From Pirellulaceae bacterium (GTDB lineage: Bacteria; Planctomycetota; Planctomycetia; Pirellulales; Pirellulaceae), in NCBI GenBank assembly GCA_026004795.1, contig BPJV01000002.1:496001-560000 (forward strand): 64,000 nt of DNA. Reading direction: 5' to 3'. Below, piece after piece: positions 1-64,000 of the stretch; the stretch's first letter is position 1; each line of letters opens with the position of its first letter. The notes under the pieces were generated by a model, which searched no databases, was not told the origin of the DNA, and saw only the letters and a list, made by a program, of their open reading frames with translations. Made by a program: the position numbers and the translations under genes.

Positions 1-38
1 CGTCACTCGTGCCGTAGAAGCGTGGCGCGGCCACCGAA

Positions 39-1544
39 TTGAAGTCTGCTTCGCCGCCGAGGCACGGCTTCCTGTCACCCTCGCCAACCGCCCCATCGTC
101 AGCCCCCAGCCGTTCACCGACCGTCCCTGCTCCCATCGCGAAGAAGTTGTCGTCCGCATCGGAAAACGGCATCGCACCGTCGTTCGCGGACGGTTCGCCA
201 ATCGCTTCACCCCATGCTACCGATGCTGCTGAACATGCCCATTCCCATAGCCATGATCGGGCGCAGACCGGTGTGGAGCGGCTCGCGCAACGCAGGCAGA
301 TCTTGACGGCAGAGCCATCATCCGCAAAAGACAGACAAACCGAGGGCAATGAAAAAGCTGGCAAAAACAGGAAAGACAAACAAAGAACAACCGGCGTGGA
401 AGTTGGTAGGTCCACTTCCGGAGCGGGCAGCGATTGTGAGCCAACGGTACCAAGAGGTATAACTACAGGCGGTTCAGGAGTGGAGACCGGCTTCGCTCCA
501 TCAAGTTCTTCGCCGCCTGCAGCGACCGAATCGGTTTTAGTCGTGAGTGAGTGCAATCAACTCGCCTGGTCGACCGCCAAGCTAGTGCTGGGAGAACCGG
601 GACGCTACAGTCCGGTACTCTTCTTCGGTCCCAGCGGCTGCGGAAAATCGCTGTTGATGGCCACGGTAGCATCACAGCTTCGGCGGCGTTGTGGGATGCG
701 ACGTGTGCAGGTGGTGACCAGCGAACAATTTACCAATGATTTCACCAGCGGGTTGTGTGGGCGACAGTTGCCGATGTTTCGCGACAAGTACCGTGGCGTC
801 GATGCCCTGCTGGTCGAAGATGTGCAATTCTTGATGGGCAAGCGTAGTACGCTCAACGAATTCCGGTACACCATCGACAATCTGGTGCGTCGTGGAAAAC
901 AGGTCGTATTGACCGCGGATCGTCCTTTATCCGAGTTGCACGGTCTGGGCAAGCAGCTGGTGGGGCGTCTGCAAGCCGGATTGACTGCCCCTCTATTGCC
1001 GCTCGATGAATCGGCGCGGCGGCGAGCGCTGCAGCACATGCTCGACGGTAGCCAGGTTCGGCTACCAGCAGACATCGTGGAACAATTGGCGGCTCGTGCC
1101 TCCGGAGACGGTCGCGTGCTCAGCGGCATTGCCAAACGGTTGATCGCCCACGCACGACTTTCCACTCAACCTTTGACCTGGGAGGCGTGTTGGGAAGCGG
1201 TGGCGGATCTGGTGCATGCGGTGCAACCGGTGGTTAAGATCAAGGATATCGAACGGGCGGTATGCTCGGTTTTTGGACTGGAACCGGGCAGTTTGCAGTC
1301 GCAGAGCAAGACGCGCCGCGTTAGCCAACCACGAATGATCGCCATGTTCCTGGCCAGAAAGTACACCCCGGCAGCTTACAAAGAGATCGGTCAGTACTTC
1401 GGCAAACGTCGACACAGTACGGTGATCGCGGCCCAGCGTTCCGTGGAACAATGGTTGCAAGAGAATGCCCCGCTGGAATGCGCGGGCGGGTTGCCGGTGC
1501 GCGAGTTGCTGAGGCATACCGAAGCGCATCTGCAGGTGAGTTGA
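39..1544 (+). CDS. dnaA: Chromosomal replication initiator DnaA (5' part frameshifted as written)
   Basis: DnaA binds origin DnaA boxes and opens the duplex with its AAA+ ATPase. Visible parts are a Walker A GPSGCGKS (residues 197-204), a Walker B LLVEDVQF with E260-D261, and a C-terminal DNA-binding domain IV with GKRRHSTV (about 455-462). The frame is opened by a TTG at 39, but residues 1-165 are only a Ser/Pro/His-rich linker with no domain I. The +2 frame from base 2 onward reads VTRAVEAWRGHRIEVCFAAEA, which resembles the end of DnaA domain I, and runs to a stop near 229-231. Removing one C from the C5 run at 103-107 joins that frame to this one. I infer that the true start lies upstream of the window. 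The next gene starts 5 bp downstream. The AAA+ and domain IV identification is firm; the N-terminus is not. Confidence 0.9.
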   Translation: MKSASPPRHGFLSPSPTAPSSAPSRSPTVPAPIAKKLSSASENGIAPSFADGSPIASPHATDAAEHAHSHSHDRAQTGVERLAQRRQILTAEPSSAKDRQTEGNEKAGKNRKDKQRTTGVEVGRSTSGAGSDCEPTVPRGITTGGSGVETGFAPSSSSPPAATESVLVVSECNQLAWSTAKLVLGEPGRYSPVLFFGPSGCGKSLLMATVASQLRRRCGMRRVQVVTSEQFTNDFTSGLCGRQLPMFRDKYRGVDALLVEDVQFLMGKRSTLNEFRYTIDNLVRRGKQVVLTADRPLSELHGLGKQLVGRLQAGLTAPLLPLDESARRRALQHMLDGSQVRLPADIVEQLAARASGDGRVLSGIAKRLIAHARLSTQPLTWEACWEAVADLVHAVQPVVKIKDIERAVCSVFGLEPGSLQSQSKTRRVSQPRMIAMFLARKYTPAAYKEIGQYFGKRRHSTVIAAQRSVEQWLQENAPLECAGGLPVRELLRHTEAHLQVS

Positions 1545-1549
1545 TCGCC

Positions 1550-2830
1550 ATGGCACACCTCACCTCCAGGCTGATCGCCGCAGGCGGCTTGATCGTCTTC
1601 ATCGCGCTGGCCTGGTTGATGAGTTCCAACCGCCGCCGATTCCCCTGGCGCATCGTCCTCGGGGGACTGGGCCTGCAATTCGCCTTGGCGGCGCTCGTCT
1701 TACTGACGCCTCAGGGACGCCGTCTATTCGAGACGGCCAACCGCGCGGTGGACCATTTTCAGACCTTTGTCCTGGCCGGAAGCCGGTTTATCCTCGGCAT
1801 TTCCCCCTCGACCGCTGATGCCGTGGATGGGAATACCGACTTCTTCCTCTCCCCCTTCGTATTCGGAGTACTGCCGACCGTCATCGTCTTCTCCAGTCTG
1901 ATGGCCGTCCTGTACCACGTAGGCATCATGCAACTTATTGTCAAAGGGGTCGCATTGGCGATGCAACGAACGTTGGGGACAAGTGGTCCGGAAACGCTAG
2001 CTGCAGCGGCGAATATCTTCGTCGGCCACACGGAGGCTCCGTTGGTCGTTCGGCCGTACCTCGACTCACTGACCCGTAGCGAGCTCAACGCCCTCATGGT
2101 CGGCGGCTTCGCCACCGTTACCGGCAGCCTGCTTGTCGTCTACGCGAGCGTCGGGGCGGACGTGGGGCATCTGGTCACCGCCAGCGTCATTTCCGGGCCT
2201 GCCGCGCTGCTGGTGGCGAAGATCATGGAACCGGATCCGGTGGGGCATCAGGCCAATCGCTCTGTGGATCTTCCCCAGGCCAGTCGCGCGGTGAATATCA
2301 TAGGTGCGGCCGCTCAGGGGGCCGCCGACGGCCTGCGCCTCGCCCTCAACATCGCCGCGATGCTGATCGCCTTCCTGGCACTACTAGCGATGGCCGATTT
2401 CTTGATAGGGCGACTGGGCATGCTGGTCGGATTGGTGGGCAGCGAGGGACAACCGTTGTTGACGCTACGCACCATGCTGGCCTACGTCTTCGCGCCTCTG
2501 GCATGGTGCTTGGGAATCGACAGCAACGAGGTACTCGGCGCCGCGCGATTGCTAGGCATTAAGATGGTCGCCAACGAGGTAGTGGCCTATGAAGAACTGG
2601 GCAAGTGGATTCAGGATCCTGAGCATCCGGTATCGGCCCGCACTCGCGACATTCTCACCTATGCCCTCTGCGGGTTCTCCAATTTCGGAGCGATTGGAAT
2701 TCAAGTCGGTGGCATCGGTGGCTTGGCCCCCAAACGCCAGGCAGAGATAGCGCAATTGGGATTGCGTGCCATGCTCGGTGGCACCTTGGCCTGTCTGATG
2801 ACCGCTTCCATTGCTGCGATCATGCTTTGA
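1550..2830 (+). CDS. Concentrative nucleoside transporter (CNT/NupC family)
   Basis: This is a polytopic inner-membrane protein of 426 residues that should import nucleosides with H+ or Na+. The family core is clear: VGHTEAPLVVRPYL followed by LTRSELNALMVGGFATVTGS corresponds to the nucleoside-binding GQTEAP...PYL...MTRSEL region of NupC proteins. The C-terminal CGFSNFGAIGIQVGGIGGLAP is also typical. I chose the ATG at 1550 because MAHLTSRLIAAGG leads straight into the first membrane helix and a GGTGAG lies about 11 bases upstream. A longer reading from 1451 would overlap dnaA with a non-membrane leader. The gene follows dnaA with a 5-bp gap, so cotranscription is likely. The usual length of bacterial CNTs is about 400, so it looks complete. 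Substrate choice cannot be read from the sequence. Confidence 0.92.
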   Translation: MAHLTSRLIAAGGLIVFIALAWLMSSNRRRFPWRIVLGGLGLQFALAALVLLTPQGRRLFETANRAVDHFQTFVLAGSRFILGISPSTADAVDGNTDFFLSPFVFGVLPTVIVFSSLMAVLYHVGIMQLIVKGVALAMQRTLGTSGPETLAAAANIFVGHTEAPLVVRPYLDSLTRSELNALMVGGFATVTGSLLVVYASVGADVGHLVTASVISGPAALLVAKIMEPDPVGHQANRSVDLPQASRAVNIIGAAAQGAADGLRLALNIAAMLIAFLALLAMADFLIGRLGMLVGLVGSEGQPLLTLRTMLAYVFAPLAWCLGIDSNEVLGAARLLGIKMVANEVVAYEELGKWIQDPEHPVSARTRDILTYALCGFSNFGAIGIQVGGIGGLAPKRQAEIAQLGLRAMLGGTLACLMTASIAAIML

Positions 2831-3157
2831 CCGGCACAACCTGGTACCCACCATCGATCTAGTTCGCTACAGCCTGTGTGTCCGGAAATGTTTTCCGAGG
2901 GAACCGGCATCGGTAGACGATCGGTTCGTCCACTGGGGGGCAGACGAAGAAACTGGACCAGGTGTTCGACCTGGCCAGGCATCTGGGATACAACTTTTAT
3001 TGACCAAGAAATCTACCGATACCACGTGGAACTTTGTGGCCCAAGGGGTGTTTCTCGACACTCCTCGCCGCCAAGTACCATCCAACCAGCGCCACCAGAG
3101 AGCGCCGCGACGATCGATGGCCAGTGGTAGCAGGCAAACACCGTGAGGATACTACCC
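2831..3157. other. Intergenic stretch, no gene seen
   Basis: No convincing coding frame was found. A small hairpin (CGGAAA / TTTCCG, 2883-2897) follows the transporter gene but lacks a T-tract, so it is not called a terminator. A GAGGAT near 3145-3150 serves the next gene. Confidence 0.5.
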
Positions 3158-3643
3158 ATGGATCAACCACCTGTGCGAGAGATTGTGCTACCGATCTGCC
3201 ATGCTCCGGAACATGGGCAGCTAAAGACGGAGGTCGTCGAGGTCGAGCAAGTCGCTGCCAACCGGTACCGACTGCTCTACTCGCCTGGCGTCGTCGAGGG
3301 GGTCGCCAAGGGAGACGTGATCGAACTGGACGATACCGACCCCAAAGGCTTTTCCGTCGTCCAGCGTTCCGGAATGCTTTGCGTGTGGTTCTACTTCGAT
3401 CAACCGGGGAGCAATCGAGGTCGCCTGGGCAACATCGTTCGCCAGGCTGTCGAGAAACTGGGAGGCATCTGCGATGGCGGGGGGAACACCCATCTCATTT
3501 TCTCCATCCCCGTCTCCCTGGGGTTTCCAGCCATCGAATCCTTGCTCACCGATCTTACCCGCCGCTACCCCGGTACCACCTGGCTATTCGGCAATGTTTA
3601 CGACCCGTGGAACGACGATGCACCACTTGGCTGGTGGGAATAA
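3158..3643 (+). CDS. DUF4265-like conserved hypothetical protein
   Basis: This 161-residue soluble protein has no signal peptide or membrane helix. The middle part, GVAKGDVIELDDTDPKGFSVVQRSGMLCVWFYF, followed by a basic RGRLGNIVRQAVEKLGG and a C-terminal LLTDLTRRYPGTTWLFGNVYDPWN, resembles DUF4265 proteins, which are about 150 residues long and of unknown function. I prefer the ATG at 3158 over the in-frame GTG at 3143. A GAGGAT about 8 bases upstream is well placed and the protein then begins MDQPPVREIV. It stands alone between the transporter and the minus-strand sulfatase. The family assignment rests on remembered pattern only and is moderate; no function is proposed. Confidence 0.75.
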   Translation: MDQPPVREIVLPICHAPEHGQLKTEVVEVEQVAANRYRLLYSPGVVEGVAKGDVIELDDTDPKGFSVVQRSGMLCVWFYFDQPGSNRGRLGNIVRQAVEKLGGICDGGGNTHLIFSIPVSLGFPAIESLLTDLTRRYPGTTWLFGNVYDPWNDDAPLGWWE

Positions 3644-4056
3644 GTGGCTGGGATATCGGTACGTCGCCATCTGGTACGTGGTTTCTTTGCCATTGCCGCA
3701 AGACATCCGCATCGTGGTGCTAAGTAGCCAATGGCGACGCCGGCCTGGAAGCGTCGAAGCCGGTCGAGCTGCGCGCACCGCTGTCCCTGCCCAGCATAGC
3801 ACCTGATGAACTTCCCGAGCTACGGAACAAGGAGATGCCGCAACAATGTGTTCAACGGCAGCCACCACGATCAATCAACGGCTGCCGAAGCCTCCAGGGC
3901 ATGGGCGATCATCACCAGTTGGTCGCGACAGCTCTCCCTACCATCCGCCGGAGGCAAGGGCAGCGCAACCGTCCAGGCCGGCCTGTGGAGTCCACTGACC
4001 AGCGGCCGCCACTTGCAGCAACACCAATTCGCTTGGCCGATTACCCGCCAGGCAGG
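3644..4056. other. Intergenic stretch between convergent genes, nothing seen
   Basis: The short reading frames here are Arg/Pro/Ser-rich and show no family resemblance. No repeat or strong terminator was recognised. Confidence 0.5.
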
Positions 4057-6295
4057 TCAGTCGGGTGATGGTGTGTCGGGAGGCAGGCTATCGGGAAAGT
4101 GGCGTAGGCGAGGTTTACGGAACCGGACTTCCATCGGTTGACCACGATGCAATTGAAAGGCCAATACGCCTTCGCTGCGTCGATGCCGCGGGTCGTCATC
4201 GATAAGTTCCGCCACCAGCGTTCCGTCAACGAAATGTTGCAGTCGGTTGGCTTTCGCTACAATCCGGTACTCGGTCCACGTGGTGTTGGCCGGCGCAGAT
4301 TGCGCGAGCACATGAAGCTGATCCGCATTCCCCGACGCATCGATGTGCATCGCCTTACCGGCCGGAACGATCATGCCGCGTCCACCTTCTTCGTAGATCA
4401 TGCCGTTATAGTCCGACCGATTGGGGACAATATCGCACTGATACCCCGACACCGCATGCAGGTGGATGTCTGGTCGTGGATGGCTGCGATATTGAATACC
4501 GCTATTGCCCTCAGGAGAAATCTGTACCTCGACGGAGAATTCGAAGTTTTGCACCGTATTGAAAGTCCAGGTCAGGAAGGTGTTGGATTCCAAACTGCCA
4601 TCCGATCGCCCCACGATGGCCCCATCTTCGACGCGCCAGTAACGTTTGTCGCCCACCCAACCTCGCAGTGTCCTGCCGTCGTGCAAGGAGACCCACCCGT
4701 CTGCATCCGGTTTCGCGCCGACGAGTGCTGCCGCCTCGGGATGAGGGACGGTGGAACTGCGAAAGGGAGTTTCCAGAGGCTGCAGTGGGCCACCGTACTG
4801 CGCCACGTAGGCATCGGTGCGCTCACGCAGCGACTCGAGGACTTCACGATATCGTGGATCGGCAACCAGATTTCGCAGTTCATCCGGATCTTCGCGCAGA
4901 TCGTGCAGGAACTCGTAATTCCCATGGTCAAAGTAACGAACGTATTTGTAATGGGCAGTACGTACGCCTTCGAAGGCGGGGATCCGCTCACGCACCGCAA
5001 AGTGCTCATGAAATGAATCAGTACGCCAATCTCGAGGGACCTGACCATCAACGATGGGCGCCAGCGAGTGCCCTTGATAGCTCTGGGGGATATCGATCCC
5101 TGCCCAATGCAAAAATGTCGCTGGCAGGTCGAGGTTCAGCGCGATGGCGTCGGTGACCTGTCCCTGGCATTCCTTGGGGACGCGCGGATCGACAATGATT
5201 AGTGGTACATGAAGCGATTCTTCGTAGTGCGACCATTTTCCAGCCAGGCCACGATTGCCCAGGTAATAACCATTGTCAGCGGAGTAGACGATAATCGTAT
5301 TCTCGCTGAGGCCTAATCGAGCTAGCTCCTCGAGGATACGCTTCATTGCCCGATCAATACCGGCCACCATGCGGTAGTAAGCGCGCCTATTCTCCTGATA
5401 CTTGTAAGGCGTATTCCACCGCCAAAAATACCGTTCTCGGTTGATCGTCGTTTTCAAGAAATCGGGCAAGGATTCGAAAATCGTTGGATCGGAAAGTCGT
5501 GGCGGGGGCATGTCGGTATCGCCAAACAAACTGGCGACACCTTGAGGCCAGGGGTAGTGGCCGATGCCGGGACGCCGATCGCCATCTTCGGCATGGCACG
5601 CGTTGAACCACAGGTTGAGCAGGAAAGGCTGATGGCGGGGATGCTGCCGTAGGAAACGCACACCCTTCGTCGACGATCAGGTCCGTCTCGTGCCGTAAAG
5701 CACCATCGGGTTGAGGCTTGTAATACGGATTGCGTGATATCGCCCGAAACGCATCAAAATGATCTTCTGGCTTGTATCCGGCAGGCATCTTCGCATGCCA
5801 TTTTCCGAAGAACCCGGTGCGGTATCCATGTTGTCGCAACAGGTCGCTGACCAACTGCTGAGCCACCTCGGGACGCGTCAACTCGGGATTCCCAGGACTG
5901 CCGTAACTGCGACCGGTCCGACCGGTCAGTATGGAAGTGCGGCTGACCCAGCAGATGGACTGTGAGACCAAGGCTTGCCGAAAGCGAGTACCGCGAGCCG
6001 CCAAGCCATCGATGGTAGGTGTATCGGCCAGGGAATTGCCGTAACACCCCAAGGCACTCGGTGGTTGATCATCGGCAAAGAAGAAGACGATATTTGGTGG
6101 TTGCTGCCCCCTCTCATCCGCTTGCGCCACGCCGGAGACGGCCCACAAAACCAACACGCCCCACAGCACGTGGAGCATGCCACCACGGCACCACTGCGGG
6201 AACGAGCCTCGTGGCTGCCGGATCGTCGCGAAGAATACCACAACGACGTGGCGGCTGGCGCCGAACGATGAGGGAGTTGTATCAACTGAAGTCAT
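4057..6295 (-). CDS. Secreted sulfatase fused to a DUF1080 (3-keto-disaccharide hydrolase-like) domain, frameshifted as written
   Basis: The N-terminal part (minus strand from 6295) has metal ligands FFADD (75-76) and a sulfatase signature ICWVSRTSILTGRTGR with candidate formylglycine Cys115. The motif is CxVSR rather than the usual C/S-x-P-x-R. The C-terminal part, read from 5661 down, carries VYSADNGYYLG and RGLAGKWSHYEES, then a DUF1080 domain beginning GWVSLHDGRTLRGW and ending FRKPRLR. The two halves are in different frames; deleting one base of the CCC at 5663-5665 (GGG in the gene) restores one frame of about 745 residues. The ATG at 6295 overlaps the ThuA stop as ATGA and has GAGG about 8 bases upstream. 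A later start at 6178 would put the hydrophobic segment at the very N-terminus. It probably removes sulfate from a polysaccharide in the periplasm. The DUF1080 role is inferred from the family. Confidence 0.85.
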
Positions 6296-7158
6296 GGAGA
6301 TTCCTCAGGCTCAGTAGGCGATTTCAGGTAGTGTTCATTCAATTGGTCACATGCCCACAATACACCGACGGCAACCAGATCGAGGTAGCGATCGTCTGCC
6401 ACGGTTTCATTGAAGTGGCCAAGCGTGGTAGAGAAAACGCGAGTGCCGCGATAATCATTGACCCAGGTGACAACGGCACGCTCCGTACGACTTTCGCCGC
6501 GCCGATTGGTCACCTGCTGCGCCCCGTGCTGCAGCGGCGTGGCCGTGGGATAGAGTTGGATATTGTTGTACAGTTCCTCGTTCCCCGTTAACCACTTTCT
6601 CCATGACAAGTGAGCGATGATCGGATGGGATTCGTCCACCGTGGCGACTTCAATCGGCTCCTTGGGACCATGCGCGCTGGACTGCACTCCAAGGTACTCG
6701 AACCACATCGCCCGCTCCGTCCCCCTGGCCGCCGGCTCGGCGGGAGGCCCAATACGGTAGCTGTGCATGGCACAGTGGAGATTGACGCCAGGAATTCCTG
6801 CCCGATGGGGAGCCAGCACCGCGGCGATCGTCTGCGGGTCGCTAATGGCTGCCGCACACTCATCGTGGATCACCACGTCGTAGCCCTGGGCATAATCAGG
6901 ATTACCGAAGATCTCCAACGGCGGAGCGGTGGAGCGATCCTGGCAATGCACCTGATCGACCACCACATGGGCCCGTTCCTCCAGCCCCTTCTTCAATAGA
7001 TCCTTTTGCGTGGCGTAATCATGGCAACAACCACCCGTGATCAGCAAGACGCGAAGCGGGGGTGGAGGATCGGCCCATAACCGGCGGTCACTTACCATGA
7101 ACTGCACGGTAAGGATGACCGTCAGTGTGACGACGACACGATTCGCTGACCTCATCAT
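6292..7158 (-). CDS. Exported ThuA-like protein
   Basis: This is a 288-residue protein with an N-terminal hydrophobic segment (VVVTLTVILTVQFMV) consistent with export. It has the ThuA-like class I amidotransferase fold pattern: LRVLLITGGCCHDYATQKDLL near the start, YDVVIHDECAAA, then IPGVNLHCAMHSYR and a late VFSTTLGHFNETVADDRYLDLV. ThuA family proteins of planctomycetes usually sit beside sulfatases and DUF1080 proteins, and here the downstream sulfatase-DUF1080 gene overlaps it by ATGA, implying translational coupling. The family is linked to trehalose/keto-sugar utilisation, but the catalytic role is not established and I do not assign a substrate. Length is normal and the frame is intact. 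Confidence 0.88.
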   Translation of the reverse strand: MMRSANRVVVTLTVILTVQFMVSDRRLWADPPPPLRVLLITGGCCHDYATQKDLLKKGLEERAHVVVDQVHCQDRSTAPPLEIFGNPDYAQGYDVVIHDECAAAISDPQTIAAVLAPHRAGIPGVNLHCAMHSYRIGPPAEPAARGTERAMWFEYLGVQSSAHGPKEPIEVATVDESHPIIAHLSWRKWLTGNEELYNNIQLYPTATPLQHGAQQVTNRRGESRTERAVVTWVNDYRGTRVFSTTLGHFNETVADDRYLDLVAVGVLWACDQLNEHYLKSPTEPEESP

Positions 7159-7431
7159 CGGTGATGTTCCTCAATGGCTAGAGTTAGGGATGCGTTGATC
7201 CTCGCGGTTGCGTGCCAAGCCCTGATGAGCGACTTCCCATCACCCTTTGCTACCATACGTCGTAACGCGGACATCGCTCCGCCGACATCTTACCGCGGCG
7301 TACGGAATACCTGACGACAGTTGCTAAGCACGCAATCAGGGTTGGCTCACCTACCCTACTGGGACGCGCTGGGATCCTCGCGCGCGGCGGGCTGGCAGGA
7401 GGATCGTGCTATTGTAATCGATGCCGCGTCG

Positions 7432-7797
7432 CTACTCAGCTTGTGTCCAGTGAGCGACGATGGTGGGGAGGGAGCGATCGAATTGCCCCCGCGTCATCAC
7501 CGCCGTAGCCTGCGCTTGCTGGGCAGCCTGCAACTTTTCACGTTGGACGTGAGGACCGAAGGCGAAGATCTGTGTTTGCGGAAACCGTTTGGCAAGGCTT
7601 TGCAGCGTCCCGGCTACTTCAGGGGCCGGCACGTTGCTCAAGTCCACGAGGCATCCGACCAGGTGCGAGTCTTCCACACTATTGAGCCGCACATCGTCGG
7701 CTCGCGGTACGGCCACTACCTCGCATCCTGCTGCCCGGAATGCCGCTTGAATGCGTGAGGTGAATAACAGGTCACGAGAAAGCAACACAACCGTCAT
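7432..7797 (-). CDS. Receiver-like (CheY-like) single-domain protein
   Basis: This 121-residue protein shows the alternating beta-alpha pattern of a response-regulator receiver: TVVLLSRDLLFTSRIQAAFRAAGCEVVAV, then GCLVDLSN with Asp52 at the usual phospho-acceptor place. The following key positions are not canonical: the Thr/Ser of strand 4 reads FAFGPH and the conserved Lys of strand 5 is replaced in VMTRGQF. It may be a degenerate receiver that binds partners without normal phosphorylation. It lies 77 bp downstream of the P-II gene on the same strand, so the two may be cotranscribed. There is no output domain. Confidence 0.75.
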   Translation of the reverse strand: MTVVLLSRDLLFTSRIQAAFRAAGCEVVAVPRADDVRLNSVEDSHLVGCLVDLSNVPAPEVAGTLQSLAKRFPQTQIFAFGPHVQREKLQAAQQAQATAVMTRGQFDRSLPTIVAHWTQAE

Positions 7798-7874
7798 GGT
7801 GAATTCCTACCTTGCGAGAATGATCGACTGGTCCGCGTCGTGATTCAGGAAGCACATCGACGAACGCCACCGGT

Positions 7875-8222
7875 TCATACGGCTCCTGGTCCTCGTTGGC
7901 CATCTTCCAGCGAAATGGCGTCGAGCGTGGGCAAGACGAAGATTTTTCCATCGCCGATCTCTCCGCGCGCTCCCGTACGGGCAACTTGTTGCAGCATGGC
8001 GACCGTACGATCCAGAAAATCATCGTTGACCCAGATTTCCAGCATCACCTTCCGCAACAAGTCGAACTCGTATTCCAGACCTCGGTAGGTGGCCGTCTGT
8101 CCGCGCTGACGGCCGTACCCCTGAGCGTCGAGCACCGTCATGCGTTCGACGCCAATATCAGCCAGAGCATCCCGGACGGCACGAAGTTTCATGGGCTGGA
8201 TGATCGCCAATATCAGTTTCAT
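7875..8222 (-). CDS. P-II family nitrogen regulatory protein
   Basis: This 115-residue protein matches P-II signal proteins end to end. It starts MKLILAIIQPMKLRAVRDAL and has the T-loop GRQRGQTATYRGLEY with Tyr51 at the classical uridylylation position. VNDDFLDRT follows, then the second signature TGARGEIGDGKIFVLP. P-II trimers bind ATP/ADP and 2-oxoglutarate and control glutamine synthetase, AmtB and other targets. No amtB or glnA is present here, so it is unclear whether it should be called GlnB or GlnK. The ATG at 8222 is well supported by the family N-terminus. It diverges from the hps-like gene with about 105 bp between start codons. Confidence 0.95.
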   Translation of the reverse strand: MKLILAIIQPMKLRAVRDALADIGVERMTVLDAQGYGRQRGQTATYRGLEYEFDLLRKVMLEIWVNDDFLDRTVAMLQQVARTGARGEIGDGKIFVLPTLDAISLEDGQRGPGAV

Positions 8223-8327
8223 ACACCGCCTATGGATAAAATGAAAATCCGAGTAACCTGGAATCTGTTCTTACCGACCATTGCTCGCACCATGCCCCTG
8301 TCCCCTGCATCCTTGGAGCCTTCCCTC

Positions 8328-9066
8328 ATGCGACCTATCGTACAGATATCTCTAGACGTGACTACCATCGAAGAGGCCCTGTCCACGGCGAAACTGGCCA
8401 TGAGGGCCGGTGTCGATTGGCTGGAAGTCGGCACGCCCCTGATTCTGGCCGAGGGCCTCCGTGCCGTGCGCGAGCTGCGGGCACATTTTCCCGATACGCC
8501 GATCGTCGCGGATTTGAAGACCATGGACGGCGGTTACTTGGAGGCGGAGATGATGGCCAAGGCAGGCGCCAACTTCGTGGTCGTCATGGCGCGCGCACAC
8601 GAAGAAACCATACGAGCGGTGTGTCGAGCAGGTGCCGATTTTGGCGTCGGTGTGATGGGAGACAACATGGCCTGTGCCGACATGGTCGATGCCGCAAGAC
8701 GACTGGAAGACCTAGGGTGTGATTGCATCATTCACCACATCGGTTTCGACGAACGGGGGTGGCATCGCGGCTCGGGGAAAACAACCCCCGACGCCTTTAG
8801 ACGAACTGGCAGAGGTCGTGGCCGCCGTCGATATTCCCGTGCAAGCGGTAGGAGGCTTGACCATCGATCAAGCGATTGCCACTCCCGATTACGGTGCACC
8901 GCTGGTGGTCATCGGTGCGCCGTTGGCAATCAATCCCGAGCGATTCGAACAAGCCGGCGGAGATCTCGAAGCGATCCTCCGCCAGATTTGCGATGCGGTG
9001 CACCAACACGCAGACGTCCCCGTCCAGCGTCCGATTCCTGAGCAACTGCTGTGTCCTCGCGTCTAA
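8328..9066 (+). CDS. 3-hexulose-6-phosphate synthase-like protein (OMP decarboxylase/HUMPS family), frameshifted as written
   Basis: The TIM-barrel pattern of the HUMPS family is clear: MRPIVQISLDVTTIEEAL, GVDWLEVGTPLI, IVADLKTMDGGYLEAEMMAKAGA, and in the second half VDIPVQAVGGLTIDQA and GAPLVVIGAPL. Hexulose-phosphate synthase condenses formaldehyde with ribulose 5-phosphate. The family also includes KGPDC-type decarboxylases, so the reaction is likely but not certain. The first half runs in the frame of the ATG at 8328. After HHIGFDERG the frame is lost and the remainder is read one frame over to 9066. Deleting one G from the G5 run at 8755-8759 restores one product of about 245 residues. 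No 6-phospho-3-hexuloisomerase gene is visible nearby. The tilS start overlaps its last 16 bases. Confidence 0.82.
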
Positions 9067-10247
9067 CCATCCCCTCACGACTCGCCGATGTCGAAGAGAA
9101 GCTCCTGGCTCAATGGCCAACAGAGCGATGGGAAAAGGTGCGCGTGGTGGTGGCGGTCAGTGGGGGAGCCGATAGTGTCGCGCTGCTGCGCGCCCTGCTA
9201 CGCCTGTCCGCTGAACCGCGGCGTTTGTTGGTGGCCCACTTCAATCATCGTTGGCGCGGAACAGCCAGCGACGAAGATGCGGCCTGGGTGGAACGACTGG
9301 CCGCACGCTGGGGCCTCTGTTGCCAGATCGGCACCATGCCTGGCGAACCGGTGCCGGCGTCGGAACAAGCGGCGCGCGATGCACGCTACTGCTTTCTTCG
9401 CCAGGTCGCCCATCGTTTCGGCGCACGTTATGTCGCCACTGCCCATACGGCAGACGATCGCATCGAAACTTTTTTTCACAACATGTTGCGCGGCAGTGGC
9501 GTGCGCGGCCTGGCGTCGCTTCAGCCCTTCCGCTCGCTGGACGAAGACCTCGTGCTCGCCCGCCCTTTGCTAAGTGTGGAGCGGACGGAGATCGAAAGCT
9601 ACTTGGCTGCGCTGGATCAATCCTATCGTCACGACCAGACGAACGAAGATCCGTCCTTCGCCCGCAACTACCTCCGGCATGCCATCCTGCCCGCGCTTCG
9701 CCAGCGGTATGGCGAGCACACGTTTGGCCGATTGACGCATCTGCTGGATGATCTGGCTGAGTGGCGTGACTGCATCGACCATGTGGCCCGTGATTACTTG
9801 GCCGAGGTGCGTCGCCTGGCCACCTCCGCTCCTTTCAGGACGGATTTGGAGAGATTGACGGCGCGGGTAGGGGCATCGCCGCTACGCCCGGCGCTGCCCC
9901 CGAACCATCCATCGTCGGCTGAACGATGGCCACCTTGGGGCGTCGCCATACCGGACAAGTCGAGCCTACCGGCAGGGTGGATCGTGGTGCGCGAAGCCCT
10001 TCGTTGGCAATGGGAAATTCGTGGTTGGCCATTGGGACAGATGAGTCGTGAACGCTGGCACGACCTCCGATCGGCATGGGAGATCGCCACGGAGCCAGTC
10101 GCCGCGGTCCGACAACTGGCCTCGCTGCCCGGTGGACTCCGCCTGCTCAGGTCGGCCCACTGGATCGCGATCGCTCCTGCCGAAATAGCATCAGGTGACG
10201 ACGAGCGGAATGAGGATAGCAGCGGCATTTCACCATCAGGTGGTTAG
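9051..10247 (+). CDS. tilS: tRNA(Ile)-lysidine synthase TilS
   Basis: TilS attaches lysine to C34 of the CAU-anticodon isoleucine tRNA so that it reads AUA. The PP-loop SGGADS is at residues 37-42, followed by LLVAHFNHRWRG, the ATAHTADDRIETFFHNMLRGSG segment and NEDPSFARNYLRHAILPAL. All of these are hallmarks of TilS. The C-terminal half (after about 260) is less conserved and Pro/Trp-rich. The GTG at 9051 places the PP-loop at the expected distance and overlaps the preceding gene by 16 bp, suggesting coupling. The length of 398 residues is within the family range. Confidence 0.93.
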   Translation: MSSRLTIPSRLADVEEKLLAQWPTERWEKVRVVVAVSGGADSVALLRALLRLSAEPRRLLVAHFNHRWRGTASDEDAAWVERLAARWGLCCQIGTMPGEPVPASEQAARDARYCFLRQVAHRFGARYVATAHTADDRIETFFHNMLRGSGVRGLASLQPFRSLDEDLVLARPLLSVERTEIESYLAALDQSYRHDQTNEDPSFARNYLRHAILPALRQRYGEHTFGRLTHLLDDLAEWRDCIDHVARDYLAEVRRLATSAPFRTDLERLTARVGASPLRPALPPNHPSSAERWPPWGVAIPDKSSLPAGWIVVREALRWQWEIRGWPLGQMSRERWHDLRSAWEIATEPVAAVRQLASLPGGLRLLRSAHWIAIAPAEIASGDDERNEDSSGISPSGG

Positions 10248-10252
10248 CGAGC

Positions 10253-10606
10253 ATGGATCATTGGTATCGAAAATTCCGTCACGCGTTTCGAGGCATCTTG
10301 TACGGTGTGCACGGCCAAACGAGTTTCGCCGCTCATGCGGTCATCGCTTCGGCAGTGTGCGTGGTGGCAGCTTGGATGGGGTGCGATTGGGTGCACTGGA
10401 GTCTACTGTTGCTCTGCATGGCTCTGGTGCTAAGCATGGAGATGGTCAACAGTGCGATTGAGCAACTGGCCCGTAGCCTGTGCACCGAACATCATCCTGG
10501 CGTCGGTCGCGCCTTGGACATCGCCAGCGCAGCGGTGCTGGTGACCGCCATCTTCGCCGCCATCATCGGCTTCATCGTGTTGATTCAGCAATGGATGAGC
10601 GGTTGA
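10253..10606 (+). CDS. dgkA: Diacylglycerol/undecaprenol kinase DgkA family
   Basis: This 117-residue integral membrane protein with three helices carries the DgkA core: EMVNSAIEQLARSL (Glu63, Asn66, Glu70) and later GRALDIASAAVLVTAI. The family phosphorylates diacylglycerol or undecaprenol at the inner membrane. The usual GRAKD motif has Leu where E. coli DgkA has the ATP-site Lys94, which is unusual. It begins 5 bp after tilS, so the two are probably one transcription unit. Substrate preference cannot be told from the sequence. Confidence 0.9.
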   Translation: MDHWYRKFRHAFRGILYGVHGQTSFAAHAVIASAVCVVAAWMGCDWVHWSLLLLCMALVLSMEMVNSAIEQLARSLCTEHHPGVGRALDIASAAVLVTAIFAAIIGFIVLIQQWMSG

Positions 10607-10685
10607 AGTGGTCTCCTGCGGTCGTCTGCCGCACGCCACGCTTCCCTGCCCCGGCATCGCACCTGACGCCGCATTCAGACGGCAA

Positions 10686-13601
10686 CTACTGGAAAGTCAC
10701 TCGATAGTTCATCGTGCGCGTGTCCCGGATGCGTTCACAGCGAATCCAATGGGTGACGGGCTGTGCCGACGGTGGGATGCGCAACCGCAGCTCCCGTTGG
10801 GAACTTCCGGGAGGCAAGTCCAGCAACTGGAAACGTTGATAAGGGACATGAGGCGACAACAGTTTACAGTCGAAGCTCATCGCGCTCTCCGTATTGTTCA
10901 TGACGTCGACCAGCAACCGCACCTCGTCGTCCGACAGGCGGCTGACGGAAAACTGCAGCTCGATGTCGTCGCTCCCCAAATGGACGTCCCGATAGAGGCT
11001 GAAGCGATAAACCTGTCGCCCTTTGATCTCGAAATCGAAACGGACACGATGCACGCCTGTCGTCGCATCGGCCCGTAACGGAAGCGGCAGGGACCACCGT
11101 ACCGACTTGCCACCCATCAGATGGAAGGGCATGCGTACGGCATCTCCAAAGATCAACCGCGGGGGACGAGACGAGGACGGTTCCCGAGACCGGATCCTGG
11201 AACGGGCTCGCCACCTCCAGCTCCAAATAGGCCCTGCCGTCTCCACGGTTGTCGATGCGAGGCTCGCGCAAACGGAACCCCTGGCGGAATTGCACCACCT
11301 CGATGTTGATGCCATGGATAATCAGGGGCCAGCGTCCCACCTGCACCCGCTGCTCGCTGGCCCCCACTACTAGTGGTCACCGTTTCGTACGGAATTGATC
11401 GTCCCCAGATATCATGGACGGTGATGTTGTCACCGAAATAAAGCTGCTCCTCGACCGGTTCACTGTTCCACAGCACCATCACCCCATCGCGCTCGGTGGA
11501 GAAAATGTGATTCTGACTGCTCGCCGGCAGTGCAATCGTCCCCTCCGAACGCCCCGTGCCGATGGCAGAAGCCAACGTATGCCAGGGAATCAACATCTCG
11601 CCCGCATCACCATCGTCGGTCAATAAGCCTCGCGAATCGTCGGCAGGATTGCAAACGAAAGCGGCCTCGACCTCTTTTTCTTTCACAGCAATCATCCGCT
11701 CGGTCAGGTCAATGACGCGGGTGTACAGGTCATAGTCAGTCTTGGGCAAAGGATTGATAAAAACCCAAGTCGCCGTACCCTTCGGGACCGCATCAGCCAG
11801 GTTTCGCAACTCTTCCGCAGTTAGCGGTGGCATCGCCACCAACTGCAGCGCGTCGATCTTATCGGTATCCCCCAGCTCCGGAGGTGCTTCGATCCATTCC
11901 CACACGAAGGAGAGCTTGGCGTCTTGTGCATAGGTGCGGATGCGCCGGCGGATGTCGGCCAGTATGCTGCTGAGATCCGGGGCGATCCGCAGACTGGTAT
12001 CCTGCTCGCCTCCCAGCTGAAACCACCTCACTTTCATTCCCAAGCGCGTCAATACCGGCTCCAGCAACGGCTCCCAAACCTCGGGATCCTGAAGGTAGTG
12101 ATAGACCAACCATGCACCATTGGCCTGCCCGAATTGCCCCCGGTATTCCTTAGGAGGCGCATCGATCACTCCCACACAACGAATCTGCCGGGCGTCCAGC
12201 ATCTCCACAAAGGCGACGAGCCGCTCTGCCTGCCGCACGTCGGACATATCGTACCAGATGGGAAATTTCAACCAGCTCGCTCCCACCTGTCGAGCTAGCT
12301 CGGGGATCTCCTCTGCCGGAAGCTCCCCGTCCAAGGTTTCCACAGACCACCCGAAGGGCCCCGCGCGCACCGGTTCGTCCATCTCCATGGCGGCGATGAC
12401 CACGCCGCGCACCGGCAACCTGCGCGTCGAACTCAACCTGGCGTCGATGAAGTACAGTCCCGGGCGGGGGATGACTACCTCCCAGGTGGCTTGGGAGACC
12501 GTTGACATTGGGTCCGGCTGTTGGTCGGCTGGGTCGGTGGGCCGCAGATGTGCTTCCATGAGCCTCCCGTCGCGGGACATCGGCAGCGGCGGACATCTCG
12601 GTGTGCACGAGGTACTGTGGCGATGCCGGGGAATCGGACCTTTGCATTGCAACTTCTTGTTCGGCCAGAACATGATGATCGATATCGATAAGCCGAAAGA
12701 GCACACTGCTGGCATCGGCGTGAATCCCCGTAGCATCACATTGTACTTGAAACCGGTGACCGGGCGCGACGATATTGCGTGCCAGACTGGTGGAGATTGT
12801 CAAACGTGGCATGCGATACAAGCGGATGTTGTCGAAGCGGGCCAATCCGCCTAGCTTGGGGTTTCTATCGGCAGCGACGTGAAGCTTGACTTGCCCATAC
12901 CGCACGCTTGGTTGGGAAAGGATTACCTCGGTTGCTAACCGCTGTTTCCACCCCGAAGTCCCCTCAACCCTTGGGGTAGCAGCCAACTGCACCGGGCGCA
13001 GTTGCTCGTCGAGCAGCTCCAACTCCACCCACGCGTTTTGTCCCCATAAGGAATCGGTGAGCAGGTCCGCCTCCAAGCGATAACTGAAGCGCGGATCCAG
13101 TGGCAACAACGGGCTGACCACCTCGGCGGCGCCGCCGTTCATGCGAATTTCGAAACACCCATCGAGGACAAAGCGATCGAGAAGAGCCTGCAACTGAGGT
13201 GGAGTCAACTCGGGAGTATAGTCCGGATCCCATCGCCCAGTTTCCCAAAGATGCCAGATGCGATTTAGGGTGTGGCGGGCGGCAGCCACCTCACGGTACT
13301 GCTGAGGATCCTTGGGAACCAATGCCATTTCCAAGTAGGCAGGATGCTGACGATCTTGCCGTCGTCGCCAGCCGTCAGGCCAGCGATCGAGGTTCTTGTC
13401 CTCGCTACTCCCGAAACGCCACGCCGCCACGATTTCCTGTCCCAGGTCTTGCCCTCGTCCCATGGGCAGTGACAATCCAAGCAGAATGGGAAGCAACCCG
13501 CATACAAGCAGCAACCTCCTCGGGGAGGAAGGTGGCGCCGTCGTCTCCGTTGGGATGGGCGCAGTTATGTGGCGTGCAAGGGTAAGAGTAGGAGTTGCCA
13601 T
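10686..13601 (-). CDS. Large secreted protein with a probable TIM-barrel (glycoside hydrolase-like) centre, three frameshifts as written
   Basis: Four successive minus-strand frames form one continuous product of about 970 residues. From MATPTLTLARH (ATG at 13601) comes a signal peptide (RRLLLVCGLLPILLGLSLP), then a carbohydrate-binding-like beta region to about 12575. Next, to about 11363, is a barrel-like part (ARQVGASWLKFPIWYD, WFQLGGEQDTS, SFVWEWIEAPPE). The end reads LLDLPPGSSQRELRLRIPPSA to the stop at 10686. The frames are rejoined by deleting one base at 12574-12576 (GGG), one at 11361-11365 (CCCCC) and one at 11161-11165 (GGGGG). I do not recognise a named family; the glycoside-hydrolase reading is inferred from the barrel-like middle. 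It is convergent with dgkA and diverges from the isomerase-like gene. Confidence 0.7.
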
Positions 13602-13602
13602 C

Positions 13603-14391
13603 GTGCCAATTTTGCGAATTGGAATCGGAACGGGTAATCTGCAGCAACCGCTCAAAAAAGCATTGCACACGGCGGCGAAGGTGGGCGCTCAAGGAATAGA
13701 GATCGACGCCAGAAACGTCTTGCGGCCCAGTGAACTTAGCGAAACGGGCCGTCGCCAACTAAGAAAGATGCTGGATGATCTGAATTTGCAGGTTGCAGCG
13801 GTTCGCTTCAACACCCGGCGGGGTTATGACGTTGCCGACGATCTGGATCGCCGCATGGAAGCCACCCGAGAGGCCCTGCGTTTCGCCTACAGCTTGGGCG
13901 CCTCGACGGTGATCAACTCGATCGGTCGCGTGGATGAAGATCTCGATGCCCCCACCAACCAGCAGTTGATCGCCTGTCTGGAAGATATCGCCCGCTGGGG
14001 CCAGCACATCGGCGCAATGTTGGCTTGCGAAACGGGCAATGAGCCAGTCGACCGCCTGGCACAGTTGCTCGATCGCCTGCGGTATCAAACCATCGGCGTC
14101 GCTTTCAATCCGGGGAACTTGATCATCAACGGTTGGTACGACAGCACTTCGATTGAGGTCGTCGGGCCACGCGTGCTGACGGTCATCGCGCGGGATGCGG
14201 TGCGTGATTTGGCACGTGGCCGCGGTTTGGAGGTGCCGTTAGGCGATGGGACGGCCGATTTTCCCCACATCCTCGCAACGCTGGAGCAGTTCGACTATCG
14301 GGGCTGGATAATCGCCGATCGCCAACGATCGGACGACCTGGAGTATGACTTGAGCAATGCGGTAAAGTACCTACGAGCCATCCAGCAATAA
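13603..14391 (+). CDS. Sugar phosphate isomerase/epimerase-like protein (xylose isomerase-like TIM barrel)
   Basis: The product begins LRIGIGTGNLQQPLKKALHTAAKVGAQGIEIDARN, has AYSLGASTVINSIGRVDED in the middle, GVAFNPGNLIINGWYDS, and ends LEQFDYRGWIIADRQRSDD. This is the pattern of AP-endonuclease-2/xylose-isomerase-like barrels that isomerise or epimerise sugars. I chose the GTG at 13603, which has GGAG about 8 bases upstream and gives 262 residues. A longer reading from 13396 is possible but would run through the divergent gene. The start codons of the two divergent genes are separated by one base, so each promoter should lie inside the other gene. Substrate unknown. Confidence 0.8.
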   Translation: MPILRIGIGTGNLQQPLKKALHTAAKVGAQGIEIDARNVLRPSELSETGRRQLRKMLDDLNLQVAAVRFNTRRGYDVADDLDRRMEATREALRFAYSLGASTVINSIGRVDEDLDAPTNQQLIACLEDIARWGQHIGAMLACETGNEPVDRLAQLLDRLRYQTIGVAFNPGNLIINGWYDSTSIEVVGPRVLTVIARDAVRDLARGRGLEVPLGDGTADFPHILATLEQFDYRGWIIADRQRSDDLEYDLSNAVKYLRAIQQ

Positions 14392-14429
14392 TCGCTCCCT
14401 GCCCGCCGCGTGCTTCCTTGGTGGCCCCC

Positions 14430-16313
14430 TCATTCGGACGCGACGTCTTGTTCGGCGTTTTTTTCCTCTGCCTCCTCGGGCCGCTCCGCGGGCGGCGACG
14501 AATCCAACATTGTACGCAGATACCGGAGCCGCAGTCGATTGCCGGCTTCCTGAGGGGAAGGCTGCCACGTCAGATGTTCTTCGGCCTTTTCCAGCTGTTC
14601 CATCTCTTGATAAACGCGGGCCACTCCATAATGGCTGGTGGCATGCCACTTTTCTGCCCGCGGATCTGGCGAGTTGATAACGCGTTTGAGGAACCAATTC
14701 TCTGCTGCCGGATAGTTGCCGCGGTCGAAATGCAGCTGCGCCATCAGATAAGCCGCATCGACTTTGGCTTGCCGCAATACCGCCTGAGCCTGACGTAGAC
14801 GCGCCTGAAACTGTTCCAACGGCTCGCCCGATCCGCGCGTGAAACCGAGTTCGCGCTGCACGTCCGGGTCGTATTCCAATTTCTGAATCCGCTCGTCATC
14901 AATCCTACTGTCCATGTACAAGGACAGCGCCCCCTGTTCATCCAGAGTGTTTTCAAACTTGCCGAACAGATGTTGCAAACGTCCCCGCGCGGCCGGATTG
15001 TCCATCATCCACACACCGTGCCGTGCAAAGTATTGCAACGTAAAATCAGAAACTCGCTGCAACCGGTCGCGCACCGATGCCGCTTGCACCTGAGCCATCA
15101 GCGGCACCTGCCATACACGCACACTTGCCTCGGGGGCAATCCTCTGCAACGCTTGCCGTGACCGCTCCAGATCGCGATACAGGGCCATCCGCTCCGCCCC
15201 CAACAAGGATTGTTCCAGCAGTTTCATGCGGGCGCTGGCGGCAGTAGGTGGAATATCGATCAACAACTCGATCTGCCCCAATTCCCCTGCATTCACGCCG
15301 TAGTCGAAGCGGCCCGGAAGATCCAAACGCCGCAGTACGCGTTCATTGCCCAGTGCCTCGTCCAGCGTCGCCAGCACCAACGCATCGGGATCGATAATGG
15401 GCATCGCCAGCCGCGGCTCGAATAACCAGAGCTTCCCTGCTATCGCCGCTCCCACGCACCAAATCCTGCTGGGAGGTTGCTCCGCATTGACGGCAATCCA
15501 TACCGTCTCGATGCCTCGCTGCTGGCACAACGACGTGAATACCCGCCCCCGCTCGACGGCATCGGCATAAGAATACAGGAGCGTTTCCCAAGGAAGATTG
15601 CGGTAGCCTGGCGCACCGTCTTGCAACGGCGGCTGCGGATCAGTGAGAATCTGCTCCACACTCGATCCGGGGGGATCCAGCGCAATGTTTCGCGTGGTCC
15701 ATTCGAAAAGCTTACAGGCTTCTTCCAACTTCAATGCATCTTCAGGATCCATTCCTTGGCAACTATTGGTTAGCATCCTCTGCACCAGCGAATCGCGCAG
15801 AGGAAAGTCCACCACCCATGAGGACACCGCCTTCATCATGTAACATTGATAGAGATAGTCCACGTCCCAGTAGCTGAACGTCAACTCCAACGGCGTGCGG
15901 CACCCCACGGCGGCCAACATGTCACCGGGAAGCGCGTCGAGCAAAGGGGAGGGCGAGTAAGCAGCCTGACTCAAGTCGGCCTTCTGCATCCATGAATTCA
16001 GTTCGAAACGTATCTCGTGTGCCACCACGTCACGCGTCAGCGGCGTCATCTTGCTCAACAACTGCATGGCCGACCGCAAATCGTCGCTCTGCGTATGCCG
16101 TTCTTCGAGAGCCTGCGAGATGGCCGCGGACTGTTCACGCCCATGACGTCGGAAACAACCGCTGGAGATACTCAGCAGGAGCAACACTGCCATCGCCGCC
16201 AGCGCAAACCCCCGCCTGGTCGCATAGTAGCCTGCCGCCCGTCCTGAGCGCACGGCCCATCGGCATGCTGCTCGGTTGGAGCCACGGACTAAAGGATCGT
16301 CGTGCACGTCCAT
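14430..16313 (-). CDS. Large lipoprotein with transglutaminase-like and TPR-like parts
   Basis: The 627-residue product has an N-terminal lipobox-like stretch (AVLLLLSISSGC, Cys53). A middle region, LFEWTTRNI...YSYADAVERGRVFTSLCQQRGIETVWIAV, resembles transglutaminase-like folds, and the C-terminus has helical repeat character (AAYLMAQLHFDRGNYPAAENWF, SHYGVARVYQEMEQLEKAEEHL). The Cys in FTSLCQQRG may correspond to the transglutaminase nucleophile, but I could not identify the full triad. It lies 29 bp downstream of kdsA on the same strand and closes the operon. It is convergent with the isomerase-like gene. Function unknown; an envelope-bound structural or processing role is only a guess. Confidence 0.8.
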   Translation of the reverse strand: MDVHDDPLVRGSNRAACRWAVRSGRAAGYYATRRGFALAAMAVLLLLSISSGCFRRHGREQSAAISQALEERHTQSDDLRSAMQLLSKMTPLTRDVVAHEIRFELNSWMQKADLSQAAYSPSPLLDALPGDMLAAVGCRTPLELTFSYWDVDYLYQCYMMKAVSSWVVDFPLRDSLVQRMLTNSCQGMDPEDALKLEEACKLFEWTTRNIALDPPGSSVEQILTDPQPPLQDGAPGYRNLPWETLLYSYADAVERGRVFTSLCQQRGIETVWIAVNAEQPPSRIWCVGAAIAGKLWLFEPRLAMPIIDPDALVLATLDEALGNERVLRRLDLPGRFDYGVNAGELGQIELLIDIPPTAASARMKLLEQSLLGAERMALYRDLERSRQALQRIAPEASVRVWQVPLMAQVQAASVRDRLQRVSDFTLQYFARHGVWMMDNPAARGRLQHLFGKFENTLDEQGALSLYMDSRIDDERIQKLEYDPDVQRELGFTRGSGEPLEQFQARLRQAQAVLRQAKVDAAYLMAQLHFDRGNYPAAENWFLKRVINSPDPRAEKWHATSHYGVARVYQEMEQLEKAEEHLTWQPSPQEAGNRLRLRYLRTMLDSSPPAERPEEAEEKNAEQDVASE

Positions 16314-16342
16314 TCAATACTTCTGCAAAGATGAGGATTCGA

Positions 16343-17179
16343 TCAGTCCAGCCACTGGGCCGCCAACTCGGCAATCCTCAGCAACTGGACCACAAGACTT
16401 TCTACGTTTTCCAGCGGGACCATGTTCGCTCCATCGCTGGGGGACCTATCGGGATCCGGGTGGGTTTCCAAGAACACGCCGTCGATCCCCACGGCAACTG
16501 CCGCCCGAGCCAGCGGTGCCACCATCTGACGATTTCCCCCGGTTTGATCGCCCAATCCTCCCGGCCGCTGCACCGAATGCGTGGCATCGAAGATGACTGG
16601 CACCCCCATTCGACGCATCTCCACCAGACCGGTCATGTCATTGACCAATCGGCCGTAGCCAAAAAACGTTCCCCGCTCACACAGCAGGACACCGCCATGG
16701 TGATCAACCGACCGGATCTTTTCAACGACGTGCCGCATCTCGGCCGGCGCCATGAATTGTCCTTTCTTCACGTTTACCGGCTTGCCGGTTTCCGCCGCGG
16801 CGAGGAGCAAGTCGGTCTGCCGCGCGAGAAAGGCCGGGATCTGCAATAACTGACACACCTGGGCCACCGGCCGTGCCTGGTCGGGCAAGTGGATGTCGGT
16901 GGTGGTCGGTAAGCCCGTCTGCTGACGGACCTCTTCCAAAATACGCAATCCCGCATCCATCCCCAAACCGCGAAACGACTGCCCACTAGTTCGGTTCGCC
17001 TTGTCGAAAGACGCTTTGAAAATGATGGGCACCGCCAAACGCTGCGAGATCCTTTGCAGATCGCTGGCAATGCGCAACGTCAAGTCGCGATTCTCGATCA
17101 CGCACGGCCCGGCAATCAACACCAGGGGCTGTTGCGGCGCGCCGACAGTCACCGTGCCGATGGGAACTGGTTGCACCAT
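16343..17179 (-). CDS. kdsA: 3-deoxy-8-phosphooctulonate (KDO-8-P) synthase KdsA
   Basis: KdsA condenses phosphoenolpyruvate with arabinose 5-phosphate in the KDO/LPS pathway. Hallmarks are [53 protein letters not shown] and [10 protein letters not shown]. The N-terminal IAGPCVIEN has Cys26 where E. coli KdsA has Asn, so this is predicted to be the metal-dependent type. The ATG at 17179 is preceded by GGAGAAG and gives 278 residues, the usual length. A longer reading to 17320 adds a non-homologous leader. It follows the lipid kinase gene with about 20 bp between, in one operon. Its presence supports an LPS-type outer membrane. Confidence 0.95.
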
Positions 17180-17198
17180 CTGTAACTTCTCCTTGCCC

Positions 17199-18110
17199 TC
17201 AGTGGGGCACGACGAATCTTGCGCGCCGGGGTAGTACCTGAATGTCGACCGGCAGGTGGCCTCCGAGATCGCCGTCTTGTTGGTACAGCGGCCTGCCTCG
17301 CCGGAACGCGTCACCGGCACCGGTCAATCGCACCGAGTAGCATCGCCGATGAAAGAACTGCCGTGATTTTCGATGACTGCCAGTCCACACCCGTCCCAAA
17401 TACCACAACCCCCACACGATTCCGCGGCGGCGGAACGTACAAACGTCCAGTAAACCGTCGGTGGGATCGGCCTCGGGACAAATGGGGATGTGGGCAGCAT
17501 AGCTCGGCGCATTGAAGACAAACACCCACCCCGCATCATGCTCCTCGACGCCCGCAGGTCCTTCGACGCGAACATGGACTTTGGGAAAGCGATAGGTGAA
17601 CAGTGAATGCAAGATCGGCCATGCGTATGTCCAACGGCTGATGTTCCCCCGCCTCAACTGGTCCATTCTGGCGACGACCTGCGCATCGAAACCACAAGTT
17701 GCGACCACCAAGAACAACCGCTCGCCGATCCTTCCTGCATCCATCACCACAGTTCGACCATGGAGCAAGATTTCTGCAAGCTGTGCTGCATCTCGCGGCA
17801 TGCCCAGGTAGCGAGCCAGCAGATTCTCGGTGCCCAGCGGATAGACGAGGACGGGAACGCCGGCCGGCGTCCAATTGACCACCGAACGAACGGTTCCATC
17901 ACCGCCGGCAGCAACCACTGTCCGCAATCGACCGGCGTCATGCAAGGCAGAGATTACCTGCGCGGCATTGTTCAGATCGGTGCAGGATTGGACGGTCAAC
18001 CCAGCTCGTTCCACCCGTGCCGCCAATTGGGCGACATCCTCACGGCGGTCCCGATTTCCCGATCTCGGGTTGACAACCACCAACACCGTGTCGCCCGCAC
18101 CAACATTCAT
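17199..18110 (-). CDS. Diacylglycerol kinase-catalytic-domain lipid kinase (YegS/DgkB-like)
   Basis: The 303-residue protein has the DAGK catalytic pattern: [17 protein letters not shown], the nucleotide loop [15 protein letters not shown] and [13 protein letters not shown]. The C-terminal domain ends [27 protein letters not shown], equivalent to the QiDGE...lPv...p.al.vlvP end of these kinases. It should phosphorylate a lipid head group at the cytoplasmic side of the membrane. The ATG at 18110 gives the family-typical N-terminus. It lies between the small exported protein gene and kdsA. The exact lipid is not known. Confidence 0.88.
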
Positions 18111-18138
18111 CCGATTCGCTCAGCCCTGTTTGGCAGTC

Positions 18139-18375
18139 TCAGTTGATGCGCCACAAACGGTGCGTCCATCGACGCCAAACCATCCAGGCCACCACGACGA
18201 ATACCAACCAACCTACCGCGTGGTCCGGATGCAATATCCAATGCCACGCCGAATCGGTCGAAATCGTTTCCACGGCATGGCCTGGATGTGCCCACGTCGG
18301 GGTAGGGACCAAACTCAACCACAGGGCGCAAAGAACGCCCTTCTTGCCCCACACTTTCTTGCGTTCCCTGCGCAC
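18139..18375 (-). CDS. Small exported membrane protein, unknown
   Basis: This is a 78-residue product with a signal peptide ending near TPTWA, then HPGHAVETISTDSAWHW and one membrane helix (AVGWLVFVVVAWMVW). It is supported by a strong GGAGGAG five bases before the GTG at 18375, placed just after the FabZ-like stop, and by its position inside the operon. The HPGHA after the predicted cleavage site is His-rich and might bind metal, but nothing proves this. No family recognised. Confidence 0.65.
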   Translation of the reverse strand: MRRERKKVWGKKGVLCALWLSLVPTPTWAHPGHAVETISTDSAWHWILHPDHAVGWLVFVVVAWMVWRRWTHRLWRIN

Positions 18376-18393
18376 CGAGTCTCCTCCATCGAT

Positions 18394-18948
18394 TCACTGC
18401 ATCCGCGCCAGTTGTGCCTGCACAGCCTCCACCGGAATCGGAATCCCTTTCAATACCCCCTCGACTGCCAATTCATTGCGTACAAACCCTTGGAAGCGGG
18501 TGACGACGATTCGTCCGCGGCGCAGTTTAAGCATCTGGCACATGAGCACAAGACGATCTCCCGGGATCACCGGATCACGGAACCGCACGTCCTCTAAACC
18601 ACCAAAGCCCACCATTTCCGCCCCGAGCAGATCGTACTTTTGCGAGAAGTAGCTGCACATCTGCGCTGCCGCTTCCAACATCATCACCCCAGGCATCAAG
18701 GGCATGCCAGGCATGTGGCCGCGGACCCAGAATTCGTCGTCGCGCACGTCCTTGTATCCGGCGCACACCTTATTCTCAAGGTCCTCATAGACGATCGCCG
18801 TCAACTGCTCCATCTCAAAGCGTTGAGGATTGTACTTACGAATCTCAGCAACGTCCGCAATGATATTGCTCAGATCGAGCGTCGCAGGGTCCAGGATGGG
18901 TTCACGTGCCGCCAAAACGTTTTTTCTCCTGTCGAGTCGAGGCTTCAT
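18394..18948 (-). CDS. Beta-hydroxyacyl-ACP dehydratase (FabA/FabZ-like, hot-dog fold)
   Basis: The product of 184 residues contains RGHMPGMPLMPGVMMLEAAAQM, the FabZ active site with His78 and Glu92, then a hot-dog strand LEDVRFRDPVIPGDRLVL. FabZ-like enzymes dehydrate 3-hydroxyacyl-ACP in fatty-acid synthesis. This one is longer at the N-terminus (about 60 residues before the hot-dog domain) than E. coli FabZ (151), as seen in several planctomycete paralogues. I placed the start at MKPRLDRRKN (ATG at 18948). It heads the envelope/lipid operon that runs to 14430. It could serve ordinary fatty acids or a specialised lipid; the sequence does not decide. Confidence 0.88.
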   Translation of the reverse strand: MKPRLDRRKNVLAAREPILDPATLDLSNIIADVAEIRKYNPQRFEMEQLTAIVYEDLENKVCAGYKDVRDDEFWVRGHMPGMPLMPGVMMLEAAAQMCSYFSQKYDLLGAEMVGFGGLEDVRFRDPVIPGDRLVLMCQMLKLRRGRIVVTRFQGFVRNELAVEGVLKGIPIPVEAVQAQLARMQ

Positions 18949-19250
18949 CAACTGACTACCGTTCTCACTTCCCGCTCTTGGCAGAACAGTCGACCGGTCA
19001 ATCGTTGTGCGATGATACCGGAAGATTTTGCAGTTGCAATTCCCATCGACGGCTTTGAGGCGGTCGACGACCATCTCCACCGGTTGACCATCACCTACCA
19101 TCGCCTGCTGGTGCTAGCCGTCGGCCAATAGCCAGCGTTTTCCTTTTGGTGCCCCCGAGGCTCGCGCCTGCTGACGTTGCAGGCGGTTTGCTCGCAGCGG
19201 AAACTTGCGTCCCCACGAGCCCTCTTGGCCCAGCGCCCCATCGGCCAGAT
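18949..19250. other. Intergenic stretch, nothing certain
   Basis: This holds the upstream region of the FabZ-like gene and the end region of the second sulfatase. No clear repeat or gene seen. Confidence 0.4.
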
Positions 19251-20693
19251 TTACCGCGGTTGTTGGTGGCGCGGGAATCGTGACCAGTCCGGGTATACGG
19301 GCCGCACTCTGGTATCTCGGGATCCTTTATTGACCGGGGCAGGAGGTGCCTCGGCAATCAGGGCTGCCAACTGCTTACGTGCCGCCTCGCCTTCGATACC
19401 GGCCAATCCCCACCGCAGGTCGTGTTGTTCAAATAGGTCGCCTCCCCCAACGTCGAAAAACCGACCGTCCCGGTAGAGTTTAAACCTTTGCGTGCGGATG
19501 AATTGCCCGGGCTCTTGCCCCCAATACGGCTGATAGTGGCAGAAGACCCACTGCCGTCCCACCTGGCTGTGCCCCAACAAAGTCGGCAAAAAGCTGATCC
19601 CATCCCGAGGATCCGATGGATGGAGTTCCATTCCAGCGACCTGGGCCAGCGTTGGGTACACGTCCGTAAAGTCGACGAGCAGGTCACTCGTTTGCCCCGA
19701 TGCGATATGATCCGGCCACACCGCAATCAACGGGACGTGGGTTCCCATGTCCGTCATCAGGCCTTTGCCTCCGGGGATCGTCATCCCATTCCAGGTCGAC
19801 GTGATGCGACGATTCGTTCCGTTATCCGCGGTGAATAGTATGAGCGTGTTGTGGGCAATTCCCAGCTCAGCGACCTTCGCGCGTATACGCCCCACGATCT
19901 CGTCCATATAAGCCACCATCGCCACAAAGTTCTCCTTCCTCTCGCCAGCGACGGCCTTGTTGGCATCGTGGGATCGGGGACGCTGTCCCATGGTGCGCGG
20001 TGTGGGCACGAAAGGATCGTGAACCAGAAGCATGGGATAGTAGATGAAGAAGGGCCCATCCTGGTGCCGCTGCATAAAATCACAGACAAATTCACACATC
20101 ATGTCGGGGCCATACTTGGTGGCGTTATCCTCGCTGGAGAGCAGGCGTCCGTTGTGCTCCAACACGGGGCTCCAATAGCGCTCGCCGCCCCCCTCCTGCA
20201 CCCCTTTTCCCCGCGTCAACTGCCACAACAGGTACTCGTCAAACCCCGCCTCGTAGGGACGCTGGTTGCTGTCGTGACCGGGAAGCCGGTTGGCTAACCC
20301 GTTGAGCTGCCATTTTCCAGCAATTGCTGTGTGATACCCCGCCTCCTTCAGCTTGTGGGCAAACGTGCGCTCGTCGGGTGCCAGGTACCCGAAATGCGTG
20401 TAGTTGCGGAAATTGTACTTGCCGGTCATGATCTGCACCCGGGACGGGGTGCACAGTGGCGTGGCATAGCAATGATGGAACCGCATTCCATCGTCGGCCA
20501 TCTGATCCAAGTGGGGTGTCGTATAGTCCTCGGCCCCATAACATCCGATCGCTTCCCAACCGATGTCGTCAGCCATGATCAGAATGATATTGGGACGGTC
20601 CGCCGCCCTCGCGCCACGAAGGATCAACACGACGGCTACCCATGCCGCCAGCCTTAACGTTCGGATCAGCGACACCCCTTTCTTTCCCCCCAT
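19251..20693 (-). CDS. Secreted sulfatase (formylglycine type)
   Basis: The 480-residue product has a signal peptide (LIRTLRLAAWVAVVLILRGARA), metal ligands IMADD (42-43), and the canonical signature CTPSRVQIMTGKYNFRN with Cys81 as the formylglycine precursor. LILFTADNGTNRRITS and the KGLMTDMGTHVPLI segment complete the S1 core. It should hydrolyse sulfate esters in the periplasm or outside the cell. The ATG at 20693 (MGGKKGVSLIRT) places the signal peptide correctly. The longer reading to 20813 adds an unlikely leader. There is no anaerobic-type Ser. The substrate is unknown, but sulfated polysaccharides are the usual targets in planctomycetes. The frame is intact, unlike the first sulfatase. 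Confidence 0.93.
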   Translation of the reverse strand: MGGKKGVSLIRTLRLAAWVAVVLILRGARAADRPNIILIMADDIGWEAIGCYGAEDYTTPHLDQMADDGMRFHHCYATPLCTPSRVQIMTGKYNFRNYTHFGYLAPDERTFAHKLKEAGYHTAIAGKWQLNGLANRLPGHDSNQRPYEAGFDEYLLWQLTRGKGVQEGGGERYWSPVLEHNGRLLSSEDNATKYGPDMMCEFVCDFMQRHQDGPFFIYYPMLLVHDPFVPTPRTMGQRPRSHDANKAVAGERKENFVAMVAYMDEIVGRIRAKVAELGIAHNTLILFTADNGTNRRITSTWNGMTIPGGKGLMTDMGTHVPLIAVWPDHIASGQTSDLLVDFTDVYPTLAQVAGMELHPSDPRDGISFLPTLLGHSQVGRQWVFCHYQPYWGQEPGQFIRTQRFKLYRDGRFFDVGGGDLFEQHDLRWGLAGIEGEAARKQLAALIAEAPPAPVNKGSRDTRVRPVYPDWSRFPRHQQPR

Positions 20694-20983
20694 GACTCGC
20701 CCTCGCCTTTCTGCCTTTGAATCCAGCCTTTGCGTTTCGGCATCGACCACCACCGTCGCTCCCTTTACGGAGGCTACCTCTCCGCGACAGAGGGCCGATC
20801 GCCAGCCAACCATTGTAGCCCGACAGTAACGCTGGATGTGGCGTCACCGCCGCGCGAGGCGACTTGGACCGCCCCCCGCGGGGGAGCCTAGGCGAATTGG
20901 CCACCTACGGTTAACTTATCCCCAACAGGTCGTGCCACGGACGGGTGGCACGTTTCAATGCACCTAAGAATGAGCCAGGTTTC

Positions 20984-22324
20984 ATGCTGAGCAATTGGAC
21001 ACCCGACTCCTGGAAAAAATGCCCGGCGGCACAGCAACCCGCCTATGCCGACGTCGGAGAGCTGAACGAGGTGCTCGCCGTCCTGCGCCGCTTGCCACCG
21101 CTGGTGACCAGCTGGGAGATCGATCGGCTGCGCGAACAGATGGCCGAGGCGCAGCGGCGTGAGGCCTGGGTGCTACAGGGAGGAGATTGTGCCGAGTCCT
21201 TTCTGGACTGCACCGCAGAGACGATTGCGAGCAAAATTAAAGTCTTGCTGCAGATGAGCCTTGTGCTGCTCTTTCGGTCCAAGCGGCGCATCATTCGCAT
21301 CGGTCGCATCGCCGGTCAGTATGCAAAACCTCGGAGCAACGATTTCGAACGGCGCGATGGTGTCGAATTGCCCTCCTATCGTGGGGACTTGATCAACCGG
21401 GCCGCGTTTACAGCCGAACATCGGCATCACGATCCGGCACTCTTGCTGCGAGGCTACGAACGCGCCGCGCTTACTCTCAACTTTATTCGTGGGTTGAGTG
21501 AAGGTGGGTTTGCCGATTTGCATCACCCAGAAAACTGGGATCTCGATTTTGTGGCCAACAGCCCCGAGTGCGAAAAGTACCATGAGCTAGTACGATCGCT
21601 TCGCGACGCCCTCGCCTTCATCGATACCATCTCCCCCACGCCCCGGCGCGAATTGGAGCGAGTCGATTTCTACACCTCGCACGAAGCCCTCCACCTGGCC
21701 TTCGAACACGCCCTGACGCGACAAAGCGTGCGCGGAACCGGATGGTACAATCTGGGAACGCACTTCCCGTGGATCGGCGAGCGAACCAGGGACGTCCACG
21801 GAGCCCACGTCGAACTGTTGCGAGGTATTCGCAATCCCATTGGTATCAAACTGGGACCACGCGTCACCGGTGAAGAAGTGATCGATTTGCTCCGCATCCT
21901 AAACCCCCAAAATGAACCTGGACGGATCACACTCATCCACCGCATGGGGCATGCGGCAATCGGTACTGCGCTGCCACCACTGATCGAAGCGGTCAACGAG
22001 GCGAAGCGTCCGGTACTCTGGGCCTGCGATCCGATGCACGGCAACACGGTCACCACCGAAGACGGTAAGAAAACACGAAAGTTCGACGACATTTTGGGGG
22101 AACTGAACCAGGCCTTCCACATCCATCGCCACTGCGGCTCATGGCTCGGTGGCGTCCATCTCGAGTTGACCGGGGAACGGGTGACCGAATGCATTGGGGG
22201 TTCCAGCGGCCTTACGGAAGACGATCTAGGCGCCGCGTACAACTCGTTCTGCGACCCGCGATTGAATTACGAGCAAGCGATGGAGATCGCCTTCGCCATC
22301 GCCGATCGCATCAGCCAATCGTGA
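20984..22324 (+). CDS. Class II 3-deoxy-7-phosphoheptulonate (DAHP) synthase
   Basis: DAHP synthase joins phosphoenolpyruvate and erythrose 4-phosphate in the first step of the shikimate pathway. Class II (plant/actinobacterial) features are clear: WTPDSWKKCPAAQQPAY, EAWVLQGGDCAESF, KRRIIRIGRIAGQYAKPRS, LPSYRGDLIN, FYTSHEALHLAFE and a late VLWACDPMHGNT. I chose the ATG at 20984 (MLSNWTPDSW), which matches the family N-terminus; the GTG at 20945 is an alternative. The length of 446 residues is normal. It stands alone and diverges from the sulfatase. Aromatic feedback regulation cannot be judged. Confidence 0.95.
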   Translation: MLSNWTPDSWKKCPAAQQPAYADVGELNEVLAVLRRLPPLVTSWEIDRLREQMAEAQRREAWVLQGGDCAESFLDCTAETIASKIKVLLQMSLVLLFRSKRRIIRIGRIAGQYAKPRSNDFERRDGVELPSYRGDLINRAAFTAEHRHHDPALLLRGYERAALTLNFIRGLSEGGFADLHHPENWDLDFVANSPECEKYHELVRSLRDALAFIDTISPTPRRELERVDFYTSHEALHLAFEHALTRQSVRGTGWYNLGTHFPWIGERTRDVHGAHVELLRGIRNPIGIKLGPRVTGEEVIDLLRILNPQNEPGRITLIHRMGHAAIGTALPPLIEAVNEAKRPVLWACDPMHGNTVTTEDGKKTRKFDDILGELNQAFHIHRHCGSWLGGVHLELTGERVTECIGGSSGLTEDDLGAAYNSFCDPRLNYEQAMEIAFAIADRISQS

Positions 22325-22445
22325 ACCCCTCCTTTGCGGTGAACAGCTGTACCCCGCAAGGTGGATCATTGACTCTGTGGCGGCTATGCTAGGTGGCAGT
22401 GTCGATATCGCCTCCTCGCATGACTGTTAGCAAAGGGTTCCTCCA

Positions 22446-23066
22446 ATGTTGCATCGCTTCCCATTCCTGACGACGCTTGTTCTCTTGACCGTCACCTTGG
22501 TTGCTTCCCAAGAACCAGTCCACGGCCAGCAGCCCCTGACGGACCCGGACCCCTATCTCTCCCGACCGTGCGATCTGACCGGGGAGGTCCCCTACGTGGT
22601 CTTACACGGCGGAACCACCTTGGAACAGGCCGTAGAATGCCTCGAAGCGTGGTGTGATAACTACTGCTGCGAAGAGGAGGAACGTGCCAAGAACTCTGGT
22701 ACCGGTTGCCAAAACCAATACTGTGGCGACATCGAAGGGCCATACTGGAGTTCAGAACCGCCGATAGATGGCGTGGAGATTATCTGCCCCAACGCCTCAA
22801 CAGAGACACCCCCTCAAGCGGTACGGCGATCCTCCGCGGGAGGCCGATGGTATGTCGAAGTGCGCGTCCGTTGTCGCGATGGCGTATGCTTCACGGTCCG
22901 TGAACGGGGGCATACCTACCAGCAAGCTTGGGCCAAGGCTAAATCGACCGCGCGCACCGTCGCACCATCGTTGGGTTGTGACTGCATCTGCTCCTATTGT
23001 ATTCGGGTACTGGAAAAACCGTGCTGCCCCTGCCCAGCGCCACGGTGCCGATTGCTGCGACGTTAG
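22446..23066 (+). CDS. Secreted cysteine-rich hypothetical protein
   Basis: The 206-residue product begins with a signal peptide (RFPFLTTLVLLTVTLVAS) and then contains about 18 cysteines, grouped as CLEAWCDNYCC, GCQNQYC, RCRDGVC, GCDCICSYC and PCCPCPAPRC. The spacing suggests disulfide bonds or metal binding outside the cytoplasm. No known domain was recognised. The ATG at 22446 gives a textbook signal peptide. It is a single gene between the DAHP synthase and the giant kinase. Reality is supported by the signal peptide and intact frame; function unknown. Confidence 0.7.
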   Translation: MLHRFPFLTTLVLLTVTLVASQEPVHGQQPLTDPDPYLSRPCDLTGEVPYVVLHGGTTLEQAVECLEAWCDNYCCEEEERAKNSGTGCQNQYCGDIEGPYWSSEPPIDGVEIICPNASTETPPQAVRRSSAGGRWYVEVRVRCRDGVCFTVRERGHTYQQAWAKAKSTARTVAPSLGCDCICSYCIRVLEKPCCPCPAPRCRLLRR

Positions 23067-23269
23067 GACCTGCCCACACACCAGGTGACGGGCATCAGGC
23101 CACGATTAGCGGAGAAAGCGGGCGATGGTCGTCCGCTCCTCCGCGGAGCACGGCGGACTGCGCGGCAAAACACCGCTGCGCCACCGATTGCTACCCGAGA
23201 TAGACACGCCTTGGTTTCATCAATGAGCGTTTACTGCATCGCTCAACCAACATCCAACGCTGAACGCTG

Positions 23270-26200
23270 CTATGGTCGTACGGCCGACCGGGGCACGCGA
23301 TACCTCTGCACTTCTTCTTGCGTGAGGATGCGAGGCACGTGCTCTTCTGCGTAACGGAGCACGTTCTTCGGAACGAGTTGGAAGCCGTCATCATTGGGAA
23401 TACACCACCAATCGCAATGGGCTGACGTCAACTCCCATTGATCAAGGCGATTTTCCACCGTGTTGCGTGTCAAATTCGTTCCGGACATCGCCACCACCGA
23501 ATCGCCAGTCAACATATTCCACACAAAGCAATGGTTGGCACCGAATCCGACCAGTAGATCATCTCCTATGGGACGCCGTCCCAAGCCGAAAATGGGCACG
23601 CGTTGGCTAATCCACCGCAGTTGCTTGCCACTAGTCGCCTCAATCAATTGAATCTGCCCGCTGGTGGTGAGAATGGCGATCCAATCCCTCTGGCCCACCC
23701 ACCGAGCTTGAGTGGCTGAGACAGCCACCGGGAATTCTGCCAACCTGTCCCCTGTCACTCCCACCACGGTCAAGCGATCGTCGGCGTCCCTCGCCCCTCG
23801 AGCCTGACGATTCTGGTTTCGGTGAAGCACCACGGACCGCTTCCCATCGCCACGCCAAGCGGAGTCCAGAACTACCCGCGCGCCGAGTTGGAGTTCCCCA
23901 GTTTGGCGCGCGCGAAAATCATGCACGAGCAGTCGCGTGGCCTCGGCAGTGGCGGCCACAATCAATAAATGCGTTCCCGCAGGTGCCATGCGAATCTGCT
24001 TGATGTGAGCACCATCGAAAACAAGCTCCTCGATACGACGCCGCGAGGGCAGATGATAGCATGCGACGCGATCCTCCATTGCAATGGCCACCAGCGTACC
24101 ATCGTCCGAGCTAGCCCAGGATCGCCGTCGGTCTCCCGGAGTAGCGATTCGAGCGACGTGACGTCCTCCCTCTTGATAGATGTCGAGATCTCCTCTGTCT
24201 GCCTGTACGGCGATCTCTTCCCGGTCCCCTGACTCCACATACCTCGCGAATGAAACGAATTGACCATCCGCCAACAGCGGCCTGCTACTGGCACGATGCT
24301 CCAAGTCCACCTCGACCACCTGTGCGGCATCTGCCGTGAGGGCAAACACCTCTTCGCCGATCCAAAATGTAAACGAGCGTGGCGACGCCTCCAGCTCCGC
24401 AATCTGTTCCGGTTCCTGCGTGTCGAAGTCCCACCGATACACCGATGAGCCGGGCGGTGACGACGAAGACCGGGGAGCGGACGTCTGGTCGTCGGCCGGT
24501 TCGGAATCACGGTGCTTGTCAGCCAGCACCACATAGTACAGTTGACCGTTCTTGAACGACGGCAACACCTTCCCCGTCTCCGTACGTGTCAGCAGAACAT
24601 CGTTGACGGCATCGACGACGACGAAACTCCGATCGGCCCCAAACGCGGCGCGACCTGCCACCGCAGCGACTTCCTGGACGTAATTTCGGCCTAAGGGAAC
24701 TTGGCGAAGCATCCTCCGGTCAACCAAATCCCACAATTCCAGCAGCACCGATTCCTCGTTACCCGCGGCGGCGCGGACAAGCAGAATTCGATCGGAGGGC
24801 ATGGGAATCGCTTCTCGGATCAGTCCCCCAGGAAGCTCCATTGCGGAGAGTTGCTCTTGCGTGTCGATTCCCCAAGTGATCAGCTGGTTCCCGGATAGCA
24901 AATACAGCCGCTGGCCATCGGGCGACAGGCGACAAATCGACACGTGGAAAACCGGCAACTCCACTTCCCACTGTTCCGCGCCGTTGAGGTCGCGTACGAT
25001 GATCGAGCCGTCACGGTACCGAATTGCCAGTCGAGGCGAGGCCGCAGCCAGGGCATATTGCTGCATCCCCTGCCGCTCGTTGTCCAATCGCTCGAGCATG
25101 CCCCCCGGTCGAGAAAAGTAGAGCGCGCTGAGATCGACATACAGTAAGGCACCATCAAGTCCCGAGACGATTTCCATACGCGCGGTGCGGGCCCCTGGTA
25201 TGCTGACCTCGTGCAGTTTTTGCGTTCCCCGAGCATTCCACACAATCAGTCGCCCCGCGTTCCACAGCCACAGCTTTCCATCGGCTCCCACGCGTTGTAA
25301 CATCCCTTCTATCGTAGCAATGCGTTGTTCATTCGATCGAGAATAGACCTGCGTCGCATAACCATGCTGTTGGGAAACCAAAGCCCGTTTCCCGTCTGCC
25401 GAGATGTCCAGCACCAGGGCTCCCAACGAGGCGCTACCGGTAGCGATATGGCGACGTTGTCGGTCTGATTGGCTGGTCCAAAGATACCTATTCCCGTCTC
25501 GGTCTTCGGTCAAAAAGCGACTGGAGTGGGGATGCGTGACCAGAATTTCGATACTGTCCGCATGGCCCTTGCACCATCCGATCAGCCCCAAATCATCCGC
25601 ATCCAAGAGGGCCACGCGTGAGTACACCGGAACTGCCACGATGCTTTCTTGGTCGATCAATCCAAAATCGTTCACCGTGGCATCCACCACCCAGGTCCCT
25701 AAGCGACGATTGGCCGGCAAGGCGCGCACTTCAAACTTCGTCTGATTGATTCCCCAACTTTTCAAGTACATTCGCTGACCATCGCTACTCACCTTCCCCT
25801 CCACATTCTCCCACAGGCGAGGAAGCTGCTCGGGACGCTGCAGGTCCACCAACCACACGGTAGACGGCATTGCCTGCTGAACCAGCAAAAGGCGGTCGCC
25901 AGCGGCGAAGGTGAGCGTAGCTGCGGTGGAGGGGGAATGCAGTTGCCAAGTTCCGATCGGTGTCGCCGACTCATCAGCCACAACCACCTGCCCGTGGTGA
26001 TCGAGCATGGCGATCCACCGTCCTGTGCGGGAAACCGCTGCTGCCAAGACGGGCGAATCCTGTAGTAGCCGTTGTACGATCCTTCCTTCCCGATCCACCA
26101 GACACAACGTTTCCGATTCATCCCAGGCCAATAACCACCGCTGAGCATGGTCAGCAAAAACGTCGCCGCCGGCAGGAAGTCTGTAGCCTGGCAACTCGAA

Positions 26201-27925
26201 ACGCACCACCTCACGGCGGGTATCCCAAACCAACAACGTCGGTTGTCCCGAAGTGGACGCAGAACGCTGAGCCGGAACGCTTCGTCGAGCGGAAACGGCG
26301 ACCCAATCCCCCGTTGGGTCAAACTCCATACGGTCGACAGCGAAGTCCCATTCCCAATTGGCGATTACGGACTGCGTGGCCACATCCAGCATGGTGACGC
26401 GCGTGGACGACGCGGAATTGGAGCTAGCATCGTATAAGAGTAAACGGTCGCCCATCGGGGAATACGCCCCCACATGTTGCGGCAGAGTGCCCGCCGCCAG
26501 GACTCCGACCAGGCGATTATCGTCCATCGACTCTAGCAGGGCCCGATCGGCATCCGAGCCGGGAGCCAGACGAGCGCCGGCTAGGGCTAACGCGGTCGCT
26601 AGAGGCGGATCTTCGCTGCTTTCCAGCGACGCCTGCGCAAGCAGACGGCTGCCCTCGGCTTGCAGTCGCAAACTGCGCTCGGTCTGCATACCGCTGTTGA
26701 ATACGGCTGCCAACGTCGCCCCGAACAGGGTCGTAACAAACAACGCTGCCGCGATGCCCAAGGCAACAGCCGGCCGCAAAATGACCCAGTTGCGAAAGCG
26801 TGCCGTCCAGGTAAGCGGCCGCGCTCTCGGCTGCTCACCCCGCAGCAACCGTTCGAAATCCTCGGCCAGTTCGGCGGCCGATTGATATCGATCGGCCGGA
26901 TTCCGCTCCATGCATTTACTGATAATGATCTCTAAATCACGGGGCAAACTCGGATCGACCTCCCGGATCGGTACGGGCCGTCCGAAATTGAGCTCCCGCA
27001 GTATCTCCTTGGCCGTCCGTCCCCGCACGCTACGTTCAAGCGTAGCCAGTTCATACAAGGTTGCCCCCAGCGAATAGATGTCGCTGCGATGATCGACCAA
27101 CCCATGGTCGGTCGTCGCCAACTCGGGACTCATATAGTGCAGGGTACCGATGACGTCTCCAGTACGCGTCAGCGGCTCCGCATCCTTCATTCTGGCCAAC
27201 CCGAAATCGGTCACCCACACCTTGCCAGAAGCATCGCACAACAAGTTCGATGGCTTGATGTCGCGGTGTACCACCCCGGCTTGATGCGCGTAATCCAGGG
27301 CACGCGCGACCTGCACGCCAGTACGGGCAACGATCTGGGCAATACGCCGACCGGAACGCACACTCTTGTCCACCGCCACTTCATGCAGGAATTCACTAAG
27401 TACACCACTTTGCACCGTATGCGCCGTAGCTGACCGCTGCGCGGGGTCAGTTCCCCCCGCCGTGCTTTTCAACTCGTTCCCCAACGTCGACGCATTCTGC
27501 TTCTGCAGACGAAGCAACTGCGCAGTGCGAATGATCTGCGCTAACGTCTGCCCGTCGATCAATGGCATCGTGTAGTAGCAGACATCTGCCGATTCACCGA
27601 CATGAAAAACGGGCACGATGTTTTCATGCTGCAGCATGGCCGCCGCATGGGCTTCGTTGCGAAACCGCTGCAAACGACCTGCAGACGCCTCCCGCGTCTC
27701 CGGTAATATCTTCAGGGCCACACGCCGACGCAGTTGAACATCGTAGGCTTCATAAACGATCCCCATGCCGCCGCGCCCCAGCTCGGCGCCAATCTCGTAC
27801 CCTTCGATCGCAGGACTATCGGCGGGTCCGCGCACCGAGGTGTTAACCCGCGTAGCTTCGATGGTCGCAGTGGGATCTCCCTTCGCTGCAGCAGCCATGG
27901 CGGCCTCTCGACTCGGATCGGGCAT
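23270..27925 (-). CDS. Membrane Ser/Thr protein kinase with a large WD40-like propeller region
   Basis: The 1551-residue protein starts with a PknB-type kinase: glycine loop LGRGGMGIVYEA (49-60), Lys72, HRDIKPSN (220-227), DFG (240-242) and GTLHYMSPELA (260-270). About 50 residues (about 139-190) are inserted in the N-lobe/hinge region. One membrane helix (about 384-408) follows. The remaining 1100 residues are repeated beta-rich segments such as LLVWDTRREVVRF and LELWDLVDRRML, typical of WD40 or quinoprotein-like propellers. The kinase is cytoplasmic, so the propeller should lie across the membrane and may sense a ligand or partner. Planctomycetes carry many such kinases. The ATG at 27925 has an upstream GGGGA. 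All kinase catalytic residues are present, so activity is likely; the substrate is unknown. Confidence 0.93.
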   Translation of the reverse strand: MPDPSREAAMAAAAKGDPTATIEATRVNTSVRGPADSPAIEGYEIGAELGRGGMGIVYEAYDVQLRRRVALKILPETREASAGRLQRFRNEAHAAAMLQHENIVPVFHVGESADVCYYTMPLIDGQTLAQIIRTAQLLRLQKQNASTLGNELKSTAGGTDPAQRSATAHTVQSGVLSEFLHEVAVDKSVRSGRRIAQIVARTGVQVARALDYAHQAGVVHRDIKPSNLLCDASGKVWVTDFGLARMKDAEPLTRTGDVIGTLHYMSPELATTDHGLVDHRSDIYSLGATLYELATLERSVRGRTAKEILRELNFGRPVPIREVDPSLPRDLEIIISKCMERNPADRYQSAAELAEDFERLLRGEQPRARPLTWTARFRNWVILRPAVALGIAAALFVTTLFGATLAAVFNSGMQTERSLRLQAEGSRLLAQASLESSEDPPLATALALAGARLAPGSDADRALLESMDDNRLVGVLAAGTLPQHVGAYSPMGDRLLLYDASSNSASSTRVTMLDVATQSVIANWEWDFAVDRMEFDPTGDWVAVSARRSVPAQRSASTSGQPTLLVWDTRREVVRFELPGYRLPAGGDVFADHAQRWLLAWDESETLCLVDREGRIVQRLLQDSPVLAAAVSRTGRWIAMLDHHGQVVVADESATPIGTWQLHSPSTAATLTFAAGDRLLLVQQAMPSTVWLVDLQRPEQLPRLWENVEGKVSSDGQRMYLKSWGINQTKFEVRALPANRRLGTWVVDATVNDFGLIDQESIVAVPVYSRVALLDADDLGLIGWCKGHADSIEILVTHPHSSRFLTEDRDGNRYLWTSQSDRQRRHIATGSASLGALVLDISADGKRALVSQQHGYATQVYSRSNEQRIATIEGMLQRVGADGKLWLWNAGRLIVWNARGTQKLHEVSIPGARTARMEIVSGLDGALLYVDLSALYFSRPGGMLERLDNERQGMQQYALAAASPRLAIRYRDGSIIVRDLNGAEQWEVELPVFHVSICRLSPDGQRLYLLSGNQLITWGIDTQEQLSAMELPGGLIREAIPMPSDRILLVRAAAGNEESVLLELWDLVDRRMLRQVPLGRNYVQEVAAVAGRAAFGADRSFVVVDAVNDVLLTRTETGKVLPSFKNGQLYYVVLADKHRDSEPADDQTSAPRSSSSPPGSSVYRWDFDTQEPEQIAELEASPRSFTFWIGEEVFALTADAAQVVEVDLEHRASSRPLLADGQFVSFARYVESGDREEIAVQADRGDLDIYQEGGRHVARIATPGDRRRSWASSDDGTLVAIAMEDRVACYHLPSRRRIEELVFDGAHIKQIRMAPAGTHLLIVAATAEATRLLVHDFRARQTGELQLGARVVLDSAWRGDGKRSVVLHRNQNRQARGARDADDRLTVVGVTGDRLAEFPVAVSATQARWVGQRDWIAILTTSGQIQLIEATSGKQLRWISQRVPIFGLGRRPIGDDLLVGFGANHCFVWNMLTGDSVVAMSGTNLTRNTVENRLDQWELTSAHCDWWCIPNDDGFQLVPKNVLRYAEEHVPRILTQEEVQRYRVPRSAVRP

Positions 27926-28236
27926 GTTTCCGTCCCCTTACGGCATCGATCAAAACTAGCCAGCAGTCCCGCAGGACCTTACCCCCGCCGTGGTGACTAA
28001 CCTACTCCAGTAGACGGGTAAACCCATTGTAAGACGTCCCACCCGCAGAACACACCCCCCGCAAGTAGTGCTAAATGGTTTTACAAAAAAAAGCAGGCTG
28101 CCGAACGCAACCTGCTTCCACGAGTCTTTTCCCTTGTTGTCGCCGTCTGGTGAAGCCCCAGAGCAACGCCAGCGGACCTCAATTCCTCTCAGAAAGGCTC
28201 TCCTAATCCAAAAGGAAAGGGGCCCGTCCTCATCGA
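27926..28236. other. Intergenic stretch with terminator
   Basis: Apart from the terminator at 28085-28117, no gene or repeat was recognised. Confidence 0.5.
28085..28117 (-). terminator. Rho-independent terminator of the HMA lipoprotein gene
   Basis: On the minus strand the arms AAGCAGG and CCTGCTT, extended by TGC/GCA across a T-G mismatch, close a GTTCG loop and are followed by eight T residues (T at 28085-28092). It lies about 120 bp after the lipoprotein stop at 28237. Confidence 0.8.
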
Positions 28237-28905
28237 CTAGTTGGCAACGGTCGCTTCATAATTCGCCTTGCTCAATGCCGTGATGGCTTGCGAGATGTCG
28301 AAGCCATCCTTGACCTTCAACTCAACAACTCGCTTGCGAATCTCCCCCTCGGGCGTTCCCTCAGGTTGCTTCGCCAGTTCGACCTCTTCCACCCCCGGAA
28401 CCTTCGCCAAGGTTTTCTTTACCGCAGGGTAGCACGAGTAGGGGCACATCATATCGGGAACTTCTAAACGGACCGTGGATACCAGCCGTGCAGCTCTGTT
28501 GGCCCCTGCTTGCGCTGATTCCTCGTCACTACCGCTCGCTTCACCCCCTTCAGTTGCCTCACCGGTAGCAGGTTCTTCTGCGTCGCTGCCTGCTTCTTGC
28601 GAACTTGCACCGGCATCCTCTGAACTCCCCTCAGTTCCTTCCGCAGCCTCCACCGCCGGGGCCTCTTCACCCTCAGAAGCGTGCTCGTCCCCCTCATGCA
28701 CATGCCCGTCGGCATGATCATGAGCCGCATCATCGGCGTGATCCCCAGGCGCCGCTGCTGTGGTACCACTGGTGGTTGTCCCGCTTGTTACCGTCGTTCC
28801 ACTAGTGGTCGTGGTCGGAGTTATTTCGGGGATCGTTTCGTCCGGTTTTTTGCACCCCAGCGTCACTGCCGCCAACAACATCAAACCCCAAGCAAACGTA
28901 CGCAT
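28237..28905 (-). CDS. Lipoprotein with acidic/His-rich linker and C-terminal heavy-metal-associated (HMA-like) domain
   Basis: The 222-residue product has a lipobox LLAAVTLGC (Cys18), a Thr/Ser/Gly stretch, then a Glu/Ala/His-rich linker containing DHADDAAHDHADGHVHEGDEH. The C-terminus is an HMA-like domain with MMCPYSCYPAVKKTLAKVPGVEEVEL, where Cys154 and Cys158 form CPYSC rather than the usual CxxC. HMA domains bind Cu+ or other soft metals. Together with the His cluster this suggests a periplasm- or surface-anchored metal binder, though this is inference. I chose the ATG at 28905 (MRTFAWGLML), which gives a proper lipoprotein signal. The palindrome at 28983-28994 lies upstream. Confidence 0.85.
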   Translation of the reverse strand: MRTFAWGLMLLAAVTLGCKKPDETIPEITPTTTTSGTTVTSGTTTSGTTAAAPGDHADDAAHDHADGHVHEGDEHASEGEEAPAVEAAEGTEGSSEDAGASSQEAGSDAEEPATGEATEGGEASGSDEESAQAGANRAARLVSTVRLEVPDMMCPYSCYPAVKKTLAKVPGVEEVELAKQPEGTPEGEIRKRVVELKVKDGFDISQAITALSKANYEATVAN

Positions 28906-28982
28906 CGAATTCTTCTCCTGGTAAAGTGTGTGCAGGCCTAGCATTGCCTGCGTCGAACAACCGTTTTTGCGCTGAACCCATC

Positions 28983-28994
28983 TACGTTAACGTA
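28983..28994. promoter_or_regulatory. 12-bp perfect palindrome upstream of the HMA lipoprotein gene
   Basis: TACGTTAACGTA is a perfect 12-bp palindrome 78 bp upstream of the lipoprotein start (28905). It could be an operator for a dimeric regulator, but there is no second copy nearby and no regulator gene adjacent. Confidence 0.35.
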
Positions 28995-29178
28995 AGTCTA
29001 GAACATGCTCCACTAAATTCAATAGACCCGCTAACAGGTCGCATTATTCCAGCCCACCGACGAAGAGGAACACCACCGCAGCCCCGCTGAGGGAACACAA
29101 GGCCGCCACCCACACCCTGGCCGGGCGATCTCATGGTACTGTTATCGACCAGCAATTCATGCCCCAGAGTGCTATCCT

Positions 29179-29697
29179 TTAATGCGCGGAAGCGTAGGCC
29201 TGAAGCCCCTCTGCGATTTCCGCATCGGTAATCCCGTACGATTTCAGCAATTCGATCATGAGGTGACCGATCCTCACCGGCTCGCCCCCCCTTTTTCCGC
29301 GTACCATTCGAGGGGCAATCGGCTCTTCGTGCTGTACCGCGTTGGGGGAGGCAGCCAAGACGCCAGACCGCTCGTCCGCCGCTCCGCGTCGGGCAACATT
29401 TTTGGCCCGAGTCGCTCGAGCTACCGTCTGTCGGCGGCGAGTGACAACGCGTTGTCCAGTTTCCGGAAGCGACGCAGGCCGGAGCTCGAGTTCGTCACTT
29501 CCCCAGTCAAACCACAATTGCGTGGGATGATCCCCAGTTGGCGATGCCAAGAGTGTTGCCGTGGCGGCCATGAACTCCCCCGCCGCGGGGCGGGCTCCCT
29601 CGGTTGGAAACGAAAGCAGTTGTTCAGTGACCAATTCACCAAACGCACTACTTGCAGTTTCGCCGCGGGCCGGACACCTTAGGTCCCACGCAAACAC
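29179..29697 (-). CDS. Hypothetical protein
   Basis: The 172-residue product has no signal peptide or membrane helix. The C-terminal part GEPVRIGHLMIELLKSYGITDAEIAEGLQAYA looks like a folded helical segment; the middle is Arg/Ala-rich. An opposite-strand frame (29182-29682) is less protein-like. The start is uncertain: a GTG at 29697 lacks a ribosome binding site, and an ATG at 29571 has GGGGAG only three bases upstream. No family recognised. Confidence 0.5.
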   Translation of the reverse strand: MFAWDLRCPARGETASSAFGELVTEQLLSFPTEGARPAAGEFMAATATLLASPTGDHPTQLWFDWGSDELELRPASLPETGQRVVTRRRQTVARATRAKNVARRGAADERSGVLAASPNAVQHEEPIAPRMVRGKRGGEPVRIGHLMIELLKSYGITDAEIAEGLQAYASAH

Positions 29698-29781
29698 AAG
29701 AAATTAAGTTTGCCGCCGCCGACAAGAAGATTGACCTACAGGATCGTTGGTCGATCATGAGAGACGACGGGCCGGGTCGAA

Positions 29782-31797
29782 TTACTGTTCCTCCTGAATG
29801 CCAATGATGATATCGCGAGTCACCGCCTGGATATCTTGCTGGCGCTCGGCCAGGCCCTCCAGTTCTCGGCGAACCTGATCGTCCTTTGCTTGCCCTACCG
29901 GATCGCTGGGATCCTCCAACATCTGGGCCAATGCATCGGTGCGTTTATTGATGCGCATTTGCAGGGTGCGCACCAATCGCAATTCCGCCAGCTTATCTAC
30001 CAGCGGCTGCTCCCCTGGTGGCGACGGCTGCGATTGCTGCGATTGTTGCTGTTGCTTTCGCTGTTCATTCTCCTTTTGCACCTGCACCAATGCGTTGATC
30101 ATTTCTTCCAGCGAGTTGACGATTTCCTGCTCGATAACCAAGGTCAACTTACCCACATCTGCCCGCTGCAACCGCTCGACGACATGAGCGATATCCGTGT
30201 TCATCTGCTGCACGGCTTCAGGAAAAGCAGCGCTGGAGCCTTCTTCTTTCAGTAGCAAGAAAGCCCTTTCGCCCTCCGCCAGAATCTGTTTTTCATCGAT
30301 CGCCAGTTTGTTGGCCCGGATCTGCACTTGCCGATCGGCATTGGATTCGCCCGCAATCTCATGAAGACGCTGACTCTCCTCAAGCACTTGCGTTTGCATC
30401 TCCAGCATCTTTCGCAGCCGAGATTCGAGTGAGGCCAACGAACGTTCGATTTCTTCTTCGCGCAATTGGCGGAGAATCTGTTCCAATTCCTCGACCGCCT
30501 CGCGCAAACGTTGCTCCGCTTCCCGTTGACGCTCGACGGCCCCTTCCCGCTGTGCCTCCTCGAGAGCCTTCTGCGCCTCGCGCATTTTTTCGCGCGCCTG
30601 CTCAATCCGTTGCGCGGCCCGTTGCATGGGATCCTGTGGTTCCGCCGACGAGGAGGGCTGCCGAGAAGCCGGTTGTTGGGCCGCGCCGTCTTGCCCCTGC
30701 GTCGGCGGCGAACCGTCGGCAGGTGTGGAGGAAGACGGTGGATCGCCCGCGGCCGGTTCCCCTCCGGACTGCTGCCCTTGAACGGGTGTCTCCCGTCCGT
30801 CGGTAGGCTGCTCCGACGCCCCCGGTGAAGGCGCCCCGTCAGGACGCGGGGCATTTTCGGGCGTGGATGAGCCATCAGGGCTGCCTGAGGAATCTGCCTC
30901 AGAGGCGAGCTCTTTGTGCTCTGCGGAATCCGGCTGAGGACGACTCTCCGATGGCTTCATTTCCGCATCGTTGGGGCCTGCGTCCTCTGTGGCGGCCTGG
31001 TCCGACGCGCGATCCGACGCAGCGTCCTCAGACCCCCGTTCGACATCTCGCCCATCCGGCTCCGGTTCGGATTCTTTACCTCTGGGCCCTCGCTCTTCTT
31101 GATCAGCGTCCGGCTCGCCGTCCATTCCCGACTGCCCTGCGGGCGACTGGCCTGGCGGTGTTTCTTCACGAGCCCGTGCGGACTCGTCGTTCGGTTGTTC
31201 ACCACGGAGTTCACCAATAATCTCCGCCGCTTTTCGGGCAAGCTTCTCCTGATCCTCTGCCGCTTGCTCGAGGGACTGTCCACCTTCGGTCCGCCCGCGC
31301 AGCGATCCCTGCAACCGACTGAGCCGTTGGGTCTCTTCAATCCACCGACGGATCTGCTCCCGCTGCTCTCGCACCCGTTGGTCGCGATTCTCGCTCTGCA
31401 GCAAGTCCAACAACCGCCGCAGATTCTCCACGCCAACCCGCTGCCGTTGCAAAGCTTCCGAGTACTGCCCTCGCCGCAGATCTCCTGCCGCTTGCGACAA
31501 GGATTCGGCCAATTGCGCTTGCTTGCTCAATTGGACGGCCTGTTGCAGCAACGCGGCCCGTGTGGGATTGTCCAGCGACTCCAATTCCGCCGAGCGCAAC
31601 AACAACCGCTCCAAACGCTCAAACCGTTCCGCCACCTGTTGTTGCTGATCCACCAGTGGTGGTTGCGTATCCGCACCAGCGGTCGCCGCGCCGCCACCTT
31701 CGCCGCGGGGGCCCTGCGTCATGCCGACGGGCCCTAATGCCACCACCATCGGTAGGCCCAAAAAACACCATCCCAACATCCAACGGTTCGTTTCCAT
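29782..31797 (-). CDS. Secreted coiled-coil protein with long acidic Pro/Ser/Gly-rich linker
   Basis: The 671-residue product starts with a signal peptide (RWMLGWCFLGLPMVVALG) from the ATG at 31797 and has long predicted coiled coils at the front (QQQVAERFERLERLLLRSAEL...) and at the end (VDKLAELRLVRTLQMRINKR...QQDIQAVTRDIIIGIQEE). Between them is a low-complexity region rich in Asp, Glu, Ser, Pro and Gln. It is the last gene of the MoxR cluster and was probably made with the upstream DUF4175-like gene, whose C-terminus is also coiled-coil. A periplasmic scaffold role is only inferred. No catalytic motif. Confidence 0.8.
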   Translation of the reverse strand: METNRWMLGWCFLGLPMVVALGPVGMTQGPRGEGGGAATAGADTQPPLVDQQQQVAERFERLERLLLRSAELESLDNPTRAALLQQAVQLSKQAQLAESLSQAAGDLRRGQYSEALQRQRVGVENLRRLLDLLQSENRDQRVREQREQIRRWIEETQRLSRLQGSLRGRTEGGQSLEQAAEDQEKLARKAAEIIGELRGEQPNDESARAREETPPGQSPAGQSGMDGEPDADQEERGPRGKESEPEPDGRDVERGSEDAASDRASDQAATEDAGPNDAEMKPSESRPQPDSAEHKELASEADSSGSPDGSSTPENAPRPDGAPSPGASEQPTDGRETPVQGQQSGGEPAAGDPPSSSTPADGSPPTQGQDGAAQQPASRQPSSSAEPQDPMQRAAQRIEQAREKMREAQKALEEAQREGAVERQREAEQRLREAVEELEQILRQLREEEIERSLASLESRLRKMLEMQTQVLEESQRLHEIAGESNADRQVQIRANKLAIDEKQILAEGERAFLLLKEEGSSAAFPEAVQQMNTDIAHVVERLQRADVGKLTLVIEQEIVNSLEEMINALVQVQKENEQRKQQQQSQQSQPSPPGEQPLVDKLAELRLVRTLQMRINKRTDALAQMLEDPSDPVGQAKDDQVRRELEGLAERQQDIQAVTRDIIIGIQEEQ

Positions 31798-32005
31798 GGG
31801 AATGATTCTCGTGTTTGGAGAAAACGTGGGAAACCGTCGCCCTACCGAGCATCGAGAACTGTCGGCACGAATTACTTTCCGCATGGTGGTTCCTCATCGC
31901 CGACAAGACCAATCGAGGGAACAACGCGGTGGGAAACTGCCAGCATGATGCCAGGTAACACCCAACGCCAGCGTAAACCTTCGACCACTGCAATCGCCCT
32001 GGCGA

Positions 32006-34411
32006 TCATTTCAGGATATCCAAAATACTTGCCCGCTGTGCTCGTTCCGTTTCGTCAAGCAACTGCTGCTGTTGCTCCAACAGGTCACGCACCAAGTCGA
32101 CGATCTCATTGAACGACTCGATGTCGAGCATCTTCTGTTTGATCTGTTGCAGGCCGGCGAGGACGACGTCCAGCGCTTGCCGCGCCGCCACCGCCGCAGG
32201 CCGGGGATTGCCCGACATGGCCGCCGACTGCAGTTCCATCAAATCGGCTTGCAAGGCCCGAAACTCCTCCTCCAACAATGCCTGCAGCGGACGGTAGATC
32301 CCCTCCAGCAGGCGTTGCTGACGATCGACACTGTCGATGCGATTATGGACCAGCTGCAGACGAACATTGTCGATTCCCGTGGCCAGTCCAATCAGTTCCT
32401 GCCGTGATTTGTCTGCCTGCAGAACACTCTGCTGCGCGCGGACCACATTCAATTGCCGCTCTCGCTCTCCCTCGGCTGCGGACGGCTCTTGCCAACTTAC
32501 CAGATGCAACGGCGGCATCGAACGGAAAGTCGATCCCGCAAAGCGGCGATTGTGCGGAGGCAGCCAGTGCTGTGCCGACTCGCCGACAGACGCTAGTCGA
32601 TCGAGGACATCACGCAGCTGTTCCAGCTCAAAAATAATCTGCTCCAGTCGCTGACGAAGTTGCAGCTCTTCACGATCAAGGACTACCAACAATTGGTCCG
32701 CGGTGACCACGTTCAGTTGCTGGGGAAGCCCGCGACCGACATGCGTCTGCTGAGCATCGAGATCATAGTAGTCTTGCGCCGTCACCGACACGTTCAACGT
32801 CTGCCCCGGATCCAGGACCAACTGCCCTCGCTCCTGAAGCTGCTGCAAATCGATGTCGATCACCAGCTCATCGCCCACCACGGAGTCGCCGGGCACGGCC
32901 AGCTCAAACGCTCCGGCTTCCGTCGTCAATTCGATACCCACGGTAGCGATTCCGTAGTCGTCCTCCACCGTACCACGGACCGGTAATACCGCTATCGGCG
33001 TGATCGCACTGCCGATACCGGCCAACTGGGTGTCGACCGCTGGTACCTGATCCTCTTGCACCGGCAACAGGTAACGGGGCAGCGGCTTGGCGGCCAATCC
33101 GTGTTGGTCGATCAATCGCAATTCGGCGACCGACGAGGTCTCCATCGTTCCCATATCGATGATGAAGCGTTCCCGCTCGGGCTCGACCGACTGTATCGAC
33201 AGCAGGCCTTGGGTCGGATCCTGATCGGCCGTGCGTATCACATATTGCACCTGGTCGAGCCGGTCACTGGCACCGCCCAGCAGTCGGACCTGCGCCCCCT
33301 CCGGAAGCTGCATGCCGGTGCGATAGCGGAGAGCCTCAACGGGCGGTCGTTCCAGCGTCTTCAACAAGTAAGGAGGGTAGGTGACCTCCACTCGCAGATC
33401 GGTCACCACTGCCGGATCGACCAATTCCAATCTCAGGTTGCGCAGCCGAGCATCCAAACCGACGACATCGATCGTCATCGCGGCGGTGAGGTTTTCCAGC
33501 GGCGGGCCATCAAGGACGAAGGCTTGCCATCCCTCCCGCGGCTTGCCCACCCGCCGCATGTTGGCTCGACCACGCGTTCCGTCGTCTCCTCGATAGTAAA
33601 CCGTACACACTTCCGGTACGACTTTGTCGTCCGTTCGCGCCAGCACACGCAATTCAACACTCGCCCCGGCCGGCACGCGCACGATGCCGTCGGCAAATGG
33701 CAGTAAGACGCGATCGGCAGTCAACTGACCGGTGAACGGCGGCAACGACAATCCGATCCCCTCAGCCCGAAGCTCTGCACGACGCGGCCAAGGCTCGTCC
33801 GACAGGGCAAAAAGCCGCGTGCCCCAGTGGGTTACCCAGCGGTAGTTCGCCAGGGCAACCACTCCACTGGAGACCAACGCAAACGCTACCCCAACTCCCA
33901 ACGTCCACAGCGGCTGCCAATTGAATACCGTGGTCGGTTCGACCTGCCGCATCCTTCCTACCAGATCGCGCCGCACGCGATCGAGCATGGCCAGGTAGGC
34001 CTGGGGATTGGACACCCGGTCGGCCACCGACGGAGCATCCGCATCGGCGGCCAATTCGACGGCCGTAACCAATTCATTGTTCAAGTGGGGATAATGTTTT
34101 TCGATCAACAGCGCGATCGATTTGTCCGGAACGCGAATCCATAACCGCGGACCTGCCCATCGCAGGAGAATCCATAGGATGCCGCCGGCCATAATCAACA
34201 ACATCACCATCCGTGCCGGTCGCGGCATCTCGCTGGCACCCCACCGCGCAGGGAGATAATCCACCAAACCGCCAATCCAGAAAACGAGCAGAAACCAACC
34301 GACCAGCAGAAACAGAGTCTCCGCGGCAACGTAACGACGCAACAAGCGACGAACGGCTCGCAGTTTGGCTAGGACGCTCGGGTCGAGAGCCGATTGGTGC
34401 TGATCATCCAT
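32006..34411 (-). CDS. DUF4175-like membrane protein with C-terminal coiled coil
   Basis: The 801-residue product has two N-terminal membrane helices (about 30-50 and 67-84) and a third near 175-195. A long extracytoplasmic beta-rich part follows, then a coiled-coil C-terminus (LDREELQLRQRLEQIIFELEQLRDVLDRL ... EQQQQLLDETERAQRASIL). This arrangement resembles DUF4175 proteins found beside MoxR/VWA genes. The ATG at 34411 (MDDQHQSALD) is the natural start. It is fourth in order after moxR, DUF58, BatA-like and VWA genes, with gaps of about 142 bp before and 208 bp after. Function unknown. Confidence 0.85.
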   Translation of the reverse strand: MDDQHQSALDPSVLAKLRAVRRLLRRYVAAETLFLLVGWFLLVFWIGGLVDYLPARWGASEMPRPARMVMLLIMAGGILWILLRWAGPRLWIRVPDKSIALLIEKHYPHLNNELVTAVELAADADAPSVADRVSNPQAYLAMLDRVRRDLVGRMRQVEPTTVFNWQPLWTLGVGVAFALVSSGVVALANYRWVTHWGTRLFALSDEPWPRRAELRAEGIGLSLPPFTGQLTADRVLLPFADGIVRVPAGASVELRVLARTDDKVVPEVCTVYYRGDDGTRGRANMRRVGKPREGWQAFVLDGPPLENLTAAMTIDVVGLDARLRNLRLELVDPAVVTDLRVEVTYPPYLLKTLERPPVEALRYRTGMQLPEGAQVRLLGGASDRLDQVQYVIRTADQDPTQGLLSIQSVEPERERFIIDMGTMETSSVAELRLIDQHGLAAKPLPRYLLPVQEDQVPAVDTQLAGIGSAITPIAVLPVRGTVEDDYGIATVGIELTTEAGAFELAVPGDSVVGDELVIDIDLQQLQERGQLVLDPGQTLNVSVTAQDYYDLDAQQTHVGRGLPQQLNVVTADQLLVVLDREELQLRQRLEQIIFELEQLRDVLDRLASVGESAQHWLPPHNRRFAGSTFRSMPPLHLVSWQEPSAAEGERERQLNVVRAQQSVLQADKSRQELIGLATGIDNVRLQLVHNRIDSVDRQQRLLEGIYRPLQALLEEEFRALQADLMELQSAAMSGNPRPAAVAARQALDVVLAGLQQIKQKMLDIESFNEIVDLVRDLLEQQQQLLDETERAQRASILDILK

Positions 34412-34553
34412 TGCGACGCATGGTCCGCTATTCGAAAATTACGACTATCCCTCGGACTCGCCCATCGAGCCCACCTTCGGCAGCTTCACAAGCAAGGAAT
34501 CACCTCCGTTGTTTCCTGTTCGGCACCACCGGCCCCCAACGTCGCGGCCGTCG

Positions 34554-37394
34554 CTATGCCAAGCGATACAACCGCCGCGACAACCACTCCAACGTGAGGC
34601 AGCCGGCAATCAACGCCAACAACCACGTGCGCCAACGCAGTTGAAACACACGATCGGGACTCCCCGGAACGAATGCCACTTGATCCCTCGGCTCAATCGC
34701 CGTGATGATGTCCCATTGCTCGCCGTCACCGATTGCTAATGCCTGCATTGGCCCTCGCCAATACTTGCCTCCCGATTCTGCCGCCAACTGCGCTAACAAC
34801 GCATCGTTGCGCTCGGCATTTTGCAATTCACGAGTGGGAACGCGTCCCCGAACGGTCGCACGCAGCAGCTCTTCGGACGCCAAGCCACCCAAGTTTAATT
34901 GTACGCTGTATTCACCGGGACGAGCGATAGTGAATTGCCCCGTATAGACGCCCGGTTGCGAGCCATCGGGAAGTGGACGCAGCACGAGCGGTTGGTTCAC
35001 CCCCGCCGGATCGATCAACCTGGCCACCACCTCGCTCTGGATCAACGGCTCATAACGTTCATTCTTCAGCACCGCCCGCACCATGACCTGCTCACCCAAC
35101 ACTCCCTGATCACGATCGACCAACAACACGCCGCGATCGGAATCGAGCAACAACCGACCTTGAGACAACCAGCGCACCAATTTCGTGTACAAGCGGTCGA
35201 AATAATGATCCCCCAAACGCCGCAACCTCCACAACTCCCCCCCACCCAGATAAGCGGTACGTCCTGCACCGTAGAATTGGATGGCCAGGTAGATCGGCAA
35301 CTGCCCATCGATGGCCGAGCGCGGATCGGAGAAAAGCAGCAAGGACTTGCCTCCGGGCTTCAATTCATAGGCCGAGTGGTAGCTGTAGACGCCTTCAAAG
35401 TCCCGCCACACCTCCATGCTTGTCTGCGGGTCATCGGTCAGCCACAGCATATCGGTCTGTTGCCCCTCGGGGGTTACTTGCAGAGGCCACGGCGTGTCGG
35501 CTTCAATGCGCCCGGAAGCCAGCAGGGCACTCCCCCGCTTTTCTAGCACGACCGGTGCTAACGCGCGCAACGTCTGAGAGCGAACTCCGTCGGCCGATCG
35601 AGCCAGCCACTTGGGCATCTCGACCGAACCGGCGACCAGCAGGAATCCTCCCGCCTGCTCGGCCACCCACTGCTCTAGCGCCACGACGCTCTGCTCCGGA
35701 ATCTTCGTCCAATCGGCATCAAAGGCCAGAATCGCATCGTATTGCGAGAGTTCCTGTCGATCGGCAGGAAAAACATCGAGCAGTTTTTGTGCTTCCTGGG
35801 AGGTTAGCGGTCCGGCGGTCTGCAACAACACGTGCGATTCCACGTCACGGTCTCGAAACAACAAGTTGCGCACGAACTGATACTCCCGCGTCGGTCCACC
35901 GGCAACGATCAGCACCCGGTTGCGACGCTCGATGACCTCCACCTCGGCATAACGCACATTGTCCTTGGCATCGAAGTCGGTTGGCGGGGGCAGGACCCGC
36001 GCGGCATAGTGCCAACGACCAACCGATCGAGGCGTCAACGTCCAATGCGCCACCGTCGCTTCCCCTTCGTCCTTCAACACCACCGTGATTTCATCCTCGA
36101 TCTCCATCTGCTCGGTCGATGCTCCCTCGGGACCGGCCAAGATCTGCACCGTGACCGCCTCCCCGGCAAAACCACTTCCGCCCAGCAATGCCGTGGCCTC
36201 GAACTGATCCCCCGGATATACGCGTCTGGGGATGTCCAATTCCACCAACTGCACGTTGGGCGGACTGACCGGAGACCCAAGCCCAATGGCGTACAACGGC
36301 ACGCGAGCATTCTGCGCCGCCAAAAGCGTCGCTTGGGGAGCGAGCCCCGCGTTGCTGCGACCATCGGTAATGGCCACGATGCCGGCCAGTGGATTGCCCA
36401 ATTCCTGGTCCAGGATCGCTTTCACGGCATCGCCCAGCCGTGTCGCCGTCCCCCGCGGCTCCAATTCCGCCATCCAATCCGCCGGAACTCCGATGACCGC
36501 ATCCTGTGCCGACTCCTCGACCGGCTGCTCCTCCGGGTCATGTCCCTCCTCGACCCATGGCCGGTCGGTCTCGCGCCCCAACAGAGCATCCCATGAGTAC
36601 CTACTATTGGGAACCGCGGCCCAACCGGCCAAGGCCAACGCGCCCAAGGCGATCGTCACGCCACCAAGCAGCCCCCAACCGGACCACGAGGCCGATGCCT
36701 GCCCCGCCGTCACTTGCCCTGCCAACGAGGCCCCGAGGACTAGGAAGCCGAGCAGGCCCAGGACCATGGCCCACCGCATCCACCAACGTCCCCAGGCCAA
36801 ATCGACCAACTCCTGCTCGCCCCGCCTCCCCACGGACGGCTCCTCCGCGGTGGCTTCACCAACCGGCCCGTCCACCGGTTGCTCCTCCGCTTGCCTCGGC
36901 AGCGAGGCGATCAGCACGGGTTGCGGCGCGGCGTCAAATCGATAGACGTCGACTCGATGCTGACGGCTGAGCTTTTGCAACAGCGGCGATGCTCCCACCA
37001 ATTCCACCGCTTGATCGATTCGTCGTCGTGTGCCCTCGGCAGAAACGGGAGCCGCGTCGGCTGGCAACGTCATGCTCAACGACGTGTCAACCAGAATCGC
37101 CACACGGGACTCACGCACAATCCGCTGTTCGGTCCGTTTCTCCAATTGAAAAAAGAACAGGAGCAACCCAGAAAAGGCGACGACACGCAGGAGCATCAAC
37201 GTCCATCGCACCGGCCGCGGCTGCTCACCAGCATCACGTCGGTACCACAGGAGCACGTAGAGCACCACGGCCACACAACCAGCGAGGAGGGCCAGCCAGT
37301 GCCACCACAGCTCGAGTTGCCCCCACCGCATCCACTCATAAACAACACGCGTCTGCCCCACCAGGAGAGATATCGCTGCCATTGCTTGCATCAT
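34554..37394 (-). CDS. Membrane VWA-domain protein with glutamine amidotransferase-like part
   Basis: The 946-residue product has two N-terminal helices (about 33-51 and 66-82). A VWA domain follows, with MIDAS motif DTSLSM at 103-108 (Asp103, Ser105, Ser107). A large insertion in the VWA includes two more membrane helices (near WWMRWAMVLGLLGFLVLG). Later comes a class I amidotransferase-like region (YQFVRNLLFRDRDV...YDAILAFDAD) and a C-terminal helix (WRTWLLALIAGCLTLEWLSRR). VWA domains bind partners through a metal ion. The start overlaps the BatA-like stop by 4 bp (ATGA), so translation is coupled. Contact with the DUF58 and MoxR proteins is expected from genome context, not shown. Confidence 0.88.
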   Translation of the reverse strand: MMQAMAAISLLVGQTRVVYEWMRWGQLELWWHWLALLAGCVAVVLYVLLWYRRDAGEQPRPVRWTLMLLRVVAFSGLLLFFFQLEKRTEQRIVRESRVAILVDTSLSMTLPADAAPVSAEGTRRRIDQAVELVGASPLLQKLSRQHRVDVYRFDAAPQPVLIASLPRQAEEQPVDGPVGEATAEEPSVGRRGEQELVDLAWGRWWMRWAMVLGLLGFLVLGASLAGQVTAGQASASWSGWGLLGGVTIALGALALAGWAAVPNSRYSWDALLGRETDRPWVEEGHDPEEQPVEESAQDAVIGVPADWMAELEPRGTATRLGDAVKAILDQELGNPLAGIVAITDGRSNAGLAPQATLLAAQNARVPLYAIGLGSPVSPPNVQLVELDIPRRVYPGDQFEATALLGGSGFAGEAVTVQILAGPEGASTEQMEIEDEITVVLKDEGEATVAHWTLTPRSVGRWHYAARVLPPPTDFDAKDNVRYAEVEVIERRNRVLIVAGGPTREYQFVRNLLFRDRDVESHVLLQTAGPLTSQEAQKLLDVFPADRQELSQYDAILAFDADWTKIPEQSVVALEQWVAEQAGGFLLVAGSVEMPKWLARSADGVRSQTLRALAPVVLEKRGSALLASGRIEADTPWPLQVTPEGQQTDMLWLTDDPQTSMEVWRDFEGVYSYHSAYELKPGGKSLLLFSDPRSAIDGQLPIYLAIQFYGAGRTAYLGGGELWRLRRLGDHYFDRLYTKLVRWLSQGRLLLDSDRGVLLVDRDQGVLGEQVMVRAVLKNERYEPLIQSEVVARLIDPAGVNQPLVLRPLPDGSQPGVYTGQFTIARPGEYSVQLNLGGLASEELLRATVRGRVPTRELQNAERNDALLAQLAAESGGKYWRGPMQALAIGDGEQWDIITAIEPRDQVAFVPGSPDRVFQLRWRTWLLALIAGCLTLEWLSRRLYRLA

Positions 37395-39739
37395 CGACTT
37401 CCTCCCCTGGCTCCCGAGGTCGGCGATGGATGGTAGCTAGCAGAGTAGGCCAGCGCTTGTTCCCCCAATAGCAACCCCACGAGGACGATCAGCAACAGCA
37501 TGTCGTACGTTCCCTGATCGGCCTGCACTGCAGTCATGGCCAGATCCTCCGCCGCATGGAGTTGATAATCGATGCCCTGCAATCCACGCTCCAACTCCGT
37601 GGCGTCGACACGCCGCAACTCTCCTTCCGCGGCGGCCACGTTATGCGCGAAACTACGCACCAGCGGCTGCCCCTGAGCGGTCAACAACCACCACTCGAAG
37701 ACGCCGGGGCGGAGAAGCGGGTCGAGCAAATCGCGGCTTTCTTCGCTCAAGTCCACCTCAATCGCCACTCGCGCTCCACCACCCTCGAGCAACTCGACAG
37801 GCCGCTGTATCCGGATGCGATTGCCTGGCGGGCCAGCAGGAACGATCAACTCCGCGTCCGGTAGCACCTGCTGTTCGGCGACTACCCATTCGATACGATC
37901 TCCCACGGCATAACTGGTTGGCGGCCGCCGAAAGCTACTCAGATACCCCAAGCTGCGCAACATCAGCACGACAAACGTGGGATCTTGCGCCCAGTTGCTC
38001 CACTGCGGATCGATGCCCGTCAGCAAGGTGACCACGCGCCCCTCGCCCACCGGACTGTCGATCACCAACGGGCGTCGGTGGGGACCGGTAGCCACGACTT
38101 GGATGCCGCGCTCTTCCGCCAACGACATATCCACGCGCAGCAGTTTGCGAATCTGCAAGAGCAGAAAAGGGGAGACATCGAGTCGCGTGAGTGGTTCGAG
38201 GATCGTATGCTCGGCCGCCACGACCGGCGGTTGCGGCCCCGTTAGCGTGTTGACCAACTCGTCGATCCCTTGCACCGGCAGAGGAAAGAAGCCGTCACCT
38301 CCACGGTACCACGACTGATTGATTTGTTCGACATTGGTATTCGGACCGGCCATGACCAGCAGACCGCCGCCACCACGCACATAAGCAATCAGCTTGTCGA
38401 CTGCTGCCGGATCAAGGCGAGGAACATCGAGCAGCGTTACCACGTCGTACGCCGCCAACAGTTCTGGGGCGATGTCGCGCAAAAAACTGGCATCATGGAC
38501 TTCCAGCTGCATACCGGTGTTCAACTGGCTGCCCGGCCGAATCGCGGTTTCCAAAAAGAACGCATTGTGCCGATCGATCGTTCCATCGATGGCCAAAATG
38601 CGCTGCGACTGTTTCACTTCGATCGTGCACCAGCGCCGATTGTCGTCGTCGAGGACATCCTCCGGCAGAGCCACTTCGACGACGTGATGGCCGGGAACCG
38701 GAAAGACGACCTGCACCTGTCGCGCTACCGTTTCCCCGGGCTGAATCTGTTCGATCACCACGGGAGGCAGGTCGACCACGTCCCCCGAATACGGAACCGC
38801 CATGTTGGGAGTCATCGCCAGTCCCTCGCCGTAAACGACACTGCGCACGCGGAGGGTGACGTTCTCGGCCATTTGCAAACCACGGTTACGCACCTGCACG
38901 CGCACCATGAGAGGGACTCCCGCCGCCCACACCTCCTGCTCCGGTTCCACGGAGACGACCGACAAGTTGCGTCCGGCAAGATCATGACCACAATCGACCA
39001 AATGCAGCCGACTCCCCGCCGAGGCCAGGACCTCCAGCGATTCCCTCACGGCCTCTAGCTGCCCAAACTGGTCGCGTCGCAGATCGGTGACCAGATAAAC
39101 CTCGCTCCGCTGCTGGGGATTCTGCTCTACCAGCGGTCGAATCAGCTCGAGCGCCGCATCGGGGAACAACCGCAGCGAAACCGGAGCGGTGGCGTTGATC
39201 CGGTCCAGCAATCGATCGGGGTTCTGGGGAACGCTCTGCCCAAGCAAATCGGCGGCCGCATCGACGCGGGCATTCGCCTCGCCACCGCGCATCGCCAACG
39301 CTGCGCGACTCCACCGAATCAACGTCAACTGATGGTCACCTGGGCGCATGGCGATGGTGCGCACCAATCCTCCCACCGCCTGCAGCGCGGTGGTGTAGGG
39401 CGTCCCCTGTTGTTCGCGCTCCCGCATCGAGAAGCTATCGTCGAGCAAAACGTAGTGGTGAGTTGTCTGACCACCGAACCAGTCGAGCCACTGGGCACTG
39501 CTGACCCACCGCGCCAGCATGGCGACCAACAGGGCCATCACCAACATCCGTGCCAGTAGCAACAACCACTGTTTCAGCATCACCCAGCGGCGATTCCTGC
39601 GGTAGCTTTCCAGCAAGAAATCCATCGCCGCCCACCGCACGCGCCGATGGCGCAACATGTTGATCAGATGGATCAGGATGGGTACCCCGACCAGCAAGAC
39701 CCCCCATGTCAGCGGCTGGAACAAGAACTGCATTTCCAT
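37391..39739 (-). CDS. BatA N-terminal-domain/VWA membrane protein
   Basis: The 782-residue protein begins FLFQPLTWGVLLVGVPILIHLINMLRHRRVRWAAMDFLLES, the classical BatA (aerotolerance) N-terminal domain. A second helix (56-79) follows, then a VWA-like domain with DDSFSM (Asp100, Ser102, Ser104). A CARDB-like beta region follows (VRVQVRNRGLQMAENVTLRV), then a glutamine amidotransferase-like region (PELLAAYDVVTLLDVPRL...GGLLVMAGP) and a C-terminal membrane helix (TYDMLLLIVLVGLLLGEQALAY). It lies 57 bp after the DUF58 gene. Bat proteins are tied to MoxR-type chaperone ATPases; the exact planctomycete role is unknown. Confidence 0.9.
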   Translation of the reverse strand: MEMQFLFQPLTWGVLLVGVPILIHLINMLRHRRVRWAAMDFLLESYRRNRRWVMLKQWLLLLARMLVMALLVAMLARWVSSAQWLDWFGGQTTHHYVLLDDSFSMREREQQGTPYTTALQAVGGLVRTIAMRPGDHQLTLIRWSRAALAMRGGEANARVDAAADLLGQSVPQNPDRLLDRINATAPVSLRLFPDAALELIRPLVEQNPQQRSEVYLVTDLRRDQFGQLEAVRESLEVLASAGSRLHLVDCGHDLAGRNLSVVSVEPEQEVWAAGVPLMVRVQVRNRGLQMAENVTLRVRSVVYGEGLAMTPNMAVPYSGDVVDLPPVVIEQIQPGETVARQVQVVFPVPGHHVVEVALPEDVLDDDNRRWCTIEVKQSQRILAIDGTIDRHNAFFLETAIRPGSQLNTGMQLEVHDASFLRDIAPELLAAYDVVTLLDVPRLDPAAVDKLIAYVRGGGGLLVMAGPNTNVEQINQSWYRGGDGFFPLPVQGIDELVNTLTGPQPPVVAAEHTILEPLTRLDVSPFLLLQIRKLLRVDMSLAEERGIQVVATGPHRRPLVIDSPVGEGRVVTLLTGIDPQWSNWAQDPTFVVLMLRSLGYLSSFRRPPTSYAVGDRIEWVVAEQQVLPDAELIVPAGPPGNRIRIQRPVELLEGGGARVAIEVDLSEESRDLLDPLLRPGVFEWWLLTAQGQPLVRSFAHNVAAAEGELRRVDATELERGLQGIDYQLHAAEDLAMTAVQADQGTYDMLLLIVLVGLLLGEQALAYSASYHPSPTSGARGGSR

Positions 39740-39796
39740 CCATTCACTGAAAAACGAACCGCACTACTTCCCCACCCGAGTCCGACCTTTTCGATT

Positions 39797-40693
39797 CTAC
39801 CGCCGCTGGCGATGCATGCGTTGGGCGAGCAGCTCCGAAAGGACCGCATCGGGCGCATCGCTGGTTCGTACCAACATGTAATCGCACTGAGCCGCAGCAC
39901 AGGATCGTCGCACGCGTCTCAAGAATCGCCCCACCGCTTCCAGATACCCTTCCCGCAACGCGCGCGGATTGCACGTCAAATGGCCATCGACCTCCAACCC
40001 CTCGAACCGCGTGGGGTCGGCAAAGGGAAAATCCAACTCGTCATCGTCCATGACATGGAGGACGACCACATCGTGCCCTGCCTGCCGCAAGACCCCGATG
40101 CCACGCAAGGCACTTTCCTCGGCGCCCAACATATCACTGATCAGTACCATCAACCCCCGCCGCGGATGGCTTTGCACCACATCACGGAAGACCGGTTCGA
40201 GCTCCGTCTTGTCCGCCGGCCGACTGCTTTCCAGTGACAACAACACGTCGCGCAAGTGTCGCTGGCTGGAACGCAGCGGCACTCGCTGACGAATCCGATT
40301 GTCAAAACAGATACACCCCACCGCATCCTGCTGCCGTAGCACGAGCAGGGCAAGGCAGGCCGCCAGGGTACAGGCATAATCGAACTTCGTCGTCGCCCGT
40401 CCGTAACTCATGCTGGCCGAACTGTCGACCAGCAACGTGCATCGCAGATTCGTGTCCTCCTCGTACTGTTTCACGACCAAACGATCCTGCCGCGCCCATA
40501 CTTTCCAATCGATATGGCGCACATCATCACCGGGGACATACTGCCGATGCTGCACGAACTCCACCGATTGCCCAAAATAGGGACTGCGGTGCGCACCGGA
40601 CAAAAATCCCTCGACAATATGGCGGGCCTTCAATTCGAGTCGCTGTACCCGCTTAACCGCCTCAGGAGGCAAATATTTGTTTGAAGCGGACAT
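39797..40693 (-). CDS. DUF58 domain protein (VWA-like)
   Basis: The 298-residue protein carries the DUF58 signature [21 protein letters not shown] (50-70) and a VWA MIDAS-type DSSASM (90-95). DUF58 proteins occur almost always next to a MoxR ATPase and are thought to be its partners or clients. Its start overlaps the moxR 3' end by 32 bp, supporting coupled expression. The ATG at 40693 gives [21 protein letters not shown], the usual family start. No membrane helix is predicted, so it should act in the cytoplasm. Confidence 0.93.
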
Positions 40694-41717
40694 CGCTGGT
40701 CAACTCGTCGTCAGTGGTGGGTGTTTCGTCGATGAGCCGATCGATTACATCGTCGGTGGTAATTCCATCGCTTTCGGCAGCAAACGTTACCACCATGCGA
40801 TGACGCAGCACCGGGTGACTGAGCGCTTGGATGTCCTCGACCGTCACATGCGTGCGGCCACGGAGCAGCGCCCGCGCCTTGCCTCCCAGGATCAGAAACT
40901 GCACGGCCCGCGGACCAGCCCCCCAACCGACCCATTCACGGATGAACTCGGGAACCCCCGGCATACCGACGCGGGTTTGCCGCACCAACGCCAACGCGTA
41001 ACGGATCACATGATCGGCCACCGGGACACTGCGCACCACGTCCTGCAGGGAAAGAATCTCTGGACCGGCCAGCACCGGCTGGATCTCGGCCACCAGCCGC
41101 GCCGTCGTGCGTCGGGCAACTTCGAATTCCTCATCAAAGGTCGGATAATCGACCAACACCTTGAACATGAACCGATCCTGCTGGGCCTCGGGCAGGGGGT
41201 ACGTCCCCTCCTGCTCAATCGGGTTCTGCGTGGCCAAGACAAAAAAGGGATCACTCAACGCATGCCGCACTCGTCCCACGGTTACCTGCCGTTCCTGCAT
41301 GGCCTCCAACAAGGCGGCTTGCGTCTTCGGCGGCGTCCGGTTGATTTCATCGGCGAGGATGACGTTGGCAAAGATCGGGCCCTCCATGAACCGACGCTGC
41401 AAGCCCCCCCCGGGCTGCTCTTCGATCACTTCCGTTCCCGTGATGTCCGCCGGCATCAAGTCAGGAGTGAACTGAATCCGACTAAACGACAGACTGAGCG
41501 TCTTGGCCAGCGTGGAAATCATCAACGTCTTGGCCAGACCAGGCACTCCCTCCAGCAAGCAGTGGCCGCGACTGAAGATGCTGATCAGCAACTGGTCGAT
41601 GACCTCCTGCTGCCCCACGATGACCTTCGACAGCTGATCCAAGATCTTTTGCCGCGCCTCCTGCAACCGTTCGATCGATTCGCCGCCAATAGGAGGTTCT
41701 CCGTCTTGTTGCACCAT
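40662..41717 (-). CDS. MoxR-family AAA+ ATPase
   Basis: MoxR ATPases are chaperone-like AAA+ proteins that act with VWA-domain proteins. The Walker A GVPGLAKT (57-64), Walker B ILADEINR (about 120-127), sensor ATQNP and the [16 protein letters not shown] segment are all present and intact. The ATG at 41717 ([10 protein letters not shown]) gives 351 residues, slightly longer than the usual 330. It is the first gene of a six-gene minus-strand run ending at 29782. No transcription regulator lies immediately upstream. Confidence 0.96.
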
Positions 41718-42015
41718 CCGCTTTTCCTTACCAGAATTCCGTAAACCTGCCCAACTGCTATAGTCTGAGTGACAGTCGACTCGAATACCAGCCCCCTCCC
41801 CCGAGCCAACACCATGCGACGCGAGGATAGGACCACCTTCCGACGCCCGGCGCTATGCCCGCAGGCATTCCATCCCCACCGGCGTTCATTGCCGATTCGT
41901 GCCGACGGGAATCACGCGCCCCGCTGCGACCAACCGATACCCCTCAAAAAATGGCCACCTTCGCGCTGATGGCAACCACGAGATCGCTCGCCACTCTTCA
42001 GTTTACGAGATCGCG

Positions 42016-43353
42016 ATGGCAAAGACCTGGCTCATGTTCGGCTACAGCTTCGGCAGTGCGGGAGCCTACGTTACCGCTCGTACGCTCTCCGATTCCGAGT
42101 TCCTCTCGCAGATCGGTGCTCAGGAACTGCCTGAAGTCTACCTCGCATCGGCCGGAGCCGTGGCGTTTACGTCGGCGATTTACGCCAGAATCACTCGCCA
42201 ATTCGCCTTGCTTCCCTCCGTCCTGGGGACGCAACTGCTCTTGGCGATGACTTCGATCCTACTGGCGCTAGGCAGCCAATTCGACCTGATCGGCATCGAG
42301 GTTGCATCCCTCTTTCTCATCACGCAGATCCGCGGCAGCCTGGGGACCATCCAACTCGGCATGCTCATCAACGACCAGTTCTCCTTCCCCGTCCGACGCC
42401 AAGTCATTGGCCGCGTGCTCTTGGGCGCCACCTCCGCCGGTTTCCTTTTCGGGGTGGCCACCGGAGTGCTCACCACTTGGGTGTCCCCGTTCCATTTGCT
42501 GTGGCTGATCGCCGCCATCGATCTGGCTACGGCATTGCCCGTTTTCCTGCTAGGATCCAAATCGGCGATTCAACCGACGATTCCCGCCGACCACCTGCCA
42601 ACCAACTCCGTCAACGACCAGGCAAACGACGCGGCTGAGCCTGAGAACGCTGACGCGGGCTTGAAGCGGCAGGGAGGCACCGCAGATTCCCTTCCCCATC
42701 GATTCCCCCGAGTCCATCGCCCTCTTCGCCATTACACCTGGGCGATCCTCTTCATGGTGGGCACGGCCGTAGTCGTCAATACGTTGGTTGAACTGCAATG
42801 GAAGACCATCGTCTCGGACGCTCTCCATGCGAACGAGCACGCCTTGGCTCTCTACTTCGGGATCTTCTATGCCGTCCTTTATTTGGCGACCGGTACGTTC
42901 CAATATGGAGTGACCGCGGTGTTAATCAAACGGTTGGGAGTCGTGGGCAGCCTCCTCCTATTCCCTGTCATGCTGTTGATCGCCATCGCCTTGATCCCCC
43001 TCGCTGCGGCGCATCGTGGGACCAGCCTGCTGTTGGCGACCTGGGCCAAAGGAAATGACGTTTTCAAACGATCCGCCACCGATCCAGCCGTGCACTTACT
43101 CTTCGCCGTCTTTCCTCCCGAGCAGCGTCATCGTGCCTTGACGTTGTCCGCCGGAATCGTCAAACCGCTTTGCGAAGCTCTCACGGCCGCGCTCCTCATC
43201 CTTACAGGCGATCTCCTGCCGGCATCGCGCTACTCACTGATACTCTTCCTCCTGATCCCGTTGTGGGTAGTAGCCATTTGGCGCGTTGGTGGCCTCTACC
43301 GGGCCCTCTCGCCAGAAGGCCTCTCCGAACCCCTTGATCCAACCGAGACCTAG
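42016..43353 (+). CDS. NTT-like (ATP/ADP translocase-related) multi-pass transporter
   Basis: The 445-residue product has about 12 membrane helices. The pattern SFGSAGAYVTARTLSDSEFLSQIGAQELPEVYLASAGAVAFTSAIYARI near the start, TVVVNTLVELQWKTIVSDAL in the middle and WAKGNDVFKRSATDPAVHLLFAVFPPEQRHRA later resemble Npt/TLC-type transporters outside the energy-parasite group. I set the start at the ATG at 42016 (MAKTWLMFGYSFG); the frame stays open to 41899. Substrate is unknown and need not be nucleotides. It diverges from moxR and is convergent with the next gene. Confidence 0.75.
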   Translation: MAKTWLMFGYSFGSAGAYVTARTLSDSEFLSQIGAQELPEVYLASAGAVAFTSAIYARITRQFALLPSVLGTQLLLAMTSILLALGSQFDLIGIEVASLFLITQIRGSLGTIQLGMLINDQFSFPVRRQVIGRVLLGATSAGFLFGVATGVLTTWVSPFHLLWLIAAIDLATALPVFLLGSKSAIQPTIPADHLPTNSVNDQANDAAEPENADAGLKRQGGTADSLPHRFPRVHRPLRHYTWAILFMVGTAVVVNTLVELQWKTIVSDALHANEHALALYFGIFYAVLYLATGTFQYGVTAVLIKRLGVVGSLLLFPVMLLIAIALIPLAAAHRGTSLLLATWAKGNDVFKRSATDPAVHLLFAVFPPEQRHRALTLSAGIVKPLCEALTAALLILTGDLLPASRYSLILFLLIPLWVVAIWRVGGLYRALSPEGLSEPLDPTET

Positions 43354-43478
43354 GTCTGCACCGACAGAAGCACCAGCAAATACCGTTGGCATCTCCTCGA
43401 CACCGGCGGCGCGCGGTGACATGCCATGCGGTGCGCCTACCGTCGACTGCCAGCCAATCGGCGGCAATTCAGGAAAAC

Positions 43479-44687
43479 TTAGGACGCCGGCTGGTCCTCA
43501 GCGGCATTTGTTCGTTCGGATTCGGGAGAAGATGGAAAGGTGTCGCCCCGTGATGACCGATCCGCTATAGACGGAACTTGAGACAACGGCCCTTCGTCGA
43601 GCATGAATAGCTCGTCCAACTCAATACCATCGACTTCCTTTCGCAAGATCAGGTACAGCACCGCCGCCGCACAACATCCGAAACTAAACCAGTAGGAAGC
43701 AATCAGTCGAACCACCAGCCAATCGCCAACCGACAACAGCCGTACTAACTGTTCGGAAGGTGTCCCGCCCGCCCCCATAACGACGGCTTCGCGCCACCAC
43801 TGCCATCCATAGGTGTAGACAAAATAGACCAACTGCTCTCCCACCAACCCCACAATGATCAGGACCGCCAACAATAGGACGAACAAGACGGGACGTTGAA
43901 AGAAATAAGCGTAACCTCGAGAAAACCCTTCGAATGCGTCCCCCTTCTTTTCGGCGGCAATGGCGCACACGCCAAGCGGCGTTGCCACCCAGATACCCAA
44001 CAACAGGCGGCCAAGAAAAATTGCCAGCGGCGCAAAAACAAGTGCCCCAACCCCACCGACCATCGCACCTGCCGTTCCCATCCGCGCCATCAGACCACCC
44101 AACCATGCAGGAATCAGCAGCAGCCCGATGCCGACAAAATAGATCCCCACCAGCCACAGCAAGGCAGGCACACGGCGGACTAGAATTCGCAGCGCCTCGC
44201 CCCACATAGCGGATGTTCTCTGCCCCACATCAAAAAGAGCTCGGCGGACAATCAAGCCTCCCAACATCCCCCAAACCAGCGCCAGCCACAGGGCACAAAA
44301 CGTCAGAAAGGCAAGATCGCGGAGCGAAAGTGGCAGCAAGGCGACTACCGCCGAGGCGACATCGCACATCCAGGTCCAGAATGGGGGCATTGCCGTCCCG
44401 CCATGCCAGGTGGCTCCCCGCGCCACCATGTCGTTCCACAGCGGCCCAGACCAATTCGGCGCGAAAAGTTGTTCGGCCACATGGACCCCCAGCCGCGTCA
44501 GTTCGATAGCGACGATGGCGATGAGCAAATGAACAAATCGCACCGCCGGCCGCACACTCATCAGCAACGGATAACACCACCATACCGATCGGTCCCAATC
44601 GATCTGTACTCGGGGAATCGGTTGATCTTCGCAGCTCGCCGTCTGAGGCTCTTCCATGCTCGGCTTTTTCCTCGAACTACGCGTCAT
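43479..44687 (-). CDS. Multi-pass membrane protein, unknown
   Basis: The 402-residue product has about six to seven helices, for example VRFVHLLIAIVAIELTRLGVHV, LAFLTFCALWLALVWGMLGG, VLFVLLLAVLIIVGLVGEQLVYFVY, and an acidic cytoplasmic-looking C-terminus (VDGIELDELFMLDEGPLS). No transporter or enzyme motif was recognised. It overlaps the yacG 3' end by 11 bp and is probably cotranscribed with it. Start ATG at 44687; a start 30 bases later (MEEPQT) is possible. Confidence 0.78.
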   Translation of the reverse strand: MTRSSRKKPSMEEPQTASCEDQPIPRVQIDWDRSVWWCYPLLMSVRPAVRFVHLLIAIVAIELTRLGVHVAEQLFAPNWSGPLWNDMVARGATWHGGTAMPPFWTWMCDVASAVVALLPLSLRDLAFLTFCALWLALVWGMLGGLIVRRALFDVGQRTSAMWGEALRILVRRVPALLWLVGIYFVGIGLLLIPAWLGGLMARMGTAGAMVGGVGALVFAPLAIFLGRLLLGIWVATPLGVCAIAAEKKGDAFEGFSRGYAYFFQRPVLFVLLLAVLIIVGLVGEQLVYFVYTYGWQWWREAVVMGAGGTPSEQLVRLLSVGDWLVVRLIASYWFSFGCCAAAVLYLILRKEVDGIELDELFMLDEGPLSQVPSIADRSSRGDTFPSSPESERTNAAEDQPAS

Positions 44688-44928
44688 GCCAGCCTGGTGG
44701 CAGGCGAATGGTTGGGGAACTGGTCTCGTGCGCCTCCCCGTCGTCGTCGTCGTCGGGAGGATTGACTTCGCACGGCAACGAAATCTCCTCGTTCAGCCAG
44801 CGGCCCAAATCGATCATCTGGCACCGCCGGCTACAAAATGGCATGCAAGCAGCCGCCACCTGGATGTCGACAATCATGTCGCAGGTCGGACACCGCAATA
44901 CATCAGCTTTTCTATCTTGTCCCTTCAT
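44677..44928 (-). CDS. yacG: YacG-type zinc protein (DNA gyrase inhibitor family)
   Basis: The 83-residue product has the full YacG zinc ribbon CPTC-x15-CSRRC with Cys13, Cys16, Cys32 and Cys36, followed by IDLGRWLNEEISLP, as in E. coli YacG. In E. coli the protein binds GyrB and inhibits gyrase. The C-terminus here is an acidic tail (DDDDDGEAHE). ATG at 44928. It is upstream of, and overlaps, the membrane protein gene. Confidence 0.93.
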   Translation of the reverse strand: MKGQDRKADVLRCPTCDMIVDIQVAAACMPFCSRRCQMIDLGRWLNEEISLPCEVNPPDDDDDGEAHETSSPTIRLPPGWHDA

Positions 44929-45528
44929 GGCGTACAGCTTACCACCAGCCCCCGTATCCTTCCACTACCGAATCCCCGTAGCCTCCCCGCCCATCCACCC
45001 TCCCCCGTGTCCCGCCCCGTTCGCCTGCCGCTCCATGCGCAGGCCGGTGCTCGTGGATGCTCCCACCGGGATCTTCCCCAACACACTGGGCCTATGTGTG
45101 GAGAGAGTCCGTAACGCCGTATTTCACTAGGACGAATCCCCAGGACGAAAAAACAACGCATGTCGCAACAGTGCATCGGGTGGTGTCCGCAGACTGAGGC
45201 GCTTGCCGCAGCTGCTCAAGACGATCGGCCAGCCACGCTCATGTTCAAGAACGGTTGAACGTCTCGCAGCGTCGGGCGTTCCCAGGGGATGCACGTGCTG
45301 ACAAACCTGTTCCTGACGCGCAGCCTACCGCCTGCCCCCCGCAGCGACAACGGTGCAGAGTTCATGGCCTGGGCGACGGGCCACCACGGACGGCTTTCGT
45401 GCCGCCGCGCCGATAATCCATTCTCCGACCCTTTCGCGTTGAACAGTGCGCACCGATTGATCCCGGTAAAGGCTTGCCTCGCTGAACCGACTCTGCCCGC
45501 AATAGCTCGCTTGGCACCGTGGCCACAT
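44929..45528. other. Gene-poor stretch, no gene supported
   Basis: The open frames here are Arg/Pro/Ala-rich and lack start signals or family patterns. No mobile-element end or RNA gene was recognised. Confidence 0.5.
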
Positions 45529-45906
45529 TTACGGCTCAGGATTCGCGTCCTGGGAGGCCTCCGACGGCTGATGGTCTGCTACCGGGGGAACCCTAAACTG
45601 CCATGCCGCCCACCCAGCAACAACAACGCCGAGCACTACCAAACGCAGTGGACTTCGTCGCCGCACTCTGCCGTCATTGCCATCCTCCGACATGAAAGCA
45701 GCAATACCTCCTGCTGCTAATAACAACCCAAGCAGCAATATCCCCGCGTACATCCACGTAGATTTCCGCCCGCGATGCTTCGTACCGCAGGTCATGCACA
45801 GGTAACCTGGCTTGCGTGAAAAAGAATTCGGAGGCAATGGCTCCAGATTCTCGCTACCACATCGTGCACAAAAACCGACCGATGCAGTCTCCTCTGCTTG
45901 GTTCAT
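45529..45906 (-). CDS. Small zinc-ribbon membrane protein
   Basis: The 125-residue product has an N-terminal zinc ribbon FCARCGSENLEP...GYLCMTCGTKHRGRK (two CxxC pairs) and then two membrane helices (MYAGILLLGLLLAAGGIAAFM and LRLVVLGVVVAGWAAWQF). I chose the ATG at 45906 (MNQAEETASV), which begins just before the ribbon. The frame is open to 45945. This ribbon-plus-helix layout is common in planctomycete small proteins of unknown role. It stands alone in a gene-poor region. Confidence 0.65.
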   Translation of the reverse strand: MNQAEETASVGFCARCGSENLEPLPPNSFSRKPGYLCMTCGTKHRGRKSTWMYAGILLLGLLLAAGGIAAFMSEDGNDGRVRRRSPLRLVVLGVVVAGWAAWQFRVPPVADHQPSEASQDANPEP

Positions 45907-46140
45907 GCGGTCACCTCGTCGAATGGATCGAAGGGAACGAATCACCTATCCCAGAATAGGAAAAACAAGCCTTCTACCGATTCCTGAACCGCGCTCACGA
46001 GACAAGAGAAGTGAAGTGGCGCGCACCCAGGACTGGATCTCACGCGAGCAGACGCGTTCTTCGATTTCCTCAGCGCCACTCAGGATACCAATTGCCTGCT
46101 CGGGAAGCAATCGTTGGATAGTTCCCACCCACCGGTAGTG

Positions 46141-46201
46141 GAATTCGCCAGAATTCCCACGCACCTACCAGGATTTGAATTCACCAGAATTCCCACGCAC
46201 C
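46141..46201. repeat. Pair of 25-bp direct repeats
   Basis: Copy 1 at 46141-46165 and copy 2 at 46177-46201 differ at one base. Each contains two GAATTC half-palindromes (GAATTC-x4-GAATTC) and ends CCCACGCACC. They may be a pair of a dispersed intergenic repeat of this genome. Confidence 0.8.
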
Positions 46202-46569
46202 ACTAACGTCGTCGGCGTGGCGAAGCAGCGCTACCAGATACCGATCAGCCTAACCGCATTTGGTGCCACCCACCCAAACGATAGACGTAAGTGCAGATTC
46301 CATACAGAGTTAGTAACCACGGGTTGGCGATCTGTGGGTACAGCATGCCTTCGGTGCGCGACTGTTGGGTGGTTGTCCGATTTGATCGCCCGGCTACCCG
46401 AGTCCCCCGCCAGACATGTCCCGGCGAGCCTCAAGTTTTAACGAAGCCGTGGCGGCACCGTAGCCTGACGGCAACGCCCCAGGAATCGGAATCGCAATGA
46501 GCCCGTTTTGGTAGAAGGCCAGATTCACTGCCGCGGTGGCCGGCTCGGCGCCGAGGCACGACCTAGAAT

Positions 46570-46645
46570 CCATGACAACACCCCAGATCCATGAAACCGC
46601 CCCAGCTCCATGAAACCGCCCCAGCTCCATGACAAGCCCCCAGCT
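46570..46645. repeat. Tandem repeat, four 19-bp units
   Basis: Units start at 46570, 46589, 46608 and 46627. The two central units are identical (CCATGAAACCGCCCCAGCT) and the outer two differ at a few bases. The unit length is not a multiple of three and no gene is supported across it. Confidence 0.9.
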
Positions 46646-47183
46646 TCGACGCGTCGGTGGCGGTGCATTTGGCATTGAGCCGACAACCTCGATGCGCACC
46701 TCCATCCTGGGGCAGTTCGTGGCCTGAGAGCCACGTCCAGCGCCAGGCTGCGGTGCCGTCAGGCCTGCGGCCCATTTCCGTGGGTGATCACGCCACAGTT
46801 GCAGTTCCATTCCTAAATTTCCCTTCTTGGGTGCGTGTGCGCTCGGAATGTCCGAGCCTCCTCAGTCGGTTGCATCCCGGCCACCGTGGCGCCGCTTTGG
46901 TAGCCATTCGCGCTCCTGTGCCACTGATCCCGCTGTGGACCAAGGAAAGCCCCTAACGCCGCGAAGTCTGGAATCCACTCTTTGTGCGCGCCCACGTGCG
47001 GATTTCCCTAGGCCGGCCGATCTGGCCCTCCTCGGCATGACGCGGCCACGTCGATCCGTCGCACTTGGAAACCGGTTCACCAGAATCCGAGTAAGCCCCC
47101 GATACGCTGATCCTGGAATGGGCCCGCCACCTGCAGCATCCCGTAAGCGTTGAGGATCCAATAGCCAGCCGATTGCCCTGCGA

Positions 47184-47606
47184 TTAACGATCACGCGGAG
47201 CATCGGGACGAGGTGAAGGTGATTGATAAGGGTTATTGGTGTCCACTGGAGGTGGAACCGGCGGTCCTACCTCCGATTGAGTCGGTGTGGATTCCGGCCC
47301 GACTGGCTTGCCTTTCATAACGGCGATGACGACGACGGCTGACAGAATTACGGTTACAACCACGACATCAAGTATTGAAAGGGGCAACAACTCTTCAACG
47401 GTCGGCTCGCGGCCGCGAATCACGGTAAGAACAAGCCCGACGAAAAACCCCAGCCCCAAAACGACTGGAAGGGTTGCAGTCAATAACCCGCCAATCACAT
47501 ACGCCCATGTTCCGCGGACGATTTTGTCCCGAGTAAGAAAGAATCTCCCTTGAACCAACGTGACGATTCCCCAAACCGTCATGGCGATTTCAACGAGACA
47601 ACACAT
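47184..47606 (-). CDS. Small membrane protein with NPYQSP motif
   Basis: The 140-residue product has helices at WGIVTLVQGRF, AYVIGGLLTATLPVVLGLGFFVGLVL and LDVVVVTVILSAVVVIAVM, then a Pro-rich tail with NNPYQSP. This tail motif recurs in small planctomycete membrane proteins. The start may be ATG at 47606 (MCCLVEIAMTV) or the internal ATG 24 bases later. Function unknown. Confidence 0.7.
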   Translation of the reverse strand: MCCLVEIAMTVWGIVTLVQGRFFLTRDKIVRGTWAYVIGGLLTATLPVVLGLGFFVGLVLTVIRGREPTVEELLPLSILDVVVVTVILSAVVVIAVMKGKPVGPESTPTQSEVGPPVPPPVDTNNPYQSPSPRPDAPRDR

Positions 47607-48137
47607 CGGCTCAACCTGACCTTAGAGGGCAGAGCAATGTTAAACAAGAAAAGTCAAACAAGGAGAAAAACTCTCGGTGGATTATGCCCGATAGACTGAC
47701 ACAAAACAAGACGGCGACCGCTGAAGCTGGTCAATCATCAACTCTGGAGCGCGGTGACTTGTCACCGCTTTCGCTTTGCCTACTCTCGCTTGAGGACCGA
47801 GATCAAACGAGGATTTCAAAAGAAAGCTTCGGCGAGTCGGAGCAGGTACGCATGCCGTCCCTACGGGACTGTTGAGAAAAAACGCGGCATCCAATCTTCG
47901 GGCTCACACCCGAAGCTAGATCATCACGCCGCTTCACGGCTTGAATCGGTATCGCAGAGGGGGCGGAGCCTCATCGCATCGCTTCGCGACGAAGATGGAT
48001 AGACGACGCAGAGAAAAACAAACAACGAAGATGACATAGTACTTCGGGAGGCGGAGCCTCTGGTGCAGGACGTTCCCAGGCAGAGCCTGGGAACGAGACG
48101 ACGGAGCCTGCGAACGTGACGACGAGACACGAGACGA
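47607..48137. other. Gene-poor stretch with short inverted repeats
   Basis: No gene is supported. The sequence has short GC-rich inverted repeats (GAGGC-GGA-GCCTC at 48048-48060, the same GGCGGAGCCTC also near 47962-47972, and the 25-bp palindrome at 48071-48095). Confidence 0.5.
48071..48095. repeat. Perfect 11-3-11 inverted repeat
   Basis: Arms CGTTCCCAGGC and GCCTGGGAACG flank AGA. It lacks a T-tract on either side. It resembles short dispersed palindromes seen in planctomycete intergenic DNA, but only one full copy is in the window. Confidence 0.85.
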
Positions 48138-48905
48138 CAGCACTACGAGTTCGTCGACCAAGCAATTGTGCTGTTAGGCGAGATGGGCTGGGATTACCAA
48201 TCGCTGCGCGATGCATCGTTCCAGCGCTCGGCCAACTGGAACGCCCTCTTCGATCCTTCGACCGGCCAGTTCGATACGAGCTACTCCGTCGCCGGCGACG
48301 ATGAAGTCCACTTAAACGTCCGCCTTCGTCGTGGTCAACGATTGCGTTCCCATGAACGACTCGTACTTTATTACAATGCGCTTTACCTGAGCGGTTACGA
48401 GTACCATCCGACCAACACCAACCTCTGGAAACTCCCGCTGGAAGAAACTCTTGAAGAGCTTTTGCCGCTCGACTACCTCGACACCACCGGCGATTCACCG
48501 CGCAGCACCGCTCCCTCCTCAGGTGACCAATCCGACGATTCATCCGACGGCGGCGATCTCGATGACTACGCTGGGGACTACCAAGGTGATGTGTCCGGCG
48601 AGGAAGAAGGCGGCTCGTCCGGCGGCGTCTACTACACCGCTTACTCTGGCTTGGGACCGGTTACGGCGTGGGCAGCCCCAAGCACGGCAGGTGGGGCAAC
48701 GCCCTTGTTCGGTCCATGCGATCGCTCGCCCAAGGCATTGGTGGCGTCTCTGCTGTCGGCGATGCCCTGTGTGGTCGCCTTTGGAAGCCCGCCGATTCTC
48801 GCCGCGAAAGTTCGCGCCTGTTTCGCGCTGAGCAAGTTGACCGAAGCGAGCGACGGAAAGACGATGCTGTGCGTCATGGGGGAAACAACCGCTTTCCAGC
48901 GGTAG
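48138..48905 (+). pseudogene. Remnant of a larger gene, broken at both ends
   Basis: From about 48138 a good coding frame without a start codon reads HYEFVDQAIVLLGEMGWDYQSLRDASF..., then NALYLSGYEYHPTNTNLWKLPLEETLEELLPLDYLD and an acidic Ser/Gly linker. Near 48655 the better coding frame moves (GTGYGVGSPKHGRWGNALVRSM in the next frame, with higher third-position GC), as if one base were missing. The first frame ends at 48905. The upstream side runs into repeat-like DNA. I do not recognise the family. A GTG at 48168 could start a shorter protein, but I consider decay more likely. Confidence 0.45.
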
Positions 48906-49003
48906 CCCTGCACGATGGCTGGTGCACGGAGTTGCTCTGCCAAACGTCAGTACCGACCATCGGTCGCCGATCGTCTTCTGCTACCGTCGACGGCTTAGTC
49001 CAA

Positions 49004-49960
49004 TCAGCGGCGGGGCGGTTTGGGATCCAAGTTGGCATCAATGTCACCTGGTGCCAGTGTGGATTGGACCCCCTGGGCCGGAACGTCAGCCCCCGTGACC
49101 CAAACCAGCGCATTGAGGACGATCTTGCGGAACTGATCGTTGGCCCAGTTGTCGTGGAAGTGGCCTCCGGTGAATCCGAAACCTCGCCCACCGTCGGGAC
49201 GCTCTACGGCCCACATCATGGCTTCGGCTCGACCCGCATTGGCGACGATGTGTGGGTAGGGTCCCTTGGGGTAAACATAAGGACCGTCGCGGACATCGTC
49301 GGAGGGCACCGCTACTAGGATGGGGGTAAAATCGATGTCCTCGACCCTGGCACTGACATTTCCGGGAATATCGCCAATGAACCGCATATTGAAATACCAT
49401 TCGTCTTGAATGGTAAAGGGTTCGACCCCTTGGGCGATGGGGTGATCGGGAAACATCGCAAAGTGAGGTTCCCAGATCGGATTGCAGCTAAACATGTGTT
49501 CGTAGTGCCCGCCAATCCATCGTTTGAACTCAGCACCAGCCTGTTCGGGAACTACCTCGACGGCATAATGCATGCATCCGATACCTACGCCTTGGCGCAC
49601 AAGTTTGTCAATCTTCTCTTTCCGGCCCGGGGCGACCACTTCATGACGAGCCCCACCATCCATGTAAAAGACGATACCGTCGGCGTTGTCGAAAATGGAA
49701 TCATCTTCCGGCCAGCCGTTTAAAACGTACTCGGATTCGAGGCCCGGTACATTGGCCAAACACTTGTGCAGCAACTGCACGCCTGCATTGAACTCGTGCA
49801 TCCGAGGCGGATGAGACGGCTTGCCGGCGACCAATACCAACTTCCGAACGCGAGGTGGTTGGGCCGGCGCAGAGGCGGGAGCTTGCGCGGTAGCCAGCTG
49901 GCCGGCGTTCCAGGAAAGGAGTATCGTGAGGAGCAACATGCCAACGCACCGCAGATTCAT
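49004..49960 (-). CDS. Exported ThuA-like protein
   Basis: The 318-residue product has a signal peptide (VGMLLLTILLSWNAGQLATA) and the ThuA pattern: KLVLVAGKPSHPPRMHEFNAGVQLL, NADGIVFYMDGG, VGIGCMHYAVE, then FKRWIGGHYEHMFSCNP, FTIQDEWYFNMRF and a late FGFTGGHFHDNWANDQFRKIVLNALVWV. It is a different ThuA branch from the one at 6292-7158. I chose the ATG at 49960 (MNLRCVG), which gives a clean signal peptide; the frame extends to 50104. It has no same-strand partner nearby. The role is probably in keto-sugar or polysaccharide metabolism, by family only. Confidence 0.88.
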   Translation of the reverse strand: MNLRCVGMLLLTILLSWNAGQLATAQAPASAPAQPPRVRKLVLVAGKPSHPPRMHEFNAGVQLLHKCLANVPGLESEYVLNGWPEDDSIFDNADGIVFYMDGGARHEVVAPGRKEKIDKLVRQGVGIGCMHYAVEVVPEQAGAEFKRWIGGHYEHMFSCNPIWEPHFAMFPDHPIAQGVEPFTIQDEWYFNMRFIGDIPGNVSARVEDIDFTPILVAVPSDDVRDGPYVYPKGPYPHIVANAGRAEAMMWAVERPDGGRGFGFTGGHFHDNWANDQFRKIVLNALVWVTGADVPAQGVQSTLAPGDIDANLDPKPPRR

Positions 49961-50251
49961 GATCAGCCTTTCTTCTCGAGAATGGATGTTTCGTGTGGTG
50001 TTGTCGAGTTGTGGGGGGGAAAGCGGCGAAGGGTGCAGCTTGTTCGTGTTACGCCTAGCCAGCGGCTCGGTGGCCACGATTTGTCCGAGCATACTCCCGG
50101 GCAAGCGTTCAGGGAGAGTTGTTGGGGATCGCTCCCCCGATGAAGTTTCTAGTGTAAGTCATCGACGGCCCTCTTGCTACATCCCGAGAGGGGGCGTCCT
50201 AGGCCTGGGACAGGCGATGGGCGATGGGCGATGGGATGATAGGGCACTGTA

Positions 50252-51652
50252 TCAGCGGACATCATGCAAGCCATGAAGTTCGATCAGACGTAACAGCCGC
50301 GGACGGCTGATTCCCAGCAACCTGGCTGCTTGGGCCCGGTTGCGTGGCGATTGGCGCAGAGCATTACGTACCAACGTCTTCTCGACTTCGCGCAGTACGT
50401 CATCCAGCTGGATGGGAGGAGCATCCTGTCGGCCAGCATGGGCCGCGGCACTGGGGAACGTGCGAATGGCAACTGGTAGATGTTGGGGTTCGATGGTGCG
50501 CGTCAGTACGGCATCGTCGACCGCATGTTCCATGGCTGCTGCCAATTCGACCACATTGCCGGGCCAATTGTATACCTGAAGCAGTTCCATGGCGTCTTCT
50601 CGCAACCGCAGAAGCGCTCGCTCTCGTGATCGGCACATCAATGCGAGGTAATGTTCACACAGCGGCAGGATATCTTCTCGCCGATCTCGCAGGCCAGGGA
50701 TGTGGACTTCCATCTCCGCCAGGAGGCTCCACAGATCCTGATGCGCCTTGGACCGCCTGGCCCATTGTTCAGGCGCTAATTGGGAAGAGGCCATCAAGGT
50801 GAATCGATTGTCTTGTTGCTGATAGATGTGTAGCAGCCTCGTGACCGCCGACTCCGAAAGGTGCTGCAGGTCGGTGAGCAACAGCGTTTGCGCGCCGGCG
50901 GGCAGATCACTGCGCAGGCGACCAACAAAAGTCTCCAGCATCGCCGTAAATAGTTCCTCCTTGATCAGCGTGCACTCGATCGCCAAGAACTGTCCACTCA
51001 ATGCCGGCAGCTTCAACGAACCATGGCGGTGACTCCACACGGCTTCCGCGATTTGACGCTTGCCGCCCCCGGCAGGTCCCCACCAAAGGACGTTCATCTC
51101 CGTGGAGGCAACATGTTGCGTGCGGCGCATGGCCAGTCCGATGGCAGCGCTTTGGCCCACCAGCGGTGCCAATCCATCCAGCCGTGGCCACCGTCGCCGG
51201 ATTTCCGCCAGGATCGCATCGGGCAAGGGGCGACCAGCGATCATCGGCGGCATGCTCTTGTCACCCAGAAGTGCGTCGATATCCTCCCAGGACCCGAACA
51301 GGGCGATCACGATTTGTACCACACCGTCGTGGTCGAGGATGGGGATGAATAGTTGGCCCATCGAATCGGGGGTCGCGAATAGCGGTTGGTGGAACCGCCG
51401 CGCGGCAATGCGCCCTTCACGCACGGTCGCGGGAGGCGCTAAGGCTACCAACGTAGCGCCGTGAGGCACGTCGTCCGGCGGCAGTTCCCAATGACATTGC
51501 TGGCCCAACAGTTCCCGCGCGTCGATCCCCGAGATTTCTACGAGCCGAGCGTTGACGAAAAGGATCTTGCCGACCCGATCAAGAACGGCGAGCGGTTTGG
51601 CTACACTATCGAAAATTTTGCTGATCGCTCGACGCATTCCACCTGCGCTCAT
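50252..51652 (-). CDS. PAS-AAA-Fis (NtrC-like) regulator lacking the sigma-54 contact loop
   Basis: The 466-residue product has an N-terminal PAS domain (about 10-60, VAKPLAVLDRVGKILFVNARLVEISG). An AAA-like domain follows with a degenerate Walker A GPAGGGKR (192-199) and Walker B LLLTDLQHLS (Asp261, no Glu partner). The C-terminal Fis-type helix-turn-helix contains NRAQAARLLGISRPRLLRLIELHG. The GAFTGA loop that touches sigma-54 is absent. The ATG at 51652 has AGGAAAG about 9 bases upstream. It probably regulates transcription by another route, for instance as a sensor-repressor. A possible 98-residue gene lies 14 bp upstream. Target genes unknown. Confidence 0.85.
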   Translation of the reverse strand: MSAGGMRRAISKIFDSVAKPLAVLDRVGKILFVNARLVEISGIDARELLGQQCHWELPPDDVPHGATLVALAPPATVREGRIAARRFHQPLFATPDSMGQLFIPILDHDGVVQIVIALFGSWEDIDALLGDKSMPPMIAGRPLPDAILAEIRRRWPRLDGLAPLVGQSAAIGLAMRRTQHVASTEMNVLWWGPAGGGKRQIAEAVWSHRHGSLKLPALSGQFLAIECTLIKEELFTAMLETFVGRLRSDLPAGAQTLLLTDLQHLSESAVTRLLHIYQQQDNRFTLMASSQLAPEQWARRSKAHQDLWSLLAEMEVHIPGLRDRREDILPLCEHYLALMCRSRERALLRLREDAMELLQVYNWPGNVVELAAAMEHAVDDAVLTRTIEPQHLPVAIRTFPSAAAHAGRQDAPPIQLDDVLREVEKTLVRNALRQSPRNRAQAARLLGISRPRLLRLIELHGLHDVR

Positions 51653-51666
51653 GGTACGCTTCTTTC

Positions 51667-51963
51667 CTAAGTCCCCATTGCCATTTTCCCTTGGGCAGCT
51701 TCTTCAACCTCAACTCGCTGCAACCATTCCTTCAGTCTACCAGCCATCAACTCCTGGGCAGGGGCTCCTTTGCTTGACCGATGCCCCCAGAATATCAGCG
51801 CGGTTCCGAGCGAAGTGGCCGCCCGCGCGTCGAGTGTTGATGGGAATAGCGATGGAGCATTGCCGGCGAGATTTTGTGAAGACCAGGCGACAGTTGGCCT
51901 CCCGTCGATCCATGCCAACCAACTCGTCAGCACGCGTATAAGGCACTCGGGCTCATTTTTCAA
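51667..51963 (-). CDS. Possible small protein upstream of the NtrC-like regulator
   Basis: A 98-residue frame from TTG at 51963 has natural composition (LTSWLAWIDGRPTVAW, SLGTALIFWGH, GRLKEWLQRVEVEEAAQGK) and ends 14 bp before the regulator start. The start codon is weak and no ribosome binding site is clear, so it is only tentatively called. No family recognised. Confidence 0.35.
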   Translation of the reverse strand: MKNEPECLIRVLTSWLAWIDGRPTVAWSSQNLAGNAPSLFPSTLDARAATSLGTALIFWGHRSSKGAPAQELMAGRLKEWLQRVEVEEAAQGKMAMGT

Positions 51964-52216
51964 TGCATTGTCTTACCAGTGTTTCGCCAATACTCGTCGC
52001 CCAGTCCGCAGCAGCAACAGTGGCCGGTTCCGCATGCACGCGAGGAAACAATCCGTTACTCTGTGGCTACCGAATCTCACGGCCACCGACCGGGAATCGC
52101 TCAGTCCACTGACGGCCCGACGTTGATTCCCGCCGCCGGGGCACTAAGCTTCGCGTCCACGTCGTTGGCACCATGGGGGAGCCCCTTAGAGAAAGCGGTA
52201 AGGACGGTGAGAGGTG
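51964..52216. other. Intergenic stretch, nothing seen
   Basis: This lies between the tentative small gene and the DsbD-like stop. No repeat, RNA or terminator was recognised. Confidence 0.4.
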
Positions 52217-54922
52217 CTAATCGACGTGGCTGGTCAGCCATCCGTTAGCATTGCGACTGGGACCGGCCTCGCGCAGTGCCTCGAGAACTTGTGTCTCTGT
52301 CAGTAGATCTCGCAAGACGATCGGCTCTGCAGCCGGGTCGGCCGGATAGATCGCCAGGACAGGAATCGAGTTGCTTCCCAACTCCTCGAGCTTCTTACCG
52401 ATCGCTTCGTCTTGCGACGTCCAGTCGGCCACCATGGGTACTACGTCGTATTGCTCGACCAGCTGGGCAACGGCTTCTCGGTCGATGGCCATGCGCATGT
52501 TGATCTGGCAGTTGACGCACCAGTTGGCCGTGAAATCGATCATCACGGTCTTACCTTCCTGACGCAACTTGATCAACTCACTTTCCGAGTAGGGCACCCA
52601 TTCGAGATCATGTTCGAGCGGTCCGAAGTACTTGAAACTGATGAAGCCTCCAAAAATCATCACCGCGATAGCGGCGATCCAAGCCTTCGATTTCTGCATC
52701 GATTCCGCATACACAGGGACGCGTCCAACCAACCAGCAGGCCATCCATACGACAATGAGAAACGTCAAGGTGGCGATGCGATACTCGTACTGGATGCTGG
52801 CTACGAAAAAGACAACCGTGAACAGCAATGGGAAGGCGAGCACCTGCTTCAGCGTCTCCATCCAGGGACCAGGTTTCGGCAACAAATTGACCGCATGGGG
52901 ATAAACGCAGAGGGCAAGATAGGGAATACTCATCCCCAATCCCACGGCAGTATAAAGCTGCAGAATTCCGAGCGGTGAGAGGATCAGACTGATGCCGAAA
53001 AGACTCCCCAAAAGGGGACCGGAGCAGGGAGTTGCCAACAGGGTGGTGAGGATACCTTTGAGGAAGGCGCCCATTACCCCTTCCTTTTCCATCAGTCGGC
53101 CTGATTGCGAGCCGGTGGCGAACCCCGGAATGGGAATCTCCCACACGCCGAGAAAACTGAGAGCCATGGCGAAAACCAGGGCCGCCAAAGCGACCTTGAA
53201 TTCCAACACGGTAAACTGCTCTCCCCAGCCGACCGTTTCTTGGAAGAGGAGCTTGGCGACGATGGTGACGGCCGCCAGACTCAGCATCACCGCCATGATG
53301 CCGGCGACGAATGCCAGGTTTAAAGTGACAATGCGGCCACGTTGGTGTCCTGCCTGGTCGACAAAGCTCATGATCTTCAAGCCGATGACCGGCAACACGC
53401 AGGGCATGAAGTTCAGGATGAAACCGCCGGCCAATGCCAAGAATAATTGCCATGCGGAAAGGAAACGTTGGCCCGCCTCCTGGCCCTGGGAAGCGTCTGG
53501 GGCGCCGCTGGTGCCGATCGAATCGTTCCGAGCGGAAGAGTTCGAGAAGCTCTGTTGAGCGGACGGCTCCGCACCGGGCGGCGCTTCCACAATCACCTCA
53601 ACCTCGGGTTCCTCCATTACAGGAGGTTGCGCCAGCGATTCGCCGGCGGTGATCCATGAGGTCAATAATGGCTGCATTGCCACATTGCGGAAGCTGGTGG
53701 TTTCGAACTGCATCGGCGCAGGGGAGGTGCTCCGATCGACGCCAACGGACAATTCGCCGCGGAGGATCAATCCAGCCGGAGGGTCGCAACTACGGTCATC
53801 GCAGGTGCCGAAGCCGATTTGAATCTCGATGGGATACACGCCGGGCTTGGTCGACGGTGGAACAAAAACCGGGATCTCGAATTTCACCGGTGTAGCATAA
53901 TACTGCGGGCGACCAGGTAGCGAATCGTAGGCCACCAACGGCGCGTCAGTAGTTGGTGTACCGAATTGCAATCCAGACTTGACCGTGGCTACGATCAGCG
54001 TGCGGTTGGTGGGCTCGTCATCCAGCGGTACGAATTGCCAAATATGGTAGCCCGGATCGGGGTGGCATTCGATGATCACGTTGGCGAATTGCCCAGCAGC
54101 GACCTGCCCTGGCACGATGGCTGCTTTCCACAGCGCGTGAGTTCGTTCAACTCGAAATCCTTTTTCTGCTGCCACTGAGGAGGCTGCGTTGGTCAGGCCG
54201 CGGTTGGATTCACCTGCCGTATCGGACTCACTTGCCGTCGGAGCCGGTGGAGGTGCCATCCAACTCGCCAGCAAATTGGCATGCACTGGTTTGCAGGCGA
54301 CCGAACAGACTAAACCGTCGACGCGAAGCTTGATTTTCGCCGTCGCCGGATCGACGGACCCTTTGAACCGGAAGGGCGCCGACCAGGTGACTCGACTGTG
54401 GTATTCCTCCAACGGGATTCCGGGAAAAGCTGCTTCATCGAACCCAATCATCGGTTCGTGATCCGCTTGCCACGGCCCGATAAGTTCGACATGGTCACTT
54501 TCGATTCGAATCCGAGTGGGCAACGGGCCTTTCGATTGGTTCATCGAATAGGTATGACTTCCTTCGCCCGGTGTGGCAGTAACGTGAAGGACGCCTTGGG
54601 CGCGGCGCTGGTCCCAACTGAAATGAGCATCGTAGCTCAGTTCCGGTTCCTCGCTGACCGGTGCCGTTTCCGCTCCCAATCCGCCGAACGAAGGCACCGT
54701 AGGCAATCCCAATCCTTCAAACTTTTTCTGGGCCGCAGCCATGGAGGCCAGCAGTGTCCACAGTAGCGCCATGGCGACCGGGCTCAGCCACCGCTGCGCC
54801 TTGCCTCGGTATCCAGTAACCGCGTCCCCTGCGGCCTGCAGTCTCGAAGGATTCACCCGCGTGTTGGTAAAGAAGCATCGCGTCGACCCGCCGCTACTTT
54901 TCGACGCAAATCTTTGTTCCAT
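52217..54922 (-). CDS. DsbD-like thiol:disulfide interchange protein
   Basis: The 901-residue protein has a signal segment (LSPVAMALLWTLLASMAAA), two periplasmic alpha-like regions, a central set of eight helices with MPCVLPVIGLKIM and ATPCSGPLLGS (the DsbD transmembrane cysteines), and a C-terminal thioredoxin domain with WCVNC (Cys802, Cys805). DsbD carries electrons from cytoplasmic thioredoxin to the periplasm. I chose the ATG at 54922 (MEQRFASKSS), which has GAGGG 7-8 bases upstream; starts at 54940 and 54991 are also open. It diverges from the S9 peptidase gene. The N-terminal part seems duplicated (two DsbD-alpha-like domains around 70-210 and 250-400), which is larger than E. coli DsbD (565). 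Confidence 0.92.
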   Translation of the reverse strand: MEQRFASKSSGGSTRCFFTNTRVNPSRLQAAGDAVTGYRGKAQRWLSPVAMALLWTLLASMAAAQKKFEGLGLPTVPSFGGLGAETAPVSEEPELSYDAHFSWDQRRAQGVLHVTATPGEGSHTYSMNQSKGPLPTRIRIESDHVELIGPWQADHEPMIGFDEAAFPGIPLEEYHSRVTWSAPFRFKGSVDPATAKIKLRVDGLVCSVACKPVHANLLASWMAPPPAPTASESDTAGESNRGLTNAASSVAAEKGFRVERTHALWKAAIVPGQVAAGQFANVIIECHPDPGYHIWQFVPLDDEPTNRTLIVATVKSGLQFGTPTTDAPLVAYDSLPGRPQYYATPVKFEIPVFVPPSTKPGVYPIEIQIGFGTCDDRSCDPPAGLILRGELSVGVDRSTSPAPMQFETTSFRNVAMQPLLTSWITAGESLAQPPVMEEPEVEVIVEAPPGAEPSAQQSFSNSSARNDSIGTSGAPDASQGQEAGQRFLSAWQLFLALAGGFILNFMPCVLPVIGLKIMSFVDQAGHQRGRIVTLNLAFVAGIMAVMLSLAAVTIVAKLLFQETVGWGEQFTVLEFKVALAALVFAMALSFLGVWEIPIPGFATGSQSGRLMEKEGVMGAFLKGILTTLLATPCSGPLLGSLFGISLILSPLGILQLYTAVGLGMSIPYLALCVYPHAVNLLPKPGPWMETLKQVLAFPLLFTVVFFVASIQYEYRIATLTFLIVVWMACWLVGRVPVYAESMQKSKAWIAAIAVMIFGGFISFKYFGPLEHDLEWVPYSESELIKLRQEGKTVMIDFTANWCVNCQINMRMAIDREAVAQLVEQYDVVPMVADWTSQDEAIGKKLEELGSNSIPVLAIYPADPAAEPIVLRDLLTETQVLEALREAGPSRNANGWLTSHVD

Positions 54923-55503
54923 CACTTGGCCCTCGTTCATGCGAAAGGTGACAAGCGGCAAGTCTCGCTCCCAAGCGTCAACTCTTGCCACGCGTCCACC
55001 TCTACGATTTACTAAACCTTTACACCTTATATTTAGAGGCAGGAGCGGTCCAGGGTCAACGTAGCCTCGCCTTTATCCTCCGCCTCGAGGCCGTCACGCA
55101 GGTGCGTCGCTGCTCGTCCCGAGGGCACTCACTCCGCGCTGAGAGGTTGTTTTCTGGTTTTCTGGGCGTTTGGCAAATGTATAGGGACAGATCTGTTCAA
55201 TTGCGGCATGGCGCGGCGGGCCGTGGTGCCGGCCATTTGATATCAACCGCAATCGTCTGCATCGCCAGCGACGAATAACGATCCCCTAACGCCATTGCGT
55301 CCCCTTCGCCGGCCCTCCAGGAACCCACGGAGGGGGCAGATGACCAATAGTTGGGGTGGGGGGTGGTATGACGCGTGGCATGGAATCGCGTGGCCTATAA
55401 TACGGCCTTGAGAGTTTCTGTTTCCCCGAGAGCGGGCAGAGAACTTGTGCCCAAAGACCAAAGGCACTTAACGATTCGCATCGAGACAAAGGAGCAGCCA
55501 GTG
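54923..55503. other. Divergent intergenic region
   Basis: This separates the DsbD-like and S9 peptidase starts. An AT-rich stretch at about 55000-55035 is the most promoter-like part, but no clear -35/-10 pair was fixed. No gene seen. Confidence 0.4.
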
Positions 55504-57753
55504 ATGGAAAGTTGCCGCAATGGGAAGATTCGCCGATGGCCGTTGGATACCTGCTTCGTCGCCGGGAGAGAAGCATCGTCGCCCAAGGCCGGCGGTGACA
55601 CTTCGCCCCGTCGATTGCCGTTGCTCGTCCTCGGCAGCGTCCTACTGGGTGGGTTGTGTCTGGTAAAAGCACTCCCGGCCCATGGGCAACAGGCAACTGA
55701 TCAGGCAGATATCCTCACCCCGGCAGATATTGCCGTCTTGCGCAGTTGCGCTAACCCTGCGATATCACCCCGCGGAGGACACCTGCTGTTTACCCAATTA
55801 GTTCCGCGCGACCCGTTTCAAGAGAAAGATGGTCCAGCGCGAAGCCATCTCTACCTAGTGACGGAGGGAGGAGTCCCGCAACCGGTCGTGATTGGGGAGG
55901 ATTCCGTCTCGGCACCTAGTTTCTCGCCGGACGGGCAATACCTCTACTTTCTTGCCCGGCGTGATGGCGACGAGCATACATCGTTGTATCGAGCGCCTGT
56001 GAGCGGCGGAGCCATTACATTGGCGGCGGAATTCGAGAATGCGTCGATCAGCGGTTATTCGATCCACCCGGATGGGCATCGCGTGGCATTGCTAGCAGTT
56101 GCACCACCAACCGCCGCGGAGAAGGAACTGCGCCAGAAGGGATTTGACCAGGAAATCTTCGAAGAGCAGTGGCGTCCGGTGCAGATATGGATTGCCAAGT
56201 TGCAGGACGTTCCGGAGCTGAGCTCACGTCCGATCGCTGCCAGGCTTCCGGCAGCAGAGCCGGTGGGAGCAGGTGAGCCGCTCCCGGTGACCGGTTCCGT
56301 ATCCGACGTCCAGTGGAATCATGCCGGTGATCGACTGCTGGTCGTCCATGCTCCCACCCCTTCGGTCGACGATAGCTACATGCGAAAACGAATCCTCGTC
56401 GTCGATGCAACGAACGGAAAAGTCGAAGCGGAGGTTGACCACGCAGCCAAGCTGGGCAAGGTGGCGTGGAGCCCCGATGATGCGCACGTGGCTTTTATCG
56501 CGGGGCGTGATTTGCATGATCCGCGGGAGGGCCGGCTGATGGTCGTGGATGCCCAGCGAGGTGGGCGACCACGAGAATTGATGCCCGATTATCAGGCGCA
56601 TGTTATTGACTTTGCGTGGCAAGACGACTCCACCATGGTATGGGTGGCGGCGGAGGGGACGTTGAGTCGAGTGGGCAAGGTCTCCTTGCAAGGCATTAGC
56701 CATGATGTGCTTCCGCCGAATCCCGACCAAGGAGTGGTGCAAGCGATCGACGTGCAAGGCGATCAGGCCGTGGTGCTAATGAATTCGCGGCGGCACCCGA
56801 ACGAGGTTTTCCGACTGGACCTGGCCAGCGGTGCGTTAAGCCGATTGACCGATAGCAACCGTTGGCTTCTGGATCGTCGATTTGCCCGGCAGGAGACGAT
56901 TCGGTGGTCCGCCACCGACGGCCTGGAGTTGGAGGGAGTGCTAGTCTATCCGCTCGATTACCAGGAAGGCGAGCGCTATCCGCTGATCATGCTGGTGCAC
57001 GGCGGTCCAGAATCGCACGAATCGGATGGGTGGCTGACCAGCTACTCGAGACCGGGGCAAGTGGGAGCGGCGCGCGGATTCTTTGTTTTCTATCCCAACT
57101 ATCGCGGCAGCACCGGGCGTGGCGTCGAGTTCTCCATGATGGGGCAAGCCGATGCGGCAGGCAAGGAGTTCTCCGATTTGATTGACGGCATCGATCACTT
57201 GGTCGATCGCGGACTGGTCGATGGCGAGCGCGTGGGCATTACCGGTGGATCCTACGGAGGGTACGCGTCGGCCTGGGGGGCCACGTTCTACAGCGATCGT
57301 TTCGCGGCCAGTGTGATGTTCGTGGGGATCAGTGATAACATTTCGAAAGTGGGTACGACAGACATTCCCGAGGAGATGTTCCTGGTGCATCATCGCAAGC
57401 GGTTGTGGGATGACTGGGACTACTTTGTTCGCAGCAGTCCGATTCGCTACGTACAAAGAAATCGAACTCCCACCCTCATTCTGCATGGAAAGGAAGATCC
57501 ACGCGTGCATCCGTCGCAAAGCTTGGAGTTGCACCGGCACCTCAAGACGCTGGGCCAAGCCCCCGTGCGACTGGTGTTCTACGAACGAGAAGGGCATGGG
57601 AATCGGCGGGCAGCTTCGCGGCTCGATTACCACCTGCGAATGCTCCGCTGGATGGAACGGTTCCTGAAGGAAGGCGCGGACACCGCACCACCACCGGACG
57701 TCGACTACCGCGCCGAATTGGGACTTACGGACGAGGCAACGGCCCAGGAGTAA
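55504..57753 (+). CDS. Exported S9 family (prolyl oligopeptidase-like) peptidase
   Basis: The 749-residue product has a signal-like helix (PLLVLGSVLLGGLCLVKALPAHG), an N-terminal beta-propeller (repeats such as APSFSPDGQYLYFLARRDGDEH and KLGKVAWSPDDAHVAFIAG), and a C-terminal alpha/beta-hydrolase domain. The catalytic triad is Ser583 in GGSYGGYASAW, Asp665 in HGKEDPRVHPSQS and His698 in REGHGNRR. I chose the ATG at 55504 with GGAG about 9 bases upstream; the frame is open to 55375. It probably cleaves oligopeptides in the periplasm. Length and triad are typical of the dipeptidyl/acylaminoacyl-peptidase branch. Confidence 0.93.
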   Translation: MESCRNGKIRRWPLDTCFVAGREASSPKAGGDTSPRRLPLLVLGSVLLGGLCLVKALPAHGQQATDQADILTPADIAVLRSCANPAISPRGGHLLFTQLVPRDPFQEKDGPARSHLYLVTEGGVPQPVVIGEDSVSAPSFSPDGQYLYFLARRDGDEHTSLYRAPVSGGAITLAAEFENASISGYSIHPDGHRVALLAVAPPTAAEKELRQKGFDQEIFEEQWRPVQIWIAKLQDVPELSSRPIAARLPAAEPVGAGEPLPVTGSVSDVQWNHAGDRLLVVHAPTPSVDDSYMRKRILVVDATNGKVEAEVDHAAKLGKVAWSPDDAHVAFIAGRDLHDPREGRLMVVDAQRGGRPRELMPDYQAHVIDFAWQDDSTMVWVAAEGTLSRVGKVSLQGISHDVLPPNPDQGVVQAIDVQGDQAVVLMNSRRHPNEVFRLDLASGALSRLTDSNRWLLDRRFARQETIRWSATDGLELEGVLVYPLDYQEGERYPLIMLVHGGPESHESDGWLTSYSRPGQVGAARGFFVFYPNYRGSTGRGVEFSMMGQADAAGKEFSDLIDGIDHLVDRGLVDGERVGITGGSYGGYASAWGATFYSDRFAASVMFVGISDNISKVGTTDIPEEMFLVHHRKRLWDDWDYFVRSSPIRYVQRNRTPTLILHGKEDPRVHPSQSLELHRHLKTLGQAPVRLVFYEREGHGNRRAASRLDYHLRMLRWMERFLKEGADTAPPPDVDYRAELGLTDEATAQE

Positions 57754-58113
57754 ACGCCGCTGAGAAACCCTCGGTGAGGCGTGCGCCAAGAAGTTTGTGC
57801 CGTGGACAGGCAGAGGCTGATTCCGTTCGACGCGATGCGCTGGGCCAGCCGCCTGGCGACTTGGATTCGGAAGCTCAACGCTGGCCACTGACCGCGCATC
57901 GCCTTCTTGCGAGCAACGGCCGGCCGATTGATGGGACGAGCCCCCGGTCCCCTCGTATTTTCTGGCCAAGTCGTTAACTTTTGAGCAAATCGACCGAGGT
58001 TCCCTTGCTGGCGCTGCATTGTTGACGCCGTGCGCCCGGAGTCTACGGGGCAATCTTGGCCGAGTTCCCATGCTTCTGATTCTCGACGCACTCTCCAAAC
58101 GACACAACCGATC
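57754..58113. other. Intergenic stretch, nothing seen
   Basis: No gene, repeat or terminator was recognised between the peptidase and the DUF1015 gene. Confidence 0.4.
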
Positions 58114-59442
58114 ATGCCAAAGATTCAAGCCTTTCGTGGCCTACGATACAACCTCGCACGCGTGGGGTCACTCAGTGATGTAGTCGCTCCCCCCTACGAC
58201 GTGATCGACGGAGCGTTGCAGCAACGGTTGTATCAGGCTAGCCCGTACAATTTCGTCCGACTGGAACTGACAAAACCAGAGCCGGGTGATGAAGACCCCG
58301 AGGCAGTCTACAAACGAGCAGCTAGTTTGTACCGGCAATGGATTCGCGAAGGCGTGTTGCAGCACGAGCCGGACCCGGCGCTCTACGTCTACCACCAAAT
58401 CTTTGACTACGCCGGAACGACCTACACGCGGCGCGGATTCATGTGCCGTGTGAAACTCGTGCGTTTTGGCGAAGGCAACATCTACCCGCACGAGCAGACG
58501 CACGCCAAGGCCAAAGACGACCGCTTGCGCCTGACGCGAGCGTGCCAAGCGAATATGAGCCAGATCTACGGTTTGTATCCCGATCCTGAGAACGCCGCGC
58601 AGAATCTGTTGGAGGCTCATATCGCCGGTTCCGCAGCGTTGGAGGCGGTCGATCACCTGGGAGTCACCCATCGCCTGTGGCCGGTGACGGACCAGCAGAT
58701 TATCAGCCAGGTGGCCACGTTGCTGGATGACAAGCCGATGTTTGTCGCCGATGGGCACCACCGCTACGAAACGGCCTGCAATTACCGCGATGAACTGGCC
58801 GAGGCGGCCGGTGGCGTGCTCCCCGAGGATCATCCCGCCAACTATGTGCTGACGATGGTCATGAGCATGGACGATCCGGGGTTGATTGTCTTACCCACCC
58901 ACCGCTTGTTCCATGGCGTCGAGGCGCTGGACGCCACGCAGCTCCGCGCACGCCTGGAACCGCTGCTTGATTGTCAGCCGGCCGGAGAAGTACCGGAAGC
59001 GGCGCACCAGGTTTGGCAGCAGATCGAACAGCTCAACGATCAAGGTGCGTTCGGACTGTATACCGCCAAGGATCGCCAGTGGACTTTGGTGACGGCCAAT
59101 GCGAAAACGGCTGAGGCGATGGAGCGCCTGGCGCAGCAGCAGAGCGAGGATTGGCGAAGCCTGGGGGTGGCCATGCTGCATCGGTTGATCATCGACGAAC
59201 TGCTGGGCATGGAGGGGCATCCCAAACCAACGTATGTGCATCTGGTCGATGAAGTGGTAGCCGGATTGAAGGGGGAATTGGAGGGTGGGCACACCTATCC
59301 GCTCGCCGCCTTGGTGATGCCGGCGACGGTCGACGATATCCGTCGTGTCAGCCTGCATAAGGAACGCATGCCTGCCAAGAGCACCTACTTCTACCCCAAG
59401 CTCCTCTCCGGCCTGGTCGTGAATCCGCTGGACGGCAACTAA
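58114..59442 (+). CDS. DUF1015 family protein
   Basis: The 442-residue protein is typical of DUF1015: MPKIQAFRGLRYNLA, VVAPPYDVIDGALQ, YVYHQIFDYAGTTYTRRGFMCRVKL, HEQTHAKAKDDRLRLTRACQANMSQIYGLY and MFVADGHHRYETACNYRDEL. The family is widespread and uncharacterised, so no reaction is assigned. The start at 58114 (ATG) matches the family; a GTG-type reading from 58030 adds a leader. The three parS-like palindromes begin 18 bp after its stop. Confidence 0.92.
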   Translation: MPKIQAFRGLRYNLARVGSLSDVVAPPYDVIDGALQQRLYQASPYNFVRLELTKPEPGDEDPEAVYKRAASLYRQWIREGVLQHEPDPALYVYHQIFDYAGTTYTRRGFMCRVKLVRFGEGNIYPHEQTHAKAKDDRLRLTRACQANMSQIYGLYPDPENAAQNLLEAHIAGSAALEAVDHLGVTHRLWPVTDQQIISQVATLLDDKPMFVADGHHRYETACNYRDELAEAAGGVLPEDHPANYVLTMVMSMDDPGLIVLPTHRLFHGVEALDATQLRARLEPLLDCQPAGEVPEAAHQVWQQIEQLNDQGAFGLYTAKDRQWTLVTANAKTAEAMERLAQQQSEDWRSLGVAMLHRLIIDELLGMEGHPKPTYVHLVDEVVAGLKGELEGGHTYPLAALVMPATVDDIRRVSLHKERMPAKSTYFYPKLLSGLVVNPLDGN

Positions 59443-59460
59443 CACCGTCCACTGCCCACT

Positions 59461-59476
59461 CGTTTCACGTGTAACA
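59461..59476. promoter_or_regulatory. parS-like site 1
   Basis: CGTTTCACGTGTAACA matches the ParB-binding parS consensus TGTTTCACGTGAAACA at 14 of 16 bases. It is the first of three sites spaced 33 bp apart. Confidence 0.65.
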
Positions 59477-59493
59477 CTTGATTTCACCGGTAC

Positions 59494-59509
59494 GGTTTCA
59501 CGTGGAACC
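59494..59509. promoter_or_regulatory. parS-like site 2
   Basis: GGTTTCACGTGGAACC matches the parS consensus at 13 of 16 bases and is palindromic except at one paired position. It starts exactly 33 bp after site 1. Confidence 0.6.
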
Positions 59510-59526
59510 GCTTCCGTGATCGCTAC

Positions 59527-59542
59527 CGTTTCACGTGCAACG
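59527..59542. promoter_or_regulatory. parS-like site 3
   Basis: CGTTTCACGTGCAACG matches the parS consensus at 13 of 16 bases and is palindromic except at one paired position. It starts exactly 33 bp after site 2. Confidence 0.6.
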
Positions 59543-59592
59543 CCTGGTAGTGGAGCTTGCCCATCGTGGCCGGCTGGTCACCAACCGAGGAA

Positions 59593-59635
59593 AAAGGCGG
59601 CTGCCGGTACCACAGATCGAGCGGTACGGCAGCCG
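59593..59635 (-). terminator. Probable terminator of the rhamnulokinase gene
   Basis: On the minus strand the arms CGGCTGCCG and CGGCAGCCG (outer stem), extended by TACC/GGTA with one bulge, are followed by CCTTTTT (59591-59597 on the plus strand as AAAAAGG). It lies about 240 bp after the rhaB stop at 59872. Confidence 0.65.
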
Positions 59636-59871
59636 AAGGGGCGCTCAGCGGCTACCGGGATTCCTGTCGAAGTTGACGGCCCGGCAAGGCGAATACCGCT
59701 CACCGATTGGTAAACCTGCGATTAGTTTCCCACGGATGGTTCCCTACAGAGTATTGGTTGCCGCGCTCAGCGTGGCGACCACGACGCTCGTTGCACGGAA
59801 ACTCGGAACCTGTGTGAGGCAGTGGCCCACCGGTGCACGAGCCGGACGAGCACCGCAGCAGGGAACGGCGG

Positions 59872-61386
59872 CTAATGAGTGCCATGCTCGATGAGGTGGG
59901 TCAGGCGGTCGTAGGCTGCGTCCCATGCTGGATCCGGTTGAGGCGCGTAGGTAGTGATGTCGGGAGAATTGCGGATCAGTGTCCGTGCGGCGTGAACCGA
60001 TTCCAGATCCCCTAAACCGATCGCCTGCATGGCGACATTTCCCATGGCGGTGGCTTCCACCGGACCCGCGATTACGGGACGTTGGCACGCATCGGCCGCA
60101 AACTGACAAAGCATACGATTGCGCGAGCCACCACCGACCAGGTGAATGGTGTTCAGTGAATTGCCAACCAACAGTTCCAGACGCTCCAGGGTAAATCGAT
60201 ACCGCAAGGCCAGGCTTTCCAGCGCACACCGGATCATGGCTCCTTCGTCCAGCGGCGCTGGCTGACCACTTCGTTGGCAATAGTCGCGAATCGCCTGAGG
60301 CATGTTGGACGGAGCGACAAAGGAGCCGTCGTCAGGATCGATGATGGCGGTCAGACGAGGCGCTTCTTCGGCCAGGGCAATCAGTTGTTCCCAGCTATAC
60401 TCTTTGCCTTCCCGTTTCCATTGTTCGCGACATTGTTGGACAATCCACAACCCGGAGATGTTTTTCAACAGCCGTACGCTGCCACCGACGCCCCCTTCGT
60501 TCGTAAAGTTAAACTCGAGGCATGGTGCGGTGAGTACTGGGGACGCCAGCTCCGCCCCCATCAGAGACCACGTCCCGCAACTGATGTAACACCAATCGGG
60601 CGACTGGGCGGCAAAGTCGGCGGCCGGGACAGCCAATACTGCCGAGGCCGTGTCGTGGGTGGCGGGCAGCACGATCGCTACCTCTGGCGACAGGCCGGTT
60701 CGCTCCTGCACGAACGGCAATGGGTTGCCCAAAACTTTCCCCGGCTGCTCCGGTTCCGAAAAAATATGTTCGGGCAGACCGAATGCTCGGATAACCTGTT
60801 TGCTCCAACGGCAGTTGATGGGATTGAGCAGTTGGGTGGTCGACGCATTGGTAAACTCATTGACCTTCTCACCGCTCAGCAGCCAATGAAAATAATCGGG
60901 TACCATCAACAACCTTTCGGCGATATCCAGCAGTGCGGATCCTTCGCGACGCATGGCCAACAATTGAAACGCCGTGTTGATCTGTAGGAATTGAATTCCT
61001 GTCTCGGCGAATATCTGCTCTCGGGGCATCAACTCGAAGGCGTAGTCGAGGATATCGTTGAGACGGGGATCACGGTAGCAGTAAGAAGGGCCCACCGGAT
61101 CGTCATTTCCATCGAGCAAGACGTAATCCACTCCCCAAGTGTCTACGCCAAGGCTGCGGATCGAATCGCCATAACGTTGGGCGGCGAGGGTCAGACCGTG
61201 CAGTAGGTGCTCCCACTGTCCCAACAGATTCCACAACAACCGCTTGCCATGGGGAACGGCACCATTGGGGAAGCGGTGTACCTCGTCGAGTTCGATTCCC
61301 TGTTGGCCTATGGTGGCGGCCAGCACACGACCGCTGGAGGCGCCCAGATCGACCGCTAGATATACCGGAGCGGATGACGTTGTCAT
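59872..61386 (-). CDS. rhaB: Rhamnulokinase (FGGY family)
   Basis: Rhamnulokinase phosphorylates L-rhamnulose to rhamnulose 1-phosphate. The 504-residue protein has the FGGY pattern of RhaB: VYLAVDLGASSGRVLAATI at the start, SLGVDTWGVDYVLLD, GPSYCYRDPRLNDI, LLMVPDYFHWLLSG, FTNASTTQLL, VLPATHDTASAVLAVPA, YISCGTWSLMGAEL and the late IHLVGGGSRNRMLCQFAADA. The length is normal and the frame is intact. ATG at 61386. No rhaA or rhaD is present here, so other rhamnose genes must be elsewhere. It fits use of rhamnose-containing sulfated polysaccharides together with the sulfatases. Confidence 0.95.
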   Translation of the reverse strand: MTTSSAPVYLAVDLGASSGRVLAATIGQQGIELDEVHRFPNGAVPHGKRLLWNLLGQWEHLLHGLTLAAQRYGDSIRSLGVDTWGVDYVLLDGNDDPVGPSYCYRDPRLNDILDYAFELMPREQIFAETGIQFLQINTAFQLLAMRREGSALLDIAERLLMVPDYFHWLLSGEKVNEFTNASTTQLLNPINCRWSKQVIRAFGLPEHIFSEPEQPGKVLGNPLPFVQERTGLSPEVAIVLPATHDTASAVLAVPAADFAAQSPDWCYISCGTWSLMGAELASPVLTAPCLEFNFTNEGGVGGSVRLLKNISGLWIVQQCREQWKREGKEYSWEQLIALAEEAPRLTAIIDPDDGSFVAPSNMPQAIRDYCQRSGQPAPLDEGAMIRCALESLALRYRFTLERLELLVGNSLNTIHLVGGGSRNRMLCQFAADACQRPVIAGPVEATAMGNVAMQAIGLGDLESVHAARTLIRNSPDITTYAPQPDPAWDAAYDRLTHLIEHGTH

Positions 61387-61609
61387 GGCGGATTCTACCT
61401 GTTGAAAAGGGACTAATTCGGGCGGGGAGGACGTGATCCGGCATGGCCGGGGCCTCCCTGAGGCGATGCGCCAACGGACCAGCCGACGCCCAGCCGTACT
61501 TTACGCGCGATGGTGATGGGGCATATCTTAAAGGAGACAACGGACCAGTTCGACAGGCCCGTCGATCCGAGGCACGATTCTCCGCAGGAATCTTATAAAG
61601 GCGAGTGAC

Positions 61610-62296
61610 TTGGTTGCCGTAATTGAACCAAACAGACGCACCAAACGCACCGCGTCACCAACCCCATGGTCCAGTGAGGAGCTGTTGCGGCGCCTGACGC
61701 GGCAAGCGATCATCTTCCTGGCGCGCGCGTTCAGCGGCTATTCCGTGCGCTGGCTCGATTGTCAACCCGACACTTGCCAACGCGTCTATTTCGCCAATCA
61801 CACCAGCCATCTGGATCCGGTAGTGTTGTGGTCCGCGTTGCCGCCGGAGCTACGCCAGCTAACACGCCCCGTCGCGGCCAAGGACTATTGGGGAAAGAAT
61901 CGCTTTCGCCGCTTCCTCGCCAGCTCCTTCAACGCGATGCTCATCGATCGTAAGAAGATCAAAGTCCATCAAAGCCCCGTCGACATCATGATTCAAGAGA
62001 TCAAGGACATCTACTCCCTGATCATCTTTCCCGAAGGGGGACGCAATGAGAATCCGGATGAAATGGGCGAATTCAAGAGTGGCCTTTACTATCTGGCCAA
62101 GAAGCGTCCGGATTTGGAGCTGGTGCCCGTGTATATGCAAAACATGAACCGCATCCTCCCGCGTGGTGAATACGTGCCGGTTCCCTTGTTGAGTAGCATT
62201 ACCATCGGGCCTCCGATCTGGTTGGAGTCCGGTGAGCCGAAGGGCGAATTCCTCGCGCGGGCACGGAAGGCCGTATTGGATTTACGCAACGCGTAA
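61610..62296 (+). CDS. PlsC-like 1-acyl-glycerol-3-phosphate acyltransferase
   Basis: The 228-residue product has the acyltransferase block I NHTSHLD (His64-x4-Asp69) and block III FPEGGRN (140-146). A following LELVPVYMQNMNRILPRGE is typical of PlsC-type proteins. It should transfer an acyl chain to lysophosphatidate or a related acceptor at the inner membrane. The only in-frame start near the N-terminus is TTG at 61610, with AAAGGCGAG upstream; no ATG is available before block I. No strong membrane helix is seen besides the amphipathic AIIFLARAFSGY. It diverges from rhaB. Confidence 0.88.
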   Translation: MVAVIEPNRRTKRTASPTPWSSEELLRRLTRQAIIFLARAFSGYSVRWLDCQPDTCQRVYFANHTSHLDPVVLWSALPPELRQLTRPVAAKDYWGKNRFRRFLASSFNAMLIDRKKIKVHQSPVDIMIQEIKDIYSLIIFPEGGRNENPDEMGEFKSGLYYLAKKRPDLELVPVYMQNMNRILPRGEYVPVPLLSSITIGPPIWLESGEPKGEFLARARKAVLDLRNA

Positions 62297-62888
62297 AGCG
62301 GTGTTCGTGAATGTTGACCGGTGATTGCTCCCCGGCGGACCGCCCTGACGATGCTCGGCGAGGTGAACGTCAACGGACGCCGAATAGAGTCTAACCGTTT
62401 CTATGCGGCCGTGGCCCCAAGCGTTTTCGTCGGACGTGTCGATGGGGATTGAAATGACGAGAACGCAGTCGAGCATGATGGTCCGCCTTGCCGAACCATG
62501 CGGCGGTAAAGTTCTCCTGCTTACCCCATCTTCACTTTCCCATTGTGGTTGCCCTCGCGGCTCGACACGCGCGATCCCCTGATCCGGCTAACGAGAGAAA
62601 CTTGAGATTGCCGTGACCGTTCGCCGAGGGGCAACGGGATGGCCGGTGGAATCGGATGCATTGACATTGCAGGCTGATGGTCAGTACCACCGCAGGAGTG
62701 GAGCCCGATGTACGCGAGTATCGGGAAGAATCGACCGGCGAGTGAGCAAAACATCCGCTCGCCGCGCAGAGATGTGCTATCATTGAAAGCCGCTTGACCA
62801 CGGGTGCCTTGATCGGCAGGGTACAGAATCCGCAGCTGACCGAGGTGGCATTTCACAATACTCCTGCGTCGTCGAAAGAGAAGGCAAG
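62297..62888. other. Intergenic stretch, nothing seen
   Basis: No convincing gene, repeat or terminator. It separates the acyltransferase gene from the PAS-LuxR regulator. Confidence 0.45.
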
Positions 62889-63587
62889 ATGGATTGGACG
62901 CCCACCGGTGTCGAGAGCGACTATGCAAGGTTGGCCATGACGATCTACGAGCGGTTGGTCTTGGCCGTGCGTACGGAGCAGTCGATTTATGATGCCATCG
63001 AGTCGTCTCAAGCTGCGGTCTACGTCAAGGCAGCCGATGGGCAGATTCTTCATAGCAACTCGACGTACAACCGCCTGTTCACGGCACGAGAGCCCGCCGC
63101 CGGCCGGTATCCCCACGCCTACCTGCACCATTCTCTACATGCGGTATCGGAAGCCTCGGATGCCTTGATCCTCAATGGGGCTGATCAAGTCGAGTTTGTG
63201 CATCAAGGGTGTACCGGTAGTGGAGATGCCGTCGTGCTCCGCACCTTCAAGAAGGCGTTGAGTGGACTTGCCGGTCCGAAGATGGCGATCTTGGGAGTGT
63301 CGCGTATTGAACGGTACTTAAGCCCTGTCGAGGTGAAACGATTGCAGGAATTGGCCGACGCATGGCGCGTCGTGCAATCGTGGGATGCGCGTGATCGTGA
63401 GATTGCCCGTAAGCTGGTTTCTGGGGAGCGAATGCAGAGAGTCGCCGATGCGCTGGGAGTCTCTGTGAAGACAATTGAAAATCGGCGCAAGGCATTGTTC
63501 GAGTCGTTGGGGGTCAAGTCGATGCCAGAATTTGTCAAGATCTTGGTGCGCCTGCAGGACCGCGGCTTCGAGGATTTTGGCTTGTAG
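62889..63587 (+). CDS. PAS-LuxR-type transcription regulator
   Basis: The 232-residue protein has a PAS-like sensor part (AIESSQAAVYVKAADGQILHSNSTYNRLFTA) and a C-terminal LuxR/FixJ helix-turn-helix (DREIARKLVSGERMQRVADALGVSVKTIENRRKALFESLGVKSMPEFVKIL). It lacks a receiver domain, so it likely responds to a ligand or redox cue through the PAS fold. The ATG at 62889 has GAAGG about 5 bases upstream. It is a single gene, with no clear target nearby. The length and domain order are typical of planctomycete orphan regulators. Confidence 0.88.
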   Translation: MDWTPTGVESDYARLAMTIYERLVLAVRTEQSIYDAIESSQAAVYVKAADGQILHSNSTYNRLFTAREPAAGRYPHAYLHHSLHAVSEASDALILNGADQVEFVHQGCTGSGDAVVLRTFKKALSGLAGPKMAILGVSRIERYLSPVEVKRLQELADAWRVVQSWDARDREIARKLVSGERMQRVADALGVSVKTIENRRKALFESLGVKSMPEFVKILVRLQDRGFEDFGL

Positions 63588-63655
63588 CATTGGCTTCTCC
63601 ACCACTGCAAGAGACTGAGGGGGCGCGCCCAGCGGAGTGGCGAGGGATCGTGCGG

Positions 63656-64000
63656 TTAGAACTTGCGCCGCTGATCCGAAGAGTTCTCGGGCTCAGGAGG
63701 CGCGTTGTCGGAGTTGCCAAAAAGCTTGGCCGGCAGACTAAACAGATCGAAATCCAGTTTCGGAATGGGGGCTGCGTCGGCGACTTCCTGCGGCAGTGGG
63801 GGTAGTTGCAAATCGATGCGTCCAATCAGCGACAGGCTGTTGCTCAGTTGAGTCACGTGGACGCGCCCTCCACGATACCACTGAATCCAAGGAGCCTGGT
63901 AATCGGCCGGCGCAATGGGACGACCACGGGAATCCAAAGGGACGTCCTCCCAGGCGGTGCTGACCCAACCGCCTCGTGGCAATGGGCCATCGTAGGGCAC
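63656..64000 (-). CDS. Partial hypothetical protein (5' end outside the window)
   Basis: At least 114 codons of a minus-strand frame remain, ending at 63656. The visible part (GGWVSTAWEDVPLDSRGRPIAPADYQAPWIQWYRGG, then SLSLIGRIDLQLPPLPQEVADAAPIPKLDFDLFSLPAKLF) has natural composition but no recognised family. The GTG at 64000 is probably internal, because the frame runs off the window. Convergent with the PAS-LuxR gene. Confidence 0.6.
   Translation of the reverse strand: MPYDGPLPRGGWVSTAWEDVPLDSRGRPIAPADYQAPWIQWYRGGRVHVTQLSNSLSLIGRIDLQLPPLPQEVADAAPIPKLDFDLFSLPAKLFGNSDNAPPEPENSSDQRRKF

Follow-up and report, generated by a model that had tools for sequence, protein, structure and literature searches.

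Three parS-like palindromes between two convergent genes

The window, meaning the whole 64,000-nt stretch of DNA that was analyzed, contains a 429-bp gap between the convergent ends, at 59442 and 59872, of a DUF1015 gene (PF06245; 58114..59442, + strand; Pfam E 1.9e-90) and a rhamnulokinase-like FGGY kinase gene (59872..61386, − strand). The latter carries the Pfam domains FGGY_N and FGGY_C, scores 471.8 bits with TIGR02627, below the cut-off of 527.95, and is probably not part of the system described here. Within the gap we observed three 16-bp palindromes, all read on the + strand, that resemble canonical parS (TGTTTCACGTGAAACA, 16 bp): CGTTTCACGTGTAACA at 59461..59476, which matches at 14 of 16 bases (two mismatches) and is the best match of the whole assembly, and GGTTTCACGTGGAACC at 59494..59509 and CGTTTCACGTGCAACG at 59527..59542, which match at 13 of 16 (three mismatches each). 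An identical stretch, GTTTCACGTG, is present in all three sites, and one half is imperfect in each. A first-pass annotation of the window had listed these sites with the same match counts, an exact 33-bp spacing and a gene-free position, and all of this was reproduced.

The 33-bp period, which separates both pairs of neighboring sites exactly, is a feature of this array but is not common to its relatives, where the spacings are mostly 36–37, 50–51 or 76–77 bp (34 spacings) and where six sister genomes (G001, G005, G007, G008, G009 and G010) show a spacing of 42 bp. The 17-bp spacers are no clear repeats of one another, being identical at just 5–8 of 17 positions, and a tandem duplication as the source of the 33-bp unit found no support. 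Helical phasing of the spacings was likewise not supported (R 0.20–0.32 over the 34 spacings, a borderline value from spacings that are not independent).

The array is enclosed by a 9-bp imperfect inverted repeat spanning 59448–59554 (TCCACTGCC / GGTAGTGGA), which raises the question of an element acting at the RNA level, in which the transcribed array would fold as a hairpin with the 9-bp repeat as its outer stem. The predicted fold of 118 nt has an energy of −44.5 kcal/mol (z −3.88), and none of 200 shuffles was as good; repeated palindromes, however, fold by construction, and no Rfam model matched at its gathering threshold, so that we hold an RNA element to be extremely improbable.

No second parS-like cluster in the assembly

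We scanned for canonical parS with up to three mismatches, both in the window and in the whole assembly (5.59 Mb in 17 contigs, 96.82% complete). The window contains three such matches against a mean of 0.17 in 100 shuffles, none of which reached three or more. Genome-wide, ten palindromic places were found vs 15 for the reversed control pattern, which means that isolated three-mismatch matches are background; the seven places outside the array are all single, two of them lying 1.75 kb apart on contig C2 and the others on separate contigs, whereas the single two-mismatch place of the assembly is in the array. The exact motif GTTTCACGTGNAAC occurs three times, each time in the array, and its reversed control once. 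By the shuffle, whole-assembly and exact-motif counts together, the array is the only parS cluster of the 5.59-Mb assembly and lies far beyond chance expectation; the whole-genome scan that the first-pass annotation had proposed returned one cluster.

Related sites mostly lie beside parB and DUF1015 genes

For comparison we used 60 genomes, comprising the window's own genome and 59 relatives. GTTTCACGTGNAAC was present in 35 of the 60, at two or more places in 28 of these 35, while its reversed control was found in 15 genomes, mostly once, so that a match standing by itself is weak evidence. The sites are no more than 5 kb from the best parB hit in 29 of the 35 motif-bearing genomes, and less than 2 kb from it in 27 of those 29. 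The six remaining genomes have parB on another contig (five) or have no parB hit (one), and of these six, four are members of the window's genus, the window genome among them. DUF1015 proved to be a frequent neighbor of parS: we retrieved site loci, with up to 1.5 kb on each side, from 30 of the 35 genomes, and in 23 of the 29 loci from relatives a DUF1015 relative (51–83% identity) lies beside the sites, within about 1.5 kb. At one locus (L041, G020:C1:4572156) a parS-like site falls inside a stretch 37% identical to the DUF1015 protein, and five of the 29 loci have no DUF1015 relative in reach, two of these being short contig ends.

This linkage bears on whether the palindromes could instead be the operator of another palindrome-binding regulator, controlling the DUF1015 gene or the kinase gene. 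Tandem palindromes can indeed be operators, but these sites lie between the 3′ ends of two convergent genes, where a search for sigma-70-type promoters found no match, and the motif accompanies parB within 5 kb in most of the genomes that carry it, which together make an operator very unlikely.

A single ParB retains parS-type residues

A profile search of the assembly found one ParB_N match, on a contig other than that of the array. The corresponding parB gene (G000:C7:217936-218970) lies just downstream of parA in a parA-parB operon (G000:C7:217188-218970) on contig C7, which is assumed to be chromosomal, and at least 269 kb separate it from the array. The first-pass annotation had named a missing parB gene as evidence against its reading; one ParB is encoded, with ParB_N, HTH_ParB and ParB_C domains and next to a ParA partner. 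The protein scores 176.8 bits with TIGR00180 (cut-off 58.45) and 220.8 bits with the Noc model, below the cut-off of 315.

To read individual residues we aligned 30 ParB sequences, taken from 30 fetched loci out of the 58 genomes with a parB hit, and compared positions with those of Caulobacter ParB (6t1f). A passage of PMC7383237 reports that R173 and G201 distinguish ParB from Noc, which has Q and R at these positions, and that the contact residues G170-K171-S172 are conserved between the two. The counterparts of Caulobacter R173 and G201 are R199 and G227 here, and Arg and Gly are kept in 30 of 30 aligned ParBs, none of which shows the Noc signature of Gln and Arg. The GKS contact residues are replaced by KID, with K in 26, I in 28 and D in all 30 of the aligned sequences, and the third contact residue, D, is also found in the ParBs of genomes with perfect parS sites. 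The motifs GERR and EN-x-QRKDL, which we take to be the CTPase motifs, are present in 30 of 30.

These features separate the system from the Noc/NBS systems of Firmicutes. The likeness is a ParB-like fold and, in some sister sites, TTTCCC halves such as those carried by NBS sites; unlike Noc, the ParB studied here is of ParB type where Caulobacter has R173 and G201, and it is accompanied by a gene for ParA.

The array as a predicted chromosomal centromere

Judged from sequence, this planctomycete very probably has its chromosomal parS centromere in the array. That it is a ParB-loading parS, the centromere-like role which the first-pass annotation had suggested, is strongly supported by its uniqueness in the assembly, by the presence of one ParB with parS-type residues, and by the comparable clusters that most relatives with the motif carry next to parAB. 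Counting against it are the one imperfect half of every site, the separation of parAB from the array, which sets this genome apart from most relatives with the motif, and the KID contact residues. It resembles the chromosomal ParABS systems of Caulobacter, Bacillus and Pseudomonas in being a small cluster of 16-bp TGTTTCACGTGAAACA-like palindromes served by one ParB with ParB_N, HTH and C-terminal domains from a parA-parB operon; it differs from them in that the half-sites deviate, with the cores deviating too in sister species, in that parAB is not beside parS, and in that there is no linkage to dnaA-dnaN. By the known ParABS pathway, the single ParB would bind the three palindromes as dimers, be loaded there as a CTP-dependent clamp and then slide onto the flanking DNA; the resulting ParB-DNA complex would be moved by ParA, giving segregation, and would probably load SMC.

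Site cores vary and parAB mostly lies away from them in the window's genus

Within the genus the exact motif is mostly absent, being found in four of 15 genomes, the window genome included. We based the argument for sister sites on their position after DUF1015, reading the 600 bp that follow this gene in 13 sister loci (G003, without a DUF1015 match, was left out). At up to three mismatches, 12 sites were found after DUF1015 in six genomes (G001, G002, G008, G009, G011 and G014), and at up to four mismatches 15 sites in nine sister genomes, while control DNA before the 600-bp stretch of the same loci yielded 0 sites in 32,781 bp at either three or four mismatches. No site was found after DUF1015 at up to four mismatches in G007, G010, G012 and G013, where the G010 locus ends at a contig edge; G007 and G010 have a site pair at another place. 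Counts of a degenerate pattern, GTTYCMYRKGRAAC, are weak by themselves (29 places vs 15 for the control in the 15 genus genomes, and 17 vs 11 in 14 others).

The CACGTG core is kept in one of the 12 sister sites at up to three mismatches, and in one of the 15 at up to four; other sister cores are CACATG or CATGTG, CCCATG, CATATG, CACGCG and CGCATG. The ParB recognition helix KIDRSTIANLMRLLELP is identical in all 13 genus ParBs aligned. Variable cores combined with an identical helix indicate that the sites of the genus drift while the helix that would read them stays as it is. In 10 of the 11 genus genomes with both elements located, parAB is not beside the sites: a distance of 43.6 kb separates the two in G009, and nine genomes, many of them fragmented assemblies, have them on different contigs. 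The exception is G003, with parAB 1.3 kb from the sites.

Such patterns could also arise if the array were a decaying relic, in which parAB moved away within the genus, the array degenerates without function, and ParB uses other sites. The location of parAB on another contig, the imperfect half-sites, the near-complete loss of CACGTG among the 15 sister sites and the parS-parB distance in G009 would all fit. Against this, three sites with an identical GTTTCACGTG persist in a non-coding gap, palindromes after the same gene in sister genomes far exceed the zero of the control, six genomes share a 42-bp pair, and no better match to the consensus exists anywhere else in the assembly. We accordingly consider a relic unlikely and retain the reading as a parS centromere.

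The dnaA gene in the window does not mark the origin

The first-pass annotation had taken a dnaA gene about 58 kb to the left of the array as a sign of placement near the replication origin. The gene is there (39..1544, + strand, with Bac_DnaA and Bac_DnaA_C domains), but it is a DnaA paralogue that does not lie beside dnaN. The assembly has one further dnaA match, and two or more DnaA-domain matches occur in 56 of the 60 genomes. The second, shorter dnaA (G000:C9:171815-172939, or L260 11815-12939, − strand) adjoins the sole dnaN of the assembly (L260 10073-11740, − strand) on contig C9. All 11 genomes tested have dnaN and the shorter dnaA no more than ~2 kb apart, a pair that in G052 is inferred to span the start of the record. 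Of the 239.7 kb of C9, 100 kb were read in four-kb bins: all 13 bins up to 172 kb, the position of dnaA-dnaN, have a negative GC skew, and eight of the 12 bins beyond it have a positive one. No DnaA-box clusters were found in C2, the window or the 100-kb stretch of C9, so that origin placement rests on the dnaA-dnaN linkage and the skew. The dnaA of the window does not mark the replication origin, and the inference of origin-proximal placement drawn from it is not supported, as the dnaA-dnaN pair and the skew turn are on C9, at least 286 kb from parS.

Contig C2 lacks dnaN, and its cumulative skew has a minimum near 700 kb that is compatible with a turn there, with a local turn near the array. 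Over the ~34 kb left of the parS region (window positions 14001–48000) the GC skew is strongly negative, about −0.06 to −0.19, and from 48 to 64 kb it is near zero or positive, with a few bins slightly negative.

In eight single-contig relatives we took the longer, best-scoring dnaA, by score and length, as the presumed counterpart of the window gene. It lies 1.9–4.3 Mb from dnaN, or 0.53–0.99 of the half chromosome, and thus tends to lie toward the terminus half. Two further searches for landmarks were uninformative: a dif-like pattern gave control counts above pattern counts in nine of nine genomes (strands summed), and 16S rRNA genes had mixed orientation relative to replication direction, with no match in four of 10 genomes, including G000 and G009.

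parS-type sites lie far from dnaA-dnaN in single-contig relatives

For the window genome the distance from parS to dnaN is bounded only from below, at 286 kb or more, and its parS could be fairly origin-proximal if C2 and C9 are adjacent in a favorable order. Taking dnaN as the origin, parS-type sites lie 0.83–4.02 Mb away in eight of eight single-contig relatives, which corresponds to 0.25–0.87 of the half chromosome, and parB alone lies at 0.25–1.00 of the half chromosome; for neither is any of the eight within 0.2 (four of the eight chromosome lengths were rounded in this calculation). The exact motif is present at the locus only in G020, G033, G052 and G059, with variant sites in G009, G025, G041 and G042. 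The G041 sites (G041:C1 / L074, apparently Planctomycetales bacterium 10988), which carry GTTTCACGGGAAAC or GTTTCCCGTGGAAC, are doubtful, the best parB hit being 2.2 Mb away.

Of the eight, G009, G020 and G033 were sampled for skew. The result is clear in G009, which belongs to the window's genus and consists of a single 8.44-Mb contig: over 40 windows of 20 kb, GC and AT skew agree with an origin at coordinate 0, the site of dnaA-dnaN, and with a terminus at 4.1–4.3 Mb, a fit that no permutation out of 2000 equaled; its parS, at 2.903 Mb, is 69% of the way to the terminus. The 20 windows of G020 (7.25 Mb) are supportive, with a best GC-skew origin at 6.7–7.0 Mb (p 0.007; for AT skew, p 0.067), more than 2 Mb from parS. 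The skew of G033 fits best at 0 but is not significant (permutation p 0.67) and is too weak to test the origin. The ParABS locus of single-contig relatives is 0.8–4 Mb from dnaA-dnaN, so that parS is probably not part of the DNA that these species replicate first.

Discussion

As a sequence the probable parS array is ordinary; what is unusual is the false origin cue beside it and the distance of ParABS from dnaA-dnaN in relatives. Published passages describe parS as usually near the origin (PMC7333895) and, in P. aeruginosa, as having to sit in a ~650-kb zone around oriC that extends about 200 kb in one direction and 450 kb in the other (PMC5098823). For Caulobacter, a passage of PMC5815017 reports that an additional parS is tolerated best close to ori, disfavored mid-arm and accepted in a limited zone elsewhere, and that distance to the native parS, not to ori, seems decisive. 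The ParB passage of PMC5352709 concerns a plasmid. By title and abstract start, we found no paper on chromosomal parS in planctomycetes in the open-licence literature, and priority is not established.

We give even chances to a broader picture in which the Pirellulales ParABS centromere is untied from the origin by 0.8–4 Mb, with either ParABS acting late and the origins being separated by other means, or the nucleoid being organized by the parS region instead of oriC, and in which the window's genus has uncoupled parAB and lets the core drift under an unchanged helix. If true, this would be a bacterial order with native parS megabases from the origin, including a chromosome whose origin is clear from skew (G009), and would provide a natural setting in which to ask whether parS has to be near the origin and what other process separates origins; the window's genus, for its part, provides variant parS sites read against a constant ParB recognition helix. 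Elsewhere in the same order, G044 (locus L026 and others) carries 18 forward motif matches that are spread across many contigs rather than clustered, and 17 of these are perfect 14-bp palindromes.
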